NCBI GenBank assembly: GCA_913060865.1
Contig: CAJXTU010000001.1
Location: 434,001 to 498,000, forward strand
Reading direction: 5' to 3'
DNA: 64,000 nucleotides
Origin: an uncultured Cycloclasticus sp.
Lineage (GTDB): Bacteria; Pseudomonadota; Gammaproteobacteria; Methylococcales; Cycloclasticaceae
How positions within the stretch are numbered: the stretch's first letter is position 1; the number at the start of each line of letters is the position of its first letter. The notes under the pieces are model-generated. The model had not been told where the DNA came from. It saw nothing but the letters and a program-made list of their open reading frames with translations, and searched no databases. The translations under genes and the position numbers were made by a program. This document shows, piece by piece, positions 1 to 64,000 of the stretch.

Positions 1-10
1 AACGTTCAGT

Positions 11-415
11 TTGGACAGTCTAACATCAGCAATGATAGAAGATGTGGCTGTTAATATGGCAGATAATGCCGTTGTTGGTAGCGCTTTAAGTGAAGTAGAT
101 GAATTAATCAGGAAGGGACAAATTATACTATTTGATGGGGTGCAAGCCTTTAGGCTTAGGCTCGCAAGTATAGTGGGTGAGGGTTACCCATTAGATGAAC
201 TATTTGAGTTTTCGCCAAGCACTATGTCGGTAACTGTTCCATTAATAACTACTGATGGGGTTACCCTAGAAAAGAGAACGTTATCGCCTGTAATGTCCTC
301 AGCTCAGCATAAAGTAGTATTTGAGGCGAGTGATGGTGAGCAATTCGATAGTATCTTGGATGTGCTGCAGAGCTTGAGTGATACTTTTCAAACGTTGTTG
401 GCTAAAAAAACTTAG
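11..415 (+). CDS. Unrecognised hypothetical protein at window edge
   Basis: The reading frame encodes up to 134 residues from a TTG at 11, but it stays open to the first base of the window, so the true start may lie outside. An internal ATG at 32 is another option. No ribosome binding site decides between them. The protein is acidic, without cysteines, transmembrane segments or a signal peptide. Its middle part is predicted-looking beta/alpha, and the tail (DSILDVLQSLSDTFQTLL) looks helical. I recognise no family. It stands apart from the converging minus-strand genes that follow immediately. Confidence 0.5.
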   Translation: MDSLTSAMIEDVAVNMADNAVVGSALSEVDELIRKGQIILFDGVQAFRLRLASIVGEGYPLDELFEFSPSTMSVTVPLITTDGVTLEKRTLSPVMSSAQHKVVFEASDGEQFDSILDVLQSLSDTFQTLLAKKT

Positions 416-419
416 TATT

Positions 420-857
420 TTAGCCAGCTGGCGGCATTTGCTCAAACTCGATTGTTTCAGCATCATCATTTAACCATGCCATTTTAGATCGAAAAAAATA
501 TTAATGGCAGGTTTAAAAGAACGGGTGTCATCTAAGGTGACGGCTTTTATAATCGCTAAATCAAGCATTGCATCAGCTTCTGAGTATAGAGGAGAGCCAC
601 ATCGGTTACAAAAACAACGGCGTAAATCTTGGCCACTGTCACCTTTATCTATGTAAGGTGTCAACATCAACGCTAAATTGATTTGACGCGACAACTATAT
701 TCAAAGAATATGCTGTTCCTGAGGTTTTCTGGCAATGCGTGCAATGGCGTGCGGCAGACATAGTAGGGTCGCCAGAGATTTCATATTTGATAGAGCCAAA
801 AAGTCTTTGGTCGGCCCTCTTTATTATTGAATAATTGTTCAAACAAATACGATACAA
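420..857 (-). pseudogene. Broken GFA-family (glutathione-dependent formaldehyde-activating-like) zinc protein
   Basis: Three reading-frame pieces together spell one GFA-type protein of about 140 residues. The 5' piece (frame ending at 645) carries the GSIKYEISGDP and HCTHCQKTSG motifs. The middle piece (to 470) carries DKGDSGQ and FCNRCGSPLYS. The 3' piece (420-482) gives a typical C-terminus, MAWLNDDAETIEFEQMPPAG. The second shift sits in a run of seven A (plus strand, about 491-497): one more base would join the middle and last pieces as INIFFRSKMAWL. The first shift lies near 655-665. The N-terminal CxCG zinc ligands expected just before GSIKYE are replaced by RLFG, which argues for real decay rather than only sequencing error. 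It overlaps the end of purU by 19 bases. Confidence 0.7.
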
Positions 858-1702
858 CGATTCTTATAGACTAATACTTCACGCATAAGATGATGTCGGA
901 TAGCGCGGGATAATACAATTTTTTCGTTATCTTGGCCTTTGCGTTTTAGATCGTCGATATTATCGTTATGCCTGATGCGTACGATATCTTGTTCGATGAT
1001 TGGACCAGCATCTAATTCAGTGGTGACATAATGGCTCGTAGCGCCAATGATTTTTACACCCCTTTCATGAGCTGAATGGTACGGTTTCGCGCCCGGAAAC
1101 GCAGGTAAGAAAGAATGATGAATATTAATGATTTGATGAGGATAGTGATCTATAAAATTAGCACTTAATATTTGCATATAGCGAGCTAGAACCACGGTAT
1201 CTATTTGGTGCTCGGCGAGTAAACCAAGCTGTCTTTTTTCTTGCTGCTGTTTGTTGTCGGCAGTTATGGGTATGTGATGAAAAGCAATGCCTGCATTTTC
1301 AGCAAGTGATTGGTAATTATTATGGTTGCTGATGATGAGCGGGATTTCAACGTCCCACTCACCTGACTGGTACCGAGAAAGAATATCGAATAGACAATGT
1401 CCATGTTGCGAAACGAAAAGAGCGAGCTTGGGCTTAACATCAGAAAATGCAATTTGCCAGTTCATCTTAAGTGCTGAACCAACTTGTTCTGCAAAGATTT
1501 GTTGGATGGACTCGCGGTTGATAGAAAAGTTATCTAACTGCCATTCAACGCGCATAAAGAAGTGTTTATCTGCCGTATCAACGTGCTGTTCTAAGTCAAC
1601 AATGTTGCCGTTATTGTTAGCGAGAAAGTCAGTTACCTTTGCAATGATGCCGGGTTGATCAGGGCACTCTGCTAATAAGGTGGCGGTTGTTTGCTTGTTC
1701 AA
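839..1702 (-). CDS. purU: Formyltetrahydrofolate deformylase
   Basis: This enzyme hydrolyses 10-formyl-THF to formate and THF, balancing one-carbon pools and feeding formate to purine synthesis. The 287 residues match the family's length. An N-terminal ACT-like domain (about 7-80) starts with AECPDQPGIIAKV. The formyltransferase-like catalytic domain (about 90-287) carries NIHHSFLP (193-200) and the aspartate of LDAGPI (231), which form the Asn-His-Asp catalytic set. It is the last intact gene of a minus-strand series after moaC and the HIT gene, with 13 bases between it and the HIT gene. Cytoplasmic. Confidence 0.95.
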   Translation of the reverse strand: MNKQTTATLLAECPDQPGIIAKVTDFLANNNGNIVDLEQHVDTADKHFFMRVEWQLDNFSINRESIQQIFAEQVGSALKMNWQIAFSDVKPKLALFVSQHGHCLFDILSRYQSGEWDVEIPLIISNHNNYQSLAENAGIAFHHIPITADNKQQQEKRQLGLLAEHQIDTVVLARYMQILSANFIDHYPHQIINIHHSFLPAFPGAKPYHSAHERGVKIIGATSHYVTTELDAGPIIEQDIVRIRHNDNIDDLKRKGQDNEKIVLSRAIRHHLMREVLVYKNRCIVFV

Positions 1703-1715
1703 AATGAGTCCCGTT

Positions 1716-2153
1716 TTAGCCGATTTGTTGTTTGTGTGTAAAACCCAAATTATTGAGCAGTTGGTGTGTTTTATGAATACGTTCTTTTAGTGAAGGTTCG
1801 CTGTAAGCTTTAGCGCTGGCATACCCCCAGATTGGGTTTGGCCATGCAATATCATTTTTATAGCGCACAATATGATGAAGGTGCAATTGGGGGACCATAT
1901 TTCCTAACGCGGCAATGTTCATTTTGTCCGCAGCAAATTCTTTACTCAACGCATGACTCAGTTGTAAAGACTCATGTTGTAGCATTTGTTGGTCGAGTTT
2001 ACTGAGTTGGAACGCTTCACTAATGTCCGCTTGCCGTGGAACGAGAATATACCAAGGGTAGTTGGCATCTTTACTTAGCAATAAAGCGCAAAGTTGAAAG
2101 TCTCCAAGGTAATGACAGTCTTCAGCTAGTTTGGGGTGTAATTTAAAGCTCAT
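1716..2153 (-). CDS. HIT-family hydrolase
   Basis: A 145-residue histidine-triad protein of the small gammaproteobacterial type usually annotated as a diadenosine-tetraphosphate-hydrolase-like HIT protein. The signature is VPQLHLHHIVRYKND (about 88-102), with His91, His93 and His94. It lacks the perfectly alternating third histidine of classical HIT motifs, as is usual in this subfamily. The N-terminus has the family's YPWYILVPR stretch. It lies between moaC (2 bases apart) and purU, so co-transcription is likely. The physiological substrate cannot be read from sequence. Confidence 0.85.
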   Translation of the reverse strand: MSFKLHPKLAEDCHYLGDFQLCALLLSKDANYPWYILVPRQADISEAFQLSKLDQQMLQHESLQLSHALSKEFAADKMNIAALGNMVPQLHLHHIVRYKNDIAWPNPIWGYASAKAYSEPSLKERIHKTHQLLNNLGFTHKQQIG

Positions 2154-2155
2154 AG

Positions 2156-2638
2156 TTAAGGGGTCTCGCGTTTCCAGTGTCCAGATTTACCGCCTTTTTT
2201 TTCAAGCAATCTTACACCTTGAATAGTCATACCGCGGTCAACGGCTTTGCACATATCATAAATGGTCAGTAAGGCCACTTGAGTGGCATTAAGTGCTTCC
2301 ATCTCCACACCGGTTTTTCCTGAGGTGCTTACCGTTGTTTGGCAGGCAATCCAGTTGTTTTGAGTGTCAGGCTCAAGTTTAATATCTACATGAGTAATGG
2401 GTAATGGGTGACATAAAGGCACAAGATCGGCTGTTTTTTTGCTCGCCATAATGCCGGCTATGCGTGCAATGCCAAGGACGTCGCCTTTTTTATTGTTCCC
2501 TTCAATGACACGCTGTAGTGTTGCGGCATCCATCTCAATAAAACCCTCGGTTACCGCAGTACGGTCTGTATCGGCTTTTTCGCTAATGTCCACCATGTGA
2601 GCATCGCCTGCAGCATTAAAGTGTGTAAGTTCAGACAT
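2156..2638 (-). CDS. moaC: Cyclic pyranopterin monophosphate synthase
   Basis: MoaC converts the MoaA product (3',8-cyclo-GTP derivative) to cyclic pyranopterin monophosphate in molybdenum-cofactor synthesis. The 160 residues are the usual length. Hallmarks are [14 protein letters not shown] near the N-terminus, [13 protein letters not shown] in the middle, and [22 protein letters not shown] with GGKSG at the C-terminus. It is transcribed divergently from moaD-moaE across a 46-82 base gap, so all three could share a control region. The matching moaA lies far away at 40.7 kb. Confidence 0.97.
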
Positions 2639-2720
2639 AATCTAGTGCTTCGGTTCCTTTGTTAGCATGATAATATAATGAATTATGACACAATCAAATA
2701 GCCAGATGTATGAAGAAACC

Positions 2721-2954
2721 ATGCCGATAAAAGTACTTTATTTTGCCAGTCTAAAAGAGTTGTTTGGGCGGAGTGAGCAACAGCTTAGTATAGATGGGCT
2801 AAGCACGGTTGAAGATGTTTGGAGGCGTGTTAGCGAGGGGTACGATGTGTCGCAGCAAGTTCTTTATTCTATTAATCAGGAGTATGCGCAGGCAGACTCG
2901 TTAGTAAAGTCAGGTGATGAAGTGGCGTTTTTCCCCCCCGTTACCGGAGGTTAA
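2721..2954 (+). CDS. moaD: Molybdopterin synthase sulfur-carrier subunit
   Basis: Small ubiquitin-like sulfur carrier (77 residues from this start) whose C-terminal Gly-Gly (PPVTGG) is thiocarboxylated and delivers sulfur to MoaE. The frame opens further upstream, to an ATG at 2685 (89 residues) and another at 2706. I prefer 2721 because the family begins directly with the IKVLYFASLKELFG beta strand, and a weak GAAG lies a few bases before it. moaE follows after 2 bases. Confidence 0.9.
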   Translation: MPIKVLYFASLKELFGRSEQQLSIDGLSTVEDVWRRVSEGYDVSQQVLYSINQEYAQADSLVKSGDEVAFFPPVTGG

Positions 2955-2956
2955 GT

Positions 2957-3409
2957 ATGATTAAAATTACAAATAATGCGTTTGACCCATGGCAAGAGTT
3001 ATCTACCTTTCAACTAGAAATGAGACGCGATGGTGAATATGGCGCATGCGCTAATTTTATTGGCACGATGCGCGATATGAATGAGGGAGATGCAGTCAAC
3101 GGAATGTTTCTTGAGCACTACCCAGGCATGACCGAAAAACATCTGGAAAAAATAGTTCAAAGAGCGAAAGGACAATGGGATTTACTGGAAACCTTAGTCG
3201 TTCATCGAGTAGGTGAGCTGCTACCAAATGATCCGATTGTGCTTGTGGCCGTCTGGTCAGCGCATCGCAAAGATGCGTTTGAAGCAAGTCGTTTTATTAT
3301 GGAAGATTTAAAAAGTAAGGCGCCTTTTTGGAAGAAAGAGAACTTGAGTTCTACTAACCAACGAGCAGAAAAAAACCGCTGGGTCAAAAAGAACACCAGC
3401 GGTTATTAA
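2957..3409 (+). CDS. moaE: Molybdopterin synthase catalytic subunit
   Basis: MoaE inserts the dithiolene sulfurs into cyclic pyranopterin monophosphate, taking them from MoaD. The 150 residues contain the conserved GACANFIGTMRD, the LEHYPGM segment, VHRVGEL, and the lysine-rich PFWKKE active-site motif (123-128). It starts 2 bases after moaD, so the two are translated together. The last codons lie inside an inverted repeat that acts as the terminator of the facing ppa gene, an economical overlap. Confidence 0.96.
   Translation: MIKITNNAFDPWQELSTFQLEMRRDGEYGACANFIGTMRDMNEGDAVNGMFLEHYPGMTEKHLEKIVQRAKGQWDLLETLVVHRVGELLPNDPIVLVAVWSAHRKDAFEASRFIMEDLKSKAPFWKKENLSSTNQRAEKNRWVKKNTSGY
3371..3404 (-). 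terminator. Intrinsic terminator of ppa inside the 3' end of moaE
   Basis: A 9-bp perfect stem (AACCGCTGG, 3374-3382, with CCAGCGGTT, 3396-3404) is flanked on its left by a run of A, which is a U-run in the minus-strand transcript. It therefore ends the ppa mRNA. In the plus direction the tail is TTATTAAT, a poorer U-tract. The hairpin overlaps the last codons of moaE. Confidence 0.7.
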
Positions 3410-3424
3410 TCAGAATAACCAGTT

Positions 3425-3973
3425 TTAGAAGTGCGGTTTGTCTTCTATGGCGTTGTAACGAGCAACACTCTCTATAATTTCTTTAGCGGCACCTTCAACA
3501 CCTTCCCAGCCTTCAATTTTTACCCACTTATTCGCTTCTAAATCTTTGTAGTGCTGAAAAAAATGTGCGATCTGTTTTAAAGTAACAGTTGAAATGTCTT
3601 CATAGGACTTAACGTCATCGTACAAAGGCGTTAGCTTTGAAACAGGTACTGCCAGTACTTTGGCATCTTCACCGGCTTCATCCGTCATTTTTAAAACACC
3701 AATTGGGCGGCAGCGAATAACCGAGCCATTCATAAGAGGGATTGGAGTGATAACAAGTACATCGACAGGGTCGCCATCATCAGATAGTGTATGAGGAACA
3801 TAACCATAGTTACATGGGTAATGCATTGCCGTGCCCATGAAGCGATCTACAAATAATGAGCCTGACTCTTTATCAACTTCATATTTAATCGGATCTGAGT
3901 GTGAAGGTATTTCGATAATAACGTTAATGTCGTGGGGTAAATCTTTCCCAGAAGGGACTAAATTAAGGCTCAT
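3425..3973 (-). CDS. ppa: Inorganic pyrophosphatase (family I, soluble)
   Basis: Hydrolyses cytoplasmic pyrophosphate to phosphate, with Mg2+. The 182 residues match the hexameric bacterial type. The family signature is visible as [12 protein letters not shown] (64-75), with the metal-binding aspartates, together with KYEVDKESG and [10 protein letters not shown]. It is a single-gene unit divergent from the membrane pyrophosphatase gene hppA, so the cell has both a heat-releasing and an energy-conserving way to use pyrophosphate. Confidence 0.97.
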
Positions 3974-4149
3974 ATTGTTTCCTATATTTTTATATTCAGT
4001 TAATTGCTGTGCCGCATTATACAGAGGCTTATTGATTTAATTAAGTTTTCTACTTGCACCATTAGGGTAGGCGGAGTAAAAAAGACGAGTTGTTATGTTT
4101 TTATGGTTTTAAAAGAGCAGGTAAATAGAATAATCATCAGGAGAAAAAC

Positions 4150-6156
4150 ATGGAGTTGAGTCATTTATTGCCCCCTATCATAGGGTGTTTTGGTTTATAC
4201 GCGGCTAAGTATGTGTACGGCTTAGTGATGAAGTACCCAGAAGGTGAAGGGCTGGTTGTAAAAATTGCTGAGCAAATTCATTTAGGCGCAATGGTCTTTA
4301 TGAAGCGCGAATATAAAATGTTGGCAAATTTTGCAGCGGCCTTATTTGTCTTAACGTTTATATTTTTAGGTTGGGCAACAGCGCTTTGCTTCTTAGTGGG
4401 TGCGTTGGCTTCTGGGGCGGCTGGTTATATAGGTATGAATACGGCAACCAAGGCGAATGTTAGAACAACAACCGCTGCTCATACAGAGGGAGCGGAAGCT
4501 GCTCTCTCAGTCGCTTTCTTTGGTGGTTCAATTATGGGCTTGGCAGTCGCTTCACTCGGCTTGATGGGCTTAGGCTTGATGTATTTGTTTTTTGGACATG
4601 ACCCAGAAGCATCACACGCAATTCATGGCTTTGCGATGGGTGCTTCAGTCGTGGCACTGTTTTCTCGTGTTGGTGGTGGTATTTTTACTAAAAGTGCGGA
4701 TGTCGGTGCGGACTTGGTGGGCAAAATCGAAGCGGGTATACCTGAAGATGATCCACGTAACCCAGGTGTGATTGCCGACAACGTTGGCGACAACGTAGGC
4801 GATGTGGCGGGTATGGGCTCAGATATCTTTGAATCATACTGTGGCTCAATGATTGCGACAATCGCAATTGCTTCAACGATGTCTGCCGTTTTATTGTCAG
4901 AGCTTGGAGCGCAATCAAGCTTAATGTTTTTGCCTTTGGCATTAGCATCGATTGGTTTGCTTTGCTCAATAGGTGGTATCGTCATTGTTAAAAACAATGC
5001 CTCAAAATCTCCAGAAAAAGCATTACGTATGGGCACTATGGGTGCATCCGTTTTATTTATTATTGTTGCTTTACTACTTATTTTGATGATGGACGTGAGC
5101 AATTATGTTTGGGTTGCTGTTTTGGCAGGTGCGGTGGGCGGTATTATTATTGGCCTAGTGACAGAGTATTACACGGCCGGTGCGCCGGTTCAGCATATCG
5201 CGAAATCGGGTGAGACAGGCCCAGCAACAGTGATGATTTCAGGGCTGTCTGTTGGTATGCAGTCGGTTGCTATTCCAGCATTCACCATTTGTGGAGTGAT
5301 TGCAGTTTCCAGTCATTTTGCTGATTTATATGGCGTTGGTATTGCCGCGGTAGGTATGCTGGCTACCGTTGGTATTACCATGGCGATTGATGCCTATGGC
5401 CCGGTAGCCGATAACGCGGGTGGTATTGCTGAAATGGGTGGCTTAGGTGAAGAAACACGTAAAATAACAGACTCGTTAGATGAGCTAGGTAATACAACAG
5501 CAGCGATTGGTAAAGGTTTTGCTATTGGTGCAGCGGCGTTAGCAGCGTTGGCGATTATTACTGCCTTTATTGAAACAGTGTCGGTACATGTGCCAGACTT
5601 TTCTTTGGAATTAAATGATCCTCAGGTATTGATTGGCTTATTTATTGGGGGTGTTATTCCTTTTGTTATTGCGGCGCTGACGATGACCGCTGTGGGTGAT
5701 GCAGCCTTTGAAATGATCAAAGAGATTCGTCGTCAATTTAAAGAAATTGATGGCTTGCTAGAAGGAACAGCAGAGCCCGATACTGCTCGTTGTATTGACA
5801 TAGCAACAACAGCAGCACTTAAGAAAATGATTGTGCCAGGCGTTATTGCGGTGAGTGCACCTCCTTTAGTCGGCTTTTTAATCAGTGCCGAAGCCTTGGG
5901 TGGCATGTTATCAGGCGCATTACTGTGTTGTGTATTGTTAGCGCTGATGATGGCCAATGCAGGTGGCGCTTGGGACAATGCTAAAAAGTACGTTGAAAAA
6001 GGGAATTTAGGCGGTAAAGGGTCAGATACGCACACAGCAGTGGTGGTGGGTGATACTGTAGGGGACCCTTTCAAGGACACATCAGGCCCATCGATGAATA
6101 TTTTAATTAATGTGATGGCGATTGTAAGCTTGGTGATTGCGCCGTTATTAGGGTAA
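4150..6156 (+). CDS. hppA: Ion-translocating membrane pyrophosphatase, K+-dependent type
   Basis: A 668-residue, many-span inner-membrane protein that couples PPi hydrolysis to outward pumping of H+ or Na+. The catalytic loop [13 protein letters not shown] (about 183-195) and the downstream DDPRNP and DNVGDNVGD aspartate clusters are intact. The [10 protein letters not shown] segment (about 447-456) has Ala where K+-independent enzymes have Lys, which places it in the K+-dependent subfamily. That subfamily contains both Na+ and H+ pumps, so the ion is not decided here. The start has a good CAGGAG 6 bases upstream. A strong terminator follows. Confidence 0.95.
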
Positions 6157-6171
6157 GCAGAAGGGTAAACG

Positions 6172-6200
6172 AAAAAAGCGGCATAAATGCCGCTTTTTTT
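6172..6200. terminator. Bidirectional intrinsic terminator between hppA and the 6199 gene
   Basis: Stem GCGGCA/TGCCGC with a 4-base TAAA loop, extended by six A and seven T on either side. The poly-U side is present in both directions. It ends hppA (plus) and the converging minus-strand gene, whose stop codon begins at 6201. Confidence 0.9.
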
Positions 6201-6651
6201 ATATGTTAACTTCTTTGTCTGGCCAAATGAAGCCGATGGATCGTTTAGGGGCCTCTTCTTTAATTTCTACTGCGTGACACAACATTTGTATATTGGCTTG
6301 ATGGGCAAACATCACGCAATTATTTCCAGCCATTTTTCCTTCAATTCTAATGCCATGGAAGCTGACTTGAGATAGTTTTAGTACTTCAATTTGAATGCCG
6401 CCCTGTAGAATGGCTACAATGGCGGGTTGAAGGCCTTCTTCGAGTGACTCTCGCCATGATAGAGCCTCGTCCGCGATAGCTTTCATTAATACACCGGCAC
6501 TTCTAAACTCGTTGCTTTCACGTAAATCAGGAGTATCGTCTTCGGAAAGAGCGCACGAATGTATTTGCTCAATATCTATGTTGACTAACTCTGAACCAAG
6601 CGATGGCCCCACGTTTATCTTCGGCTTTTTAGTTTTTGTTGGTTTGCTCAT
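6199..6651 (-). CDS. Hypothetical protein, unrecognised
   Basis: A 150-residue soluble protein with a basic, lysine-rich N-terminus ([10 protein letters not shown]), an acidic middle and no signal peptide, membrane segment or catalytic motif that I recognise. The C-terminal half (about 85-150) alternates short hydrophobic strands, which suggests a small beta-rich domain. It stands 21 bases upstream of nothing on its own strand except the DUF3465 gene, which precedes it, so the two may be one transcript. Function unknown. Confidence 0.65.
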
Positions 6652-6672
6652 ATTGTTCTCAAACGGTTTGTC

Positions 6673-6966
6673 TTATTGGTAAAGCTTACCACGATATTTG
6701 AGCCAGCTAGCTGGATATGACCCTCTAGGGTCATGGTGGGTCCAGTGGATAACGCCACTTTTTTTATTCCACTCATACTCGCTTTTAAAAGCAATTGGCT
6801 CGCCTTTTACTAACGGGTCCGCACGAGGAGCTAGGTTAATATTGTGCGCAACTAACACCGTTAATGCAGGTGAGATGCAAACAATAAGTTTTTGATGTCT
6901 GCTGCCATCGTTAGCATTAGTAAGTGTTTGGTAGTGGTGCAGAAGGCGCTGGCAATTTTGAGACAT
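6673..6966 (-). CDS. DUF3465 family protein
   Basis: A 97-residue protein with the DUF3465 hallmark of a short, well-conserved core: GSRHQKLIV, then LVAHNINLAPR, then GEYEW-like SEYEWNKKSGVIHWTHHDPRG and a final WLKYRGKLYQ. Many relatives are longer and carry a signal peptide. Here an in-frame TAA lies three codons before the ATG, so this copy has no room for one and looks cytoplasmic or N-terminally shortened. The role of the family is not known. Confidence 0.75.
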   Translation of the reverse strand: MSQNCQRLLHHYQTLTNANDGSRHQKLIVCISPALTVLVAHNINLAPRADPLVKGEPIAFKSEYEWNKKSGVIHWTHHDPRGSYPASWLKYRGKLYQ

Positions 6967-7085
6967 GCAGTGTTAGCAATGATACAGATTTTTTTAAAAC
7001 GCCCGTTAAGCAATATATTATTAGATAATGTGTATGTTTTGGCATACGCGCGCTAAAATAATTAACCTTTTAAGGACCGAAATAT

Positions 7086-7859
7086 ATGTTGGAATTCCCT
7101 CAAATAGACCCTGTTGCAGTAAATCTCGGGCCATTATCTGTGCATTGGTACGGTTTAATGTATCTTGTAGGGTTTGTTGGTGCTTGGTTGTTAGGTCGAT
7201 ACAGGGCAAAAAAGATTGGTTGGCGTGTTGAGCAAATAGACGATTTGATTTTTTATGCTGCTATGGGCGTTGTATTGGGCGGCCGCGTTGGTTATGTGTT
7301 GTTTTATAACTTTCCGGCGTTCGCTGATAATCCACTTATTTTATTTAAAATCTGGCAGGGAGGTATGTCCTTTCATGGAGGGCTGTTAGGTGTTCTTATT
7401 GCGATGTTCCTGTTTGGTAAAAAGTATGGGCATCAATTTTTTGAAGTAACTGATTTTATTGCTCCCTTGGTACCGATAGGTTTGGGAGCAGGGCGCATTG
7501 GTAATTTTATAAACGGTGAGTTATGGGGTAAGCCCACAGACTTTATGTTAGGTATGTTAGTGCCGGGGCTAGGAGATATGCCGCGTCATCCATCACAACT
7601 GTATGAGTCTGCACTAGAGGGTTTCGTTTTATTTTTTATCCTGTGGGTATATTCTAGTAAGCCACGAGCCACGATGAGTGTGTCCGGTTTGTTTTTACTG
7701 GGTTATGGGGCGTTTAGGTTTGCAGTAGAATTTGTTCGTCTACCCGATGCGCACATAGGGTACTTGGCATTTGGCTGGTTGACGATGGGGCAAATTTTAA
7801 CGTTACCTATGCTGTTGTTAGGTGCGGTGTTAATGATTAAAGCAAAGCAGAAGGGTTAG
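7086..7859 (+). CDS. lgt: Prolipoprotein diacylglyceryl transferase
   Basis: Inner-membrane enzyme that moves diacylglycerol from phosphatidylglycerol to the lipobox cysteine of prolipoproteins. The 257 residues form about seven membrane spans. The Lgt signature [13 protein letters not shown] (about 136-148) and the HGG motif (97-99) are intact, including Arg137 and Glu145. It is followed after 4 bases by thyA and then folA, a common gammaproteobacterial arrangement. Confidence 0.96.
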
Positions 7860-7863
7860 GTTA

Positions 7864-8658
7864 ATGAAGCAATATTTGGAGCTAATGCAAGATATTCTTG
7901 ATAACGGCATAGACAAAGAAGATAGAACGGGTACCGGTACACGATCTGTATTTGGTCGACAAATGCGTTTTGACTTGTCTAAAGGATTTCCCTTAGTGAC
8001 CACAAAAAAACTTCATTTACGTTCAATCATTCATGAGCTTTTATGGTTTCTAAACGGCGATACGAATACGCGCTACTTGAAAGAGAATGGTGTGAGTATT
8101 TGGGATGAATGGGCAGATGGAAATGGTGATTTAGGGCCAGTTTACGGCCATCAGTGGCGATCTTGGCCAACACCTTCTGGCAATAATATAGACCAAATCA
8201 GTGACGTGCTAGAACAAATAAAAAATACGCCAGATTCTCGTCGGATGATTGTTAGTGCATGGAATGTGGGCCAGATAGAAGATATGGCGTTACCTCCGTG
8301 CCACTTATTGTTTCAGTTTTATGTGGCTAATGGAAAATTATCGTGTCAGTTATATCAACGTTCGGCTGATTTCTTTTTAGGCGTACCATTCAATATTGCG
8401 AGTTATGCGTTGCTAACTCATATGGTGGCGCAGCAAACAGGCCTAGACGTGGGTGACTTTGTTTGGACAGGTGGTGATGTTCATTTATATAGCAATCATT
8501 TTGAACAGGCGAATCTACAACTTTCAAGAAGTACGCTAGCGTTGCCCAAATTAAAAATAGCGAGAAAACCCAATAGCTTGTTTGACTACCGCTATGAGGA
8601 TTTTGAGATAGTTGGTTACGAATCGCACCCGGGTATTAAAGCCCCCGTCGCAATTTAA
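7864..8658 (+). CDS. thyA: Thymidylate synthase (ThyA)
   Basis: Makes dTMP from dUMP with methylene-THF, producing dihydrofolate that the next gene's product recycles. The 264 residues equal the E. coli length, and the catalytic cysteine is Cys146 in [10 protein letters not shown]. The N-terminal arginine loop [12 protein letters not shown] is present. The stop overlaps the folA start as TAATG, so the two genes are translationally coupled. Confidence 0.98.
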
Positions 8659-9140
8659 TGATTTCGATGATTGTGGCAATGGCTGACAATAGAGCCATCG
8701 GTAAAGATAACGAATTACTTTGGCACTTGCCGAAAGACTTTCAGCACTTTAAATCGGTCACTATGGGTAAGCCTATCATTATGGGGCGAAAAACCTTTGA
8801 GTCGATTGGAAAGCCACTGCCGGGTAGAAAAAACATTGTTATCACTCGTAATAATGATTTTGCTGCGGAAGGTGTTGTCGTGGTGCATTCGATTGATGCG
8901 GCGTTGCAAGAATCTAAAGAATTTGATGATGTGATGATCATTGGTGGCGCTAGTTTTTATCAGCAAATGCTCCCTAAGGTCAGTACCCTTTATGTAACGG
9001 TCGTGCATGGGCAGTTTGAGGCGGATGCTTTCTTTCCCGAATTAAAGAGTAAAGACTGGGAAATAATAGAGAACATTAAACACGATGTAGATGAGAAGCA
9101 CGCTTACCCGTTTTCATTCATTACTTATCGGCGGATTTAA
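8658..9140 (+). CDS. folA: Dihydrofolate reductase
   Basis: Reduces dihydrofolate to tetrahydrofolate with NADPH. The 160 residues contain ADNRAIGKDNELLWHLPKD, with the acidic active-site residue at Asp27, the PIIMGRKTFESIGKPLPGR cofactor segment and the MIIGGASFY motif. The start ATG overlaps the thyA stop. Its last 4 bases overlap the stop of the converging apaH, so no terminator fits between the two genes. Confidence 0.97.
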   Translation: MISMIVAMADNRAIGKDNELLWHLPKDFQHFKSVTMGKPIIMGRKTFESIGKPLPGRKNIVITRNNDFAAEGVVVVHSIDAALQESKEFDDVMIIGGASFYQQMLPKVSTLYVTVVHGQFEADAFFPELKSKDWEIIENIKHDVDEKHAYPFSFITYRRI

Positions 9141-9964
9141 TAAGGCTCTAATGAGGGGTCGCAGTCTAACGAGGTAATTTGTTCTGATCCGTCCAGTTTT
9201 ATCGCGCTTAACTGACCACCCCACAAGCAACCACTATCCAAACAAGTGGCGTTATTTTTATTATTTAAGCCAAGAGTCGACCAATGGCCAAAAATGATTT
9301 TCTTGTTGGCGGTTTTCCGGTTCGGTACCTCAAACCAAGGGACTAATGTATCAGGGTGTTTTGAAGGAGCGCCTTTTTCTTTAAGATTTAGGCGGCCATC
9401 CGCCTCGCAAAAACGTAAACGGGTAAAACAGTTAATGATAAAGCGTAAACGATCATTGCCTGTCAGTGTGTTGGACCATTGATCTGGCATACTGCCGTAC
9501 ATATTGGCTAAAAATTGATCAAGTTGTTCACTCTGAAAAACCGCTTCTAATTCTTTTGCATATTTTTTAGCTTGTTTAAGTGACCATTGGGGAGGAATTC
9601 CAGCATGTACCATGGTGTAACCAATGGATTTGTCTTGATGTAGAAAGGGACGTGACCGTACCCAGTTAATTAGCTCATCAGCATCGTTGGCGTTTAAAAT
9701 ACTAGCAAATGTATCGCTACGATGAGGTTTTTTATGTCCACGGGCTGATGCTAGAAAGTGGCACTCGTGGTTGCCTAAAACGCTATGTGCACTATCACCT
9801 AACGAGATGATAAAACGTAAGGTTTCTAATGATTTTGGGCCTCGGTTGATAAGGTCGCCGGCAAACCAAACTTGATCTTCGTTAGGGTCAAACTTAATTT
9901 TATCCAATAAGCGACGAAGAGGGTCATAACAACCTTGTATATCACCGATGGCGTAGGTTGCCAT
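9137..9964 (-). CDS. apaH: Symmetrical bis(5'-nucleosyl)-tetraphosphatase
   Basis: Cleaves Ap4A and related dinucleotides to two NDPs, and can remove Np4 caps from RNA. The 275 residues show the metallophosphatase motifs in order: GDIQGCYD (7-14), GDLINRGP and GNHE. A C-terminal GHWSTLGL histidine motif follows. It sits 9 bases downstream of apaG, the usual apaG-apaH pair, and converges on folA. Confidence 0.97.
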   Translation of the reverse strand: MATYAIGDIQGCYDPLRRLLDKIKFDPNEDQVWFAGDLINRGPKSLETLRFIISLGDSAHSVLGNHECHFLASARGHKKPHRSDTFASILNANDADELINWVRSRPFLHQDKSIGYTMVHAGIPPQWSLKQAKKYAKELEAVFQSEQLDQFLANMYGSMPDQWSNTLTGNDRLRFIINCFTRLRFCEADGRLNLKEKGAPSKHPDTLVPWFEVPNRKTANKKIIFGHWSTLGLNNKNNATCLDSGCLWGGQLSAIKLDGSEQITSLDCDPSLEPY

Positions 9965-9973
9965 AACTGTTCT

Positions 9974-10357
9974 TTAATGCAATGTTCTTGGGGTGGATAA
10001 AGAAAAAGGTGGAATCGTAGTGGTGAATTTTTCACCATCAGAATCCAGCATATGATAGCTCCCTTGCATGGCACCCACTGAAGTTTCAATAACAGCACCG
10101 CTAGTATATTGGAATGATTCACCCGGCTCTAGATGAGGTTTTTCGCCAACAACACCCTCGCCATGAACCTCTTGAACTTTACCGTTAGCATCGGTGATAA
10201 TCCAGTGACGGCTTAGTAGCTGCGCTTCAATATTGCCAACATTCTTAATCGTAATAGAATAGGCAAAAACGTAGCGAGCCGCTTCAGGCTCGGAGGAAGA
10301 AGCGATGTAGGTTGTGTCTACATCGACTTGAATGTCTTGAAGTTTAGGGTCGCTCAT
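9974..10357 (-). CDS. apaG: ApaG protein
   Basis: A 127-residue immunoglobulin-like beta-sandwich protein (DUF525). The family's motifs are visible: YVFAYSITIKNVG, LLSRHWIITDANGK, VHGEGVVGEKP, and the PGESFQYTSGA segment with GSMQG-like GAMQGSYHM. Its biochemical role is unsettled; linkage to Co2+/Mg2+ resistance and pyrophosphate binding has been proposed for relatives. It is the first gene of the pair with apaH. Confidence 0.95.
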   Translation of the reverse strand: MSDPKLQDIQVDVDTTYIASSSEPEAARYVFAYSITIKNVGNIEAQLLSRHWIITDANGKVQEVHGEGVVGEKPHLEPGESFQYTSGAVIETSVGAMQGSYHMLDSDGEKFTTTIPPFSLSTPRTLH

Positions 10358-10484
10358 GAGTTTGTTTTACAGTAATGTCCTAGGTAAAAAAATTGTTGAT
10401 AGTAATAAAATAACCTTTAACTTCAAATGTAAATAACATCTGAAGTAAGATGGTGTTGAGCGATATTATCTAGGAAAACATGGT

Positions 10485-11840
10485 TTGAGAGTACATATTT
10501 TAGGTATTTGTGGCACCTTTATGGGCGGACTTGCCGTCATGGCTAAACGTTTAGGCCACACTGTCACCGGATCAGATGCAGGTGTTTACCCACCAATGAG
10601 TACTCAGCTTGAAGCAGAAGGCATTGAATTAATGCAGGGTTACAGTGCATCTAACTTAACGATACAGCCAGATATCGTTGTGATCGGTAATGCCCTGTCG
10701 CGTGGAAATGAAGAAGTAGAGGCGGTGCTCAATTTGGGCTTGCCTTATACATCGGGTGCACAATGGTTGGCTGAGCATGTTTTGCAAAATCGATGGGTAT
10801 TGGCTGTAGCTGGCACTCATGGGAAAACAACCAGTAGTTCGATGTTAGCGTGGATATTAGAATGCGCGGGTTTAAAGCCCGGTTTTTTAATTGGCGGCGT
10901 GCCATTAAATTTTGGCATTTCAGCGCGATTAGGCGAGTCTGATTATTTTGTTATAGAAGCTGATGAGTATGACACAGCATTTTTTGATAAACGTTCAAAA
11001 TTCGTACATTATCGACCAAAAACCTGCGTATTAAATAACCTTGAGTTTGATCATGCTGACATCTTCGATGATCTTGATGCGATAAAACGACAATTCCACC
11101 ACTTAGTGAGAACGGTGCCCAATAATGGCTTGTTAATAACACCATTTGGTGACACTAATGTAGATGATGTATTAGAGCGAGGTTGTTGGACGCCAGTTGA
11201 AAAAATCAGTAAAGGTTTATTAAGTGATGCCATTTGGTCTGCCGATAATATTACAACAGGTGAGAGCGAATTTGATGTGTGTTATTTAGGTGATAATGTT
11301 GGTCGTATTCGTTGGTCTTTGAGTGGGCAGCATAATGTATCTAATGCACTAGGTGCTATTGCGGCAGCGGCTCATGTTGGGGTTACACCGGTGGTTGCGA
11401 TCAACGCATTGGCAACATTTCAAAACGTTAAGCGGCGCATGGAAGTAAGAGCCGTTATTAACAATATCACTTTGTATGATGATTTTGCCCATCACCCGAC
11501 GGCTATTGCTAGCACGTTAGCCGGCTTACGTGGCAAAGTAGGGGCGCAGCGGATTATTGCAGTGCTTGAGCCTCGATCAAATACCATGAAAATGGGGGTG
11601 CATAAAGAAACCTTGTTGCCATCGCTTGCTGATGCCGATACAGCCTTTATATACATGCCAGATGAAATAGATTGGCAAATAGAAATAGAACGTTATACCC
11701 GCGTTCACATTTTTAAAACAATGGACGCATTGATTAAGGCTGTGATGCTGGAGGTGACAGCAAATGACCATGTTTTATTTATGAGTAATGGTGGATTTGG
11801 TGGTATTCATCAGACGATTGAAGATTTACTAAAACAATAG
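10485..11840 (+). CDS. mpl: UDP-MurNAc:tripeptide ligase (murein recycling)
   Basis: Attaches recycled L-Ala-gamma-D-Glu-meso-DAP to UDP-MurNAc, saving peptidoglycan turnover products. The 451 residues have an N-terminal GICGTFMGG nucleotide-binding loop, the Mur-ligase ATP loop GTHGKTTS (110-117), and HHPTAI plus PRSNTMKMG in the C-terminal domain. The start is TTG at 10485, with AGGA upstream. The nearer ATG at 10480 is out of frame and meets a stop after one codon, so the TTG is the real start. Confidence 0.95.
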   Translation: MRVHILGICGTFMGGLAVMAKRLGHTVTGSDAGVYPPMSTQLEAEGIELMQGYSASNLTIQPDIVVIGNALSRGNEEVEAVLNLGLPYTSGAQWLAEHVLQNRWVLAVAGTHGKTTSSSMLAWILECAGLKPGFLIGGVPLNFGISARLGESDYFVIEADEYDTAFFDKRSKFVHYRPKTCVLNNLEFDHADIFDDLDAIKRQFHHLVRTVPNNGLLITPFGDTNVDDVLERGCWTPVEKISKGLLSDAIWSADNITTGESEFDVCYLGDNVGRIRWSLSGQHNVSNALGAIAAAAHVGVTPVVAINALATFQNVKRRMEVRAVINNITLYDDFAHHPTAIASTLAGLRGKVGAQRIIAVLEPRSNTMKMGVHKETLLPSLADADTAFIYMPDEIDWQIEIERYTRVHIFKTMDALIKAVMLEVTANDHVLFMSNGGFGGIHQTIEDLLKQ

Positions 11841-11847
11841 AAGCACA

Positions 11848-12432
11848 ATGCGAATACCCACAAGTAATGTCGCGATTTTTCCCTTATCAACGGTACTCTT
11901 TCCTGAAGGAGTTCTATCATTAAGGATTTTTGAAACGCGCTATTTAGACATGGTCAGTAAGTGTCTAAAACAAGATATACCCTTTGGCGTTAGTATGATT
12001 GCAGAGGGGCATGAGGTCGGTAAAGCTGCACAATGCTATGAGATTGGGACGCTGGCTAAAATTGTAAATTGGGATCAATCTGACGATGGTGTATTACTGA
12101 TTGAAGCATTAGGCTGTCAGCGTTTTAGAATATTAGATACCGAGGTGTCTAAGCAAGAGTTAATAATCGCAAGTATTAACGTGCTAGATGACTTGCCAGT
12201 GGTGCCTGTGCCTGATGAATTATTAAAATTAACGGGCATTTTGAAGAAAGTGCTTAAAAGGGAACGAGTAAATATTTCACAAGATGCATCAGCATTTAAT
12301 GATGCAAATTGGGTGGGTTGTCGTTTAACTGAGGTACTGCCAATGGAAGAGGTTATGCGTCAGCGACTATTGGAAATAGATGATCCTGTTGAAAGGTTGG
12401 ATATGATTTTAGGGTTGTTTACCGAGCGTTAA
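11848..12432 (+). CDS. Stand-alone Lon N-terminal (LAN) domain protein
   Basis: A 194-residue protein consisting of the substrate-binding N-terminal domain of Lon without ATPase or protease parts. The typical opening, VAIFPLSTVLFPEGVLSLRIFETRYLDM, and GCQRFRILD support this. Such proteins are common in proteobacteria and of unknown role, perhaps in protein quality control. It begins 7 bases after mpl, so the two are likely co-transcribed. Confidence 0.88.
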   Translation: MRIPTSNVAIFPLSTVLFPEGVLSLRIFETRYLDMVSKCLKQDIPFGVSMIAEGHEVGKAAQCYEIGTLAKIVNWDQSDDGVLLIEALGCQRFRILDTEVSKQELIIASINVLDDLPVVPVPDELLKLTGILKKVLKRERVNISQDASAFNDANWVGCRLTEVLPMEEVMRQRLLEIDDPVERLDMILGLFTER

Positions 12433-12452
12433 TTTTACATTCTTGCTATACC

Positions 12453-12480
12453 TTGTAGATCAGGTTTTTTCTGCTATATT
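12453..12480 (+). promoter_or_regulatory. Possible sigma70 promoter of the rhodanese gene
   Basis: TTGTAG (12453-12458) and TATATT (12475-12480) are separated by 16 bases, 38 bases before the start of the rhodanese gene. Both hexamers are close to consensus. The site is inferred from sequence alone. Confidence 0.4.
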
Positions 12481-12518
12481 TTAAAAAGTGGAACGAGTGT
12501 AATTAAGGACGTTTTGAA

Positions 12519-13433
12519 ATGGGTGTAAAAGTTAAACAGTTTGCATGGTTAAGGGGTGTTATTGTTCTAATAATTGCCTGTTTTGCCTGTTTTGCCTGTT
12601 TTGCCTGTTTTGCTGGTTTTAGCCAAGCTAGTAGTCGTGATGATATTTTGCTAACGATAAATGAGGTGAGGGAACTTCTCGGCCAGCAAAATATTATATT
12701 GGTCGATTCTCGACCGCTTATCAATTTTAAAAGAGGACATATTAAAGGTGCAGTTTCAATTCCTACTGATGAAACGTATACAAAACATGGGCGTTCAGAT
12801 TTAGTCGCATCGCTTATTGAAATGCGTGATTTATTGAATCAAGCAGGGGTAACGGAAGAATCTCAGCTGGTTGTATACGGCGATAAGAATATCATGGATA
12901 TTTCTAGGTTATTCTGGGTAATGGAAACGTTTAATATTGAAAAAGTTGCTATCATGAATAACTCTTTTTCAGAGTGGAAAAAGCGTGGTTACCCAACTGA
13001 TAAAGGTGTGCCGGCCACTGTAAAAACGAATGTTTACCCAACTTTAAAGGAAGAAAGGTTGGCAACGATGCTGATGGTTTTTGCTGCAATAAAAGATGAA
13101 AGCGAAGGCTTGATTGATGCGAGAAGTGAGCAAGAATATAGCGGACAGCAATCACAAACAGCAGTGTTAGGGCATATTCCATCGGCGGTTAATATTCCAT
13201 GGTATAAAAACTTAACGAAGAATTATTCAAGCTTTAAGTCAATTGATGAGCTGAAAAGGCTTTATAAAGGAGTGATGACGAATAAAATGAATACGGTTTA
13301 TTGTAATCAAGGAAAAGAGTCGGCCGTTAATTACGTGGCTATGCGCTTAGTCGGTGCAAATGTTCGTGCTTACGATGGCTCATGGTTTGAATGGAGTCAA
13401 CATGCTGGGTTGCCTGTCGTTCAAGGTAAATAG
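12519..13433 (+). CDS. Exported tandem-rhodanese sulfurtransferase
   Basis: A 304-residue protein with two rhodanese domains after an N-terminal export signal. Domain 1 (about 45-165) has Asp where the catalytic cysteine would be (VYGDKN), so it is probably structural. Domain 2 (about 180-300) carries the active loop CNQGKES, with Cys262, as in thiosulfate:cyanide sulfurtransferases. The hydrophobic core of the signal is built from four Cys-Phe-Ala units encoded by a tandem 9-bp DNA repeat. LIIAC could serve as a lipobox (Cys21), or signal peptidase I could cut after SQA (35-37). It precedes a GGDEF-EAL gene by 15 bases. Confidence 0.88.
   Translation: MGVKVKQFAWLRGVIVLIIACFACFACFACFAGFSQASSRDDILLTINEVRELLGQQNIILVDSRPLINFKRGHIKGAVSIPTDETYTKHGRSDLVASLIEMRDLLNQAGVTEESQLVVYGDKNIMDISRLFWVMETFNIEKVAIMNNSFSEWKKRGYPTDKGVPATVKTNVYPTLKEERLATMLMVFAAIKDESEGLIDARSEQEYSGQQSQTAVLGHIPSAVNIPWYKNLTKNYSSFKSIDELKRLYKGVMTNKMNTVYCNQGKESAVNYVAMRLVGANVRAYDGSWFEWSQHAGLPVVQGK
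12574..12618 (+). repeat. 9-bp tandem repeat in a signal-peptide coding region
   Basis: Four perfect copies of TTGCCTGTT lie at 12574-12609, followed by a degenerate fifth (TTGCTGGTT). They encode the CFA units of residues 21-32 of the rhodanese precursor. Because the unit is three codons, gain or loss of copies would change the length of the signal's hydrophobic core without shifting the frame. Confidence 0.9.
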
Positions 13434-13448
13434 TTAAATGGAATTTTT

Positions 13449-15509
13449 GTGCTGAAACTGCTTAAGCTATCTCACCTCTCGGTTAGGTATCAATTTGTTA
13501 TTTTGATGATGATACTAGCGTCAGCGTTAGTCTGTTTTTATTCTGCCTTCACCTATTACAATGAAAAAGCGGAATACGCTGAAGAAGCAGCCAATGAGCT
13601 GAAAACAATCTCTCAAGTGTTGGAGAATGATTATGCGGCACTAATAATGATGGGCTTGCCGAGCGCGAGTATAGAGCTGATGCGTAAATGGAAGTCATTT
13701 CCTATTATTCAACATGTTGACCTTAAGGATGCCAATGGGAAGCCTATATTGCATTTTTCAAAACTAGCCGACCCCCATGTAGATATACAGACTGACAAGC
13801 CTCACCAGATAAGGGTTGTTGATGATTTGTTTTTATATGAAGACATTGTTAAGTTCCAAGGGGAAAAGGTCGGTGTCGTTAGTTATGCTATTTCTAACCA
13901 GAAATATGAGGTGTTGCTCAGTGAGTTGACGCAACTGATCGTGTTATCTATACCTGTTGCGTTAACGTTTGCAATATTTCTATCGCTTTGGTTACAAAGC
14001 ATCTTTGTCTTTCCATTACAGCGTTTAATAGCAACGATTAAAGGTATTACGCAAGCTCAGACTTATTCAAAAAGTATTGTTATAGATGAGTCGGATAAGA
14101 GTGAGTTTGCCTCACTAGGTCGGCACTTTAATGCGTTATTAGAGCGTATGAATAAAACCCTAAAAGAGGTTGAGAAATCAAAAACAGATGCGCAGGGACT
14201 GGCTTATTACGATGAGTTAACGGGTTTGGCTAATAGACGATTGTTAACCGAGCACATGGAATATATTCTCGATATTTCTAAAAGAGAGCATCGGCATGGT
14301 GCTTTGTTGTTTATTGATTTAGATAATTTTAAAACACTGAATGATTCACGAGGGCATGCGGCAGGGGATGATCTATTAAAACAAGTAGCGGAGAGCTTGA
14401 AGCAGGTCTTTCGCGCTGCGGATACGATTGCTAGATTAGGTGGTGATGAGTTTGTGATCCTGTCAGGTCATTTGGAAGACTCAGAAGAGGATGTGATTAA
14501 CCAAATTCACTCTTTAATGTTGAAGCTAAGGCATGTTTTGGGTGAAAAATTTATTGTTCAAGGGGAGAGTTATCACTTAACAGCAAGTGTTGGCATTACC
14601 ACGTTTCCTAGTATGGCAGTCAGCCCCGAGATATTGATGAAACAGGCCGATACAGCAATGTATCGAGCAAAAGAAGCGGGTAGAGACGGCTATCGTTTTT
14701 ATCAGCCAGACATGCAGGCAGTGGCGGACGCTAGGTTGCAGATGGAGACAGATTTACGATTTGCCTTGACGGCCAATGAGCTTGAGCTGTTTTATCAGCC
14801 ACAGGTCGATGAGTTTGGTCGAATTTTAGGGGCAGAGGCGTTGTTGCGTTGGTTTAAGGTAGATGGAACGTCGATTTCTCCTGCTGACTTTATACCTGTT
14901 GCTGAGATGACAGGGCTTATTTTGCCGATTGGTGAATGGGTAATAAAAGAAGCACTTGGGCAATTAAAGAAATGGAAAATAGCAGGCGTTGCCTCAGATT
15001 TTAGACTGTCAATTAATATTAGTCCCTATCAATTTCATCAGGAAAACTTCGTCGAAAGCACAAAGCATTTGCTTAATGAATCGGGTGTGTCAGCAAATAA
15101 TGTAACCTTAGAGGTGACTGAAGGTATCACAATTAAGGATATACAATCCACGATTAATAAAATGGAGAAGTTAACGAGTTTGGGCTTTAAAATTTCAATG
15201 GATGATTTTGGAACGGGCTATTCATCGCTAACTTATTTGAAGAAGCTTCCTCTGAGTGAATTGAAAGTTGATCAATCATTTGTTAGAGACTTGCATATTG
15301 ATCAGTCAGATGCGGAAATCGCCGCGACGATTATTGCGATGGCGAAGAATTTAAACTTGGATGTGGTAGCAGAAGGGGTTGAGGAAGAGAGTCAATTGAC
15401 GTTTTTAAGCCAACATGGCTGTCTTGTCTTTCAGGGGTATTATTTTTATAAACCTATGCCCGCTAAAGAGTTCGATGATTTATTGTTCGGAAATGTGATC
15501 GTTTTATAA
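13449..15509 (+). CDS. Membrane GGDEF-EAL cyclic-di-GMP enzyme
   Basis: A 686-residue sensor. TM1 is at about 13-35, followed by a periplasmic sensing region (about 36-158), TM2 at about 161-185 and a HAMP-like linker to about 240. The GGDEF domain (about 250-415) has an intact GGDEF (331-335) and an RxxD inhibitory site five residues before it (RAAD, 322-325). The EAL domain (about 435-676) has EAL (463-465), the NIS asparagine, DDFGTG and a final EGVE. Both activities look possible. The start is GTG; the earlier ATG at 13438 is out of frame and hits a stop. It probably shares a transcript with the rhodanese gene. Confidence 0.92.
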   Translation: MLKLLKLSHLSVRYQFVILMMILASALVCFYSAFTYYNEKAEYAEEAANELKTISQVLENDYAALIMMGLPSASIELMRKWKSFPIIQHVDLKDANGKPILHFSKLADPHVDIQTDKPHQIRVVDDLFLYEDIVKFQGEKVGVVSYAISNQKYEVLLSELTQLIVLSIPVALTFAIFLSLWLQSIFVFPLQRLIATIKGITQAQTYSKSIVIDESDKSEFASLGRHFNALLERMNKTLKEVEKSKTDAQGLAYYDELTGLANRRLLTEHMEYILDISKREHRHGALLFIDLDNFKTLNDSRGHAAGDDLLKQVAESLKQVFRAADTIARLGGDEFVILSGHLEDSEEDVINQIHSLMLKLRHVLGEKFIVQGESYHLTASVGITTFPSMAVSPEILMKQADTAMYRAKEAGRDGYRFYQPDMQAVADARLQMETDLRFALTANELELFYQPQVDEFGRILGAEALLRWFKVDGTSISPADFIPVAEMTGLILPIGEWVIKEALGQLKKWKIAGVASDFRLSINISPYQFHQENFVESTKHLLNESGVSANNVTLEVTEGITIKDIQSTINKMEKLTSLGFKISMDDFGTGYSSLTYLKKLPLSELKVDQSFVRDLHIDQSDAEIAATIIAMAKNLNLDVVAEGVEEESQLTFLSQHGCLVFQGYYFYKPMPAKEFDDLLFGNVIVL

Positions 15510-15648
15510 GTTGTATTAGCGATAGAACTTGGTGTCAGCGAAACTTTAGTTTAGGGTTACTTTCAGTCTATTTGTGTTGAAATTTCTTTTTTCGGCTATA
15601 GGTAAGAAACAATTCCAGTTTTTAATGACGCGAACCTAAGGAACAGCT

Positions 15649-16254
15649 TTACGGACGGTTTAGGGTTTTGTAGAGGCCCCAGATGAGGACTATAAAGAGC
15701 ACTATGAAGGGCCATTCATTTTGAAAACCACTGGGTATTAAGGTCGTCGATTTCCCAAAGAAAAAACCTGGTATTAAGTACAAGGGAGCCCATAAGGCTG
15801 AAGCGATAAGATTTGTGGGAATGTAATGCTTAATGGGCATGTCTAAAATACCAGCAACCAGTGGAATAACGGCGCGAATAGGGCCAATAAAGCGTCCAAT
15901 TAGTATGCTAATGACGCCATACTTTTCAAAAAACTCATGGCCATTTTTTAATACATTTGGATTTTTTTTAAACCAAGTGACGGTATAGATTTTTTTATCG
16001 TAGTGTTTGCCTAAAGCAAAGCTTAACCCGTCACCAAAGGATGCGCCTGCTGCTGCCCAGAGCACGGTGCTAACCATCTCTAATGTGCCATTGCTGATAA
16101 GCGCACCAATGGCAAACATGATGGCTACACCCGGCACAACAATCCCGATAATGGCTAGAGATTCGACCATGGCGACTAGAAATACAGTAATGCCTGCCCA
16201 GGTGGGGTGCTGGTTAATTAGCTGAGTGAGCGTATTTAGGAGATCGGCAAACAT
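15649..16254 (-). CDS. DedA-family membrane protein
   Basis: A 201-residue polytopic inner-membrane protein of the DedA/VTT family, whose members are implicated in undecaprenyl-phosphate or phospholipid translocation. The re-entrant loop motifs GIVVPG and FGDGLSFALGKHYG-like FGDGLSFALGKHYD, and the GRFIGPIRAVIP motif with its essential arginine, are visible. It lies 12 bases after the truncated haemoglobin gene and ends the hemL transcript. The 139 bases between it and the converging GGDEF-EAL gene contain no clear terminator. Confidence 0.92.
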   Translation of the reverse strand: MFADLLNTLTQLINQHPTWAGITVFLVAMVESLAIIGIVVPGVAIMFAIGALISNGTLEMVSTVLWAAAGASFGDGLSFALGKHYDKKIYTVTWFKKNPNVLKNGHEFFEKYGVISILIGRFIGPIRAVIPLVAGILDMPIKHYIPTNLIASALWAPLYLIPGFFFGKSTTLIPSGFQNEWPFIVLFIVLIWGLYKTLNRP

Positions 16255-16266
16255 ACTAGGCGGTTG

Positions 16267-16680
16267 TTAGTCAGCTTGATTGCGCATAAAGTCTGCGGTA
16301 TTGAAGAACGCTTGCATCAGCTCATCGTGCATGGGTTTTTCGATGTCCATTTTGTCGAGTGCTTGTTCCATGCAATGTAGCCACTGGTCGCGTTCTTTTA
16401 TACCGACAGAAAAAGGTAAATGGCGTGCGCGTAATCGAGGATGACCAAATTTTTCAATATATAAAGACGGGCCACCAAGCCAGCCGCTTAGGAAAAGAAA
16501 TAATTTATCTTCGGCCTCAGTTAAATCTGGTGCGTGCATGTCGCGAATAGTTTTCACATCTTTGGTGTTGTCCATGGTTTCGTAAAAAAACTTAACGAGC
16601 TGTCGAACGCCTGCTTCACCGCCTAATTTTTCATATTGGGTGAGCTTATATTGTTGCCCTGGTTTAATGGTCTCGATCAT
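16267..16680 (-). CDS. Group II truncated haemoglobin
   Basis: A 137-residue 2-over-2 globin (HbO/trHbII class) that binds O2, NO or other ligands through haem. [19 protein letters not shown] marks the B helix. The proximal histidine is His87 in RLRARHLPF, and the group II hallmark tryptophan is at G8 (Trp100, DQWLHCM). Its ATG overlaps the hemL stop by 4 bases, so a haem-binding protein is coupled to a haem-biosynthesis enzyme. Confidence 0.95.
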
Positions 16681-17963
16681 ATTAATTCCTGAAATGCAGC
16701 GTTAGCAGCGGTGAGTGTATCGTCTATGTCATGTTGGGTATGAGCGGCGGATACAAAGCCTGCTTCAAATGCAGAAGGAGCGAGGTAGATACCCTGTTCT
16801 AGCATTAAGTGGAAAAATTGTTTAAAGCGTTCTTGATCGCATTGCATCACTTGGTTAAATCGACTGATATTGCCATCTTCAGAGAAGAATAAACCGAACA
16901 TGCCGCCTACTTGGTTAGTGGAAAATGGGATATTTGCTGCTTTGGCGAGCCGGTTGAGCCCATCAAGCAGGTAGCTGGTTCGCTCGGTCAGTTGTTCATA
17001 AAAACCAGGTTGGCTAACAAGCTCTAATGTTACGAGACCCGCGGACATGGCTATAGGGTTGCCAGATAATGTGCCGGCTTGATAGACAGGGCCGTCGGGT
17101 GCGAGTTGTGCCATGATGTCTGCACGGCCACCAAAAGCCCCAACGGGCATGCCGCCGCCGATGACCTTGCCTAATGTAGTTAAATCAGGTTTAACGCCGT
17201 AGAGTTGTTGCGCACCACCAAGGGCGACACGAAAGCCACTCATCACTTCATCAAAAATCAACACGATACCGTATTGGTTACATAACTGCCGCAAACACTC
17301 AAGAAAACCGGCTTCTGGCGGTATGCAGTTCATATTGCCTGCGACAGGCTCAACAATAATGCAGGCAATGCTATCGCCGTTGGTTTGTAGTAACTGAGTG
17401 ACCGCTTCGGTGTCGTTATAAGGAAGTGTTAGCGTGTGATCTGCGAGTGAAGCCGGTACGCCAGGTGAGCTGGGAACACCGAAGGTGAGTGCGCCTGAAC
17501 CTGCTTTTACCAATAATGAATCGGAATGGCCGTGGTAACAACCTTCGAATTTAATGATGTTGTCTCGACCGGTGAATCCGCGAGCTAAACGGATAGCACT
17601 CATGGTAGCTTCAGTACCGGAGCTGACCATGCGCACTTTCTCAATGGATGGTACAAGTTGGCAGACTTTTTCAGCCATGGTGGTTTCGATAATCGTAGGT
17701 GCACCAAAGCTAAGGCCTTTCTCGGCTGCTTTTTGGACAGCTCTAACGACATCAGGGTGGCTATGTCCAAGTACCATCGGGCCCCAAGAGCCAACATAAT
17801 CTATGTACTGTTTGTCGTTTGTATCAACAATATATGCACCGTTTGCATGATCGATAAATATCGGGTCGCCTCCAACGCCTTTAAAAGCGCGTACGGGTGA
17901 ATTTACGCCACCAGGAATGGTTTGTTGTGCTTGCTCAAAAAGTAAAGAGTTGTTCATAGTCAT
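16677..17963 (-). CDS. hemL: Glutamate-1-semialdehyde 2,1-aminomutase
   Basis: PLP enzyme that makes 5-aminolevulinate in the C5 haem pathway. The 428 residues begin with the conserved [31 protein letters not shown] carries the PLP aspartate, and the Schiff-base lysine is in [17 protein letters not shown]. It is followed by the truncated haemoglobin and dedA genes with minimal spacing. The first ATG is two codons before an alternative ATG, with no clear preference. Confidence 0.98.
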
Positions 17964-18045
17964 GTTGGGTTATTTGAATAACTAAACATTATAAGCAATA
18001 AAGGGTGATTACTTGAAAAAATGAAGCGTTAGGCTATTAAAAATA

Positions 18046-18065
18046 AACTGAGCAATACGTCAGTT
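18046..18065 (-). terminator. Weak terminator-like hairpin after the hvfABC operon
   Basis: On the minus strand, stem AACTGA/TCAGTT with an 8-base loop is followed by TATTTTTAAT, about 42 bases after the hvfC-like stop. The stem is only 6 bp and AT-rich, so termination would be partial. Confidence 0.35.
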
Positions 18066-18106
18066 GATTATCGTTAGCCCCTTCTTAATTTGTAGGTTTG
18101 ACTAAA

Positions 18107-18880
18107 CTAAAAATGCTTGGCGGGAACAACAATCCCGCGACTGATAAAGTCATCAAGGATTGTTAGGCCGCCTTCAATAACAAGATCAGGATTTGGGTGC
18201 TGAAGGTCGTTTGCCAGTGTTGACAAAATTTGGCTAGTTAATAGCTTGGTATTGTTCGTTAATGCGATAAGCAAGGCGTGTGTCATTGATGTTGTTTCTA
18301 AAAAGCCAGTTCTGTTGTCAGCATTGCGGTAAACAGCAAGAAATGTTGGTGTCGCGGGTGCTTTTTTTGGCAAAAAATCAGGAGATATTTTGTGAACAGG
18401 ATAGGTATAAGCGACTGCCAAAGCAGTAGAAGCTACCGTTAAAGCTTGATTGAGTGGGTCGTTAATGCTGGTGTTTTCTATTTCGTCTTCAGCAATTGAG
18501 ATGATTAATTCGACCCACTCGTAATGAGCAAGTTCCAGTAAGAATGGGAAGTCTTTGATGGAGTCTGGGCTATCTGAGCGCTCGTTTTGTAAGTATTGAA
18601 CAAACTCTTGTGATATGTCGGAAAAATAAGGGCTTTGACTTGGGTGACGACAATAAAAATCTCGGCAGATGTTTTCCCATTGTTGTTCAGAGCAAATTTT
18701 CTTAAGAACAGGAAATCCATCACTAAGGGTACTCGAAATATTGCTAAACAGGAGATCGCGATAGATGTTTATGCGGCGTTCTTCAATATCACTTGGTCTT
18801 GGTGCACTCTTAGGGTCACGAATGTAATTGGTGAACGCGTGCTGAGTTTGGATGAAAGAAGGCGTCTTATCCTGTGACAC
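18107..18880 (-). CDS. hvfC: HvfC-like DUF2063 partner protein
   Basis: A 257-residue protein with the DUF2063 N-terminal domain (FTNYIRDPKSAPRPSDIEERRINIYRDL region), typical of the partner that helps DUF692 iron enzymes bind and modify their peptide precursor. A C-terminal helical/winged part follows (about 100-257). It overlaps the upstream DUF692 gene by 14 bases, so the two are translated together. No DoxX-like gene, which sometimes completes such loci, follows. The name is by homology of the gene set. Confidence 0.88.
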   Translation of the reverse strand: MSQDKTPSFIQTQHAFTNYIRDPKSAPRPSDIEERRINIYRDLLFSNISSTLSDGFPVLKKICSEQQWENICRDFYCRHPSQSPYFSDISQEFVQYLQNERSDSPDSIKDFPFLLELAHYEWVELIISIAEDEIENTSINDPLNQALTVASTALAVAYTYPVHKISPDFLPKKAPATPTFLAVYRNADNRTGFLETTSMTHALLIALTNNTKLLTSQILSTLANDLQHPNPDLVIEGGLTILDDFISRGIVVPAKHF

Positions 18881-19721
18881 GCTGTTGACCTAGTTGGGAC
18901 GAATAATTCAATTGGGCTTGATGAATAAGGTTAACTTCTTCGAGTAAGTCAGGCAGTGGTGGAATATTAAAATCACGTTCTAATAGGGTAGGAAACAGGC
19001 CAAAATTTTCGTAGGCTTTGTCGAGTAATTGCCATACAGGGTCTATTACTTTAGAGCCGTGAGAATCAATGATAATATCGTCGGCTTCATTATAATGTCC
19101 TGCGATATGTGCATAACTTATGCGGTCACCTGGGAGCTCTTCCAAAAAATTCTCTGCACTGTATTTATGGTTTACGCTGTTAACATAAATATTGTTAATG
19201 TCGATAAGTAACTTGCAATCAGCTTTTTTTATAACCGCGTTAATGAAATCAATTTCTTCCATTTCCTTACCAGGGGCAGCGTAGTAGGAAGCATTTTCTA
19301 TGGCAATTTGTTCACCAAGAATATCTTGTACTTGGATAACTCTATCTGCCACGTAATCAACTGCTTCTTGAGTAAATGGGATAGGCATCAGGTCGTACAT
19401 ATGACCGCCATCACTGCAATAAGTGAGGTGTTCGGTATAAATTTTAATTTGGTGTTGCTTAATAAAGTCCCGTATATCGCGTACAAACTCAACGTCTAGT
19501 GGGTCTGGGCTGCCTATGCTGAGAGATAATCCATGTGCTACAAAAGAGAACTGTTCGGTTAATGCGCGTAATTGCTTAGCGTAACTACCGCCGATTCGTA
19601 TCCAGTTTTCAGGAACGATTTCATAAAAATCGATATCGCTAGGAGGGTTCTCAGATAGCGGGCCAATAAAGGCCCGCCTTAATCCGAGACCTGCTCCGTG
19701 AACTGGAAAGGTATTAGTCAT
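18867..19721 (-). CDS. hvfB: DUF692 multinuclear iron oxidative enzyme (MNIO), HvfB-like
   Basis: A 284-residue TIM-barrel iron enzyme that, in characterised relatives, converts cysteines of a small precursor into copper-binding groups. The family's conserved metal-site segments are present in order: VPENWIRIGG, AHGLSLSIGSPDPLD, TEHLTYCSDGGHMYDLMP, AIENASYYA, LLIDINNIYVNS, YAHIAGH, IDSHG and LLERDFNIPPL. The precursor gene is directly upstream (12 bases) and the DUF2063 partner directly downstream. Confidence 0.93.
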   Translation of the reverse strand: MTNTFPVHGAGLGLRRAFIGPLSENPPSDIDFYEIVPENWIRIGGSYAKQLRALTEQFSFVAHGLSLSIGSPDPLDVEFVRDIRDFIKQHQIKIYTEHLTYCSDGGHMYDLMPIPFTQEAVDYVADRVIQVQDILGEQIAIENASYYAAPGKEMEEIDFINAVIKKADCKLLIDINNIYVNSVNHKYSAENFLEELPGDRISYAHIAGHYNEADDIIIDSHGSKVIDPVWQLLDKAYENFGLFPTLLERDFNIPPLPDLLEEVNLIHQAQLNYSSQLGQQRVTG

Positions 19722-19733
19722 TGCTATGCAGAA

Positions 19734-19973
19734 TTATTTATTATCGCCGCACTTACCTTCGCCACATTTAGCTTCTTTAGCTTTATCAGCAGCTTTTTCA
19801 GCGCCACATTTACCTTCACCACATTTACCTTCAGCAAGGACCATGTAACCCGTTTCTAGTTCAGTTGCGCCAAACGGGTTTGAATCTGCGCTTACTGCTG
19901 GAGCAAAAGCCATAGATGTGACAAATGCTGCACCTAAAGCGGCTACTAATGGTTTTTTTGTAGAGTTTTTCAT
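19734..19973 (-). CDS. hvfA: HvfA-like EGKCG peptide precursor
   Basis: A 79-residue secreted peptide precursor. It has a signal peptide (1-29, cleavage after AVSA), then NPFGATELETGYMV, typical of this precursor family, then a Cys-rich tail with four modifiable sites: EGKCG at Cys51 and Cys56, EAKCG at Cys70 and EGKCG at Cys75. In Haemophilus influenzae, HvfA cysteines in EGKCG motifs are converted by HvfB/HvfC to copper-binding oxazolone/thioamide groups. The start has a good AAAGGA 7 bases upstream. It is the first gene of the operon and presumably the most translated. Confidence 0.92.
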   Translation of the reverse strand: MKNSTKKPLVAALGAAFVTSMAFAPAVSADSNPFGATELETGYMVLAEGKCGEGKCGAEKAADKAKEAKCGEGKCGDNK

Positions 19974-20161
19974 AAGAATGTCCTTTGATTTTTTTATTAA
20001 TTAATAACTGTAAATTCAGCCAACTTGCATCAAGTGCCGACAAGAGTGGAGCGGTTAACTATATGCGATTTAATAGACCAGGCAAAGTTAAAAAAACTTA
20101 CATGGTTTTAAAATATTTAGGTAAATTTTGCTTAAACAAAGCAGGGTGTACTTAAAATGCA

Positions 20162-20797
20162 TCAATCGGTTGTTTTGGAATTAAACTCGCATAAATCCTC
20201 TATAACGCATGAGCCGCAGCGCGGCTTACGGGCGATACAAGTATATCGTCCGTGTAGGATTAATAAATGATGAGCGTCTAACTTGTGTTCTTTTGGGACG
20301 TGTTTCTCCAGTTTCTTTTCAACCTCGAGAACGTTCTTTCCTGGCGCAATTTTGGTGCGATTACTAACCCTGAAAATATGTGTATCAACGGCAATGGTGG
20401 GTACGCCAAACGCAGTATTTAACACAACATTAGCTGTTTTTCGTCCAACGCCAGGCAATGCTTCTAGTTCTGTACGCGTTTGAGGTACAAGGCTATTATG
20501 CTGCTCTATCAACAGGTTACATGTTTTAATGATATTGCTACCTTTGGTGTTAAACAGCCCAATGGTCTTAATGTATTCTTTTAGGCCTGCTTCGCCAAGC
20601 TCAGCTATAGCTTTAGGCGTATTAGCGACAGGGTATAGTTTGTCGGTAGCTTTATTAACGCCTTTATCGGTCGCTTGAGCCGATAGAATGACCGCTATTA
20701 AAAGCTCAAAAGGGGAGCTATAGTTAAGTTCGGTTTCGGGTTCAGGAATTGCTTTACTGAGTCGCTCGAAGATCTCTAGGCGTTTAACTTTATTCAT
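20162..20797 (-). CDS. nth: Endonuclease III
   Basis: Base-excision-repair DNA glycosylase/AP lyase for oxidised pyrimidines. The 211 residues equal the E. coli length. The helix-hairpin-helix LPGVGRKTANVV contains the catalytic Lys120, the catalytic Asp138 is in IAVDTH, and the [4Fe-4S] loop C-x6-C-x2-C-x5-C (CIARKPRCGSCVIEDLC) closes the protein. It lies 12 bases downstream of the lipoprotein gene. Confidence 0.98.
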   Translation of the reverse strand: MNKVKRLEIFERLSKAIPEPETELNYSSPFELLIAVILSAQATDKGVNKATDKLYPVANTPKAIAELGEAGLKEYIKTIGLFNTKGSNIIKTCNLLIEQHNSLVPQTRTELEALPGVGRKTANVVLNTAFGVPTIAVDTHIFRVSNRTKIAPGKNVLEVEKKLEKHVPKEHKLDAHHLLILHGRYTCIARKPRCGSCVIEDLCEFNSKTTD

Positions 20798-20809
20798 ACG
20801 GGTAAGTAC

Positions 20810-21358
20810 TCAACGTATTATTGTCCATTCATTATCGTTTAAAACCGCACTGGCTCGTGCTGGTTGAGGGACATTAAGAGCGATGGTCTTTTCTAGCTGA
20901 GGATTTGAAAAAGGGGTGTGTTGATTATAAAGCCATGTGTAATTAATGATGGCGTGTGATGCATCAATCATCTCAATGGATTGAACCTCATCAACTTGTT
21001 GGAGAACGGCTATAACTCTTGCATTACGAAGAGTATTGTCTCCCCAAGGTGAGCCAACTAATAACTTTTCACCCTCGCTAGTGAATTTTAGGTAAACGCC
21101 TGAGCGGCCTGACTCTTTACATAAGACAACCCCTGATGAAACGAGCGACTTTTTATCTGCACAATTCCACCCTGTTGCCTTTTTCCCGCGCGCATGTGGG
21201 TTATTAGTCACTAGGTTGATGGTATAGCCTGATGAGAGGTAAGAAGAGTCTAGTAGTTTTAAAGCTAGTGCTTTATCAAGGCTCGGTGCTTTGTGGCAAG
21301 CTACAAGAAGTACGCTTATTAGGAAAATGGGCAAGATTTTAGCGAGATGGTTTAACAT
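20810..21358 (-). CDS. Putative outer-membrane or periplasmic lipoprotein
   Basis: A 182-residue protein with a type II signal peptide, with lipobox LLVAC (cysteine at about 21). The mature part contains two further cysteines (about 65 and 80) that could form a disulfide. I recognise no domain. It is upstream of nth on the same strand, so it may share its transcript. Function unknown. Confidence 0.7.
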   Translation of the reverse strand: MLNHLAKILPIFLISVLLVACHKAPSLDKALALKLLDSSYLSSGYTINLVTNNPHARGKKATGWNCADKKSLVSSGVVLCKESGRSGVYLKFTSEGEKLLVGSPWGDNTLRNARVIAVLQQVDEVQSIEMIDASHAIINYTWLYNQHTPFSNPQLEKTIALNVPQPARASAVLNDNEWTIIR

Positions 21359-21416
21359 ATCGGTGTTCCTGGGAAGGTAAGTCGAAAATTTAATTATATA
21401 GCTAGCAGGTTAACAG

Positions 21417-22070
21417 ATGATTGATTGGTCGGAAATAGAAACAGTTTTATTAGATATGGACGGTACATTGCTGGACTTGAGGTTCGATAATCAATTTTGG
21501 CAACGTGTTGTTCCAAGCTATTTTGCGAAAAGAGAGAATGTTTCATTCGATGAGGCAGTTGAGCACTTAAAGCCTATCTTTAAAGCTCAAGAGGGACTAT
21601 TGAATTGGTATTGCTTGGATTACTGGAGCGAGGTACTAGACATTGATATAGCCAAATTGAAAGTTGAAACGCAAGAGCATATTAAGGAATTACCCCATAC
21701 ACGTGACTTTCTAAAGGCGGTAAAAATGTCGGGCAAACGTTGTGTGTTAGTGACCAATGCCCATGCGGACAGTTTGAGTATAAAAATGCAAAAGACTGGG
21801 TTGGTGGAGTTTTTTGATGCTATTGTTTCTGCGCACGATTTTGGTTACCCCAAGGAGCAGCAAAGCTTCTGGCAAGCGTTTTATCAACTAGAGCGGTTTG
21901 ATAAGTCGAAAACGGTGATGGTGGATGACAGCTTAAGTGTGCTCAAAGCTGCTGACATATTTGGTATTAAATATATAGTGGCTATTACTAAGCCCGATAG
22001 CAGTGAGCCTCCACGAATTGTGCATGAGTTCACTGCCGTCGAAAGTTTAGGTGATCTTAAACCTCAGTAG
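21417..22070 (+). CDS. yrfG: HAD-family GMP/IMP nucleotidase
   Basis: A 217-residue haloacid-dehalogenase phosphatase most like YrfG, which dephosphorylates purine mononucleotides. HAD motif I is LLDMDGTLLD (about 11-20), motif II is VLVTNAHAD, motif III's lysine is in YPKEQQSFW, and motif IV is MVDDSLSVL. The helical cap region (about 25-85) contains the NWYCLDYWSEVLDID segment typical of this subfamily. It converges on rhlB, with 8 bases between stop codons and no visible terminator. Confidence 0.88.
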   Translation: MIDWSEIETVLLDMDGTLLDLRFDNQFWQRVVPSYFAKRENVSFDEAVEHLKPIFKAQEGLLNWYCLDYWSEVLDIDIAKLKVETQEHIKELPHTRDFLKAVKMSGKRCVLVTNAHADSLSIKMQKTGLVEFFDAIVSAHDFGYPKEQQSFWQAFYQLERFDKSKTVMVDDSLSVLKAADIFGIKYIVAITKPDSSEPPRIVHEFTAVESLGDLKPQ

Positions 22071-22078
22071 CGATACGG

Positions 22079-23341
22079 TTACTGCCTATGTGAGCGGTTT
22101 TTTTGATTCGCCCGTGGTTTATTCTGATGTTTATTCGCTGAAGGCTTGTAGGTCTTTTTAGTAGCAGGTTTAATGTCCGGTAACGATGTGCCATCAATTT
22201 GCTCGAAAGGGATTTTATGTGATATGTATGCTTCTATATCGGGTAATGAATAAGCGTAGGTTTCACAAGCAAAGCTAATAGCTTTACCGCTGGCGCCTGA
22301 ACGGGCAGTTCTGCCAATTCGATGGACATAATCTTCAGCGTCTTGAGGTAAGTCGAAATTAAACACATGGCTTACTGCTGGAATATGTAATCCACGGGCA
22401 GCCACATCCGTGGCAATTAATAAGGGTAATTTGCCTTCTTGAAAACGATTGAGGATAGATTGACGCTTTTTTTGTGGTACATCGCCGGATAGCACGGCAT
22501 TATCAAAACCATTGCCGTCTAAGTATCGGTGTAAGCGTTCTGCATTGTGTTTTGTATTGATAAAAATAATGCCTCGCTCAGGCTTTTCATCCATTAAAAC
22601 TTTAATAAGTAGCGGAATTTTTTCATTGTCAGCAGGGTAGTAAACAGATTCGACAACTTGTTTGGCGGTAATTTGTTCAGGCTCAATGCGAACCATCTCT
22701 GGGTTGTTCATGTGTTCGTAGGCCAGTTCCGTCACTTTGAATGAAAGCGTTGCTGAAAACAGTAAATTTAGACGATTCTCCGGTTGGGGTAGTCTGCGTA
22801 ATAAATAGCGGATATCATTTATAAACCCAAGGTCAAACATTCTGTCGGCCTCATCAAGTACTAAAACTTCAACGTTCCTCAGGTTAAAGACTTTTTGTTT
22901 GAAAAAGTCGATAGTTCGCCCTGGTGTACCTATTAAAATATCAACCCCTTCTTCAATAGTTTTACGTTGTTTTTCATAGTCTGTACCACCGTATGCCAGA
23001 CCTACTTTAATGTCCGTATGTTTGCCTATAATTTTTGCATCATTGGCAATTTGTATGGCGAGTTCACGAGTTGGGGCAAGAATAAGAGCTCTTACGCCTG
23101 TTTTATTATCAGCGGCCGCTTTAGTTAATAAGGTGTGGTACGTAGCGAGCAGGAATGCGATGGTTTTACCGGTGCCTGTTTGTGCTTGCCCAGCCACGTC
23201 TCTACCCAATAGACTAATGGGTAATGTCTGCTCTTGGATGGGCGTACATTTAAGAAAATTTGCTTCATTTAGGCCTTTAATTAAAGGTTCAGTTAAACCT
23301 AAAGAGGAAAATTCAGTATTGGTTAAATGGGTGTCTGACAT
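22079..23341 (-). CDS. rhlB: DEAD-box RNA helicase RhlB
   Basis: ATP-dependent RNA helicase of the RhlB type, which in enterics unwinds RNA for the RNase E degradosome. The 420 residues contain the Q motif (TPIQEQTLP), [20 protein letters not shown] in [13 protein letters not shown], and [11 protein letters not shown] basic tail (about 395-420) fits RNA binding. Divergence from trxA and rho is the same as in E. coli, which supports RhlB over RhlE or SrmB. Confidence 0.93.
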
Positions 23342-23483
23342 AGATTTGGTCGCTCTTGAGTGAGGGGGAGGTTTCGGTAATAGGGATGGCTTGCCGCTTA
23401 ATTAATTATGATAATCTTTGCAGCCGATATCGTACTCTATTATGATGTAGCAATGCATAGTATTAACCGAACGGAGATAAATA

Positions 23484-23810
23484 GTGAGTGAAAATGTAGT
23501 TCATACCACCGATGATAGTTTTGAACAGGACGTATTAGCGTCCGACCAACCAGTTTTAGTGGATTTTTGGGCTGAATGGTGTGGTCCTTGCAAAATGGTG
23601 GCCCCCATTCTTGACGAAATTGCAGATGAGTATGCGGGTAAACTTAAAGTTGTTAAGTTAGATATAGACTCAAACCCTGCCATGCCAAGACGTTTTGGTG
23701 TTCGAGGTATTCCAACCTTAATGGTTTATAAAGCCGGTGAAGTTGAAGCGACTAAAGTAGGCGCAGTAACTAAATCACAACTATCGGCTTTTATTGATAG
23801 CAACATATAA
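23484..23810 (+). CDS. trxA: Thioredoxin 1
   Basis: A 108-residue cytoplasmic disulfide reductase with the active site WCGPC (Cys33, Cys36) and the cis-proline IPTLM. The start is GTG at 23484, with CGGAG 8 bases upstream, and gives the expected N-terminus [13 protein letters not shown] clear terminator separates it from rho. Confidence 0.98.
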
Positions 23811-23819
23811 TAAAGCATT

Positions 23820-23853
23820 GCCTTCGTCTTAATGGTAGACGGAGGCATTTTTT
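23820..23853 (+). terminator. Intrinsic terminator of trxA
   Basis: A 10-bp stem (23820-23829 with 23837-23846, one G-T pair) with a 7-base loop, followed by ATTTTTT. It lies 10 bases after the trxA stop. Confidence 0.88.
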
Positions 23854-23989
23854 AATGCTACCTTAGGCCCCAAGTAATAACTTCTACGCACGCGAATTGC
23901 CGTGCAAGTAAAATCATAAAAAATCTATTTAAAATCTCTGTGCCGCTTGTGCACGTGTATACCTTCTTTTATTCCAACTACAAATTTAT

Positions 23990-25246
23990 ATGAACCTAAC
24001 TGAGCTGAAGCGTAAACCCGCAACTGAAATTCTTGAAATTGCGAAAGAACTCGGTGTTGATAACACTGGACGATCATTAAAACAAACCACAGTATTCCAA
24101 ATTCTTAAAAAAGTTGCTAAAAGAGGCGATGATGTTTATGGGGATGGAGTTCTAGAAGTTTTATCGGATGGTTTTGGCTTTTTAAGGTCCGCAGATGGTT
24201 CATTTTTAGCGGGGCCGGATGATATATACGTATCGCCAAGTCAGATTCGTCGGTTTGGATTAAGAACCGGTGACACGATATCAGGTAAAATTCGTCCACC
24301 TAAGGATAGTGAGCGGTATTTTGCCTTATTGAAGGTTGATACGCTTAATTATGAAAAGCCCGAACACGCAAAAAACAAAATTGCCTTTAAAGATTTAACG
24401 CCGTTATTCCCTAATGAACGCCTAACGCTTGAAATGGGCAATGGTACAACCGAAGATTTAACATCACGAGTGATTGACTTAGTATCACCTATTGGTAAAG
24501 GTCAACGTGGTTTGATTGTTTCCCCGCCTAAAGCGGGTAAAACAATGATTATGCAAAACTTGGCACATTCTATTGCTCATAATAACCCCGAGAGCCATTT
24601 AATTGTTCTGCTGATCGATGAGCGCCCTGAAGAGGTGACTGAAATGTCACGTACAGTTAAGGGTGAGGTTATTTCTAGCACCTTTGATGAACCTGCTACT
24701 CGTCATGTTCAAGTCGCTGAAATGGTTATTGAGAAAGCGAAGAGAATGGTTGAGCATAAACAAGATGTGATTATCTTGTTAGACTCTATTACGCGTTTGG
24801 GTCGTGCATATAATACCGTTGCACCGTCATCGGGTAAGATTTTAACCGGTGGTGTAGATGCTAATGCACTTGAACGTCCAAAACGTTTCTTTGGTGCAGC
24901 TCGAAATATTGAGGAAGGTGGCAGTTTAACCATTATTGCAACGGCGCTGGTAGAAACAGGTTCACGTATGGATGATGTTATTTACGAAGAATTTAAGGGT
25001 ACGGGCAATATGGAGCTTCACCTTGAACGTAAAATTGCTGAAAAACGTATTTACCCAGCGATTAATGTTAATCGCTCAGGCACTCGCCGTGAAGAATATA
25101 TTGTGGATGCGGATGTTCTTCAGAAGACATGGATTTTACGAAAAATCCTTAACCCTATGGACGAGATGGGCGCGATTGAGTTTTTATTAGAACGCTTTAA
25201 GAAAACAAAAACAAACGGTGAGTTTTTTGATTCGATGAAACGCTAG
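23990..25246 (+). CDS. rho: Transcription termination factor Rho
   Basis: Hexameric RNA-dependent ATPase that ends transcription. The 418 residues carry the N-terminal helix bundle ([18 protein letters not shown]), the RNA-binding cold-shock-like domain with [10 protein letters not shown], the P-loop [11 protein letters not shown], the Walker [14 protein letters not shown] and the R-loop. The start is fixed by homology to the E. coli N-terminus. No clear Shine-Dalgarno sequence precedes it. The 136-base leader after the trxA terminator has no ORF and may hold Rho autoregulatory sites. Confidence 0.98.
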
Positions 25247-25266
25247 AATCGATTTAAATACCCAAT

Positions 25267-25296
25267 AAAAAAGAGCTTCATTTGAAGCTCTTTTTT
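25267..25296. terminator. Bidirectional intrinsic terminator between rho and purD
   Basis: Stem GAGCTTC/GAAGCTC (25273-25279, 25284-25290) with a 4-base loop, extended by A6 and T6 arms. The U-run is available in both directions, so it ends both rho and the long purD-side transcript. Confidence 0.9.
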
Positions 25297-25323
25297 ATTG
25301 TCTAGCCTCTTTTCTACAAGAGG

Positions 25324-26610
25324 CTAAGCATTCTTCTCTCGTGTGATGGCGCGGTGGCCGATATCAGTTCGGAAGTAGACATTGTCCCATTGAATTGAGT
25401 GGACAGTCTCATAGGCTTTTTTCTGTGCATCCTCAACGCTATCGCCTAGTGCACAGGCACATAGCACACGACCACCATTAGTGACAGTATTGCCGGTTTC
25501 CATTTTAGTGCCGGCATGGAAGGTTTTTGATTCACTGGTTTCAGCTGGAATACCGCTAATAACATCACCTTTGTTATAGTCAAATGGGTAACCGCCCGCA
25601 GCAAGAACAACACCAATAGAGGTACGAGAGTCCCACTGGGCCTTTATCGTGTCTAATTGATTATCAAGTGCAGCATTGCACAATTCTGTTAGGTCACTCT
25701 TTAAACGCATCATGATGGGTTGGGTTTCAGGGTCACCAAAGCGACAATTATATTCAAGTACTTTCGGGGTGCCTTGAGCGTCAATCATCACGCCTGCGTA
25801 AAGAAAGCCGGTGTAAGGAATACCGTCTTTTATCATGCCGTCAAGAGTGGGTTGTATGATCGTTTCCATGATAGTTTTATGCATTTCAGGCGTAACAATT
25901 GGAGCAGGCGAATAAGCTCCCATACCGCCTGTGTTGGGTCCTAAATCACCATTATCCCGCGCTTTATGATCTTGAGACGATGCCATTGGTAAGGCTTGAT
26001 GACCATTAGCGATAACGATAAAGCTGGCCTCTTCGCCGACTAAGAACTCCTCAATAACAACACGGTGACCAGCTTCACCAAAGGCATTACCTGCCAACAT
26101 ATCATTCACAGCTTCAATAGCTTGTTGCTCGGTTTGAGCGAGAATGACGCCTTTTCCCGCGGCTAAGCCATCGGCTTTGACAACGATAGGCGCGCCTTTT
26201 AGGCGAATATAATCGCTCGCGAGTTGAATATCAGTAAAGCTCTGGTAATCTGCGGTTGGAATATGGTGGCGTGCTAGGAAATCTTTGCAGTAAGCCTTAG
26301 AGCCTTCTAATTGTGCTGCTAATTTCGTAGGACCAAAGCAGCGTAAATTATTAGCTTCAAATTGGTCAACGATACCCGCTACCAATGGCGCTTCAGGGCC
26401 AACGATGGTGAGATCGATATTTTCTTTGGTAGCGAAGGCGAGTAGAGCATCAATATCTTCTGCATTGATATTGATATTTTCAATACCAGCCTCTTGTTCT
26501 GTCCCGGCATTGCCCGGTGCTACGTAGACAGTTTGTACATGAGAAGATTGTTTTACTTTCCAGGCTAGAGCGTGTTCACGTCCACCGCCACCTACAATGA
26601 GTACATTCAT
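25324..26610 (-). CDS. purD: Phosphoribosylamine-glycine ligase
   Basis: ATP-grasp enzyme for the second step of purine synthesis (GAR formation). The 428 residues begin with MNVLIVGGGGREHALAWK. KADGLAAGKGVILA is in the ATP-grasp, and QDHKARDNGDLGPNTGGMGAYSPAP and EYNCRFGDPETQ follow. It is 14 bases after purH and is the last gene before the shared terminator. Confidence 0.98.
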   Translation of the reverse strand: MNVLIVGGGGREHALAWKVKQSSHVQTVYVAPGNAGTEQEAGIENININAEDIDALLAFATKENIDLTIVGPEAPLVAGIVDQFEANNLRCFGPTKLAAQLEGSKAYCKDFLARHHIPTADYQSFTDIQLASDYIRLKGAPIVVKADGLAAGKGVILAQTEQQAIEAVNDMLAGNAFGEAGHRVVIEEFLVGEEASFIVIANGHQALPMASSQDHKARDNGDLGPNTGGMGAYSPAPIVTPEMHKTIMETIIQPTLDGMIKDGIPYTGFLYAGVMIDAQGTPKVLEYNCRFGDPETQPIMMRLKSDLTELCNAALDNQLDTIKAQWDSRTSIGVVLAAGGYPFDYNKGDVISGIPAETSESKTFHAGTKMETGNTVTNGGRVLCACALGDSVEDAQKKAYETVHSIQWDNVYFRTDIGHRAITREKNA

Positions 26611-26624
26611 TAATGAGTTCCTTT

Positions 26625-28187
26625 TTAGTGTCTAAAGTGACGCATGCCGGTAAATACCATGGCAATATCGTGTTCATTAGCAGCTTGAATAACTTCATCG
26701 TCACGCATTGAACCACCCGGTTGAATAACAGCACGAATACCCACTTGAGCGGCATTATCTAGGCCATCCCTAAAAGGAAAGAAAGCGTCAGAAGCCATGA
26801 CCGAGCCAGCGACTTCAAGGTTAGCATGTTCAGCTTTAATTGCGGCAATTCGTGCAGAATTTACCCGACTCATTTGGCCAGCACCAACGCCGATGGTCAT
26901 CTTGTTCTTAGCGTAAATAATAGCGTTAGACTTAACAAATTTAGCAACATTCCAACTGAATAGTAAATCTTGTAGTTCTTGTTCAGTGGGTTGGCGTTTG
27001 GTCACAACATTGAGCTCGGTATAAAGTTCGTTATCAACGGTTTGAACCAGTAGCCCACCGTTGACACGTTTGAAGTCATAGCGAGCTTGCTGATTGCTAT
27101 CCCATGTGCCGCTGTCAAGAAGGCGTAGGTTTTTCTTACCGGCTATAGTGGCTAGCGCATCATCGTTTATTCCCGGAGCGATGATGACTTCAACAAATTG
27201 ACGTTCCGTAATGGCTTCCGCAGTAGCAAGATCAAGAGGGCGGTTAAACGCGATAATACCACCAAAAGCTGATTCAGGGTCAGTTTGGTAAGCACGGTTG
27301 TATGCGTCTAGAATATTGTCGCCTAATGCAACGCCACATGGGTTTGCGTGTTTAACAATAACGCAAGCAGGAGAGTCATCAAATTGTTTAACGCACTCTA
27401 ACGCGGCATCTGTATCGGCAATATTATTGTAAGAAAGCTCTTTCCCTTGACGTTGAGTGGCTGAAGCAATCGTGCCAGGTTGAGATACCTCTTCGGTAAA
27501 AAATGCAGCTTTTTGGTGAGGGTTTTCACCATAACGCATGATTTGTTTTTGTTTGAATTGAAGGTTAATGGTGCGAGAAAAATCGGCTTTTTCTCCATTT
27601 TGTTTAATTCCGCCTAAATAGTTTGCAATAGCGCCATCGTACTGCGCGGTATGCTCAAATGTTTTGACAGCGAAGTTAAATCGTTCAGCATCACCCATAC
27701 CACCTGTTGCTTTAATGGAGTCGATGGTTTGTTGGTAATCATTAGGGTCAACAATAATGGTAACGTCTTTGTGGTTTTTAGCCGCGGCGCGAATCATGGT
27801 TGGGCCTCCAATATCAATATTTTCTACTGCCGTGGCTAAATCGCAATCTGGGTTGGCAACCGTTTGTTGGAAAGGGTAGAGGTTTACAACGACTAGATCA
27901 ATGGGCTTAATATTGTTATCTTGCATCACGGCTTGGTCAATGTCACGACGTCCTAATATGCCGCCATGGACTTTCGGGTGCAATGTTTTTACACGCCCAT
28001 CCATCATTTCAGGGAAGCCCGTGTAATCACTAATTTCAATCACGGGAATGTTATTTTCTTGAAGGAGCTTTGCAGTACCACCCGTTGAAATGATTTCAAC
28101 CTGTAATTCATTCAGTTGTTGGCAGAACTCAATAATGCCAGACTTATCGGAAACGCTGACTAAGGCGCGAGAGATTTTTTTGCTCAT
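26625..28187 (-). CDS. purH: Bifunctional AICAR formyltransferase/IMP cyclohydrolase
   Basis: Catalyses the last two steps of IMP synthesis. The 520 residues have the N-terminal cyclohydrolase (MGS-like) domain (about 1-150; [17 protein letters not shown]) and the C-terminal formyltransferase domain, with [11 protein letters not shown] and [18 protein letters not shown]. It pairs with purD and lies downstream of fis in an order common in gammaproteobacteria. Confidence 0.98.
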
Positions 28188-28308
28188 GTGTTGACCCGTT
28201 TATCTAGTGTTGTGAGGCCAGTTTGGCCTTCCTGAAAACAGGGTATTCTATAGAAAAGCGTGTTTTTTTGCTGAGCTTTTTGGTCTGGAGGTCGAAAGTA
28301 ATGGAGTG

Positions 28309-28557
28309 CTAAATATCAAGTTGATACGCGGCTAGCTTTTTTCTTAATGTGCCACGGCTTAAGCCCAGCATTTTGGCTGCTTTAGATTGGTTAGATTTTG
28401 TGTGATTAAGCACCGCTTCAAGTAAAGGTTTCTCTACTTCGCTGATGACTAATGCGTGCAAATCGACTACGTCATGCCCGTCAAGTTGAGCAAAATAACT
28501 TTCTAACGCTTGAGCTACTTGGTGGCACAGAGGTTGTTTTTGTTTGTCTAAACTCAT
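28309..28557 (-). CDS. fis: Nucleoid protein Fis
   Basis: An 82-residue DNA-bending, growth-phase regulator. The C-terminal helix-turn-helix reads NQSKAAKMLGLSRGTLRKKL (about 57-76), the Fis signature. The N-terminal residues before about 20 are poorly conserved, as usual. Its ATG overlaps the dusB stop by 4 bases, the classic dusB-fis operon. Downstream, 28215-28229 hold a small AGGCCA/TGGCCT hairpin without a U-run. Confidence 0.95.
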   Translation of the reverse strand: MSLDKQKQPLCHQVAQALESYFAQLDGHDVVDLHALVISEVEKPLLEAVLNHTKSNQSKAAKMLGLSRGTLRKKLAAYQLDI

Positions 28558-29543
28558 GCTGCGTGATTTGTTGTTTTGGTATGGGTCTGAAGAATTTTAT
28601 CTATAAAGTCCAGTTGTTGCTGAGGTTCTTGAATAGCAAAGGATTTCTTTACAAGCGGCAAGAGCGATGGGTTTAAGTGGTTAAAGTACCAAGCAATGTG
28701 CTTCCTAGCAATCCTAACGCCCATAATATCACCATAAAACTGATGAAGTTGAATAATATGTTGGCGGATAATAGATTTTATTTCTGAGATATCGGGTGCG
28801 GCTAGGTTTTCACCTGTTTTAATAAAATGTTCGATTTCTCTAAAAATCCAAGGTCGACCCTGTGCTCCTCTTCCTATTAATAAACCATCAGCATGGGTGT
28901 GATCTAACACCTCCAGAGCGCGTTGGGGTGATGTTATGTCGCCATTGGCAAATACCGGAATGCTGATAGATTTCTTTACTAGTTTTATGGTGTCGAATTC
29001 AGCCTTTCCATTGTATTTACAAGCTCGGGTTCGGCCATGAATCGCTAGCGCCTGAATGCCTGACTGTTCAGCTATTTTGGCGATAGTGGGTGCATTTTTA
29101 TTAAGTGGGTCCCAGCCGGTTCTTATTTTAAGTGTGACTGGAATCTCGACGGCAGAAACGACCGTCTCTAAAATCTCTTTAACTAATGACTCGTTTCTTA
29201 ATAACGCGGAACCTGCGGCGACATTGCATACTTTTTTGGCAGGGCAGCCCATATTGATGTCGATGATTTGTGCACCGTTGGATTGATTGAATAAGGCAGC
29301 TTCAGCCATTTGTTCTGGGTTTGTCCCTACAATCTGTACCGATCGAGGTTCATCCTCACCCGAATGATCTAGTTTTAATAAGGTGCGTCGATGATGCCGT
29401 AAATTGGGATTTGAAGCAGTCATTTCTGATACGGCTAAGCCCGCCCCTAAGTCACGGCAAATTTGGCGAAAAGGGCGATCGGTAATGCCTGCCATTGGAG
29501 ACAAAATTAAATTATTTTTTAATGTGTAAGGCCCTATTTTCAT
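28554..29543 (-). CDS. dusB: tRNA-dihydrouridine synthase B
   Basis: FMN enzyme that reduces uridine in the tRNA D-loop. The 329 residues carry the N-terminal ILSPMAGITDRPFR flavin segment, the DINMGCPAKKVC motif with its catalytic cysteine, the IHGRTR motif and ANGDI. Being directly upstream of fis supports DusB over DusA or DusC. Confidence 0.97.
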   Translation of the reverse strand: MKIGPYTLKNNLILSPMAGITDRPFRQICRDLGAGLAVSEMTASNPNLRHHRRTLLKLDHSGEDEPRSVQIVGTNPEQMAEAALFNQSNGAQIIDINMGCPAKKVCNVAAGSALLRNESLVKEILETVVSAVEIPVTLKIRTGWDPLNKNAPTIAKIAEQSGIQALAIHGRTRACKYNGKAEFDTIKLVKKSISIPVFANGDITSPQRALEVLDHTHADGLLIGRGAQGRPWIFREIEHFIKTGENLAAPDISEIKSIIRQHIIQLHQFYGDIMGVRIARKHIAWYFNHLNPSLLPLVKKSFAIQEPQQQLDFIDKILQTHTKTTNHAA

Positions 29544-29630
29544 AGTGATATCGAATCAATTAAACGCTTAGTTTGGCTCTTGCGACAGATTGAGTCAATA
29601 TGTGGAATAGCTTATGGTAAAGATAGGTTT

Positions 29631-30365
29631 TTAATGTTGAAAAGATATTTCGAAACCAGAAGGCTCCTGCAGGGGTTTTTTGAAGGCAAGGTTAATCTGT
29701 TGTATCGCTTGAGGCGCAAAGTAATCATTCGTTTGGTTTGGCTCCAAGTAGTCATATTTTGTGAAAATTCCTTGAGCAATTTTCCCACCCAAACTAGAAG
29801 TTAAAATCACGTTGATGGTTGGAAAGGGTTGTTCGGCTAATGCTGCGTTTTTAATCGTGAGTTGAAGAGACAGAGTGTTAGCTAAATGAGGGTGCTCGCT
29901 TATTTGACGTTGAACTATATGGATTTCTTCGAGGTTTTTATAACCGGGGATGTGTAAATTAAATCTGCTGTTGAGTTTTTTGAAGATAGGTTGTAATTGT
30001 GTATTTTGAGTTAATTTTTCTGACTCAAAATAGGCCAACTGAGCAACAAATATCAATATTAATAAAAATGAAAAAAGAGTAAAAGGGATTTTACGATGCG
30101 AGGGTGTTTTCTGATTTTCCCAAATAGGTGTTATTGCTGAACTATCACTATTAGAAAGTTGTTCATTTTTTAAGGATATTGAATTATTGGTTTGTTTTGC
30201 GGTTTCATTGACGGGGGCTGCTCCAGAGGAGGGCGTTAGTTTGTTTTTGTTTGCATCAAAAATCTCGTGACAATGCCCACAACGAATGACCCCGTCTTTA
30301 GCTGTTAGCTGTTCTTCAGTTACTTGAAGTGTGCTTAAGCAGAAAGGGCAGAGCGCATACTGCAT
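29631..30365 (-). CDS. Zinc-ribbon plus DUF3426 membrane protein
   Basis: A 244-residue protein. Its N-terminus is an MJ0042-type zinc ribbon with CPFCLSTLQV and CGHCHEIF (ligands at about 6, 9, 29 and 32). A Ser/Asn/Gln-rich linker follows, then one membrane span (about 96-112, FTLFSFLLILIFVAQLAYF) and a C-terminal DUF3426 domain of the FxLYP-like beta type. It is found between prmA and dusB in many gammaproteobacteria, as here. Its function is unknown. Confidence 0.88.
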   Translation of the reverse strand: MQYALCPFCLSTLQVTEEQLTAKDGVIRCGHCHEIFDANKNKLTPSSGAAPVNETAKQTNNSISLKNEQLSNSDSSAITPIWENQKTPSHRKIPFTLFSFLLILIFVAQLAYFESEKLTQNTQLQPIFKKLNSRFNLHIPGYKNLEEIHIVQRQISEHPHLANTLSLQLTIKNAALAEQPFPTINVILTSSLGGKIAQGIFTKYDYLEPNQTNDYFAPQAIQQINLAFKKPLQEPSGFEISFQH

Positions 30366-30368
30366 GGG

Positions 30369-31250
30369 TTAAGGTTTTTTAACGGCATGAAGGCAGACCC
30401 AGTTGTCCCTAATAACCATGGGGCTAAAGATAAATTCATCGTTGTAGGCGTTGATAACGTGCTGAGCTTGTTCACTGAGAATGCCCGATAGTAGCAAATG
30501 ACCGCTGGGCTTAACTAGACTTGAAATATTATTGGATAGTTCGATTAGCGGTTCGGCAAGAATATTGGCAATAACAATGTCTTGAGGGTTATGAGGGTAT
30601 TGCTCCGTACCATAAACGTGTACTTTATTGAGAACATTATTTTGTTCTGCGTTACTTTTAGTAGCCGTGAGAGCTTGTGGGTCAATATCAATGCAGGTTG
30701 CGCTATTTGCGCCCAATAGCAGGCCGGCGATGGCGAGTATGCCAGAGCCACATCCAAAATCGATAATGTCAGTGCCTTCAAGTTTATGATTGGCCAGCCA
30801 ATCGAGACAAAGAGCCGTGGTAGGGTGGGTGCCTGTGCCAAATGCTAGGCCGGGGTCTAGTCTTAATAGTGTTGCATTAGGTTCGTCTATTTCATGTTCG
30901 GTTGAGCAAACCCAAAAATTTTCGCCAAATTTAATGGGGTGAAAATTTTCAAGCCAAACACGCTCCCATACTTGGTCTTCTAAACGTTGTATCGTTAATG
31001 ACCAGCTATTTTGATCACTGATGTGCTGCTTGAAGTATTGCTCGGCTTGGCTTAGGTCGTGATGTTCATCGAATAAGCCTGTTATCGACACGTGCTGCCA
31101 TAATGGGGTGCTGTTTAATGGCGGTTCGTAAATGGGTTGGTCGGCACTATCCGTCAAGGTGACAGATAGTGCGCCAAGGTTTTCAATTAGTGTTTCAACG
31201 GCGGGTGCTAATGCTTGAGTTGTAGCAATGGTCAATTGTTGCCATGCCAT
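30369..31250 (-). CDS. prmA: Ribosomal protein L11 methyltransferase
   Basis: Trimethylates lysines and the N-terminus of L11. The 293 residues have the N-terminal L11-binding domain (about 1-55; SVTLTDSADQP, then WERVWLENFHP), the linker motif FGTGTHPTT, and the SAM-binding IDFGCGSGILAIAG. It is 5 bases after accC, its usual partner. Confidence 0.97.
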   Translation of the reverse strand: MAWQQLTIATTQALAPAVETLIENLGALSVTLTDSADQPIYEPPLNSTPLWQHVSITGLFDEHHDLSQAEQYFKQHISDQNSWSLTIQRLEDQVWERVWLENFHPIKFGENFWVCSTEHEIDEPNATLLRLDPGLAFGTGTHPTTALCLDWLANHKLEGTDIIDFGCGSGILAIAGLLLGANSATCIDIDPQALTATKSNAEQNNVLNKVHVYGTEQYPHNPQDIVIANILAEPLIELSNNISSLVKPSGHLLLSGILSEQAQHVINAYNDEFIFSPMVIRDNWVCLHAVKKP

Positions 31251-31255
31251 GCGTA

Positions 31256-32596
31256 TTACACCCCAAGTTTCTTTTCAAGATAGTGGATATTGTAGACGCC
31301 AGAAGAAAAGTCCTTATCGAGAACAATGTCTTTTAATAGGGGAATATTGGTGTGAATGCCATCAATAACTGTTTCGTTAAGCGCTGTTTTTGTGCGGGCG
31401 AGAGCTGATTCACGTGATGATCCGGAAGCAATGAGTTTGCCAATCATGGAGTCATAGTATTGCGGGACGGTGTAGCCATTATAAATATGACTATCAAAAC
31501 GAATGCCGGGACCACCAGGAATATGGAGTTGAGTTATTTTGCCAGGTGATGGCATAAATGTTTCGGGGTGCTCAGCATTTAGGCGGCACTCAATAGCGTG
31601 CCCAGAAATTTTAATATCATCTTGCGTATAGCTCAATGGCTCGCCTGCTGCAATTTTAAGCTGCTCGGCAACAATGTCCACGCCAGTAATGATTTCTGTA
31701 ATAGGGTGTTCTACTTGCACACGCGTGTTCATTTCAATGAAGTAAAACTCACCATTTTCATATAAAAACTCAAAGGTTCCTGCGCCATAGTAGCCAATTT
31801 TTGCACAGGCTTTTGCGCAACGCGTACCGATTTCTTGGCGAACTTCTTCGCTGATACCAATGGCAGGTGCTTCTTCGATAACCTTTTGATGTTTACGTTG
31901 AGTTGAGCAATCACGTTCGCCTAAGTGAATCGCATTACCGTGCTTGTCTGCCAGGATTTGGAACTCAATGTGTCGAGGTGTTTCAAGGAATTTTTCCATG
32001 TACACCATATCGTTACCAAAGAATGTTTTGGCTTCTGTTTGAGTGAGTGAAATGGCATTAAGTAGGGCGGCTTCTGTGTGAACTACGCGCATACCTCGAC
32101 CGCCGCCGCCGCCAGCGGCCTTAATAATAATGGGGTAGCCAATATCACGAGCCAATCTCAAATTACGATCATTATCATCATTAAGTGGGCCATCAGAACC
32201 CGGAACGCAAGGAACGCCAGCTTTTACCATCGCCTCAATGGCAGACACTTTATCGCCCATTAAACGAATGGTTTCTGAACGAGGTCCAATGAAGGTGAAA
32301 CCACTTTGTTCAACGCGCTCAGCAAAATCTGCATTTTCAGATAAAAAGCCATAACCAGGATGAATAGCTTCAGCATCGGTGATTTCCGCGGCACTGATGA
32401 TAGCCGGCACATTAAGGTAACTATCAGTGGAGGAGGGCCCACCAATGCAAACAGACTCATCCGCTAGGCGCACATGTTTTAAATCGCGATCAGCAGTTGA
32501 GTGAACAGCAACAGTTTGGATGCCCATTTCGCGACATGCGCGCAATATGCGTAAAGCAATTTCGCCGCGGTTAGCTATAAGAATTTTATCGAACAT
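31256..32596 (-). CDS. accC: Acetyl-CoA carboxylase, biotin carboxylase subunit
   Basis: Carboxylates AccB-bound biotin with bicarbonate and ATP, the first half of malonyl-CoA synthesis. The 446 residues start with [20 protein letters not shown]. The ATP-grasp glycine loop [13 protein letters not shown] and [14 protein letters not shown] (catalytic region) follow. It is 36 bases after accB. Confidence 0.98.
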
Positions 32597-32632
32597 ATTT
32601 TTCTCGTCGATGCGTTAAAAGTAAAAAGGTGT

Positions 32633-33079
32633 TTATTCAATGATGAATAAAGGTTGGTCAAACTCAACAGGGTGACCGTTTTCAGCCAAGATGGAAGCGA
32701 CCACGCCTGATTTATCGGCTTCAATTTGATTAAGAATTTTCATCGCTTCGATAATACACAAGGTATCACCTTTTTGTACGGTTTGACCGAGTTTGACAAA
32801 AGCAGATGAGCCGGGGGAAGGGGCATCATAATAAGTGCCAACCATGGGTGATGTTATAACGTGGCCGGATAATTCTTCTACCTTGTTGGCTGACGGCGCT
32901 TGTGGCGCTGCACTTATTGTAGTTGTAGCAATAGGAGCAGGAGCTTGGGTAACAGCGACAGGTTGAGTTGAAGAATAACGGTTGATGCGTACAGATTCTT
33001 CACCTTCGTGAATTTCGATTTCTGCAATGTCGGATTCTTCAATAAGCTCGATAAGTTTTTTAACTTTTCTAATATCCAT
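32633..33079 (-). CDS. accB: Acetyl-CoA carboxylase, biotin carboxyl carrier protein
   Basis: A 148-residue carrier. An N-terminal region ([15 protein letters not shown]) is followed by a Pro/Ala-rich flexible linker (about 40-70) and the C-terminal biotinyl domain. The biotinylated lysine lies in [11 protein letters not shown]. BirA would attach biotin made by the bioBFHCD operon at 56.6 kb. It lies directly between aroQ and accC. Confidence 0.97.
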
Positions 33080-33081
33080 AA

Positions 33082-33534
33082 TTAATCTCTTGGTAGTTGT
33101 GCTAATAAGGGGAGGGCTGCGTGCAGCGCTAATTCATAACTTTTGGGACCGAAGCCGCAGATAACACCGTTGGCAATATCTGAAAAATAAGAGTGCTGGC
33201 GAAAGGATTCGCGTGCGTGTACATTTGATAAATGGAGTTCAATAAATGGGGTGGCGCTTGCCAGTAAGGCATCGCGTAAGGCGATGCTAGTATGAGTAAA
33301 GGCGGCAGGGTTTAGTAAAATAACAGAAACGTTATCTTGTTGGCTTTGTTGAACCTTGTTAACTAAATCATGTTCGGCATTACTTTGATAAAAAAGCAGT
33401 TCATGTCCTGATTCATTTGCAAGTTGAGTTAGTTCTTTTTCAATGTCAGCCAGTGTTTGAGCACCATAAATCCCAGGCTCTCGAGTACCTAGCATGTTTA
33501 AATTTGGACCATTGATAACGGAGATGATTGCCAT
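33082..33534 (-). CDS. aroQ: Type II 3-dehydroquinate dehydratase
   Basis: Shikimate-pathway enzyme. The 150-residue dodecameric type has [18 protein letters not shown] at the N-terminus (catalytic Tyr of the lid), [16 protein letters not shown] and the [12 protein letters not shown] motif. It starts the aroQ-accB-accC-prmA series and is followed by accB after 2 bases. Confidence 0.97.
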
Positions 33535-33657
33535 AAAAATGCTAACTCAAGATAATGTTGCACGGAATATGGGGATTTTGCCAAAGCTTTTGTTGAAAGT
33601 CTATAAAAATCATTAGTTCGCGAAAGATAAAGACAGTTATCTGCAAGTTAGAGGGAG

Positions 33658-34194
33658 TTAGTCTTTAGAAAGTTGGGTAGTAGCAAGAATTTTTGAGCGC
33701 TCTAAAAGACCTATCTGCTGAGCGATAATTTGACCCTCTGGATTAATAATGACAGAAAATGGTAGGGCGCCCATTGAATTTCCGTATTGCCTTGCTAGCT
33801 CAATGCCTTGCATTTCAGCTATCAAGTTGGGGTAGTTAATCCCCATTTCTAATGCAAATTGATTGACGGATACGTCATCATCAATAGCGACCCCAATAAA
33901 CTGTAGGTTAGATGTTGCATACTCTTTTTGTAGCGCGATAAACTCGGGTATTTCCTCACGACAAGGTGGGCACCATGTTGCCCAAAAATTAAGAACGATA
34001 TAGTTGTTGTCCCATTCTTTGATATTTCGTGTTTTTCCTTGGAGGTCGGGTAAAGAAAATTCAGGCCGCATTTTGCTGATAGTCTGCTGAACGGGTTTTC
34101 TTGAATGTGCGTTCTCTTCAATGCTATCAAAACTGAAGAACGTCAAGGTTACAATGACCACAACTGCGACGATAAGTAGTTTTTTTTTATGCAT
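33658..34194 (-). CDS. Membrane-anchored TlpA/ResA-like thiol-disulfide protein
   Basis: A 178-residue thioredoxin-fold protein with an N-terminal membrane anchor or signal (about 4-20), then a periplasmic domain with FWATWCPPCREEIPEF (active-site CPPC) and the cis-Pro loop ALPFSVII. It abuts dsbD with no gap, so it is a likely electron acceptor of DsbD in periplasmic thiol reduction, possibly for cytochrome c maturation. Confidence 0.9.
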   Translation of the reverse strand: MHKKKLLIVAVVVIVTLTFFSFDSIEENAHSRKPVQQTISKMRPEFSLPDLQGKTRNIKEWDNNYIVLNFWATWCPPCREEIPEFIALQKEYATSNLQFIGVAIDDDVSVNQFALEMGINYPNLIAEMQGIELARQYGNSMGALPFSVIINPEGQIIAQQIGLLERSKILATTQLSKD

Positions 34195-36060
34195 TTATTT
34201 CAGTGTTTTTAACCGTGTTAAAAAGTCATTAGGGCCCATATAACCTATCACTCTATTTTGTTTTAATTCAGCTGAATTTGTGTCGAAAAATAAAATGGCC
34301 GGAGGGCCGATGAGTGAAAATTTATTCAGTAACAATCTATCTTCGTTATCATTTTGAGTCACATCAGCTTGCAATAACATCACATTTTTAAGTGCGCCTT
34401 GAACGGATGAGTCGGTAAAGGTAAATGCTTCCATTTCCTTGCATGAAACGCACCAGTCTGCATAAAAATCGAGCATCGCAAACTGCTTGTTTTGAGCGGC
34501 GAGTTGTAAAGCGCTATTTAAGTCAGCACTGTTTTTTATTTTCTTAAAGGAAAGCGGGTGTTGCTGTACGGTATGTTTTTGATTGGTACTGAAGTTTGCT
34601 AGCGGCTTTAATGGATTACTTCCACCCGATGCAGCACCCACCATTAAAATGATGCCGTAAATTAACAAAATAGCCCCTATGCCTTTTGATAATTTGTGCC
34701 AGCCATTTGCGTTTTCTGGCAAACGCTCAACAGCTTTGAGATAAATGGCTGAAACGATAAGTAGCCCAGACCATAAAACAAGGATGATGCTAGCGGGTAG
34801 AATACGCTCTACGAGCCAAATAGCGACAGCAAGTAACATCACACCAAAGAAGTATTTGATCGGTTCCATCCAGTGCCCTGCTTTTGGTAATAGTTTGCCT
34901 GCCGATACACCGATAATTAGTAGCGGGATGCCCATACCAATGCCTAATGAGAATAGGGCAAAGCCGCCGAGTATGGCATCACCTGTTTGACCAATATAGA
35001 TAAGCACGCCCGCTAAGGGCGCGGCAACGCAAGGCCCAACAATGAGCGTTGATAATACACCCATAATCGCGCTGCCCCACAATGAACCGTGCTTTTGATG
35101 TTGGGATAACTGCGAGAGCTTACTTTGGATGGTTGTTGGTAACTGTATTTGATAGAGGCCAAACATCGATAGCGCGAGTAGGACAAACAAGCCGCTAAAA
35201 AAACTGAGTATCCACGGGTTTTGAAACGTTGCCTGTAAATTGCTGCCGAACAACCCAGCTAAAATGCCGAACCCAGCGTACGTTAGGGCTGATGCAAACA
35301 CATAGCTGAATGATAAATAGAAGGCCTTGCGTGTTGTGAGATCTTTACCGTGCCCAATAATAATTCCAGACAAGATAGGAATCATCGGGAAAACGCACGG
35401 TGTAAACGAGAGTAAGACCCCAAAACCTAGAAAGGTTAAGCAAGTAATCCAAACGGTGTTACTAAAAAGTGAATTAGCAATTTGATCTTGCTCAGAAATA
35501 GTGTTGTTTGCTGAAGTAGTTGGCGGGATACTCCCTTTGGTTGGCTGAAACGATAGGGTCACTTGTTTGTTCATTGGCGGATAACAAACCCCAATATCGG
35601 CGCAACCTTGGAAGGACACATCTATAGTGATGTCAGTCGCTTGCTTAAGGGGAGTGGCGAAAGGCACGGTCAGCGTTACATCGTTATAGTAAACAATGGT
35701 CTCGCCAAATATTTCATCTGTTTTGTGTTTTCCTTCTGGAAAGCTAATCGTGCCGACACTTATTGTGTTCGGCTGAATGACAGTGGCAGCAATTTTTTCC
35801 TGATAAAGGTAGTAACCTTTTGCAATACGCCAATTTAAAACAAGCTGTTGATCGTTATTTACCTCAGCAAAAAAATTAAAGGCGTCATCGGGTTCAAGTA
35901 ATTCGTTTGACGGGGAGTTATTGAACCCACTAAATAAACTACCTAGGGCATCGATTGGCGTGGTGGTTATCGATTTACTTTCAGCTATGGAAAGGCTAGT
36001 AGGCGCTAGAAATAAAACACAAAGGTTGATAAGGATAGAAGCTAAACGGATTTTATGCAT
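34195..36060 (-). CDS. dsbD: Thiol:disulfide interchange protein DsbD
   Basis: A 621-residue transmembrane carrier of reducing power from cytoplasmic thioredoxin to the periplasm. Its parts, in order, are a signal peptide (about 1-27), DsbD-alpha with GCADIGVCYPP cysteines, an eight-span central domain with the CVFPMIP and GPCVAAPLAG cysteines, and DsbD-gamma, a thioredoxin domain with DWCVSCKEMEAF. Its stop is followed immediately by the tlpA-like start. The 240 bases upstream separate it from divergent fxsA. Confidence 0.96.
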   Translation of the reverse strand: MHKIRLASILINLCVLFLAPTSLSIAESKSITTTPIDALGSLFSGFNNSPSNELLEPDDAFNFFAEVNNDQQLVLNWRIAKGYYLYQEKIAATVIQPNTISVGTISFPEGKHKTDEIFGETIVYYNDVTLTVPFATPLKQATDITIDVSFQGCADIGVCYPPMNKQVTLSFQPTKGSIPPTTSANNTISEQDQIANSLFSNTVWITCLTFLGFGVLLSFTPCVFPMIPILSGIIIGHGKDLTTRKAFYLSFSYVFASALTYAGFGILAGLFGSNLQATFQNPWILSFFSGLFVLLALSMFGLYQIQLPTTIQSKLSQLSQHQKHGSLWGSAIMGVLSTLIVGPCVAAPLAGVLIYIGQTGDAILGGFALFSLGIGMGIPLLIIGVSAGKLLPKAGHWMEPIKYFFGVMLLAVAIWLVERILPASIILVLWSGLLIVSAIYLKAVERLPENANGWHKLSKGIGAILLIYGIILMVGAASGGSNPLKPLANFSTNQKHTVQQHPLSFKKIKNSADLNSALQLAAQNKQFAMLDFYADWCVSCKEMEAFTFTDSSVQGALKNVMLLQADVTQNDNEDRLLLNKFSLIGPPAILFFDTNSAELKQNRVIGYMGPNDFLTRLKTLK

Positions 36061-36300
36061 AAGTGGTCGGTTAAGTAGTTACGCTTACTTGGATATATAG
36101 AGACATTCAACCGTGTGCGTAGTTCATTATGAATCGGAAGTATTATAACGTTACGTGAGAGTGACAGTGCTCTTTTAACGGGCTAAAGACCAAGAGCTAA
36201 CTGAAGTGCCAAATCTTTCTTTGTTTTTTATATTATTATTTAGAAGCTTATTGCCGCCGCTTTTTTACAAACTCCTCGTTCCTGTGTAAGCTATTTCACT

Positions 36301-36789
36301 ATGAACCCTTTTTCTGTATTTTTATTACTTTTAATTATAGTACCGGTTGTTGAAATCTACTTTCTTATTCAGGTGGGTACGGCCATTGGTGCATTTCCTA
36401 CGGTCGTGTTAATTTTGGCTACTGCTGTATTAGGTGCTTACTTGTTTAGAATGCAAGGGTTGGCGACAGTACAGCGGATACAAGCTATTTTGTCACGTGG
36501 TGAAATACCTGCAATAGAAATGATTGAAGGGGCCATGTTGTTAGTTAGCGGCGCATTATTGCTAACGCCCGGGTTTGTAACAGATGTTGTTGGGTTTATT
36601 TGCTTGATTCCCAGTTTACGACGAAAGTTTGCCGAGTTCGTTCTTGAAAGCCAATTTATTTCTCAAACGTCTTTTCAGGCAAAGGACCCGTTCCAGCAAA
36701 CGGGTCGAAGGGGCGATAGCTTGGATGATAATATTATTGAAGGTGAGTTCAAGCGAGAAGATGAGCCTAGCTCAACAAAAAATGATTGA
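36301..36789 (+). CDS. fxsA: FxsA family membrane protein
   Basis: A 162-residue cytoplasmic-membrane protein; in E. coli, FxsA affects exclusion of phage T7 by F plasmids. Spans are predicted at about 4-22, 27-46 and 75-98. The family motif around FLIQVGTAIGAFPTVVLILATA and LLLTPGFVTD is present. The hydrophilic tail (about 115-162) is variable. It converges on the ABM gene, with 13 bases between them. Confidence 0.9.
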   Translation: MNPFSVFLLLLIIVPVVEIYFLIQVGTAIGAFPTVVLILATAVLGAYLFRMQGLATVQRIQAILSRGEIPAIEMIEGAMLLVSGALLLTPGFVTDVVGFICLIPSLRRKFAEFVLESQFISQTSFQAKDPFQQTGRRGDSLDDNIIEGEFKREDEPSSTKND

Positions 36790-36802
36790 AAAATTTGGTT
36801 TG

Positions 36803-37105
36803 CTAAAGAACAACTTCAAACCCCTCAAAGTTAGGGTGCCCCAAATATAAGCCTTTCGTCTGGCCGGCTTGTGCGTGTACTTGTTTAAATGCGTCTGAAT
36901 GTGTCCATGCATCAAAGGTTGCTTTGTCTTGCCATGTGGTATGGGATGCAAATAGCGTGTGGTCGTCAAGTTTCGGACCACGTAAAAGGTGAAATGACTT
37001 AAAGCCGGGAACTTCATTTAAGCGAGACTCACGTTTTCTCCATACCTCTTCGAAATCGCTTTCTTTTCCGAGAGTCACTTTAAACCGATTCATCGCAATA
37101 AACAT
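36803..37105 (-). CDS. ABM-domain (antibiotic biosynthesis monooxygenase) protein
   Basis: A 100-residue dimeric ferredoxin-like-fold protein. The family shows as FIAMNRFKVTLGKESDFEEVWRKRES, then GFKSFHLLRG and FASHTTWQDKATFDAWTHSDAF. Members include haem-degrading monooxygenases (IsdG-like) as well as proteins of unknown function. No residue here proves haem degradation. It forms a single-gene unit. Confidence 0.8.
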   Translation of the reverse strand: MFIAMNRFKVTLGKESDFEEVWRKRESRLNEVPGFKSFHLLRGPKLDDHTLFASHTTWQDKATFDAWTHSDAFKQVHAQAGQTKGLYLGHPNFEGFEVVL

Positions 37106-37246
37106 ATATATTCCTGATAAGTTAATGAGTTGATGTGCTCATTATGATGAAGTCAATAAAATACACAAGAGTTGGTATAAGTCATTATTTTTTTAAGAGA
37201 AGTATTAATAAACCTCTGGGTGAAATGCACACGTTTGCATAAAGTG

Positions 37247-37275
37247 TTGCGCTGCAATAAGTAAATCTATATAAT
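37247..37275 (+). promoter_or_regulatory. Strong sigma70 promoter of the phasin gene
   Basis: TTGCGC (37247-37252) and a perfect TATAAT (37270-37275) are separated by exactly 17 bases, 53 bases before the phasin start. This is the best promoter match I see in the window. Confidence 0.75.
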
Positions 37276-37328
37276 GCACTGCAACAAAGATGGTAATGTT
37301 AACCAACCTAAATTAAAAGGATATTAAA

Positions 37329-37691
37329 ATGTTAAATAATCTAGAAACTTTATTTGCTCCTGCTAAAAAATTAGCTGAATTAAACAAAGCACAATTCGAA
37401 AAAGTTGTTGCTGCACAACAAGCTGCTGCTAAAGAATATGTTGCTTTAACTGAAGCACGCATCAAAGCGGCTGCTGCAATCAAAGATATCGACAGTTTAA
37501 ATGCTTTTGTTAAAGAGCAAGTTGAACTAGCTCAAAGCGGTTTTGAAAAGGTACAAGCTGATAGCAAAGTATTGATTGAAGAAGCTAAAACTTATAATGA
37601 AGAAGTGATTAAACTTGTTCAAGAAGGCAACGCTGTTGTGACTAAAGAAGTTAAAGAAACAGTTAAAAAAGCAGCTAAAAAAGCAGCTTAA
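37329..37691 (+). CDS. Phasin-family granule protein
   Basis: A 120-residue, almost wholly alpha-helical amphipathic protein of the phasin_2 type that coats polyhydroxyalkanoate granules. LETLFAPAKKLAELNKAQFEKVV opens the phasin domain. Alanine- and lysine-rich repeats end in VKKAAKKAA, like nucleoid-binding phasins. An AAAGGA site precedes the start, a consensus promoter lies upstream and a strong terminator downstream, suggesting a highly expressed single gene. No PHA synthase gene is in this window. Confidence 0.88.
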   Translation: MLNNLETLFAPAKKLAELNKAQFEKVVAAQQAAAKEYVALTEARIKAAAAIKDIDSLNAFVKEQVELAQSGFEKVQADSKVLIEEAKTYNEEVIKLVQEGNAVVTKEVKETVKKAAKKAA

Positions 37692-37761
37692 AGTTGAAAC
37701 AAACGGCTATGTCGTTTGAATGAGACTTGTCCTCCTTGAGGATGGTTTGACCGTAGTATTT

Positions 37762-37798
37762 AAAAAGACCGCTACCTAAACAGGTAGCGGTCTTTTTT
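37762..37798. terminator. Strong bidirectional terminator after the phasin gene
   Basis: A 16-bp perfect stem (37762-37777 with 37782-37797), core GACCGCTACCT/AGGTAGCGGTC, with a 4-base loop and T-run 37793-37799. The A-run on the left makes it also usable for the ABC operon from the other side. Confidence 0.93.
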
Positions 37799-37870
37799 TA
37801 CGCTAAATTAAATGGGCCGCTTAGAAACGCTCTATATTATTTATGTGGCTGTTCATTTTAGTACAGGTTG

Positions 37871-38608
37871 TTACAGGAATTCTTGAATAGCGGGGTGGTT
37901 TGTTCGTAATTTTTCCTTAAATGCGCGGGTTTTATTTTCAGACCGTTCGGATCTTGGCAGGGTGATTTTAATATCATCAATAATGTTACTAGGCGCATTG
38001 GATAAAAATAAGATTCGATCGGCCAATTTATATGCTTCATCTAAATCATGGGTAACAAATAAGATAGTTCTTGGTTGTTCGCGCCATAGACTAAGCAAGA
38101 GCTCCCTAGCTTTTCTAGCAATGGCTTGATCTAGCGAAACAAAGGGCTCATCCATTAGTAATAAGTCGCTGGGTACACAAAATGCTCTGGCGAGTGAGAC
38201 GCGTCGCTGCATACCGAGTGATAAGTGATTGGGGTAACTATGTAAATTATCGCTAAGCCCAAGGTGTTGAAGGGTCTTTTTGATGAGTGCTAATGAATGA
38301 TTGTCGCCAATCGCTAGCTGAATATTTTCTAAAACGGTTCGCCATGGTAATAGCCGAGGTGATTGAAAAACATAACTGGGCGGAACAGTGTGATGACTAT
38401 TGTTGCTGTTAATAGAGCCGTCAAAGTCTCCATCAAGACCTGCGATGACATTGAGTAAAGTGGTTTTACCGCAACCGGATGGCCCGATAAGGCAAACAAA
38501 TTCATTACTTGAGAGTTCAAATGCGAGGTTTTCTATCGCAGTGAATTCTTCTCTACTTTCACCTTTAGGGAAACTTTTCTTTTTTATATCAACAACAAGT
38601 TGGCTCAT
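37871..38608 (-). CDS. ABC transporter ATPase, NitT/TauT class
   Basis: A 245-residue ATPase with Walker A GPSGCGKTTL, Q-loop FQSPRLLPW, signature LSLGMQRRVSLARA, Walker B LLLMDEPFVSLD and H-loop VTHDLDE. The FQSPRLLPWRTVLEN segment is typical of the nitrate/sulfonate/taurine import class. It is the last gene of a binding protein-permease-ATPase operon, 7 bases after the permease. Substrate unknown. Confidence 0.9.
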   Translation of the reverse strand: MSQLVVDIKKKSFPKGESREEFTAIENLAFELSSNEFVCLIGPSGCGKTTLLNVIAGLDGDFDGSINSNNSHHTVPPSYVFQSPRLLPWRTVLENIQLAIGDNHSLALIKKTLQHLGLSDNLHSYPNHLSLGMQRRVSLARAFCVPSDLLLMDEPFVSLDQAIARKARELLLSLWREQPRTILFVTHDLDEAYKLADRILFLSNAPSNIIDDIKITLPRSERSENKTRAFKEKLRTNHPAIQEFL

Positions 38609-38615
38609 AGGTCGG

Positions 38616-39359
38616 TTATTTCCAGCGTTGTGATCGTTGATCTAGGGGCTTTAAAATGGCGACCTCGATTAACTGAATAACGATAATGAAAGAGACGGTG
38701 TAAGCCATGATGCTGGTGATATCAAAGAGCTGGAAGAATAAATGAATTTGAAATCCCATACCATCACTTCTGCCTAGCATTTCTACGACTAAAACAATCT
38801 TCCAGATGAGTGCTAGACCTGTTCTGGCAGAGGCCATAATATATGGGTATAGCTGAGGTAAAATGACGTGAAACAAGGTTTTGTATCGACTAAATTGATA
38901 AGCTTTGGCCATTTCCATTAGCTGGTTATCAAGATCGCGTGCCCCTTCTCTTATCGTGACAATTACATTCGGTAGTTTATTGACAACGACTGCAATAATG
39001 GCAGCCGTTTCAACTAAACCGAACCAAATATAGCATAGGATAATTGTTACCAGCGCAGGCACATTTAGCAAGATAATTAACCAGCTATCAAAAAACACAT
39101 TCAGGCTTTTATGCTGCCCGAGAATAAGCCCTATAGCGGTTCCTAGGAACATGGCAAGGAAAAAACTGATAGTTAACCGGTATAGCGTAATGCCAAGGTG
39201 TTGTAGTAGCTCACCGGTTTGAATGGCATCAATTAGGTTATTGAAAACCAACATTGGCGATGGCAACACAGGGCTATTTATTATAAAAGCAGTTAGCTGC
39301 CAAATTAAAAGCAGTAGCCCTAGTGAGAATGTTGAATTTAAGAATGAAGAACGTGGCAT
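38616..39359 (-). CDS. ABC transporter permease, NitT/TauT class
   Basis: A 247-residue inner-membrane permease with about six spans and the cytoplasmic EAA-like loop (AKAYQFSRYKTLFHVILPQLYPYI, read around 155-178), which docks on the ATPase. It follows the binding protein by 26 bases. The class imports small anions or sulfonates, thiamine precursors and similar solutes, so it cannot be assigned further. Confidence 0.9.
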   Translation of the reverse strand: MPRSSFLNSTFSLGLLLLIWQLTAFIINSPVLPSPMLVFNNLIDAIQTGELLQHLGITLYRLTISFFLAMFLGTAIGLILGQHKSLNVFFDSWLIILLNVPALVTIILCYIWFGLVETAAIIAVVVNKLPNVIVTIREGARDLDNQLMEMAKAYQFSRYKTLFHVILPQLYPYIMASARTGLALIWKIVLVVEMLGRSDGMGFQIHLFFQLFDITSIMAYTVSFIIVIQLIEVAILKPLDQRSQRWK

Positions 39360-39385
39360 TGTAAGGGTTGATTTACGATAGCGGA

Positions 39386-40375
39386 TTACGGGTGATTATC
39401 CCAAAATATCTGGGGGTCTAATTGTTTGACGGAACCAACCAGTTGTTCACCGCCGGTAACAGCCAATATAGAATAAATATTGGCGATGGCTTGTTTTTCT
39501 TCATCCGCAAAAGTGGTTATTCGACCTTTACAGTAATGGTTGCGTAGTAACTGCTGTGTCTGCTTATCATTTGTCCTTGTTAGGGGCAATATAGCGTTCC
39601 AATGCCGATTAGATGAGCAAAGTAGATTTGCCGCATCAGCACTTGCGGACAGAAAATTGTTCAGCTTTTTTGAATTTTTAACAGCCCATTGCTCCTTGAA
39701 AACATAGCCTATTATTGGCACGGTTTTATTGATACCTAGTCGACGTATGATTTCATGAGTATTTATAATCTCTCGGTAACCTTCCGCTTTTAATCGAGCA
39801 CTGTAATGCCAATAATTGATAAGAGCGTCTAACTGACCTCGCTTAATAAGATTGTTAAGGAGTGGAGGGGCGCCAAAAACTTTATCGATATTTGTTTGCA
39901 GATTTATGTTTTCTTGTAAGGCTAAAGCTCGCAGCAATAACCAATTCTTATCTAACCCGCCCCCTGCGATACCGAGTCTTTTATTGGCTAGGTCTTTAAT
40001 AGACCGAATAGGCGACTGATTTGGGACCATTAAAGAACCAGCGGAGCTTGAGTAAGGTGCAAATAAATAATGAGTGGATAGTCCACGTTGACGTGCAACC
40101 CATGTCCAATCGGAGACGATGATGTCGGCGGCATGAGCCTGTAATGCGATTTTACCAGCCTGACTGTTGGCCAAGGGTTGAATAATAAGCTCAAAGCCAT
40201 TTTTATGGTCAAGCCTAGCTTTTTTAATAGTTTGTAAGGTCCAGTTAACAGTACCAAATTTAAGGACTGAAATTTTTATGGGTGTCTTAGCATCAGCAAT
40301 GCCATCACTGAGAAAAATAGAAAGGAAAGCAAGGAAAAGAATAGTTGTTAAGGGTGTTTTATAAAATCGTTGCAT
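39386..40375 (-). CDS. ABC transporter periplasmic substrate-binding protein
   Basis: A 329-residue NMT1/SsuA-like binding protein with a signal peptide (about 1-29, cleavage after ADA). Typical segments are KFGTVNWTLQTIKKA, the substrate loop region IVSDWTWVARQRG and SIKDLANKRLGIAGGGLDKN. It is the first gene of the three-gene importer. Many relatives sit near dehydrogenase or cofactor genes, and here moaA lies 301 bases away, divergently. That is suggestive, but it does not give the substrate. Confidence 0.85.
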   Translation of the reverse strand: MQRFYKTPLTTILFLAFLSIFLSDGIADAKTPIKISVLKFGTVNWTLQTIKKARLDHKNGFELIIQPLANSQAGKIALQAHAADIIVSDWTWVARQRGLSTHYLFAPYSSSAGSLMVPNQSPIRSIKDLANKRLGIAGGGLDKNWLLLRALALQENINLQTNIDKVFGAPPLLNNLIKRGQLDALINYWHYSARLKAEGYREIINTHEIIRRLGINKTVPIIGYVFKEQWAVKNSKKLNNFLSASADAANLLCSSNRHWNAILPLTRTNDKQTQQLLRNHYCKGRITTFADEEKQAIANIYSILAVTGGEQLVGSVKQLDPQIFWDNHP

Positions 40376-40581
40376 TTATTCAAAGTGCCATGAGGGTCAA
40401 TTAATGTACTGCTTATACTCAGTCTACCTCTTTATGTCATAAAGAAAAGCTAAATAGAAAGCGAAGCTTAACCTAGGTATAAGGTGATTAGTTTAAGTGG
40501 TTGAATCAACTAATCGTTGACCTATAAATTTAATGTGCGGTAAGGTGTATTAATTAATGAAATTAGCTGTAAGTTATTAAT

Positions 40582-40600
40582 GCTAATGAGAATTATTTGC
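40582..40600. promoter_or_regulatory. Fur-box-like site upstream of moaA
   Basis: GCTAATGAGAATTATTTGC matches the 19-base consensus GATAATGATAATCATTATC at 14 positions. It lies 77 bases before the moaA start. Iron control would make sense for genes of two iron-sulfur proteins, but the match is moderate. Confidence 0.35.
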
Positions 40601-40602
40601 CC

Positions 40603-40618
40603 TTGATAATTTTATCAA
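40603..40618. promoter_or_regulatory. Palindromic operator candidate upstream of moaA
   Basis: Arms TTGATAA and TTATCAA around a central TT. It resembles an FNR/CRP-type half-site pair, but the inner spacing is 6 bases instead of FNR's 4, so the regulator is unknown. Confidence 0.3.
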
Positions 40619-40676
40619 ATACTAGCTAACCTTTTGAAAAATTAGCGCTTCTAAAACAGGATTATAGTTTATTTAC

Positions 40677-41693
40677 ATGAGTGTTATATCACCTACTACA
40701 AATGCGAATACGTTAATTGATAAGTTCGGTCGTCAAGTAACGTATGTGAGAATTTCAGTGACAGATCGTTGTGACTTTCGTTGTGTTTATTGCATGAGCG
40801 AAGATATGGAGTTCTTGCCGCGCGAACAAGTATTAACGTTGGAGGAAATAACTCGCCTATCAAAAGCGTTTGTTGAATTAGGCGTAACGAAAATTCGCAT
40901 TACAGGCGGCGAGCCATTAGTACGGAAAGATATCGTCAATATGCTAGCCGATGTTGCTAAATTAGAGGGGCTAGATGAGCTCGTTATTACAACTAATGGT
41001 TCGCAACTGATGAAATTAGCGCAGCCGTTAAAAGAAGCAGGTGTTAAACGAATTAATATAAGCCTAGATAGTCTTGATGCGGAAAAATTTAAAAAAGTAA
41101 CACGCGTTGGTGACTTGAACGTAGTCCTTGACGGTATACAAACTGCGAAGAAAGCTGGTTTTGAAAAAATAAAATTAAACGCGGTGATCTTAAAAAATAG
41201 AAATCATGATGAGGTGAATGACCTGGTCCGCTATGCCATGCAGGAAGGCCTGGATATCAGTTTTATTGAAGAAATGCCATTAGGCGCCATCGATAGCCAT
41301 TCACGAGAAGAAGCCTATTACTCAAGTGATGAGATTAAGAGCGATATTGAAAAACAGTTTGACCTAGTGGCTAGTACGAAAAATACGGGTGGTCCCGCAC
41401 GTTATTACAGTGTGACGGGCTATGATAATTTAGTCGGTTTTATATCACCACACAGCCATAATTTTTGTGATACCTGTAATCGTGTGCGTGTCACCGCATC
41501 AGGGTTATTATTGTTATGTCTAGGTCAAGAGCACTCGATGGATTTGAAGCGAGTGTTAAGAGCGAATCCTACGGATTTAAATAAAGTGAAGCAGGCTCTT
41601 ATTGAATCGATGGAGATAAAGCCTAAAGGGCATGATTTTGATATTACTGAACAACCTGTTATCTTTCGTCATATGAGTGTAACAGGCGGTTAA
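40677..41693 (+). CDS. moaA: GTP 3',8-cyclase MoaA
   Basis: Radical-SAM enzyme that starts molybdopterin synthesis from GTP. The 338 residues have the N-terminal SAM cluster CDFRCVYC (Cys32, 36, 39), RITGGEPLVRKD, the C-terminal cluster FCDTCNR-x-x-V-x-x-SG-x-LLLC, and the Gly-Gly end (MSVTGG) needed for GTP cyclisation. All catalytic features are intact. It is separated from moaCDE by 37 kb and instead precedes a polyferredoxin gene, which hints at a role for a dedicated molybdo- or tungstoenzyme. Confidence 0.96.
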   Translation: MSVISPTTNANTLIDKFGRQVTYVRISVTDRCDFRCVYCMSEDMEFLPREQVLTLEEITRLSKAFVELGVTKIRITGGEPLVRKDIVNMLADVAKLEGLDELVITTNGSQLMKLAQPLKEAGVKRINISLDSLDAEKFKKVTRVGDLNVVLDGIQTAKKAGFEKIKLNAVILKNRNHDEVNDLVRYAMQEGLDISFIEEMPLGAIDSHSREEAYYSSDEIKSDIEKQFDLVASTKNTGGPARYYSVTGYDNLVGFISPHSHNFCDTCNRVRVTASGLLLLCLGQEHSMDLKRVLRANPTDLNKVKQALIESMEIKPKGHDFDITEQPVIFRHMSVTGG

Positions 41694-41720
41694 AGTTGAG
41701 TTAAACTATACGTTGATCAA

Positions 41721-41757
41721 TAAACGAACTTATGCACTTTGCGTATAAGTTCGTTTG
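41721..41757 (+). terminator. Long perfect hairpin between moaA and the ferredoxin gene
   Basis: Stem AAACGAACTTAT/ATAAGTTCGTTT (41722-41733, 41745-41756) with an 11-base loop. The bases after it (GTTAACCTTATT) are not a clean U-run, so it may act as an attenuator or mRNA-stabilising structure rather than a full stop. It lies 28 bases after moaA. Confidence 0.6.
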
Positions 41758-41798
41758 TTAACCTTATTAAAAATAAATAGAACCCACAGGAGGGTGTT

Positions 41799-42266
41799 AT
41801 GCAGATGTCTTTAGTTATTGATGCAAATAAATGTACAGGTTGTTTGCAATGTGAAATGGCTTGTTCTTATGAAGGTGAAGGGGTTTTTAACCCAACTAAG
41901 TCAAGAATTAAAATTTTCCCATTTCATGAAGAAGGTATCTTCGTGCCTTACACTTGTACTCAGTGTGATGAAGCATGGTGTATGCATGCTTGCCCCGTTG
42001 AAGCGATTCAGCTAAATAAGACGACAGGCGCAAAAGAAATCGTTAATGACCTTTGTGTTGGCTGTAAAGTATGTACGATTGCCTGTCCATTCGGAACAGT
42101 TAATTATAATGCGGATAGCGGAAAAGTTATCAAGTGTGACCTTTGTGGCGGTGACCCAGAGTGCTCAAAAGCATGTCCAACTAGTGCGATTACTTTCCAA
42201 GATGCAAACTGGACAGGGTATGACAAAATGAAAGGCTATGCCGCGAAGGCGATGCCAGCAAAGTAA
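41799..42266 (+). CDS. Four-cluster [4Fe-4S] polyferredoxin (AorA/HycB-like)
   Basis: A 155-residue electron-transfer protein with sixteen cluster cysteines in four groups: CTGCLQCEMAC, CTQCDEAWCMHACP, CVGCKVCTIACP and CDLCGGDPECSKACP. It lacks a signal peptide or Tat motif, so it is cytoplasmic. The pattern and the opening VIDANKCTGC resemble the small subunit that accompanies aldehyde:ferredoxin oxidoreductases in proteobacteria. A very strong AGGAGGG lies 5 bases before the ATG. A catalytic partner gene would be expected next, but only possible fragments are seen. Confidence 0.92.
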   Translation: MQMSLVIDANKCTGCLQCEMACSYEGEGVFNPTKSRIKIFPFHEEGIFVPYTCTQCDEAWCMHACPVEAIQLNKTTGAKEIVNDLCVGCKVCTIACPFGTVNYNADSGKVIKCDLCGGDPECSKACPTSAITFQDANWTGYDKMKGYAAKAMPAK

Positions 42267-42308
42267 AACTCTTGTACGTATAAGAATAAAAAGTTGAAGA
42301 GATAAGGT

Positions 42309-42373
42309 ATGTCTTGGACTAAACGTACGAAGGGTTAACTTTACGCGAAGGAACTTGGCGCATGAATGGCTAA
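42309..42373 (+). pseudogene. Possible vestige of an aldehyde:ferredoxin oxidoreductase gene start
   Basis: After a weak AAGG, ATG at 42309 opens MSWTKRT. Shifting frame gives RVNFT (42331-42345), and shifting again gives REGTWRMNG (42344-42370) before a stop. Read together these resemble the MGW..K.LRVNLTEGTW opening of AOR-type tungsten or molybdenum enzymes. Two shifts in 60 bases and nothing recognisable afterwards mean that the gene, if this is it, is almost entirely gone. The call rests on a short resemblance and its place after the ferredoxin gene. Confidence 0.33.
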
Positions 42374-42405
42374 AGCCATAGACATAACCTCCTGGAAGGT
42401 AAAAG

Positions 42406-42438
42406 TTCGCCAACATTTGATCTGCAAGTGTTGGCGAA
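42406..42438. repeat. Perfect 10-bp inverted repeat (hairpin)
   Basis: Arms TTCGCCAACA and TGTTGGCGAA with a 13-base loop. No U-run follows, so it is not an ordinary intrinsic terminator. Confidence 0.75.
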
Positions 42439-42483
42439 TGTCATTGATGAAATGAGTGGATGCTATATTAATAACCGGGGCTG

Positions 42484-42541
42484 CTTACCTAGTTATGGGA
42501 ATACATAAAGTGTCATGTGTGTGGCGCTAGAGCTAGGTAAG
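42484..42541. repeat. 9-bp inverted repeat with long loop
   Basis: CTTACCTAG (42484-42492) and CTAGGTAAG (42533-42541) enclose 40 bases. Wobble pairs could lengthen the stem by one on each side. Confidence 0.6.
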
Positions 42542-42838
42542 TCCGATGAAAAACCGAACTCAACAATAAGCACAGGCAATACAGCCTATTTTCACGGCAT
42601 GCTTACCGATAGCTGGGTTTGAAGAAATACTCTGTTGCACTTTCCTCCCCTAAAAAGAAGGCCTGCATTACCATAATAATTTTAGTGCTTAGGCCGTATG
42701 GGTGTAAAAAAACATCAATGGTATTGATACGCTAACTGCAATTAACGTTATCTTTAATGAGTAAAGGCGAGGTGTTATTTACTTAGAGTCAAATTTTTAG
42801 TAACTACGGACATGTGCTTGAAGGGTTTTATGATTGAA

Positions 42839-42852
42839 AAGCTGATCAGCTT
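42839..42852. promoter_or_regulatory. Perfect 14-bp palindrome, operator candidate
   Basis: AAGCTGATCAGCTT lies 107 bases before the small gene at 42959. Perfect two-fold symmetry without a loop suggests a dimeric protein's binding site rather than RNA structure. Confidence 0.35.
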
Positions 42853-42958
42853 GAACTCAAATTTGGAAATACCGAAACATTGACTTAATGTGTGCAAAGC
42901 AGCTTTTGTTAAGTGAAAGAGAGGGTTCTGGACTCTGGCGGTCAGTCAGTGACGTGTT

Positions 42959-43255
42959 ATGACGTTATTTAAAGCAAAGCTATTTTCGTTGGAGATGGGG
43001 TTTTCCCGACAAGATTTTCTCACGCTATTGAACAGCCAAGATAAGTTACTTTACTCTCATGAAGGTGAGCTTATTGTATTTTCTTTTGCCAATCAATCAG
43101 TTGATATCTCTCTGGGTGAAGAAAGCATACGGCATTTTGGTTCAGCAAAATTACCCATGTTGCCGGTTACTTTTGATTTTTCTAATATGGGTGATAATGA
43201 GCAAGAAGAGTTTATGACATTATTCTTGCTTAAATTTCAGCGTGGTGGTGGCTAG
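42959..43255 (+). CDS. Small orphan protein with a Gly-Gly-Gly C-terminus
   Basis: A 98-residue soluble protein with no cysteine, no membrane span and no family I can name. It is predicted to be mixed alpha/beta. The C-terminal part [34 protein letters not shown] (given here for its last 10 residues, LKFQRGGG) ends in three glycines, as sulfur-carrier and ubiquitin-like proteins do, although the rest does not resemble MoaD or ThiS. No clear ribosome binding site is seen. Its last 4 bases overlap the pyrE stop on the other strand. Confidence 0.6.
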
Positions 43256-43893
43256 CTAGTTCCATACGTTTTTTGATAGTTCAAAATAGCGCTTAAATGT
43301 TCTGCACTCTCAGATTCTTTAAGATAACTTATGATGTCCTCTAAGCAAATAATTGAGGCGACCTTAAAGCCATAGCTTTCTTCTACGTCATCTATCGCAG
43401 AGGTTTCTCCACGGCCTTTTTCTTGTCGGTTAAGTGCGATTAAAACACCCGATGCGGTCGCATTGGCAGTTCGGATAATATCGACAGACTCTCTAACAGA
43501 TGTACCGGCACTAATGACGTCATCTACAATAATCGTATTGCCTTTGAGCTCTGAGCCAACCAATAAGCCGCCTTCACCGTGGTCTTTTACTTCTTTACGG
43601 TTAAAAACATAGGGTATATCTTTGTCAGACACCTCTGATAAGCCGATAGAAACAGCGCAAACAAGTGGAATACCTTTGTAGGCGGGACCATACAAAATGT
43701 CATAATCCATGCCTGAGTCAATCAATGCATGTGCGTAAAAATGCCCTAATTTACGTAAGCGGTAACCCGTGTTAAATAAACCCGTGTTAAAAAAATAAGG
43801 GCTGACTCGACCAGACTTTAATGTAAATTCCCCAAATTTTAAGGCGTTGCATTGTAGAGCAAATTCAATAAATTCTTGTTTGTAATCTTTCAT
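43252..43893 (-). CDS. pyrE: Orotate phosphoribosyltransferase
   Basis: Makes OMP from orotate and PRPP in pyrimidine synthesis. The 213 residues match the E. coli length. [12 protein letters not shown] lies at the N-terminus, GPAYKGIPL follows, and the PRPP loop is [16 protein letters not shown]. The gene is 3' of the CPXCG/hemW series but separated from it by 89 bases. Confidence 0.97.
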
Positions 43894-43982
43894 GAGTCAC
43901 TTATCGGTTTTTTCTGTAAACGAGTATTTTATACTTAAAGAGCGTAAGTTTTGCACAAACGATGAAGTTGTTTGCTTTAACC

Positions 43983-44180
43983 TCACTCCGTATCGGAATG
44001 GGCTGTTATGTTGATTTGATGATTGACGTCATCAATATCAATATTTAACTCAATAGGTTGGCAGCATACGTAGCAATCTTCGATAGTTTGATGGCTGCCT
44101 TGAGATGTATCAATCAGCGTGTCTATTTTTTCGCCACAGTACGGGCATGAGAACTGTTGATTAATGACTGACCCGTGCAT
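43983..44180 (-). CDS. CPXCG-motif cysteine-rich small protein
   Basis: A 65-residue protein with two paired-cysteine motifs, CPYCG (about 12-16) and CYVCCQP (about 36-42), forming a likely zinc site. This matches the CPXCG family, common and uncharacterised in proteobacteria. Its ATG shares one base with the hemW stop, so the two are coupled. Confidence 0.85.
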   Translation of the reverse strand: MHGSVINQQFSCPYCGEKIDTLIDTSQGSHQTIEDCYVCCQPIELNIDIDDVNHQINITAHSDTE

Positions 44181-45328
44181 TATGAAGGTAGAAAGTGTTC
44201 TACGGTATCATTTAAGAAGTTCCACCCTTGTTCGGTACAGCGATATGTTGACGCATTAAGTTGCAGCAATTCTTTATCAATTAACGAATCTAATGTTGTT
44301 TGTATACTGGAGGCCCCTAGCTGGGTGCGACATTGGTATTGATCCAGAGTAAAGCCAGTTCTTAAACGAAGGGCATTCATCATAAATTCAAACGGTAACT
44401 CAGTGGCTTTAACGATGTTGTGTCCGCCTATTACCGCCGGGGTGCCTGCAAGGTTTGTATATTCTCGCGGTTGCTTCTTTTTCCAATAACGAGAGATAGC
44501 GCCTTGTTCATTGGTGATTTTGCCGTGAGCACCAGCGCCAATTCCAATGTAATCGCCGAAGTGCCAGTAATTAAGATTATGACGAGATTGTTGCCCAGCC
44601 GCAGAATAAGCCGATACCTCATACTGACCGAGGTGCTTGTTGATTTGAGTTTGGCAGGCTGTCTGCATGTCCCAGATTAGCTCATCGTGAGGTAAGGCGG
44701 GCGGGTGTTTATAAAATAAGGTGTTTTTCTCAAGGGTTAATTGATAGTGAGAAAGGTGACCTGTTTGATAATTTAAGGCCAAATTTACATCGTTAACCGC
44801 TTGCTGAATGTTTTGTTGAGGTAAGCCAAACATCAAGTCGAGATTAATGCGCTCAAACCCTGCTCTTTGCGCTAATTGGATTGATTTATGCGCTTGTTTA
44901 GCATCATGAATGCGTCCTAGACTTTGTAGGTGACTATCATTAAAGCTTTGAATGCCAATTGATAAGCGATTGATGCCAATGTTAAAAAAAGCAGAAAATT
45001 TACCAGCTTCGGCTGTGCCAGGGTTGGCCTCTAAGGTAATTTCAATGTTGTCACTAATATTAAGTGTTTGATGAACGGCGTTGAGAATGCGCTCAATACT
45101 AGTTGCCGAGAATAAGCTAGGAGTGCCGCCGCCAATGAAGATGCTCTTTAGCGTTCTGTTAGGAACTTTTTGGGCCTCATTAGTAAGGTCTTTAATAAGC
45201 GCTTCTACATAATCCTCTTCGCTATCACCTGTTTTTTTTTCGTGTGAATTAAAGTCGCAATAGGGGCATTTTTTTACGCACCACGGAATATGAATGTAGA
45301 GGCTATAGTCTGATGAATTAGTTGTCAT
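44180..45328 (-). CDS. hemW: Haem chaperone HemW (radical-SAM, HemN-like)
   Basis: A 382-residue radical-SAM protein with the cluster motif CVKKCPYC (C-x3-C-x2-C) and FIGGGTPSLFS. Relatives once called oxygen-independent coproporphyrinogen oxidase are now known to be haem-delivery proteins. The location directly after rdgB (11-base overlap) is the standard HemW context and separates it from true HemN. Confidence 0.95.
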   Translation of the reverse strand: MTTNSSDYSLYIHIPWCVKKCPYCDFNSHEKKTGDSEEDYVEALIKDLTNEAQKVPNRTLKSIFIGGGTPSLFSATSIERILNAVHQTLNISDNIEITLEANPGTAEAGKFSAFFNIGINRLSIGIQSFNDSHLQSLGRIHDAKQAHKSIQLAQRAGFERINLDLMFGLPQQNIQQAVNDVNLALNYQTGHLSHYQLTLEKNTLFYKHPPALPHDELIWDMQTACQTQINKHLGQYEVSAYSAAGQQSRHNLNYWHFGDYIGIGAGAHGKITNEQGAISRYWKKKQPREYTNLAGTPAVIGGHNIVKATELPFEFMMNALRLRTGFTLDQYQCRTQLGASSIQTTLDSLIDKELLQLNASTYRCTEQGWNFLNDTVEHFLPS

Positions 45329-45935
45329 GCGGCTTGGCGAAATAATCGGACACTTGGGGCATAAGCAGGTTTAGCGCCTTAGCACGGTGACTTAAACAGT
45401 TTTTGATTGAAGCATCGAGTTCGGCTGACACGCATTGATGTTCAGGAACATAGAAGACAGGATCGTACCCAAACCCATTCTCACCAGACTCTTTATAAGC
45501 AATACGCCCTTCCCAAACACCATGAGCTATCAATGGCGAAGGGTCGTCGGCATGAGCCATAAAAACCATTACGCAATGAAAGCGTGCAGAGCGTTTCTCG
45601 ACAGGGGTGTTTTCAAGTGCATTGAGTAATTTGAGTGTATTTTTTTTGTCATCAGAAGGTAATCCAGCGTATCTTGCAGAATGTACGCCTGGCTTGCCAT
45701 CAAGTGCATCAACCTCTAGCCCTGAATCATCTGCGATGACGGGCAGTTTAGAAATTCTTGCAGCATGTCTCGCTTTAATGATGGCGTTTTCAATAAATGT
45801 CGTACCAGTTTCTTCAGCTTCAGACACATCAAAGCGTGACTGAGGAAGTACCTCAATCGCTTGATGTTTGAGAATGGCCTGAATTTCTTGTATTTTTCCC
45901 TTGTTACCACTGGCCAGTACGATCTGTTGAATCAT
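45318..45935 (-). CDS. rdgB: XTP/dITP pyrophosphatase
   Basis: House-cleaning enzyme that removes non-canonical purine triphosphates. The 205 residues have the N-terminal [14 protein letters not shown] nucleotide motif, [25 protein letters not shown] and [11 protein letters not shown]. It overlaps rph by 4 bases upstream and hemW by 11 downstream. Confidence 0.97.
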
Positions 45936-46648
45936 TTTTCCAATGCGTCACGTTGGTGTTGCATTAATTCACTAATGCCCGTTGTCGCTAAATTAAGCAT
46001 CGCATCAAGTTCTTCACGGCGAAATGCATGGCCTTCGGCAGTGCCTTGAACCTCAATAAAAGCACCGGCGTCGTTCATAATGACATTCATATCGGTTTCA
46101 GCTTCTGAGTCCTCAGGGTAATCCAGGTCTAGAACGGGTTCGCCGTTATAAATACCAACGGAGACGGCAGCGAGTTGTCCATGAATGGGGTTGGTTTTAA
46201 TCTTCTTATCGGCTAATAACTTTTCAACAGCGATAGATAGAGCGACGAAACTGCCAGTAATAGAAGCAGTGCGTGTTCCACCATCTGCTTGAAGAACATC
46301 GCAGTCGATGGTGATGGTATACCCGTCAAGTGCATTAAGGTCCACAGCAGCACGTAAGGAACGACCAATTAATCGTTGGATTTCTTGCGTGCGACCGCTT
46401 TGTTTACCACGGGCGGCTTCGCGCCCCATGCGGCTGTGAGTAGAGCGAGGTAGCATGCCATATTCAGCAGTAACCCAACCCTGGCCCTTGTCTTTTAGAA
46501 ATCTTGGAACACGACTTTCAACAGATGCTGTGCAGAGTACTTGAGTGTCGCCACAAGCAATTAATACCGAACCTTCGGCGTGAATGGTGAAATTAGTTGT
46601 TATTTTAACGTCACGGAGTTGATCGAATTGGCGTCCACTAGGTCTCAT
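45932..46648 (-). CDS. rph: Ribonuclease PH
   Basis: Phosphate-dependent 3' exoribonuclease that trims tRNA ends. The 238 residues begin with [29 protein letters not shown] and [16 protein letters not shown] (catalytic region) follow, and there is no frameshift of the kind that disables rph in some E. coli strains. It is the first gene of rph-rdgB-hemW-CPXCG. Confidence 0.97.
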
Positions 46649-46764
46649 GTTTTTTTCCTAAAGCTAAAGATGTTGAATGAAATGGAATACGAGGTATTAC
46701 ACATTTAGAGATACGCGCATTATAGGGCAAGAAACGGCGTATTAGATGGTGGAATTAACGAATA

Positions 46765-47667
46765 TTAACGATAGTTGGTGGCGTTCAGTAAGTCGTCGAT
46801 AGTTTGAGGTCTTTTAGGAGGCGAGATTTGCATTGCCCAATCTATGGCATAGAGAATTTTTTCATCGATTCTATTTTTATACAGCTGATGTGCCGATGAC
46901 CTATTTCTAAGTGTTATCGTATCTGATGAAGGTATAGGAGCTGATCGATCTAGGCAGGCGCGCATACTCGCGCCTATTGCATAGCAATCACTCCAAGGGC
47001 CTAATTTGTAGAGTTTGTCATGTTGTTCTGGTGAGGCGTAACCCCTTGTCATGCTATGTGAGCTGAGGTTTTGTTGACCTTTATATGAGAGCGCGGAACC
47101 AAAGTCGAGAATGAGCGGGTTATGTGGGGGTCGCAGTAAAATATTATCTGGCTTAATGTCGAGATGTAATAACCCTCTGTGATGCATATTCTTAATACAC
47201 CTCATCACGGGTTGAAAAACGGCCAGCAAAAACTCGGTGGTGACTAAATTATCCGAGTCTTTTAACCAGTTACCAAGTGTTTGCCCATAGTCATAATTCA
47301 TCACCAAATAAGCGGTATTATTGCTAAGAAAGAAATTGAGAACGCGAACAATATTGGGGTGTTTTATGGTCGTTAATAAGGTTGCTTCCTTCAGAAATAA
47401 CTCGCGACCACGTTGAAACAAGGCTGCTGAATTAGCGTCAATAGGAGCTACATTCAGGCCATTACGTACAGTCAGATGTTCAGGCTTGTACTCTTTGATA
47501 GCAACTTGTTGTTGATCTTTGAGTTGACGAGCAAGGTAGACGGTGCTGAAACCACCTTGAGCCAGAACGCGTTCAATAATATAGTTATCCAGAACCAAGC
47601 CAGAGGCTAGCGACTGGGTGTCTGTCGTTGTGATGCTTGGACTTGATGAGAGAGAGTTTTTTGTCAT
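46765..47667 (-). CDS. Ser/Thr protein kinase (Hanks type)
   Basis: A 300-residue cytoplasmic kinase. The glycine loop is LAQGGFSTVYLA and the ATP lysine is in VAIKEY. The catalytic loop is HLDIKPDN (bacterial variant of HRD) and DFGSAL holds the metal aspartate; SPEQHDKLYKLG follows the activation segment. No membrane span or PASTA domain is present. It lies between rph and yicC, which are often direct neighbours. A phosphatase partner is not in view. Confidence 0.92.
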   Translation of the reverse strand: MTKNSLSSSPSITTTDTQSLASGLVLDNYIIERVLAQGGFSTVYLARQLKDQQQVAIKEYKPEHLTVRNGLNVAPIDANSAALFQRGRELFLKEATLLTTIKHPNIVRVLNFFLSNNTAYLVMNYDYGQTLGNWLKDSDNLVTTEFLLAVFQPVMRCIKNMHHRGLLHLDIKPDNILLRPPHNPLILDFGSALSYKGQQNLSSHSMTRGYASPEQHDKLYKLGPWSDCYAIGASMRACLDRSAPIPSSDTITLRNRSSAHQLYKNRIDEKILYAIDWAMQISPPKRPQTIDDLLNATNYR

Positions 47668-47732
47668 CAGGGTATTAATCTTTTTAAAAAGAGCCTAATA
47701 TTTATCGTTTGAAATTAAGTATAGGCGACAAA

Positions 47733-48599
47733 ATGATAAGAAGTATGACAGCGTTCGCAAGTTGTGAGATGGATGTTGAAGGGTACACGTTGATTTGGGA
47801 AGTTAGAACTGTAAATCATCGTTATTTAGATATTTCACCTCGGTTGCCTGAAATATTTCGTAGCATTGAACCTTCTGTGCGTGAGGTTGTAGGAAAGCAC
47901 CTAAAGCGTGGAAAGGTAGACTGCAACCTTTTTTATAGAAAACAAAAACAAGGTGAGGAAGCTATTGAGGTCAATGAGGCGCGCTTGAATCAATTATTAA
48001 AGGTAGCCTCCAACATTGAAATGAATATGAGTCAGTTTCAAGCGATATCAGCGTTAGATGTTTTACGTTGGCCGGGTGTGCAATCTGAATTGAGGGAGGA
48101 TTTGGAGCCAGTGTATGAAGGTGCTATTTTATTATTAAATCAGGCCTTGGAGCAATTAGTTGAGTCGCGTGAACGTGAAGGGGCTGATATTCTCGATATG
48201 GTTGAATCGCGTTGTAAGCTCATTCAAGAGCAAATACAGGTTGCTAAAACACGTTTGCCAGAGGTGCAAGCGCAGATACGTGAAAAATTAGAAAAGAAAA
48301 TAAATGATTTATTAGAGGAGCCAGAACAAGCTAGGCTTGAACAAGAACTGGTTTATTTTTTACAAAAAATGGATGTTGAGGAAGAGTTAGATAGGCTCGA
48401 ATCTCACGTTAAAGAAGTTCGTAGAGTATTGAGTCAAACAGAGCCCGTTGGGCGGAGATTAGATTTTCTCATGCAAGAGCTTAATCGAGAAGCGAATACG
48501 CTGGGCTCAAAGTCAGCAGACATACAAACAACGAATGTTTCAGTTGAGTTGAAAGTGCTGATAGAACAGATGCGTGAACAAATTCAAAATATAGAGTAA
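47733..48599 (+). CDS. yicC: YicC family endoribonuclease-like protein
   Basis: A 289-residue protein of the YicC/YloC family; E. coli YicC has been linked to degradation of the small RNA RyhB. The N-terminus MIRSMTAFASCEM is the family's standard start, so I place the start at 47733 rather than at an earlier TTG (47709). The C-terminal DUF1732-type segment contains RLDFLMQELNREANTLGSK. It starts the yicC-gmk-rpoZ series. Confidence 0.92.
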   Translation: MIRSMTAFASCEMDVEGYTLIWEVRTVNHRYLDISPRLPEIFRSIEPSVREVVGKHLKRGKVDCNLFYRKQKQGEEAIEVNEARLNQLLKVASNIEMNMSQFQAISALDVLRWPGVQSELREDLEPVYEGAILLLNQALEQLVESREREGADILDMVESRCKLIQEQIQVAKTRLPEVQAQIREKLEKKINDLLEEPEQARLEQELVYFLQKMDVEEELDRLESHVKEVRRVLSQTEPVGRRLDFLMQELNREANTLGSKSADIQTTNVSVELKVLIEQMREQIQNIE

Positions 48600-48608
48600 A
48601 GGTAAAAC

Positions 48609-49229
48609 GTGACGGTAACAAAAGGACAATTATTTATCGTATCGGCGCCATCAGGAGCGGGTAAAACGAGTCTGGTGAATGCGTTGTTAGAAAGGCTTTC
48701 AGGCATTGAGGTGTCCGTTTCTCATACGACAAGAGCACCTCGATTAGGCGAAGTATCTGGCATTGACTATAATTTTATTGACCAAACGGGTTTCCAGCAA
48801 ATCGTTGATAAAAAGGGTTTTTTAGAGTACGCAACTGTTTTTGGAAATTCATATGGGACATCGAAGACCTTGGTTGAAGAGAAATTAGCTCAGGGTGTCG
48901 ATATTGTCCTTGAGATTGATTGGCAAGGCGCACAACAGGTTCGCAAGGTAATGAAAAATTGCTGTTCGATATTTATTTTACCGCCTTCCAAGCAAGTGCT
49001 TGACGATAGGCTGCGAGGACGAGGCCAAGATAGCGAAGAGGTTATCAGCAAGCGTATGCGTACGGCAGTTGATGAAATGATGCATTATAGCGAATATGAT
49101 TTTTTAGTCGTCAATGATGATTTTGAGACTGCATTGAGCGAATTGGTGGCGGTTGTTCAGTCCCAACGGCAGGTAATGCAACGAGGAAAACAGGCTTATT
49201 CAACCTTGATAAATCAGTTGCTTAATTAA
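48609..49229 (+). CDS. gmk: Guanylate kinase
   Basis: Phosphorylates GMP to GDP. The 206 residues have the P-loop SAPSGAGKTSL, SVSHTTRAPRLGEVSGIDY (GMP-binding), and IDWQGAQQVR. The start is GTG at 48609, 9 bases after yicC, with AAAGGTAAA preceding it. Confidence 0.97.
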   Translation: MTVTKGQLFIVSAPSGAGKTSLVNALLERLSGIEVSVSHTTRAPRLGEVSGIDYNFIDQTGFQQIVDKKGFLEYATVFGNSYGTSKTLVEEKLAQGVDIVLEIDWQGAQQVRKVMKNCCSIFILPPSKQVLDDRLRGRGQDSEEVISKRMRTAVDEMMHYSEYDFLVVNDDFETALSELVAVVQSQRQVMQRGKQAYSTLINQLLN

Positions 49230-49286
49230 TAGTGAAAAATAGGGTATGATGTCTGGCTATTCAACATTATTTAATAAGGGGTCCCA

Positions 49287-49559
49287 ATGGCACGTGTAAC
49301 AGTTTCTGATTGTCTTGAAAAATTAGACAACCGTTTTGAGTTGGTACTATTGGCTTCAAGACGAGCGCGCCAGATAATGGATGGTGCAGAACCAAGTCTT
49401 GAGCAAGAAAATGATAAGCCCACCGTTGTTGCATTAAGAGAAATTGCAGCAGGAAATATCACAGAAGAAGTCTTAGATTTGGTTGATAACCCACCGATTG
49501 AAGAGTTGTTCATTGAAGAGGGCGACCTTGCTGAAAAATTGGCTACCGAAGAAGATTAG
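49287..49559 (+). CDS. rpoZ: RNA polymerase omega subunit
   Basis: A 90-residue subunit that helps beta-prime fold and carries part of the ppGpp-binding site. The conserved [29 protein letters not shown] opens it (first residues cited only), followed by [19 protein letters not shown] lies 5 bases upstream. A strong terminator follows the gene. Confidence 0.97.
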
Positions 49560-49624
49560 ATTCGTTAACTAAGCTTAATTTGGAAATACTGTCTATTCGC
49601 CAACAGAGTTTTGGTGATAGACTC

Positions 49625-49656
49625 AAATGCTCATGATGCTGTCATGGGCATTTTTT
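49625..49656 (+). terminator. Intrinsic terminator between rpoZ and spoT
   Basis: A 12-bp stem (49625-49636 with 49642-49653, one G-T pair), a 5-base loop and a T-run at 49651-49656. It ends only 24 bases before the annotated spoT start, leaving almost no room for a downstream promoter. Confidence 0.88.
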
Positions 49657-49680
49657 ATGTGTATTAGAAAATAATGGTAG

Positions 49681-51846
49681 ATGGAAGCAGATCAAAAAAA
49701 TCAAATTGAACTACCGCAAGAGGTGTTGTTGGCAGAATTGATGTCAACGTTAAAAGAGTACCTAGTTGCTAGTGAACTAGAGCAAGTTGAGCAAGCATAT
49801 CAGCTAGCAAGCGAGGCCCATCAAGGACAGTATCGTTTAAGTGGCGAGGATTATATTTGCCATCCAGTTTCAGTGGCACTAATTTTAGCTCGAATGAAAT
49901 TAGATGTGGACTGCATTATGGCGGCGATAATGCATGATGTGCTGGAAGATACAGACACAACGTTTGATGAATTAGCACAATTATTTAATGATGATGTGGC
50001 GGGTCTTGTTGATGCGGTCAGTAAGCTGACAAAAATAAATTTTAAGACTCGTGAAGAAGCCCAAGCCGAAAATATGCGTAAGATGTTTTTGGCTATGGCA
50101 AAGGACTTGAGGGTCATCATTATTAAGCTGGCCGACCGTTTACATAATATGCGCACAATTAACGTAATGAAGCCTGCAAGTAGGCGACGTATTGCTAAAG
50201 AAACATTAGATATTTATGCACCCATCGCGCATCGTCTTGGCATGCACGAGTTTAGGCTTGAGTTAGAAGATTTAAGCTTTGAGGCGATGTTTCCTCGACG
50301 TAAATCAATCATTACCAAAAGTATTAAAAAAGCCCGAGGAAATAGAAAAGAAGTTGTCGACAAAGTTGAAAAATTATTGATAGATAGGTTTTTAGAAACC
50401 AAGTTTCCGGGGCTGATCAGCGGGCGCGAAAAGAATTTATATAGCATTTATCGGAAGATGAAGCGACAAGCTATACCGTTTAACGAAGTGTTTGATGTAT
50501 ATGCCTTTAGAGTCATTGTGGAAACAACTGAGCAATGCTATCAAGCATTAGGTTTGTTGCATAATTTATTTAAACCTGTGCCTGGTAAATTCAAAGATTA
50601 CATTGCATTACCTAAGAGTAATGGGTATCAATCGTTACATACTGTTTTGGTGGGGCCTTTTGGGGTGCCGATTGAGCTTCAGATTAGAACGGTAGGAATG
50701 GATAGAGTGGCTGAATCGGGTATCGCGGCACATTGGCTTTATAAGACAACAGATGTTGCTCATGATGCGCAAGTTAGAGCGCATGAATGGTTGAGAAATT
50801 TGTTAGAAACGCAGAAAAACTCTGATGACTCATTTGAATTCATCGATACGTTAAAAGTTGATTTATTCCCGACAGAAATCTTTGTATTTTCTCCCACAGG
50901 GGAGATAGTTAAATTGCCGAAGGGTTCTACGGCTGTCGATTTCGCATTTGCTGTGCATACGGATGTTGGGATGGCGTGTGCTGGGGCGAAAATTAATAGA
51001 AAAATGGAGCCTCTTCATACTGTTCTTAGAAACGGCCAAACAATAGAAATTATGACGAGTGACTTTGCCGTTTGTAACCCTAATTGGTTAAATTTTGTTG
51101 TCACCAATAAAGCAAGGCATGCTATTCGGAATCACCTAAAAGAATTTAAAGAGCGAGATGCTATAAAGCTAGGTGGGCAGCTGCTGAATGCGGAGTTTAA
51201 AAGCGCGGGTTTGAATTTTGATGATATTGACTCCAAGCAGTTGAAAGCCTTTTTGGATGAAGAGCAGATCGGATCACTCGATGCGTTGTTAATGGACTTG
51301 GGGTTTGGTAATCGAATGCCATTGTTAGTTGCTCAGCATTTAATTATGACCACAGGCGTTGAAAACCCCTCCATTGATATTGCAAAAGGTAAACAATCTA
51401 CCGCAACGCTTAGTATTCATGGTGCGGATGGAATGCTTATCAACTTGGGTAGCTGCTGCAGACCCATTCCGGGCGATAAAATTATTGGTTTTTTTAATCC
51501 GGGCAGAGGCGTCGTCGTTCACCGAGTTCATTGCAAAAATACGAGAGAGTTTAAACGTAAACATAAAAATTGGCTGAGTGTTCAGTGGGCAAATATTGTA
51601 GAGGGTGAGTTTAGTTCAGATATTGGCTTGGAGTTGAAGAACGAACGGGGTGTTCTAGCTGAGGTTGCATCAACATTATCGTCGTATGATTGTAATATTG
51701 AAAATATAAAAATAGCCTCACGTTCTGAAGATGTGTCGAGTGATGTTTTTACGATCACGGTACGCGATAGGAAGCATTTAGCACGCGTTATGCGTCGCCT
51801 ACGAAACCTTCCATCGGTGACAAAAATAGCACGAATCAGAAATTAA
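49681..51846 (+). CDS. spoT: Bifunctional (p)ppGpp synthetase/hydrolase
   Basis: Controls the stringent response. The 721 residues contain an HD hydrolase domain with the His-Asp pair at 85-86 (AAIMHDVLEDTDTT), a synthetase domain with FKDYIALPKSNGYQSLHT and ELQIRT, a TGS domain (about 395-455), a zinc-finger-like segment with CCRPIPGD and HRVHC, and a C-terminal ACT domain. Hydrolase residues are intact, so this is SpoT/Rel-like rather than RelA. The ATG at 49681 has little ribosome binding signal; an internal ATG at 49741 is an alternative. Confidence 0.96.
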   Translation: MEADQKNQIELPQEVLLAELMSTLKEYLVASELEQVEQAYQLASEAHQGQYRLSGEDYICHPVSVALILARMKLDVDCIMAAIMHDVLEDTDTTFDELAQLFNDDVAGLVDAVSKLTKINFKTREEAQAENMRKMFLAMAKDLRVIIIKLADRLHNMRTINVMKPASRRRIAKETLDIYAPIAHRLGMHEFRLELEDLSFEAMFPRRKSIITKSIKKARGNRKEVVDKVEKLLIDRFLETKFPGLISGREKNLYSIYRKMKRQAIPFNEVFDVYAFRVIVETTEQCYQALGLLHNLFKPVPGKFKDYIALPKSNGYQSLHTVLVGPFGVPIELQIRTVGMDRVAESGIAAHWLYKTTDVAHDAQVRAHEWLRNLLETQKNSDDSFEFIDTLKVDLFPTEIFVFSPTGEIVKLPKGSTAVDFAFAVHTDVGMACAGAKINRKMEPLHTVLRNGQTIEIMTSDFAVCNPNWLNFVVTNKARHAIRNHLKEFKERDAIKLGGQLLNAEFKSAGLNFDDIDSKQLKAFLDEEQIGSLDALLMDLGFGNRMPLLVAQHLIMTTGVENPSIDIAKGKQSTATLSIHGADGMLINLGSCCRPIPGDKIIGFFNPGRGVVVHRVHCKNTREFKRKHKNWLSVQWANIVEGEFSSDIGLELKNERGVLAEVASTLSSYDCNIENIKIASRSEDVSSDVFTITVRDRKHLARVMRRLRNLPSVTKIARIRN

Positions 51847-51872
51847 TATGGATCAGGCATTAAGGAGGCGTT

Positions 51873-52262
51873 TTGCAAAAAATTGTTATTCATACAGAAT
51901 TAGCACCACAAGCGATAGGAACGTATTCACAGGCTATTAAGGTTGATCAGACTGTTTATTTGTCAGGTCAAATTCCATTAATACCTGAGACAATGTTGCT
52001 AGTTGAAGGTGGTATTAGCGAGCAAATTGAACAGGTGTTGAAGAATTTATCATCGGTGACAGAAGCCGCGGGCGGCTCATTATCAGATATTGTGAAGCTC
52101 AATATTTATTTAACAGATATGGACGATTTTCCTGTGGTGAATGAAAAAATGGCCGCGTATTTTTCACAACCTTATCCAGCACGTGCAGCGATCGGTGTGG
52201 CGAGCTTACCCAAAGATAGTCGTGTTGAAATGGATGCTGTTATGGTGTTGAGTAACGACTGA
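51873..52262 (+). CDS. ridA: RidA family 2-iminobutanoate/2-iminopropanoate deaminase
   Basis: Clears reactive enamine/imine products of PLP enzymes. The 129 residues begin with [21 protein letters not shown]. The active-site arginine segment [23 protein letters not shown] ends the protein. The start is TTG at 51873, chosen because a near-perfect TAAGGAGG sits 5 bases before it. It is 26 bases after spoT. Confidence 0.95.
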
Positions 52263-52290
52263 TTTACACAGGTTTAGTTAGTAGGCACTG

Positions 52291-54378
52291 ATGGCACTAG
52301 AAAGTTGTTTAGATGACCTGCCAATTACCCATCTTAAGGGTGTTGGTGAAAAGGTGGCGGATAAGTTAAAGCGACTGGGTATAGTGACAGTCGCAGATAT
52401 TTTATTTCACTTGCCTTTTCGCTATGAAGACCGAACTCAGGTGGTGCCGATAGGGTCGTTGAAACCCGGTAACGCTTGCTTATTTGAAGGGCAGGTTGAG
52501 CTTGCTGAGGTGGTCTATAGAGGGCGACGCTCGATGTTAATTCGATTGAGTGATCATACGGGGTTTATTACCTTACGATTTTTCCATTTCTCAAATAGTC
52601 AAAAAGAAGCGTTGCAGCGCGGCCAATGGTTACGTTGTTTCGGTGATATTAAATCGTCTAGTAAACTGGGTGTTGCGGATGTTGTTCATCCTGAGTATCA
52701 GCTGATTGCTGAGGCCCAGCGCGGTCAAATTGATCAGGGTTTATTAGCTGTTTACCCTGTTACAGACGGGTTGCATCAAGCCTCGTTTAGAAAATTAATA
52801 AAACAGGTATTTTTACTACTAGAACAAGGGGCAACAGTTCGGGATTGTTTACCTCAACAGGTTTTGCATGACGGCTGTTTACCGACCTTGGTCGATAGTT
52901 TGCAACAATTGCACTTTCCGCAAACCTTACCACCGCTAGATGCCAGTAAAACGCCCGCGTTTAAGCGCTTAATATTTGAAGAGTTATTGGCTAATCATTT
53001 GAGTTTAAGTCGACTTAAAGAAGGCATTCAAAGCAACGCCGCGCCGAGTTTTAGATCAGAAGGGAAGAATCAAAGGCGATTTTTAACATCATTAGGGTTT
53101 GAGTTAACGCGCGCGCAAAACCGAGTGAACCAAGAAATAACCGCCGATTTATCTAAATCGCGACCTATGCAGCGATTGTTACAAGGCGACGTTGGTTCAG
53201 GTAAAACTGTTGTTGCTGCTTGTGCGGCATTAGCGGCCACGGAGGCGGGTTATCAAGTGGCTATTATGGCGCCAACAGAGTTGTTAGCAGAACAGCACTT
53301 TAAAAATTTCCAAGCGTGGTTGCACGATATGGATGTTCAAGTAGATTGGTTGGTTGGGCAACATAAAGGCAAGGTCTACGATAAGATTACGGCGGATATT
53401 CGTGAGGGCCGTTCTAACATTGTGATCGGTACGCAGGCATTATTTCAAGACAAGGTGAGCTTTGCAAAGTTAGGCTTGGTTATTATTGATGAACAACATC
53501 GGTTTGGTGTGCATCAACGGTTAGCCTTACGAGATAAGGGTGTGGCAGGTGGTTTGCACCCCCACCAATTGGTGATGACAGCTACTCCAATTCCTAGAAC
53601 GTTAGCGATGCTTGGTTATGCAGACTTGGACTTATCGGTGATTGATGAGTTGCCACCGGGGCGAACGCCGGTTACTACAACGGTTGTACCCGTGTCTAAA
53701 AGGGGGCGTATTATTGAACGCATCAATAAAGGGGTTGAAGAGGGGCGACAAGTGTACTGGGTGTGTACCCTGATAGAAGAGTCTGAAGCTTTACAGTGTC
53801 AAGCGGCTGAAGTGGCGGCTGAGCTACTTAAAGAATGTCTCCCTGGTCTGGCTATAGGTTTAGTTCATGGGCGAATGAAGGCGGATGAAAAACAAGCTGT
53901 TATGCAGCAATTTAAACAACAAACGTTGCAAATTTTGGTGGCTACAACCGTTATTGAGGTGGGTGTTGATGTGCCAAATGCAAGTTTGATGGTGATTGAA
54001 AATGCTGAGCGTTTAGGACTAGCGCAATTACATCAGCTACGCGGTAGGGTCGGTCGAGGGCAGCGTGATAGTCACTGCGTGTTGATGTATAAGTCGCCAT
54101 TATCGAAAAATGCGAATGAGCGCTTGTCGATTATGCGCGAAACAACCGATGGTTTTAAAATAGCGGAAAGGGATTTACAGTTACGTGGGGCAGGCGAGCT
54201 GCTAGGTAAGCGTCAGGCGGGGTTTATGCGATTTAAAGTTGCGGATATTGAGCGCGATGCAGCGATGTTAGATCAGGTGGCTCAATGTGCCGACGAGATC
54301 CTGCATACACAAGCTGAATTGGTAGAGCCATTAGTTCACCGTTGGGTAGCGAATTCAGTAGAATATGCGCAAATCTGA
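52291..54378 (+). CDS. recG: ATP-dependent DNA helicase RecG
   Basis: Reverses stalled replication forks and branch-migrates Holliday junctions. The 695 residues carry the N-terminal wedge/OB domain (about 1-180, ITHLKGVGEKVADKLKRLG), then helicase motifs GDVGSGKTVVA, DEQHRFG, TATPIPRT and the QLRGRVGRG motif VI, and the TRG-like region before the C-terminus. Confidence 0.97.
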   Translation: MALESCLDDLPITHLKGVGEKVADKLKRLGIVTVADILFHLPFRYEDRTQVVPIGSLKPGNACLFEGQVELAEVVYRGRRSMLIRLSDHTGFITLRFFHFSNSQKEALQRGQWLRCFGDIKSSSKLGVADVVHPEYQLIAEAQRGQIDQGLLAVYPVTDGLHQASFRKLIKQVFLLLEQGATVRDCLPQQVLHDGCLPTLVDSLQQLHFPQTLPPLDASKTPAFKRLIFEELLANHLSLSRLKEGIQSNAAPSFRSEGKNQRRFLTSLGFELTRAQNRVNQEITADLSKSRPMQRLLQGDVGSGKTVVAACAALAATEAGYQVAIMAPTELLAEQHFKNFQAWLHDMDVQVDWLVGQHKGKVYDKITADIREGRSNIVIGTQALFQDKVSFAKLGLVIIDEQHRFGVHQRLALRDKGVAGGLHPHQLVMTATPIPRTLAMLGYADLDLSVIDELPPGRTPVTTTVVPVSKRGRIIERINKGVEEGRQVYWVCTLIEESEALQCQAAEVAAELLKECLPGLAIGLVHGRMKADEKQAVMQQFKQQTLQILVATTVIEVGVDVPNASLMVIENAERLGLAQLHQLRGRVGRGQRDSHCVLMYKSPLSKNANERLSIMRETTDGFKIAERDLQLRGAGELLGKRQAGFMRFKVADIERDAAMLDQVAQCADEILHTQAELVEPLVHRWVANSVEYAQI

Positions 54379-54954
54379 TTGGGTAGAATTGCGTTGAATA
54401 CGATTAATAATTTTTTTGTAAAAGAACCCGCATGGCGTGAGCTAAGTCAATGGCCTTTGCGCACTATGCCAACACAGGTGGTTAATTGGCTGCTGGAGCC
54501 TAATTCGTTAACTAATCGGATGAAAAACACATTTCATGAGCCCTTTGGTGTTCAGGTGAGAGGGCAAGGTTTGGCTAAGCCTTATTTGCTTGATGCGCGA
54601 TGTTTAAACCAGCCCCCCTATCGCTATACGCTCGTCCGGGAGGTGGTGTTGACGGTATCTAATCAGCCATTCGTTTTTGCCCGTACGACGTTGCCAGCAA
54701 AAGTAGCGCATCATCTACAAGACTTGACACACTTGGGGAATAAACCATTGGGTGAGGTTATTTTTAGTTACCCTGAACTAAAAAGAGTCAGGCTAGACTT
54801 AGCTAAAATAAGCATCGCCCAATTAAATCAGCAGACACAAAAGCTGTTGGATGGGCAGTCGTCTATTTGGGCACGTCGAAACACTTACCAGATTAACAAA
54901 CACGTATTTCTCGTCAGTGAGTTTTTTCTACCGGCTTTGTTTAATAAACGATGA
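54379..54954 (+). CDS. ubiC: Chorismate-pyruvate lyase
   Basis: Makes 4-hydroxybenzoate for ubiquinone. The 191 residues are typical. The REVVLTVSNQPFVFARTTLP core and the LGNKPLGEVIFS segment identify the family. The start is uncertain: TTG at 54379 immediately follows the recG stop, and a second TTG lies five codons later. It overlaps ubiA by 4 bases. Confidence 0.9.
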   Translation: MGRIALNTINNFFVKEPAWRELSQWPLRTMPTQVVNWLLEPNSLTNRMKNTFHEPFGVQVRGQGLAKPYLLDARCLNQPPYRYTLVREVVLTVSNQPFVFARTTLPAKVAHHLQDLTHLGNKPLGEVIFSYPELKRVRLDLAKISIAQLNQQTQKLLDGQSSIWARRNTYQINKHVFLVSEFFLPALFNKR

Positions 54955-55835
54955 AGTTCCAATTAAAAAAATCAAATTTAGCAGCGTACTGGCTACTAAC
55001 AAGAATGCATAAGCCCATTGGTAGTTTACTATTGCTTTGGCCAATGTATTGGGCGCTTTGGATTGCTAGTAATGGTCAGCCAGATATATTAGTTTTTATA
55101 GTGTTCACGCTAGGTGTCGTGTTGATGCGTTCGGCAGGTTGTGTGATTAATGATTATGCAGATAGGAATATTGATCCGCACGTATCCCGTACGAAGAGCC
55201 GCCCCATTTCCTCTGGACAGGTACATTCTACAGAGGCGTTACAACTTTTTTTCGTGTTGGTTTTAGTGTCGTCGCTACTGGTATTTTTGATGAATGCTCT
55301 TACGATTTGGTTATCATTAGGTGCAGTCTTTTTGGCGGTTTTATATCCTTTTATGAAGCGACACACGCATTTGCCACAAGTTTTTCTGGGTATGGCATTT
55401 GGTTGGGCGGTTCCTATGGTTTTTGCAGCTCAAACAAACTCAGTACCACCGCTCGCTTGGTTGATATTTGTTGCAACGGTGATATGGGCAGTTGTATACG
55501 ACACCATGTACGCGATGGTAGACCGTGAAGATGATCTAAAAATAGGTGTTAAGTCCACGGCTATTCTGTTTGGGGATTTGGATAAGGTGTTGATTGGCTT
55601 TTTTCAACTATTGTTTTTTATTGCGTTAGTGATGATTGGGCAAAAAGCCCAGCTGGGCACGTTTTATTTTACGAGTGTTTTCGTGGCGCTAATGTTTGCG
55701 ATTTATCATCAGGTTTTGATTAAAGATAGAGAGCCTGCAAAGTGTATGGCGGCATTTTTGAATAATAACTGGCTTGGATTCACGGTTTTTATTGGTATAG
55801 CGGCTGATTATGCGGCTAAAAACTTCTTCAGTTAG
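54951..55835 (+). CDS. ubiA: 4-hydroxybenzoate octaprenyltransferase
   Basis: Inner-membrane prenyltransferase for ubiquinone. The 294 residues have about eight spans and the two aspartate-rich motifs, NDYADRNID (about 67-75) and DTMYAMVDREDD (about 184-195), the second being the UbiA type. The first residues MHKPIGSLLLLWP belong to the conserved opening. It is coupled to ubiC (ATGA overlap) and converges on comF. Confidence 0.97.
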   Translation: MKFQLKKSNLAAYWLLTRMHKPIGSLLLLWPMYWALWIASNGQPDILVFIVFTLGVVLMRSAGCVINDYADRNIDPHVSRTKSRPISSGQVHSTEALQLFFVLVLVSSLLVFLMNALTIWLSLGAVFLAVLYPFMKRHTHLPQVFLGMAFGWAVPMVFAAQTNSVPPLAWLIFVATVIWAVVYDTMYAMVDREDDLKIGVKSTAILFGDLDKVLIGFFQLLFFIALVMIGQKAQLGTFYFTSVFVALMFAIYHQVLIKDREPAKCMAAFLNNNWLGFTVFIGIAADYAAKNFFS

Positions 55836-56545
55836 GCGCGAGCGAACGACCAAACTTCAACATGCTGTACACCCTGTTTTTTAAGTGTTTTGGCAATCTC
55901 GTTAGCGGTCGATCCAGTGGTAACCACGTCATCAATAATGGCGACTGAGTTTATATCTTTCACTGGGGTGTAATGAAAAGCATTTTTTAAATTCTTCCGT
56001 CGCTCTGGCGCTTTTAGTGTCGTTTGGCTGGCGGTATTAACGACCCGTTTAAGTGAATGTTGATTTAAAGGGGCATCCAAAGCCTTTTGTATATATTGAA
56101 CGATGAGTTCTGATTGGTTAAAGCCTCGTTCTCTTAATCGTTTGGCATGTAATGGAACGGCGAGAAGCAGGTCGGGTTGTTTATTTAGTTGCGTGAAGTG
56201 TCGAGCCATCAATTTACCCATGGTTCTTGCGCAACTATGCCTGGCTTGGAATTTGAGTGATTGGAGTAAAAATTGTGCAATTCCCTCGTATTGGTATAGT
56301 GAAATAATTTGATCAAAGGAAGGCGGGGTTTTCAAACACCGGCCACAAATGGACGACTTAGTTGTCAGTTGGATATTGCAGATAGAGCACGATGGCGTGA
56401 TGGGCTTTAAATCCTTTAAGCAATGAGAGCATAGGTCTAGCCCATTGTGCCCCTGTTGCTCACATATAAAACAGGTGAGCGGATATAATTTAGATTGAAC
56501 TATATTTGACCAGTTATCTATATTTTCATAAATTAATTTTGACAA
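55832..56545 (-). CDS. ComF-family phosphoribosyltransferase-like protein
   Basis: A 237-residue protein with an N-terminal zinc-ribbon-like region (CFICEQQGH, LCSHC, CSIC, CGRCLK) and a C-terminal PRTase fold whose PRPP loop is VAIIDDVVTTGSTANEIA. Members are related to ComF/GntX, involved in DNA uptake or use. It is divergent from bioB, the usual position in many gammaproteobacteria. Confidence 0.92.
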   Translation of the reverse strand: MSKLIYENIDNWSNIVQSKLYPLTCFICEQQGHNGLDLCSHCLKDLKPITPSCSICNIQLTTKSSICGRCLKTPPSFDQIISLYQYEGIAQFLLQSLKFQARHSCARTMGKLMARHFTQLNKQPDLLLAVPLHAKRLRERGFNQSELIVQYIQKALDAPLNQHSLKRVVNTASQTTLKAPERRKNLKNAFHYTPVKDINSVAIIDDVVTTGSTANEIAKTLKKQGVQHVEVWSFARA

Positions 56546-56566
56546 CTTTTCCGCCTAATGTACCAT
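56539..56566 (+). promoter_or_regulatory. Possible bioB promoter
   Basis: A perfect TTGACA (56539-56544) and TACCAT (56561-56566) with 16-base spacing, 38 bases before bioB and overlapping the 5' end of comF. The -10 element is weak, and no BirA operator is recognisable. Confidence 0.35.
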
Positions 56567-56603
56567 TCACCCTTTATCTAACGTTGAAATAGGTGTTTTT
56601 CAA

Positions 56604-57599
56604 ATGAGCATACCATCAGAAGCAATTAGTGAGCAAAAAAGAGCAAAGGTCAATATAGTAAAAAATACGTGGCCATTGAAAAAGATTCAAGCGCTTTTTG
56701 ACTTGCCATTCAATGACTTACTCTTTAAAGCACATACTATCCATCGTGAAAACTTTGATCCGAACGCGGTTCAAATTAGTACATTATTAAGCATTAAAAC
56801 CGGCGCTTGTCCTGAAGACTGTTCTTATTGCCCGCAAAGTGTTCGTTATGATACGGGGCTGGAGAAAGAGGCCCTGATGGAGATTCGAGCCGTTGTCGAT
56901 GCCGCTAAAGAAGCTAAGGCCAACGGCGCGAGTCGGTTTTGTATGGGAGCCGCATGGCGTAGCCCGAAAGACCGTGATTTAAATAAAGTGACGCGAATGG
57001 TCGAAGAAGTAAAAGCGTTAGGAATGGAAACATGCGTAACGTTAGGTATGTTGGAAGATAGCCAAGCAAAACAGTTAAAAGATGCTGGCTTGGATTATTA
57101 CAATCACAATATTGATACCTCTGAAGAATATTATAAAGAGGTGATTACAACGCGTACCTATCAAGACAGATTGGATACGATTGATACGGTGCGAAGCGCA
57201 GGGATTAATGTTTGTAGTGGTGGTATTGTGGGCATGGGAGAAGCTCATGATGACCGCGCTAAGATGTTGCAAACATTAGCAAATATGGAACACCCACCAG
57301 AGAGCGTGCCTATTAATAAGTTGGTACAAGTGAAAGGGACGCCATTAGACGATGCTGAGGAAATCGACTCAATTGAATTTATAAAAACAATAGCGGTTGC
57401 TCGAATTGTAATGCCTAAATCACAAGTGCGTTTGTCTGCAGGTCGTTCCGATATGACAGATGAAATGCAAGCGATGTGTTTTTTCGCGGGCGCAAACTCC
57501 ATTTTTTATGGGGATCAGTTACTAACGACTGAAAATCCATCTGAAAGTGCAGATCATCAATTATTTAAACGGTTAGGCATTCACCCCGCGACGCCATAG
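56604..57599 (+). CDS. bioB: Biotin synthase
   Basis: Radical-SAM enzyme that inserts sulfur into dethiobiotin. The 331 residues carry the cluster motif CPEDCSYC (Cys69, 73, 76), YYNHNIDTS, and the second-cluster region with RLSAGR near the end. It opens the bioB-bioF-bioH-bioC-bioD operon, with 6 bases before bioF. Confidence 0.97.
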
Positions 57600-57605
57600 C
57601 TTTTT

Positions 57606-58763
57606 ATGGGTCAGTGGGATTTATCTAGTGAACTCGATGAACTAAAGCATCGAGAACTCTACAGGTCACGTCAGATTATTGATGGGGCTCAAGGGCCTAC
57701 GGTGCAAATAAATGGAGTTGCTTTCGATAATTTTTCAAGCAACGATTATCTTGGGCTAGCCAATCACCCAGCGGTAATAAAAACATTCCAGCAAGCGGCA
57801 GAAAACTACGGTGTAGGCAGTGGCTCGGCGCATCTGATTTGTGGGCATAGTGCTGAACATCATGCGCTTGAAGAAGAGTTAGCCGAATTTACTGGGCGTG
57901 AGCGAGCATTGGTTTTTTCAACGGGTTATATGGCGAATCTAGGAGCGATAGCTGGGTTGGTTCAAAAAGGTGATGAGGTTTTTCAGGACAAGCTTAATCA
58001 TGCCTCGTTGATAGATGGTGGAAGAATATCGGGTGCTGGGGTGAAGCGCTTTTCGCATAGTGATATGAGTCGTTTGCAGCAATTACTTGAAACCTCATCA
58101 GCTGATAAAAAACTGATTGTTAGTGATGGTGTGTTCAGTATGGACGGTGATGAGGCGAACATAAAAGATTTGGTTGTTCTGGCGGGAAAGTCAAAAGCTA
58201 TGTTAATGATTGATGACGCTCACGGTATGGGGGTATTGGGTGAAAGCGGTGCTGGCTTAATTGAAAAGTATGGTCTTAGTCAGCAACAAGTGCCCATTTT
58301 GATGGCGACGTTTGGAAAGGCGCTGGGTACCTCGGGCGCTTTCGTCGCAGGTAGTGAGGAGCTAATCGAAACACTTATTCAAAAGGCGCGTACCTATATT
58401 TTCACAACAGCGATGCCGGCTGCTGTAATGGCCGCTACACGAGAAAGTTTGAAAATTGCTCAACAAGAGACTTGGCGTCGAGATAAATTAACATCTCTGG
58501 TCGTTAGGTTTCGACGCGGTGCAGAACAATTAGGCTTAAGCTTGATGCCCTCTGAAACGCCCATTCAGCCAGTTATTTTGGGTAGTAATTCAGCGGTACT
58601 GTCCGCGAGTAGTTATTTGAAAGAAAAAGGAATTTTGGTCGGTGCTATTCGCCACCCCACCGTTAGAAAATCAACAGAACGTTTACGAATTACCTTGTCA
58701 GCCATTCATTCAGAATCACAAGTGGATAACCTGCTACTTCGACTTGAAGAGGTTATTTGTTGA
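57606..58763 (+). CDS. bioF: 8-amino-7-oxononanoate synthase
   Basis: PLP enzyme joining pimeloyl-ACP and alanine. The 385 residues have FSSNDYLGLANHP, MIDDAHGMGVLG, and the PLP lysine in TFGKALGTSGAFV. Its stop overlaps the bioH ATG as TGATG. Confidence 0.97.
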   Translation: MGQWDLSSELDELKHRELYRSRQIIDGAQGPTVQINGVAFDNFSSNDYLGLANHPAVIKTFQQAAENYGVGSGSAHLICGHSAEHHALEEELAEFTGRERALVFSTGYMANLGAIAGLVQKGDEVFQDKLNHASLIDGGRISGAGVKRFSHSDMSRLQQLLETSSADKKLIVSDGVFSMDGDEANIKDLVVLAGKSKAMLMIDDAHGMGVLGESGAGLIEKYGLSQQQVPILMATFGKALGTSGAFVAGSEELIETLIQKARTYIFTTAMPAAVMAATRESLKIAQQETWRRDKLTSLVVRFRRGAEQLGLSLMPSETPIQPVILGSNSAVLSASSYLKEKGILVGAIRHPTVRKSTERLRITLSAIHSESQVDNLLLRLEEVIC

Positions 58764-59542
58764 TGAGGTTAAATATTCAAGAATCAGGTAAGGGCCCTTG
58801 CCTTGTGTTAATACATGGTTGGGCTATGAATAACTTGGTGTGGGGCGATTGGCTGTCGGATTTAGAAAAATCCTATCGTGTGATTTGCGTTGAACTGCCA
58901 GGTCACGGTGACAGTGATTATAGTCAACGCTGGACGATGACACAATTGCTTGAAGCAATGGCGGCGCAATTACCAAGTCGGTGTAGTGTGTTGGGTTGGT
59001 CATTAGGCGGTATGGTTGCACTGGCTTATTCGGGTAAATACCCGCAGCGAGTTAACAGACTTATTTTGTTAGCAAGTTCTGCTAAGTTTGTACAATCAAA
59101 CCAATGGCGGTGTGCTCAATCAGAGGAGACGCTGAAAGCTTTCTCTAGGGGGTTATTGAGCAGGCCTTTAATAACGATTAAACGATTTATTAAGTTGCAA
59201 ACACAAGGCTTAGCGTCATCTAAAAGACTCAATGACTTTCTCAGCAGTATTGTAAAAGTAAGTGATAAAGGGGTGTCTGAAGGGCTTTTTAGTGGCTTGG
59301 ATGTGTTGTGTCATGGGGATTTTCGAGAATTATTAAAAAATCTCACTTGTCCGATGTTGATGGTGTTAGGCGAAAAGGATCAGTTGGTACCCGTCGAAGT
59401 GGCTGAGCAGTCCCTTCATATCAACCCTAATATTGATACATTGACTATAGAGGGTGCAGCACACGTACCTTTTTTGTCACACCGTTCTGATGTGTCGCAA
59501 GCACTCGATCAATTTATGCTGCCAGTTGAGCGTACATCGTGA
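58763..59542 (+). CDS. bioH: Pimeloyl-ACP methyl ester esterase
   Basis: Alpha/beta hydrolase that removes the methyl group from pimeloyl-ACP methyl ester. About 259 residues. The oxyanion region is LIHGWAMNNLVW, the nucleophile elbow is LGWSLGGMVAL (catalytic Ser), and the final His is in GAAHVPFLSH. The start is ATG at 58763, overlapping the bioF stop; a TTG six bases earlier would also be in frame. Confidence 0.93.
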   Translation: MRLNIQESGKGPCLVLIHGWAMNNLVWGDWLSDLEKSYRVICVELPGHGDSDYSQRWTMTQLLEAMAAQLPSRCSVLGWSLGGMVALAYSGKYPQRVNRLILLASSAKFVQSNQWRCAQSEETLKAFSRGLLSRPLITIKRFIKLQTQGLASSKRLNDFLSSIVKVSDKGVSEGLFSGLDVLCHGDFRELLKNLTCPMLMVLGEKDQLVPVEVAEQSLHINPNIDTLTIEGAAHVPFLSHRSDVSQALDQFMLPVERTS

Positions 59543-60348
59543 GTATTGGTAAGTTACAAGATAAGACTTACAGCAAAGAGATGGTGCGTCAGTCCTTTGA
59601 TGGTGCGGCACAAGGCTATAACGATTTCACATCGTTGCAGCGCTTAATCGGTGATCGATTAATGACGCATGGCGTATTAAAACAATATTCATTTAGTAGC
59701 GTGTTGGATATAGGCTCTGGTACGGGTTACTTAACTAATAAACTAAGTCATTTGAGTGGCGTTGATCAGTTATATGCGTTGGATATAGCCGTTGGCATGT
59801 TATATCAAACGCGGCATCATTTGGGCCGGTATCAAGCAAAGGGGCTTATTTGCGCCGATGCTGAATGTTTGCCGTTCAATGAAGGGGTGTTTGACATGAT
59901 GACATCTAATTTGGCTTTTCAATGGTGTGAAAATTTGGAGGCGGTTTTTCGCCAGGCATATAGAGTGTTGCATTCAAGTGGCGCGCTGGTGTTTAGTACA
60001 TTCGGGCCGACAACGCTATTTGAATTAAAAGAGTCTTGGGGTGCGGTTGATGAAGCTGTCCATGTGAACTCATTTGTAGATGTCGATGTTATACGGCAAA
60101 ATTTGCAGCTGGCAGGGTTTAAAAATATAACGATAGTATCGGATGATATTGTTAGGTATTACGAGTCACCAAAGGCGCTCATGCGGAGTTTAAAGGGCAT
60201 GGGTGCGCATAATATGAACCGAGGTCGTAGGCTCGGTTTAACGGGCGTTCAAACCTTTAAAGCGATGTTGAACACTTACGAGTGCTTGCGCACAGAGCAA
60301 GGGATTCCAGCTACTTTTCAAGCGGTTTATGTTTCTGCAAACAAGTAA
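59539..60348 (+). CDS. bioC: Malonyl-ACP O-methyltransferase
   Basis: Methylates malonyl-ACP so that it can enter fatty-acid synthesis as a pimelate primer. The 269 residues begin with RQSFDGAAQGYNDFTSLQR. The SAM loop is VLDIGSGTGYLT, and TSNLAFQWCENL and STFGPTTLFELKESW are characteristic. The start is GTG at 59539, overlapping the bioH stop (GTGA). Confidence 0.95.
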   Translation: MSIGKLQDKTYSKEMVRQSFDGAAQGYNDFTSLQRLIGDRLMTHGVLKQYSFSSVLDIGSGTGYLTNKLSHLSGVDQLYALDIAVGMLYQTRHHLGRYQAKGLICADAECLPFNEGVFDMMTSNLAFQWCENLEAVFRQAYRVLHSSGALVFSTFGPTTLFELKESWGAVDEAVHVNSFVDVDVIRQNLQLAGFKNITIVSDDIVRYYESPKALMRSLKGMGAHNMNRGRRLGLTGVQTFKAMLNTYECLRTEQGIPATFQAVYVSANK

Positions 60349-60368
60349 TGCGTTTAACAGAGGACTCA

Positions 60369-61067
60369 ATGTCAACAAGCTTTTTTATAACCGGTACCGA
60401 TACTGATGTAGGGAAAACATATGTGGCTGCAGCGTTAATCAGAGGACTTCGAGCGCGCCAGCTTAAGGTTTCAGGCTATAAGCCAGTTGCAGCAGGTGCA
60501 AAATGGGTGAATGGTCAGTTGCAAAATGATGATGCACTTAATTTAATGAAGGAGGCATCGCAAAAATTTTCATATCAAGAGGTTAACCCATATTGTTTTG
60601 AACCAGCGATAGCGCCGCATATTGCAGCAGAGCAGATGGGAGTAGAGGTACAGGAGTCAATTCTTCGGTCTGTATGTGCTAAACATAAGCTTCAATCTGA
60701 AGTTGTTATTATCGAAGGGGCGGGTGGCTGGAAAGTTCCGTTAAATAGGACGATGGGTTTTGATGACCTTGCATTGTCGTTGGGCGCTCCTGTCATTCTG
60801 GTGGTTGGTCTGAAGCTGGGGTGCATCAATCATGCGCTACTGACCGAAGCCGCTATTTTAGCTAAAGGCTGTCAAATAGTCGGTTGGGTTGGAAATGACA
60901 TGAATGGTAATTTTGAAGAAATAGATGCAAATATAGCGACACTCAAAGAACAAATGAAATCTCGATGTATTGGCTACTTTGATTATCAGTCGCCTAAAGT
61001 GAGTGAGAGGCCGGTTGATCAAAGAAATGTAGAGAGTCTACTTGATTGTTTGAGCGATTTTCGTTAA
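60369..61067 (+). CDS. bioD: Dethiobiotin synthetase
   Basis: ATP-dependent ring closure to dethiobiotin. About 232 residues from this start, opening with SFFITGTDTDVGKT (P-loop); later IIEGAGGWKVPL carries the second conserved loop. I choose ATG 60369 because AGAGG lies 6 bases before it and the family begins here. An in-frame ATG at 60348 overlaps the bioC stop and cannot be excluded. It is the last gene of the biotin operon. Confidence 0.94.
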   Translation: MSTSFFITGTDTDVGKTYVAAALIRGLRARQLKVSGYKPVAAGAKWVNGQLQNDDALNLMKEASQKFSYQEVNPYCFEPAIAPHIAAEQMGVEVQESILRSVCAKHKLQSEVVIIEGAGGWKVPLNRTMGFDDLALSLGAPVILVVGLKLGCINHALLTEAAILAKGCQIVGWVGNDMNGNFEEIDANIATLKEQMKSRCIGYFDYQSPKVSERPVDQRNVESLLDCLSDFR

Positions 61068-61234
61068 ATTGCGATGCGATATTGCCTAGATTTTTGATGG
61101 GCGAGAAAATTGAGGTCGAACAATAAAAAATAGTTCGAATATAACGATAAAATTGACGATATGGCTCGGATAAGTGCTGATCGTGTCAATATCTAGTTAC
61201 TACTAAAGTACTAAAAATAAGGGAGATGTTTTCT

Positions 61235-62365
61235 GTGAATAAACTAAAGCAACTTTGTGCTGGCGGAGCTGCATTGACTTTTATGTCAAGCATTGCGCGG
61301 GCGGATTATGGGTTGAATTTACCTGTCGGTGTAACTGAGACTAGCAGACAGGTTTATGATTTGCATATGCTGATCCTTTGGGTCTGTGTCGTTATCGGTG
61401 TGATTGTGTTCGGTGCAATGATTTATTCGATGATCTATCATCGTAAATCACGGGGGGCTGTGGCCTCACAGTTTCACGAAAGTATGACGGCTGAATTGGT
61501 GTGGACGGTCATACCATTTATTATTTTAATCGTTATGGCTATTCCTGCGACTACAGTTCTAATCGATATGCATGACTCTTCTGAGCCGGATTTGCAGATC
61601 AAAGTAACAGGCTATCAGTGGAAGTGGCGATATGAATATATCGGTGAAGATGTCGACTTCTTTAGTACACTAGATGCAGCGAGTAACGAAGCGCGTCGAG
61701 TTGGTTCTGATATTGACCCAGCAACAGTAGATAACTATTTACTTAATGTTGATAAACCATTAGTCATTCCAGTCGGTAAAAAAGTGGGCTTTTTATTAAC
61801 TGCAAGTGATGTTATTCACTCATGGTGGGTTCCTGATTTTGGTTGGAAAAAAGATGCAATTCCTGGGTTTATTAATGAAGCTTGGGTAAAAGTTGACGAA
61901 CCCGGTGTATATCGCGGTCAATGTGCGGAATTATGTGGGCGTGATCATGGGTTTATGCCTATTGTTGTGGAGGTTAAATCTGAAGCTGATTATGCAACGT
62001 GGCTAGCGGAACAAAAAGCAGGCTCTACAGCAGAAAAAACAGCAGTAATTGAAGAGATTGACCCACTTGAATTGAAGAATATAGGTAAGAAAGTTTACAC
62101 GGCGAACTGTGTTGCTTGTCACCTGCAAAAAGGTGAAGGTGTGGCGGGTATCTACCCTGCAATCACAGGCAGTGCAATCGTAACAGGCGACATTAACCAG
62201 CATGTTGATTTGGTTATGAATGGTAAGCCCGGCACCGCAATGGCGGCGTTTAAAGATCAATTGAGCGATACAGAGTTGGCCGCAATCATTACATACCAAC
62301 GAAATTCATTAGGCAATAAAGTGGGTGATGCTATGCAGCCTATCGATATTGCAGCATTAAGATAA
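61235..62365 (+). CDS. coxB: Cytochrome c oxidase subunit II with fused cytochrome c
   Basis: Electron-entry subunit of a haem-copper oxidase. A signal peptide ends at about ARA, then come two membrane spans (about 45-68 and 85-107 from this start), the CuA cupredoxin domain with HSWWVPDFGW and CAELCGRDHGFM ligands, and a C-terminal cytochrome c domain (about 280-360) with CVACH and the methionine in GTAMAAF. The fusion marks it as caa3-like. The start is GTG at 61235: GGGAG at 61221-61225 has the right spacing for it, but touches an in-frame ATG at 61226. Confidence 0.93.
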   Translation: MNKLKQLCAGGAALTFMSSIARADYGLNLPVGVTETSRQVYDLHMLILWVCVVIGVIVFGAMIYSMIYHRKSRGAVASQFHESMTAELVWTVIPFIILIVMAIPATTVLIDMHDSSEPDLQIKVTGYQWKWRYEYIGEDVDFFSTLDAASNEARRVGSDIDPATVDNYLLNVDKPLVIPVGKKVGFLLTASDVIHSWWVPDFGWKKDAIPGFINEAWVKVDEPGVYRGQCAELCGRDHGFMPIVVEVKSEADYATWLAEQKAGSTAEKTAVIEEIDPLELKNIGKKVYTANCVACHLQKGEGVAGIYPAITGSAIVTGDINQHVDLVMNGKPGTAMAAFKDQLSDTELAAIITYQRNSLGNKVGDAMQPIDIAALR

Positions 62366-62381
62366 TTAGGAGATTCAGATA

Positions 62382-63962
62382 ATGGCGACTGTTACAGATT
62401 CACTTGACGATCATCACGATCATGGTCCAGCAAAAGGCTTAATGCGTTGGGTAACCACAACAAATCATAAGGACATTGGCACGCTGTATTTAATATTTGC
62501 GTTAGTCATGTTTATGGTTGGTGGCGCAATGGCGATGGTCATTCGCTTAGAATTATTTCAACCTGGATTACAGTTTGTTGATCCGGGTTTCTTTAATCAA
62601 ATGACAACTGTTCATGCCTTAGTGATGATTTTTGGTGGGGTTATGCCCGCTTTTGTTGGCTTAGCAAATTGGATGTTACCGATTATGATTGGTGGTCCAG
62701 ATATGGCGCTACCTAGAATGAATAACTGGAGTTTCTGGATATTGCCTTTCGCATTTGCGATGTTACTGGGAACCTTCTTTATGGATGGTGGAGCGCCAGC
62801 AGGCGGTTGGACACTATATCCACCGCTAGTGTTACAAGGTGGTAACGGTTTTCCATTTATGATTTTCGCCATTCATATGATGGGTATTTCATCTGTTATG
62901 GGTGCTATTAATGTGATCGTGACCATTCTAAATATGCGTGCACCCGGCATGACGTTGATGAAAATGCCCTTGTTCGTTTGGACATGGTTTATTACCGCTT
63001 ATTTGTTAATTGCTGTAATGCCAGTATTAGCGGGCGCGGTAACCATGTTGTTAACAGACCGCTTTTTTGATACAACGTTCTTTAGTGCTGCGGGTGGTGG
63101 CGACCCTGTGTTGTTTCAACATATTTTTTGGTTTTTTGGACACCCAGAAGTATATATTTTGATTCTGCCAGCTTTTGGGGTAATTTCTGCAATTATTCCA
63201 ACCTTCGCTCGTAAGCCATTGTTTGGTTACAGTTCGATGGTTTATGCGACATCATCTATTGCGTTTCTTTCGTTCATCGTTTGGGCGCATCATATGTTTA
63301 CTGTGGGTTTACCGCTTCAAGGTGAGCTCTTCTTTATGTATGCCACGATGTTAATTGCGGTGCCAACTGGAGTAAAGGTGTTCAACTGGATTTCTACCAT
63401 GTGGAAAGGTTCAATGACTTTTGAAACACCGATGTTATTTGCCATTGGTTTTGTGATTATGTTCACTATTGGTGGCTTTTCTGGGTTGATGTTAGCGATT
63501 GCTCCAGCTGATTTTCAATATCATGATACCTACTTTGTTGTAGCTCACTTCCATTACGTGTTGGTAACCGGTGCTGTTTACTCGATTATGGCTTCAGTTT
63601 ATTACTGGATTCCTAAGTGGACAGGCAATATGTATAGCGAGAAATTGGGTCAATGGCATTTTTGGCTATCAACCATTTCAGTAAACGTGCTTTTCTTTCC
63701 CCAGCACTTCTTAGGCCTTGCTGGAATGCCTAGACGTATTCCTGATTATTCAGTTCAGTTTGCTGAATTTAACATGTGGTCTAGTATCGGTGGTTTTGCT
63801 TTTGGTCTATCACAAGTGTTCTTCTGCTTCATTGTTTATAAGACAATAAAAGGCGGGGAGAAAGCAACTGATCAAGTTTGGGAAGGCGCAGAAGGTCTCG
63901 AGTGGACATTGTCTTCACCTCCGCCATACCATAGCTTTTCAACTGCACCTGAGATTAAATAA
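62382..63962 (+). CDS. coxA: Cytochrome c oxidase subunit I
   Basis: Catalytic 12-span haem a/a3-CuB subunit. The 526 residues are complete. TTNHKDIGTLYLIF opens the first span, and the first haem ligand is in FFNQMTTVHALVMIF. The CuB site is WFFGHPEVYILILPAFGVIS, with the D-channel Glu and the His-Tyr pair, and the haem-ligand pair is in VAHFHYVLVTG. It follows coxB by 16 bases with TTAGGAGA before its ATG. Assembly factor and subunit III genes are expected beyond the window's end. Confidence 0.97.
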   Translation: MATVTDSLDDHHDHGPAKGLMRWVTTTNHKDIGTLYLIFALVMFMVGGAMAMVIRLELFQPGLQFVDPGFFNQMTTVHALVMIFGGVMPAFVGLANWMLPIMIGGPDMALPRMNNWSFWILPFAFAMLLGTFFMDGGAPAGGWTLYPPLVLQGGNGFPFMIFAIHMMGISSVMGAINVIVTILNMRAPGMTLMKMPLFVWTWFITAYLLIAVMPVLAGAVTMLLTDRFFDTTFFSAAGGGDPVLFQHIFWFFGHPEVYILILPAFGVISAIIPTFARKPLFGYSSMVYATSSIAFLSFIVWAHHMFTVGLPLQGELFFMYATMLIAVPTGVKVFNWISTMWKGSMTFETPMLFAIGFVIMFTIGGFSGLMLAIAPADFQYHDTYFVVAHFHYVLVTGAVYSIMASVYYWIPKWTGNMYSEKLGQWHFWLSTISVNVLFFPQHFLGLAGMPRRIPDYSVQFAEFNMWSSIGGFAFGLSQVFFCFIVYKTIKGGEKATDQVWEGAEGLEWTLSSPPPYHSFSTAPEIK

Positions 63963-63971
63963 ATTGTATAC

Positions 63972-63989
63972 GCCTAGTGCTTGCTAGGC
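63972..63989 (+). repeat. Short hairpin after coxA
   Basis: GCCTAG and CTAGGC around a 6-base loop, 10 bases after the coxA stop. No U-run follows before the window ends, so it is more likely an intergenic mRNA structure than a terminator. Confidence 0.45.
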
Positions 63990-64000
63990 AGGAATAAATA

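Follow-up and report, generated by a model that had tools for sequence, protein, structure and literature searches.

A captophorin-type hvfABC operon of Cycloclasticus and its predicted control by an ECF sigma factor shared with methionine sulfoxide reductase genes

The minus-strand operon at positions 18107–19973 of the window (the whole 64,000-nucleotide stretch that was analyzed, from the genome of an uncultured Cycloclasticus, related to marine bacteria that degrade oil) probably encodes a captophorin system, in which a precursor peptide would undergo thiooxazole chemistry, leave the cytoplasm through the Sec pathway and bind Cu(I) in the periplasm, and whose transcription would be controlled by an ECF sigma factor and a DUF3379 protein and shared with msrPQ and bufferin-type operons. 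We assign this reading a probability of roughly 0.78. Judged by its genes and motifs, the locus is an ordinary captophorin cluster (oxazolin-type, Lys-Cys group), that is, a known kind of RiPP system. The regulatory link is the added finding, and similar regulons, made of different parts, have been published for Caulobacter and Haemophilus.

The precursor gene hvfA (19734–19973, minus strand; ORF of 79 amino acids with four Lys-Cys motifs) is followed, after a gap of 12 bases, by hvfB (18867–19721, minus strand), which encodes an MNIO maturase of 284 amino acids (PF05114; E-value 4.4e-102). The third gene, hvfC (18107–18880, minus strand), starts with GTG and encodes a DUF2063 partner protein of 257 amino acids (PF09836 and PF22106); it overlaps hvfB by 14 bases (18867–18880). 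The earlier note on this DNA had described the locus as an hvfABC-type operon with a DUF692-type enzyme and a DUF2063 partner in a 14-base overlap, without giving the strand. These assignments are borne out by the Pfam matches and by the curated NCBIfam models, with which HvfB scores 428.7 bits (NF003818; cut-off 360), HvfC 277.4 bits (NF050145; cut-off 142), and the precursor 41.2 bits (EGKCG repeat model NF050137; cut-off 19.5). The precursor does not pass the strict HvfA equivalog model of the Haemophilus influenzae type (NF050188; 41.5 bits, cut-off 95). HvfB is the only MNIO in its genome. We rejected methanobactin (MbnB, 46.5 bits versus a cut-off of 325) and bufferin (BufB, 264.5 bits versus 310) identities for it, as well as ApyH and ChrH, for which the scores are also under the curated cut-offs. 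An acquired island was likewise rejected: the G+C content of the operon (0.40–0.42) is near that of the upstream flanks, while hemL has 0.46–0.48, and synteny is kept in the genus.

Full-length HvfB orthologs, with 78–90 per cent identity to window HvfB, are encoded in 14 of the 17 other Cycloclasticus genomes. Among the 18 genus genomes, G012 has only an hvfB fragment, and G013 and G016 have only distant MNIOs; these three genomes, which lack an intact hvfB, were left out of the hvfA promoter count given below. All 11 genus loci whose flanks are long have nth upstream and hemL downstream of hvf, with approximately 3.4 kb separating hvfC from hemL in one of them (L004). The hvfC start codon is situated at exactly −14 in 14 of the 15 genus orthologs. 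On the evidence of this gene order, the cluster is kept in place across the genus. In the window, hemL and a truncated globin gene lie 3′ of hvfC on the same strand (16267–18107), in an order that is kept in most genus loci.

As the earlier note had stated, no DoxX gene adjoins the window operon, and hvf has no DoxX neighbor in any of the 15 genus genomes that carry hvfB. The absence is real, but it is not a peculiarity of this locus: the fon cluster, as described in PMC12668002, consists of a precursor, an MNIO, and a partner only. DoxX is located away from hvf in 16 of the 18 genus genomes. In the window's own genome, the single DoxX gene found (C1:250163) is about 200 kb from the operon and sits among unrelated genes, and we rejected it as a distant partner. 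A longer DoxX protein (197 amino acids; L167, 2391–2984) has one or two representatives in most genus genomes; in L167, its neighbors are, by our reading of the ORFs, an FMN glutamate-synthase-like and a bile-acid-symporter-like ORF.

The precursor begins with a Sec-like signal peptide (residues 1–29; 19887–19973, minus strand), for which a cleavage site between AVSA and DSNPFG was read by eye. All four Cys motifs that had been reported for this secreted precursor are present on the same strand: an EGKCG-EGKCG pair (residues 48–57; 19803–19832), EAKCG (residues 67–71; 19761–19775), and a further EGKCG (residues 72–76; 19746–19760). With 79 amino acids and four Cys, it is the shortest of the 15 Cycloclasticus precursors, versus 97–148 amino acids and 7–14 Cys in the others. 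The 15 precursors hold 138 Cys motifs (84 EGKCG, 32 EAKCG, 10 EGKCA, 6 EAKCA, and 6 others), although these counts are not independent because the sequences are related and the repeats have been copied. EAKC[GA] accounts for 38 of the 138 motifs and always stands first in an adjacent run, with none among the 73 motifs at later places, and an Ala at position 2 is present in 14 of the 15 precursors. Outside the genus, where a precursor was required to have at least two KCG and 13 of 69 loci gave none by that rule, EAKCG was found in 4 of 56 precursors (six motifs, four of these at the second place); it also occurs in 7 of 32 frames of a class-wide sample. Separately, the hvfA genes of L085, L088, L090, and L091 encode Cys-Ala motifs (EAKCA-EGKCA-EGKC[GA]), and KCA makes up a large share of the sites in several such genomes.

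The earlier note had asked whether the enzyme accepts the variant EAKCG. For the homologous FonBC the answer is affirmative: the fragment FonA67-80, SGEAKCGEGKCGEK, is reported to lose eight H, with 4 Da placed at each of its Lys-Cys motifs, and FonA variants at position 2 other than Pro are processed, as is Ala at position 5 (PMC12668002). Acceptability is therefore settled for FonBC and, by analogy, very likely for window HvfB. Skipping of EAKCG, which would leave three modified sites, could be argued from the one-residue difference in the Cys context and from the fact that HvfB is not identical to FonB; in view of the FonBC result and of the retention of EAKC[GA] across the genus precursors, always first in its run, we consider it improbable.

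Between the signal peptide and the first motif lies a candidate recognition segment, NPFGATELETGY (residues 32–43; 19845–19880, minus strand), distinguished by the conservation of [NS]PF and GY. All 71 precursors (15 from the genus and 56 others) have [NS]PF after the signal peptide; among the 70 rows tabulated, a G is located 10 residues past the first residue of [NS]PF in 67, and a Y at 11 residues in 65. [NS]PF is also present in 27 of the 32 class-wide frames; the five without it are two contig-end pieces, one leftover frame, L239, and L261. A word search for NPF in the main texts of three MNIO papers returned no match. HvfA without its signal is reported to be poorly modified (PMC13419390). 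According to PMC12668002, a shortened FonA has no individually essential residue ahead of its core, which argues against a strict requirement for the segment, if the segment was present in that construct.

Residues R15, R16, D250, and F251 of window HvfB correspond to R15, R16, D249, and F250 described for FonB, a match that rests on position and local sequence and not on an alignment with FonB itself. Among 26 HvfB proteins, R15 and D250 are found in all, R16 in 25 (Lys in one), and F251 in 20 (Leu in six). Candidate metal-site residues are N176/N177, D219, and H221. In an indirect alignment through 3BWW, which together with 3DEE is a solved structure related by sequence match, D219 and H221 align near D242 and H244 of HvfB, whose Ala variants are reported to be inactive. 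The oxazolone/thioamide chemistry that the earlier note had expected has been replaced in print by a 5-thiooxazole, with a change of −4 Da per motif (PMC12668002, PMC13419390). The revised structure was assigned to fontiphorin, oxazolin, and gonophorin (PMC12668002), and the original group states in the introduction of PMC13419390 that oxazolin is likewise reassigned. The homologous Fon, Hvf, and Ngo systems are reported to make 5-thiooxazole and to bind Cu (PMC12668002).

By homology with these systems, HvfC would bind the signal-bearing precursor through its RiPP-recognition domain, and HvfB, an iron enzyme presumed to be active only with HvfC, would oxidize each Lys-Cys pair to a 5-thiooxazole. 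The expected mass change is −4 Da per site, which for the four sites, among them EAKCG, adds up to about −16 Da. Export would then proceed through Sec, and the peptide would hold Cu(I) in the periplasm. The Pfam description of PF09836, and a proposal in the abstract of the NGO1945 structure report, would instead make HvfC a DNA-binding regulator. We regard this as very improbable: window HvfC passes the HvfC equivalog model, and the homologous HvfC is reported to be needed for catalysis (PMC13419390).

The evidence for the proposed regulation begins upstream of hvfA. In an alignment of the hvfA upstream regions of 15 genomes, a conserved block begins with TG[TAC]AAG-N17-GGTCTA. In the window, the predicted ECF −35 element TGTAAG (20097–20102, minus strand) is separated by a 17-base spacer from the predicted −10 element GGTCTA (20074–20079, minus strand), which is located 100 bases before the hvfA ATG; the element occurs once in the window. 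In the whole genome to which the window belongs, TGTAAG-N16-18-GGTCTA has exactly two matches, which lie upstream of hvfA and immediately upstream of an ECF sigma gene. Across the 18 genomes, this pattern is matched 26 times, versus 4 for a reversed-pattern control; of the 26 matches, 9 precede hvfA, 11 the ECF gene, and 1 msrP, and the other 5 are located elsewhere. A matrix built from the 17 ECF-gene sites (maximum score 22.3) scores 21.0–22.3 before hvfA in 15 of 15 genomes, whereas the best of 49 other gene starts reaches 7.3 and the best of 1740 mononucleotide shuffles 15.1; since the pattern had first been read off hvfA, these scores are a check in the other direction and not a blind test. 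Based on these matches, hvfA is most likely transcribed by the ECF sigma factor, whose gene is about 89 kb away, from TGTAAG-N17-GGTCTA at 20102–20074.

Just downstream of the −10 element, a further conserved block (20036–20073, minus strand) reads TTAAATCGCATATAGTTAACC in most genomes; it is strongly conserved, is not accounted for by the ECF promoter, and shows weak folding only. A structured 5′ leader was considered and found unconvincing (consensus fold of −3.8 kcal/mol with 11 pairs, one of them with a change on both sides; 12 of 15 sequences), and no Rfam match was found between 18000 and 20800 up to an E-value of 1. The block holds the TATAGT of a sigma-70-like site, TTGCCT-N16-TATAGT at 20085–20058, which overlaps the ECF-like element. 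The same operon, with the same chemistry, could therefore be transcribed from this overlapping site or by another regulator, with the ECF-like element being secondary, and the extension of the conserved block beyond GGTCTA to include TATAGT speaks for such an arrangement. However, sigma-70-like matches in the region are not above chance (4 found versus 6.4 expected), and what the ECF gene, msrP, and bufferin-type operons have in common is TGNAAG-N17-GGTCTA and not TATAGT. We consider this alternative rather unlikely and retain ECF control as the preferred reading.

The ECF sigma gene is located at C1:364798 in the same genome as the window. TG[TAC]AAG-N17-GGTCTA precedes it in 17 of 17 genomes, with −35 variants allowed, among them G014 and G015, where the ECF loci are near contig ends. 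Since the ECF start codon falls only 0–4 bases after GGTCTA in all 17 (for example, at C1:364766–364801 in G000, which corresponds to 3267–3301 of L166), the mRNA may be leaderless. An inverted repeat in the spacer of the ECF-gene element in several genomes, such as GATAGC-N4-GCTATC, is a possible operator, and in L204 (G002, a symbiont genome), the ECF match runs across one TAA.

The gene that follows the sigma gene encodes a DUF3379 protein (60.9 bits). In the 15 genus proteins that were readable (two of the 17 loci were unreadable by script), it has C-X20-H-X3-C-X2-C near its N terminus. The published zinc-anti-sigma (ZAS) motif, as quoted in PMC7907618, is C/H-X23-26-H-X3-C-X2-C; the spacing of 20 in the DUF3379 protein is shorter than the published 23–26. 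The DUF3379 protein would hold the sigma factor and could release it upon thiol oxidation or soft-metal binding. With so short a spacer, and with the motif in only 1 of 10 close outgroup proteins (G031), we infer rather than observe such thiol- or metal-operated release. A search over open-licence papers found no literature on DUF3379.

The same sigma factor would drive its own gene, msrPQ (a periplasmic methionine sulfoxide reductase), and bufferin-type operons where present. When one mismatch was allowed in three genomes, the pattern matched 25 times and its reversed form 20 times (in G006, the reversed form led by 11 to 6), and thus the count alone shows nothing. Yet one site recurs before msrPQ in all three genomes. 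MsrP (474.8 bits versus a cut-off of 207) and MsrQ (149 bits versus 130) both score above their cut-offs. Upstream of msrP in 14 genomes, seven have an exact core (scores of 21.0 or more), three differ in a single −10 base and score 15.1, no higher than the best shuffle, and four (G002, G003, G012, and G016) have no good match to the element. In the window's own genome, up to one mismatch gives 10 sites, three of which precede hvfA, the ECF gene, and msrP. The other seven were rejected as regulon members: three are inside long ORFs, one is inside an ORF conserved in G006, two have no clear target, and the seventh, before a c-type-cytochrome-like ORF, is not among the G001 and G006 matches.

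Five genus genomes have a second MNIO. The element is exact before this operon in G017 and G003, has an altered last base in G006, and was not found in G013 or G016. In G006, the only one of the five that was scored, the precursor is BufA2 (84.7 bits versus 60) and the MNIO is BufB. In G017 and G003, two tandem multi-Cys precursors precede the second MNIO (L100 and L102), and the first of these has a Cys placed as in a lipoprotein signal.

Taken together with the post-signal segment, these sites suggest a broader hypothesis, which we consider reasonably likely: a single envelope-stress regulon, in which an ECF sigma factor and a DUF3379 protein with a zinc-anti-sigma-like thiol motif, a pair unlike those of Caulobacter, Neisseria, and Haemophilus, would co-express hvfABC, a Buf2-type bufferin operon where present, and MsrPQ, and in which [NS]PF-x4-[LM]-x2-GY would form part of the HvfC recognition site.

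Among the 56 hvfA regions from other genera, seven, all from Pseudoalteromonas, carry TGAAAG-N16-GGTCTA and reach 19.5 with the matrix; 11 more score 13.2–14.7 and the remaining 38 no higher than 10.0, against shuffle maxima of up to 15.6. A loose match to the element is present in 4 of 27 hvfA regions of the class-wide sample. ECF homologs were found in 11 of the 15 outgroup genomes searched, 10 of them at 42–49 per cent identity, and only 2 of these 10 close homologs have the loose element before their own gene (8 of 10 do not). Three of the 10 corresponding genomes have MsrP, with the loose element before two of the three. The two outgroup sigma-gene neighbors that were checked are both DUF3379. 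Because the elements are rare in the outgroup and class-wide samples, the predicted regulon is well supported within Cycloclasticus only.

Among known systems, fontiphorin (fonABC of Fontimonas thermophila; PMC12668002) resembles the window locus in having three genes only, in placing EAKCG next to EGKCG, and in its Lys-Cys group MNIO with Arg-Arg and Asp-Phe at matching places, but FonA has seven sites versus four in the window precursor. Oxazolin (hvfABC and hvfX of H. influenzae; PMC13419390, PMC7907618) shares the HvfB and HvfC families, the Sec signal, and the EGKCG repeats, as well as ECF control, if the RpoE2-dependent "DoxX cluster" with COG3220 and DUF2063 genes is hvf, as we take it to be. 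In contrast to oxazolin, the window operon lacks DoxX, its precursor has four sites instead of six and falls under the strict HvfA cut-off, and Cycloclasticus has a different anti-sigma family and MsrPQ instead of MsrAB. Bufferins Buf1 and Buf2 also combine an MNIO, a DUF2063 protein, and an exported precursor, and Buf2-like operons occur alongside the hvf system in about five genus genomes, with a partly common promoter; window HvfB, however, is under the BufB cut-off, and the window precursor has EGKCG repeats.

In H. influenzae, RpoE2 is described as controlling msrAB and also, upon HOCl exposure, a cluster of four genes that includes DoxX, COG3220, and DUF2063 members, and the SigE regulon of Neisseria meningitidis as containing msrAB and a similar cluster (PMC7907618). 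In Caulobacter, sigmaF is reported to control DUF692/DUF2063 operons and the YedY gene CC2748 (PMC3511200). The sigmaF regulon is thus like the one predicted here in placing MNIO/DUF2063 operons, a YedY (MsrP) gene, and its own locus under an ECF sigma factor, but it differs in its DUF2282 precursors, DUF1109 anti-sigma factor, GTAACC-N16-CGAA promoter, and DoxX (PMC3511200), whereas Cycloclasticus has TG[TAC]AAG-N17-GGTCTA and a DUF3379 neighbor. In the open-licence papers searched, we found no report that places such clusters under an ECF/DUF3379 pair. A few oxazolin clusters are reported to carry PF00174 and ferric-reductase genes (PMC12452194); MsrP and MsrQ have these same domains, in agreement with a functional link to MsrPQ.

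The predicted co-regulation with msrPQ, and the fact that HOCl induces the homologous cluster of H. influenzae by way of RpoE2 (PMC7907618), could also mean that the main task of the peptide is to absorb or repair periplasmic oxidant damage through its thiol and thiooxazole chemistry, with copper binding as a side effect. We think this doubtful, as homologous products bind Cu and metals are reported to induce such pathways (PMC12668002), and we favor periplasmic Cu(I) binding as the function.

By itself, the operon contributes a further captophorin precursor of unusually small size; the regulatory prediction matters more. If true, it would be a further instance, built from other parts, of an ECF sigma factor coupling thiooxazole metallophores to methionine sulfoxide repair. 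It would speak for placing these peptides within a periplasmic response to oxidants and metals, in which copper sequestration and methionine repair would be one response, and it would give DUF3379 a role, open to testing, as an anti-sigma factor that senses redox state or metals.
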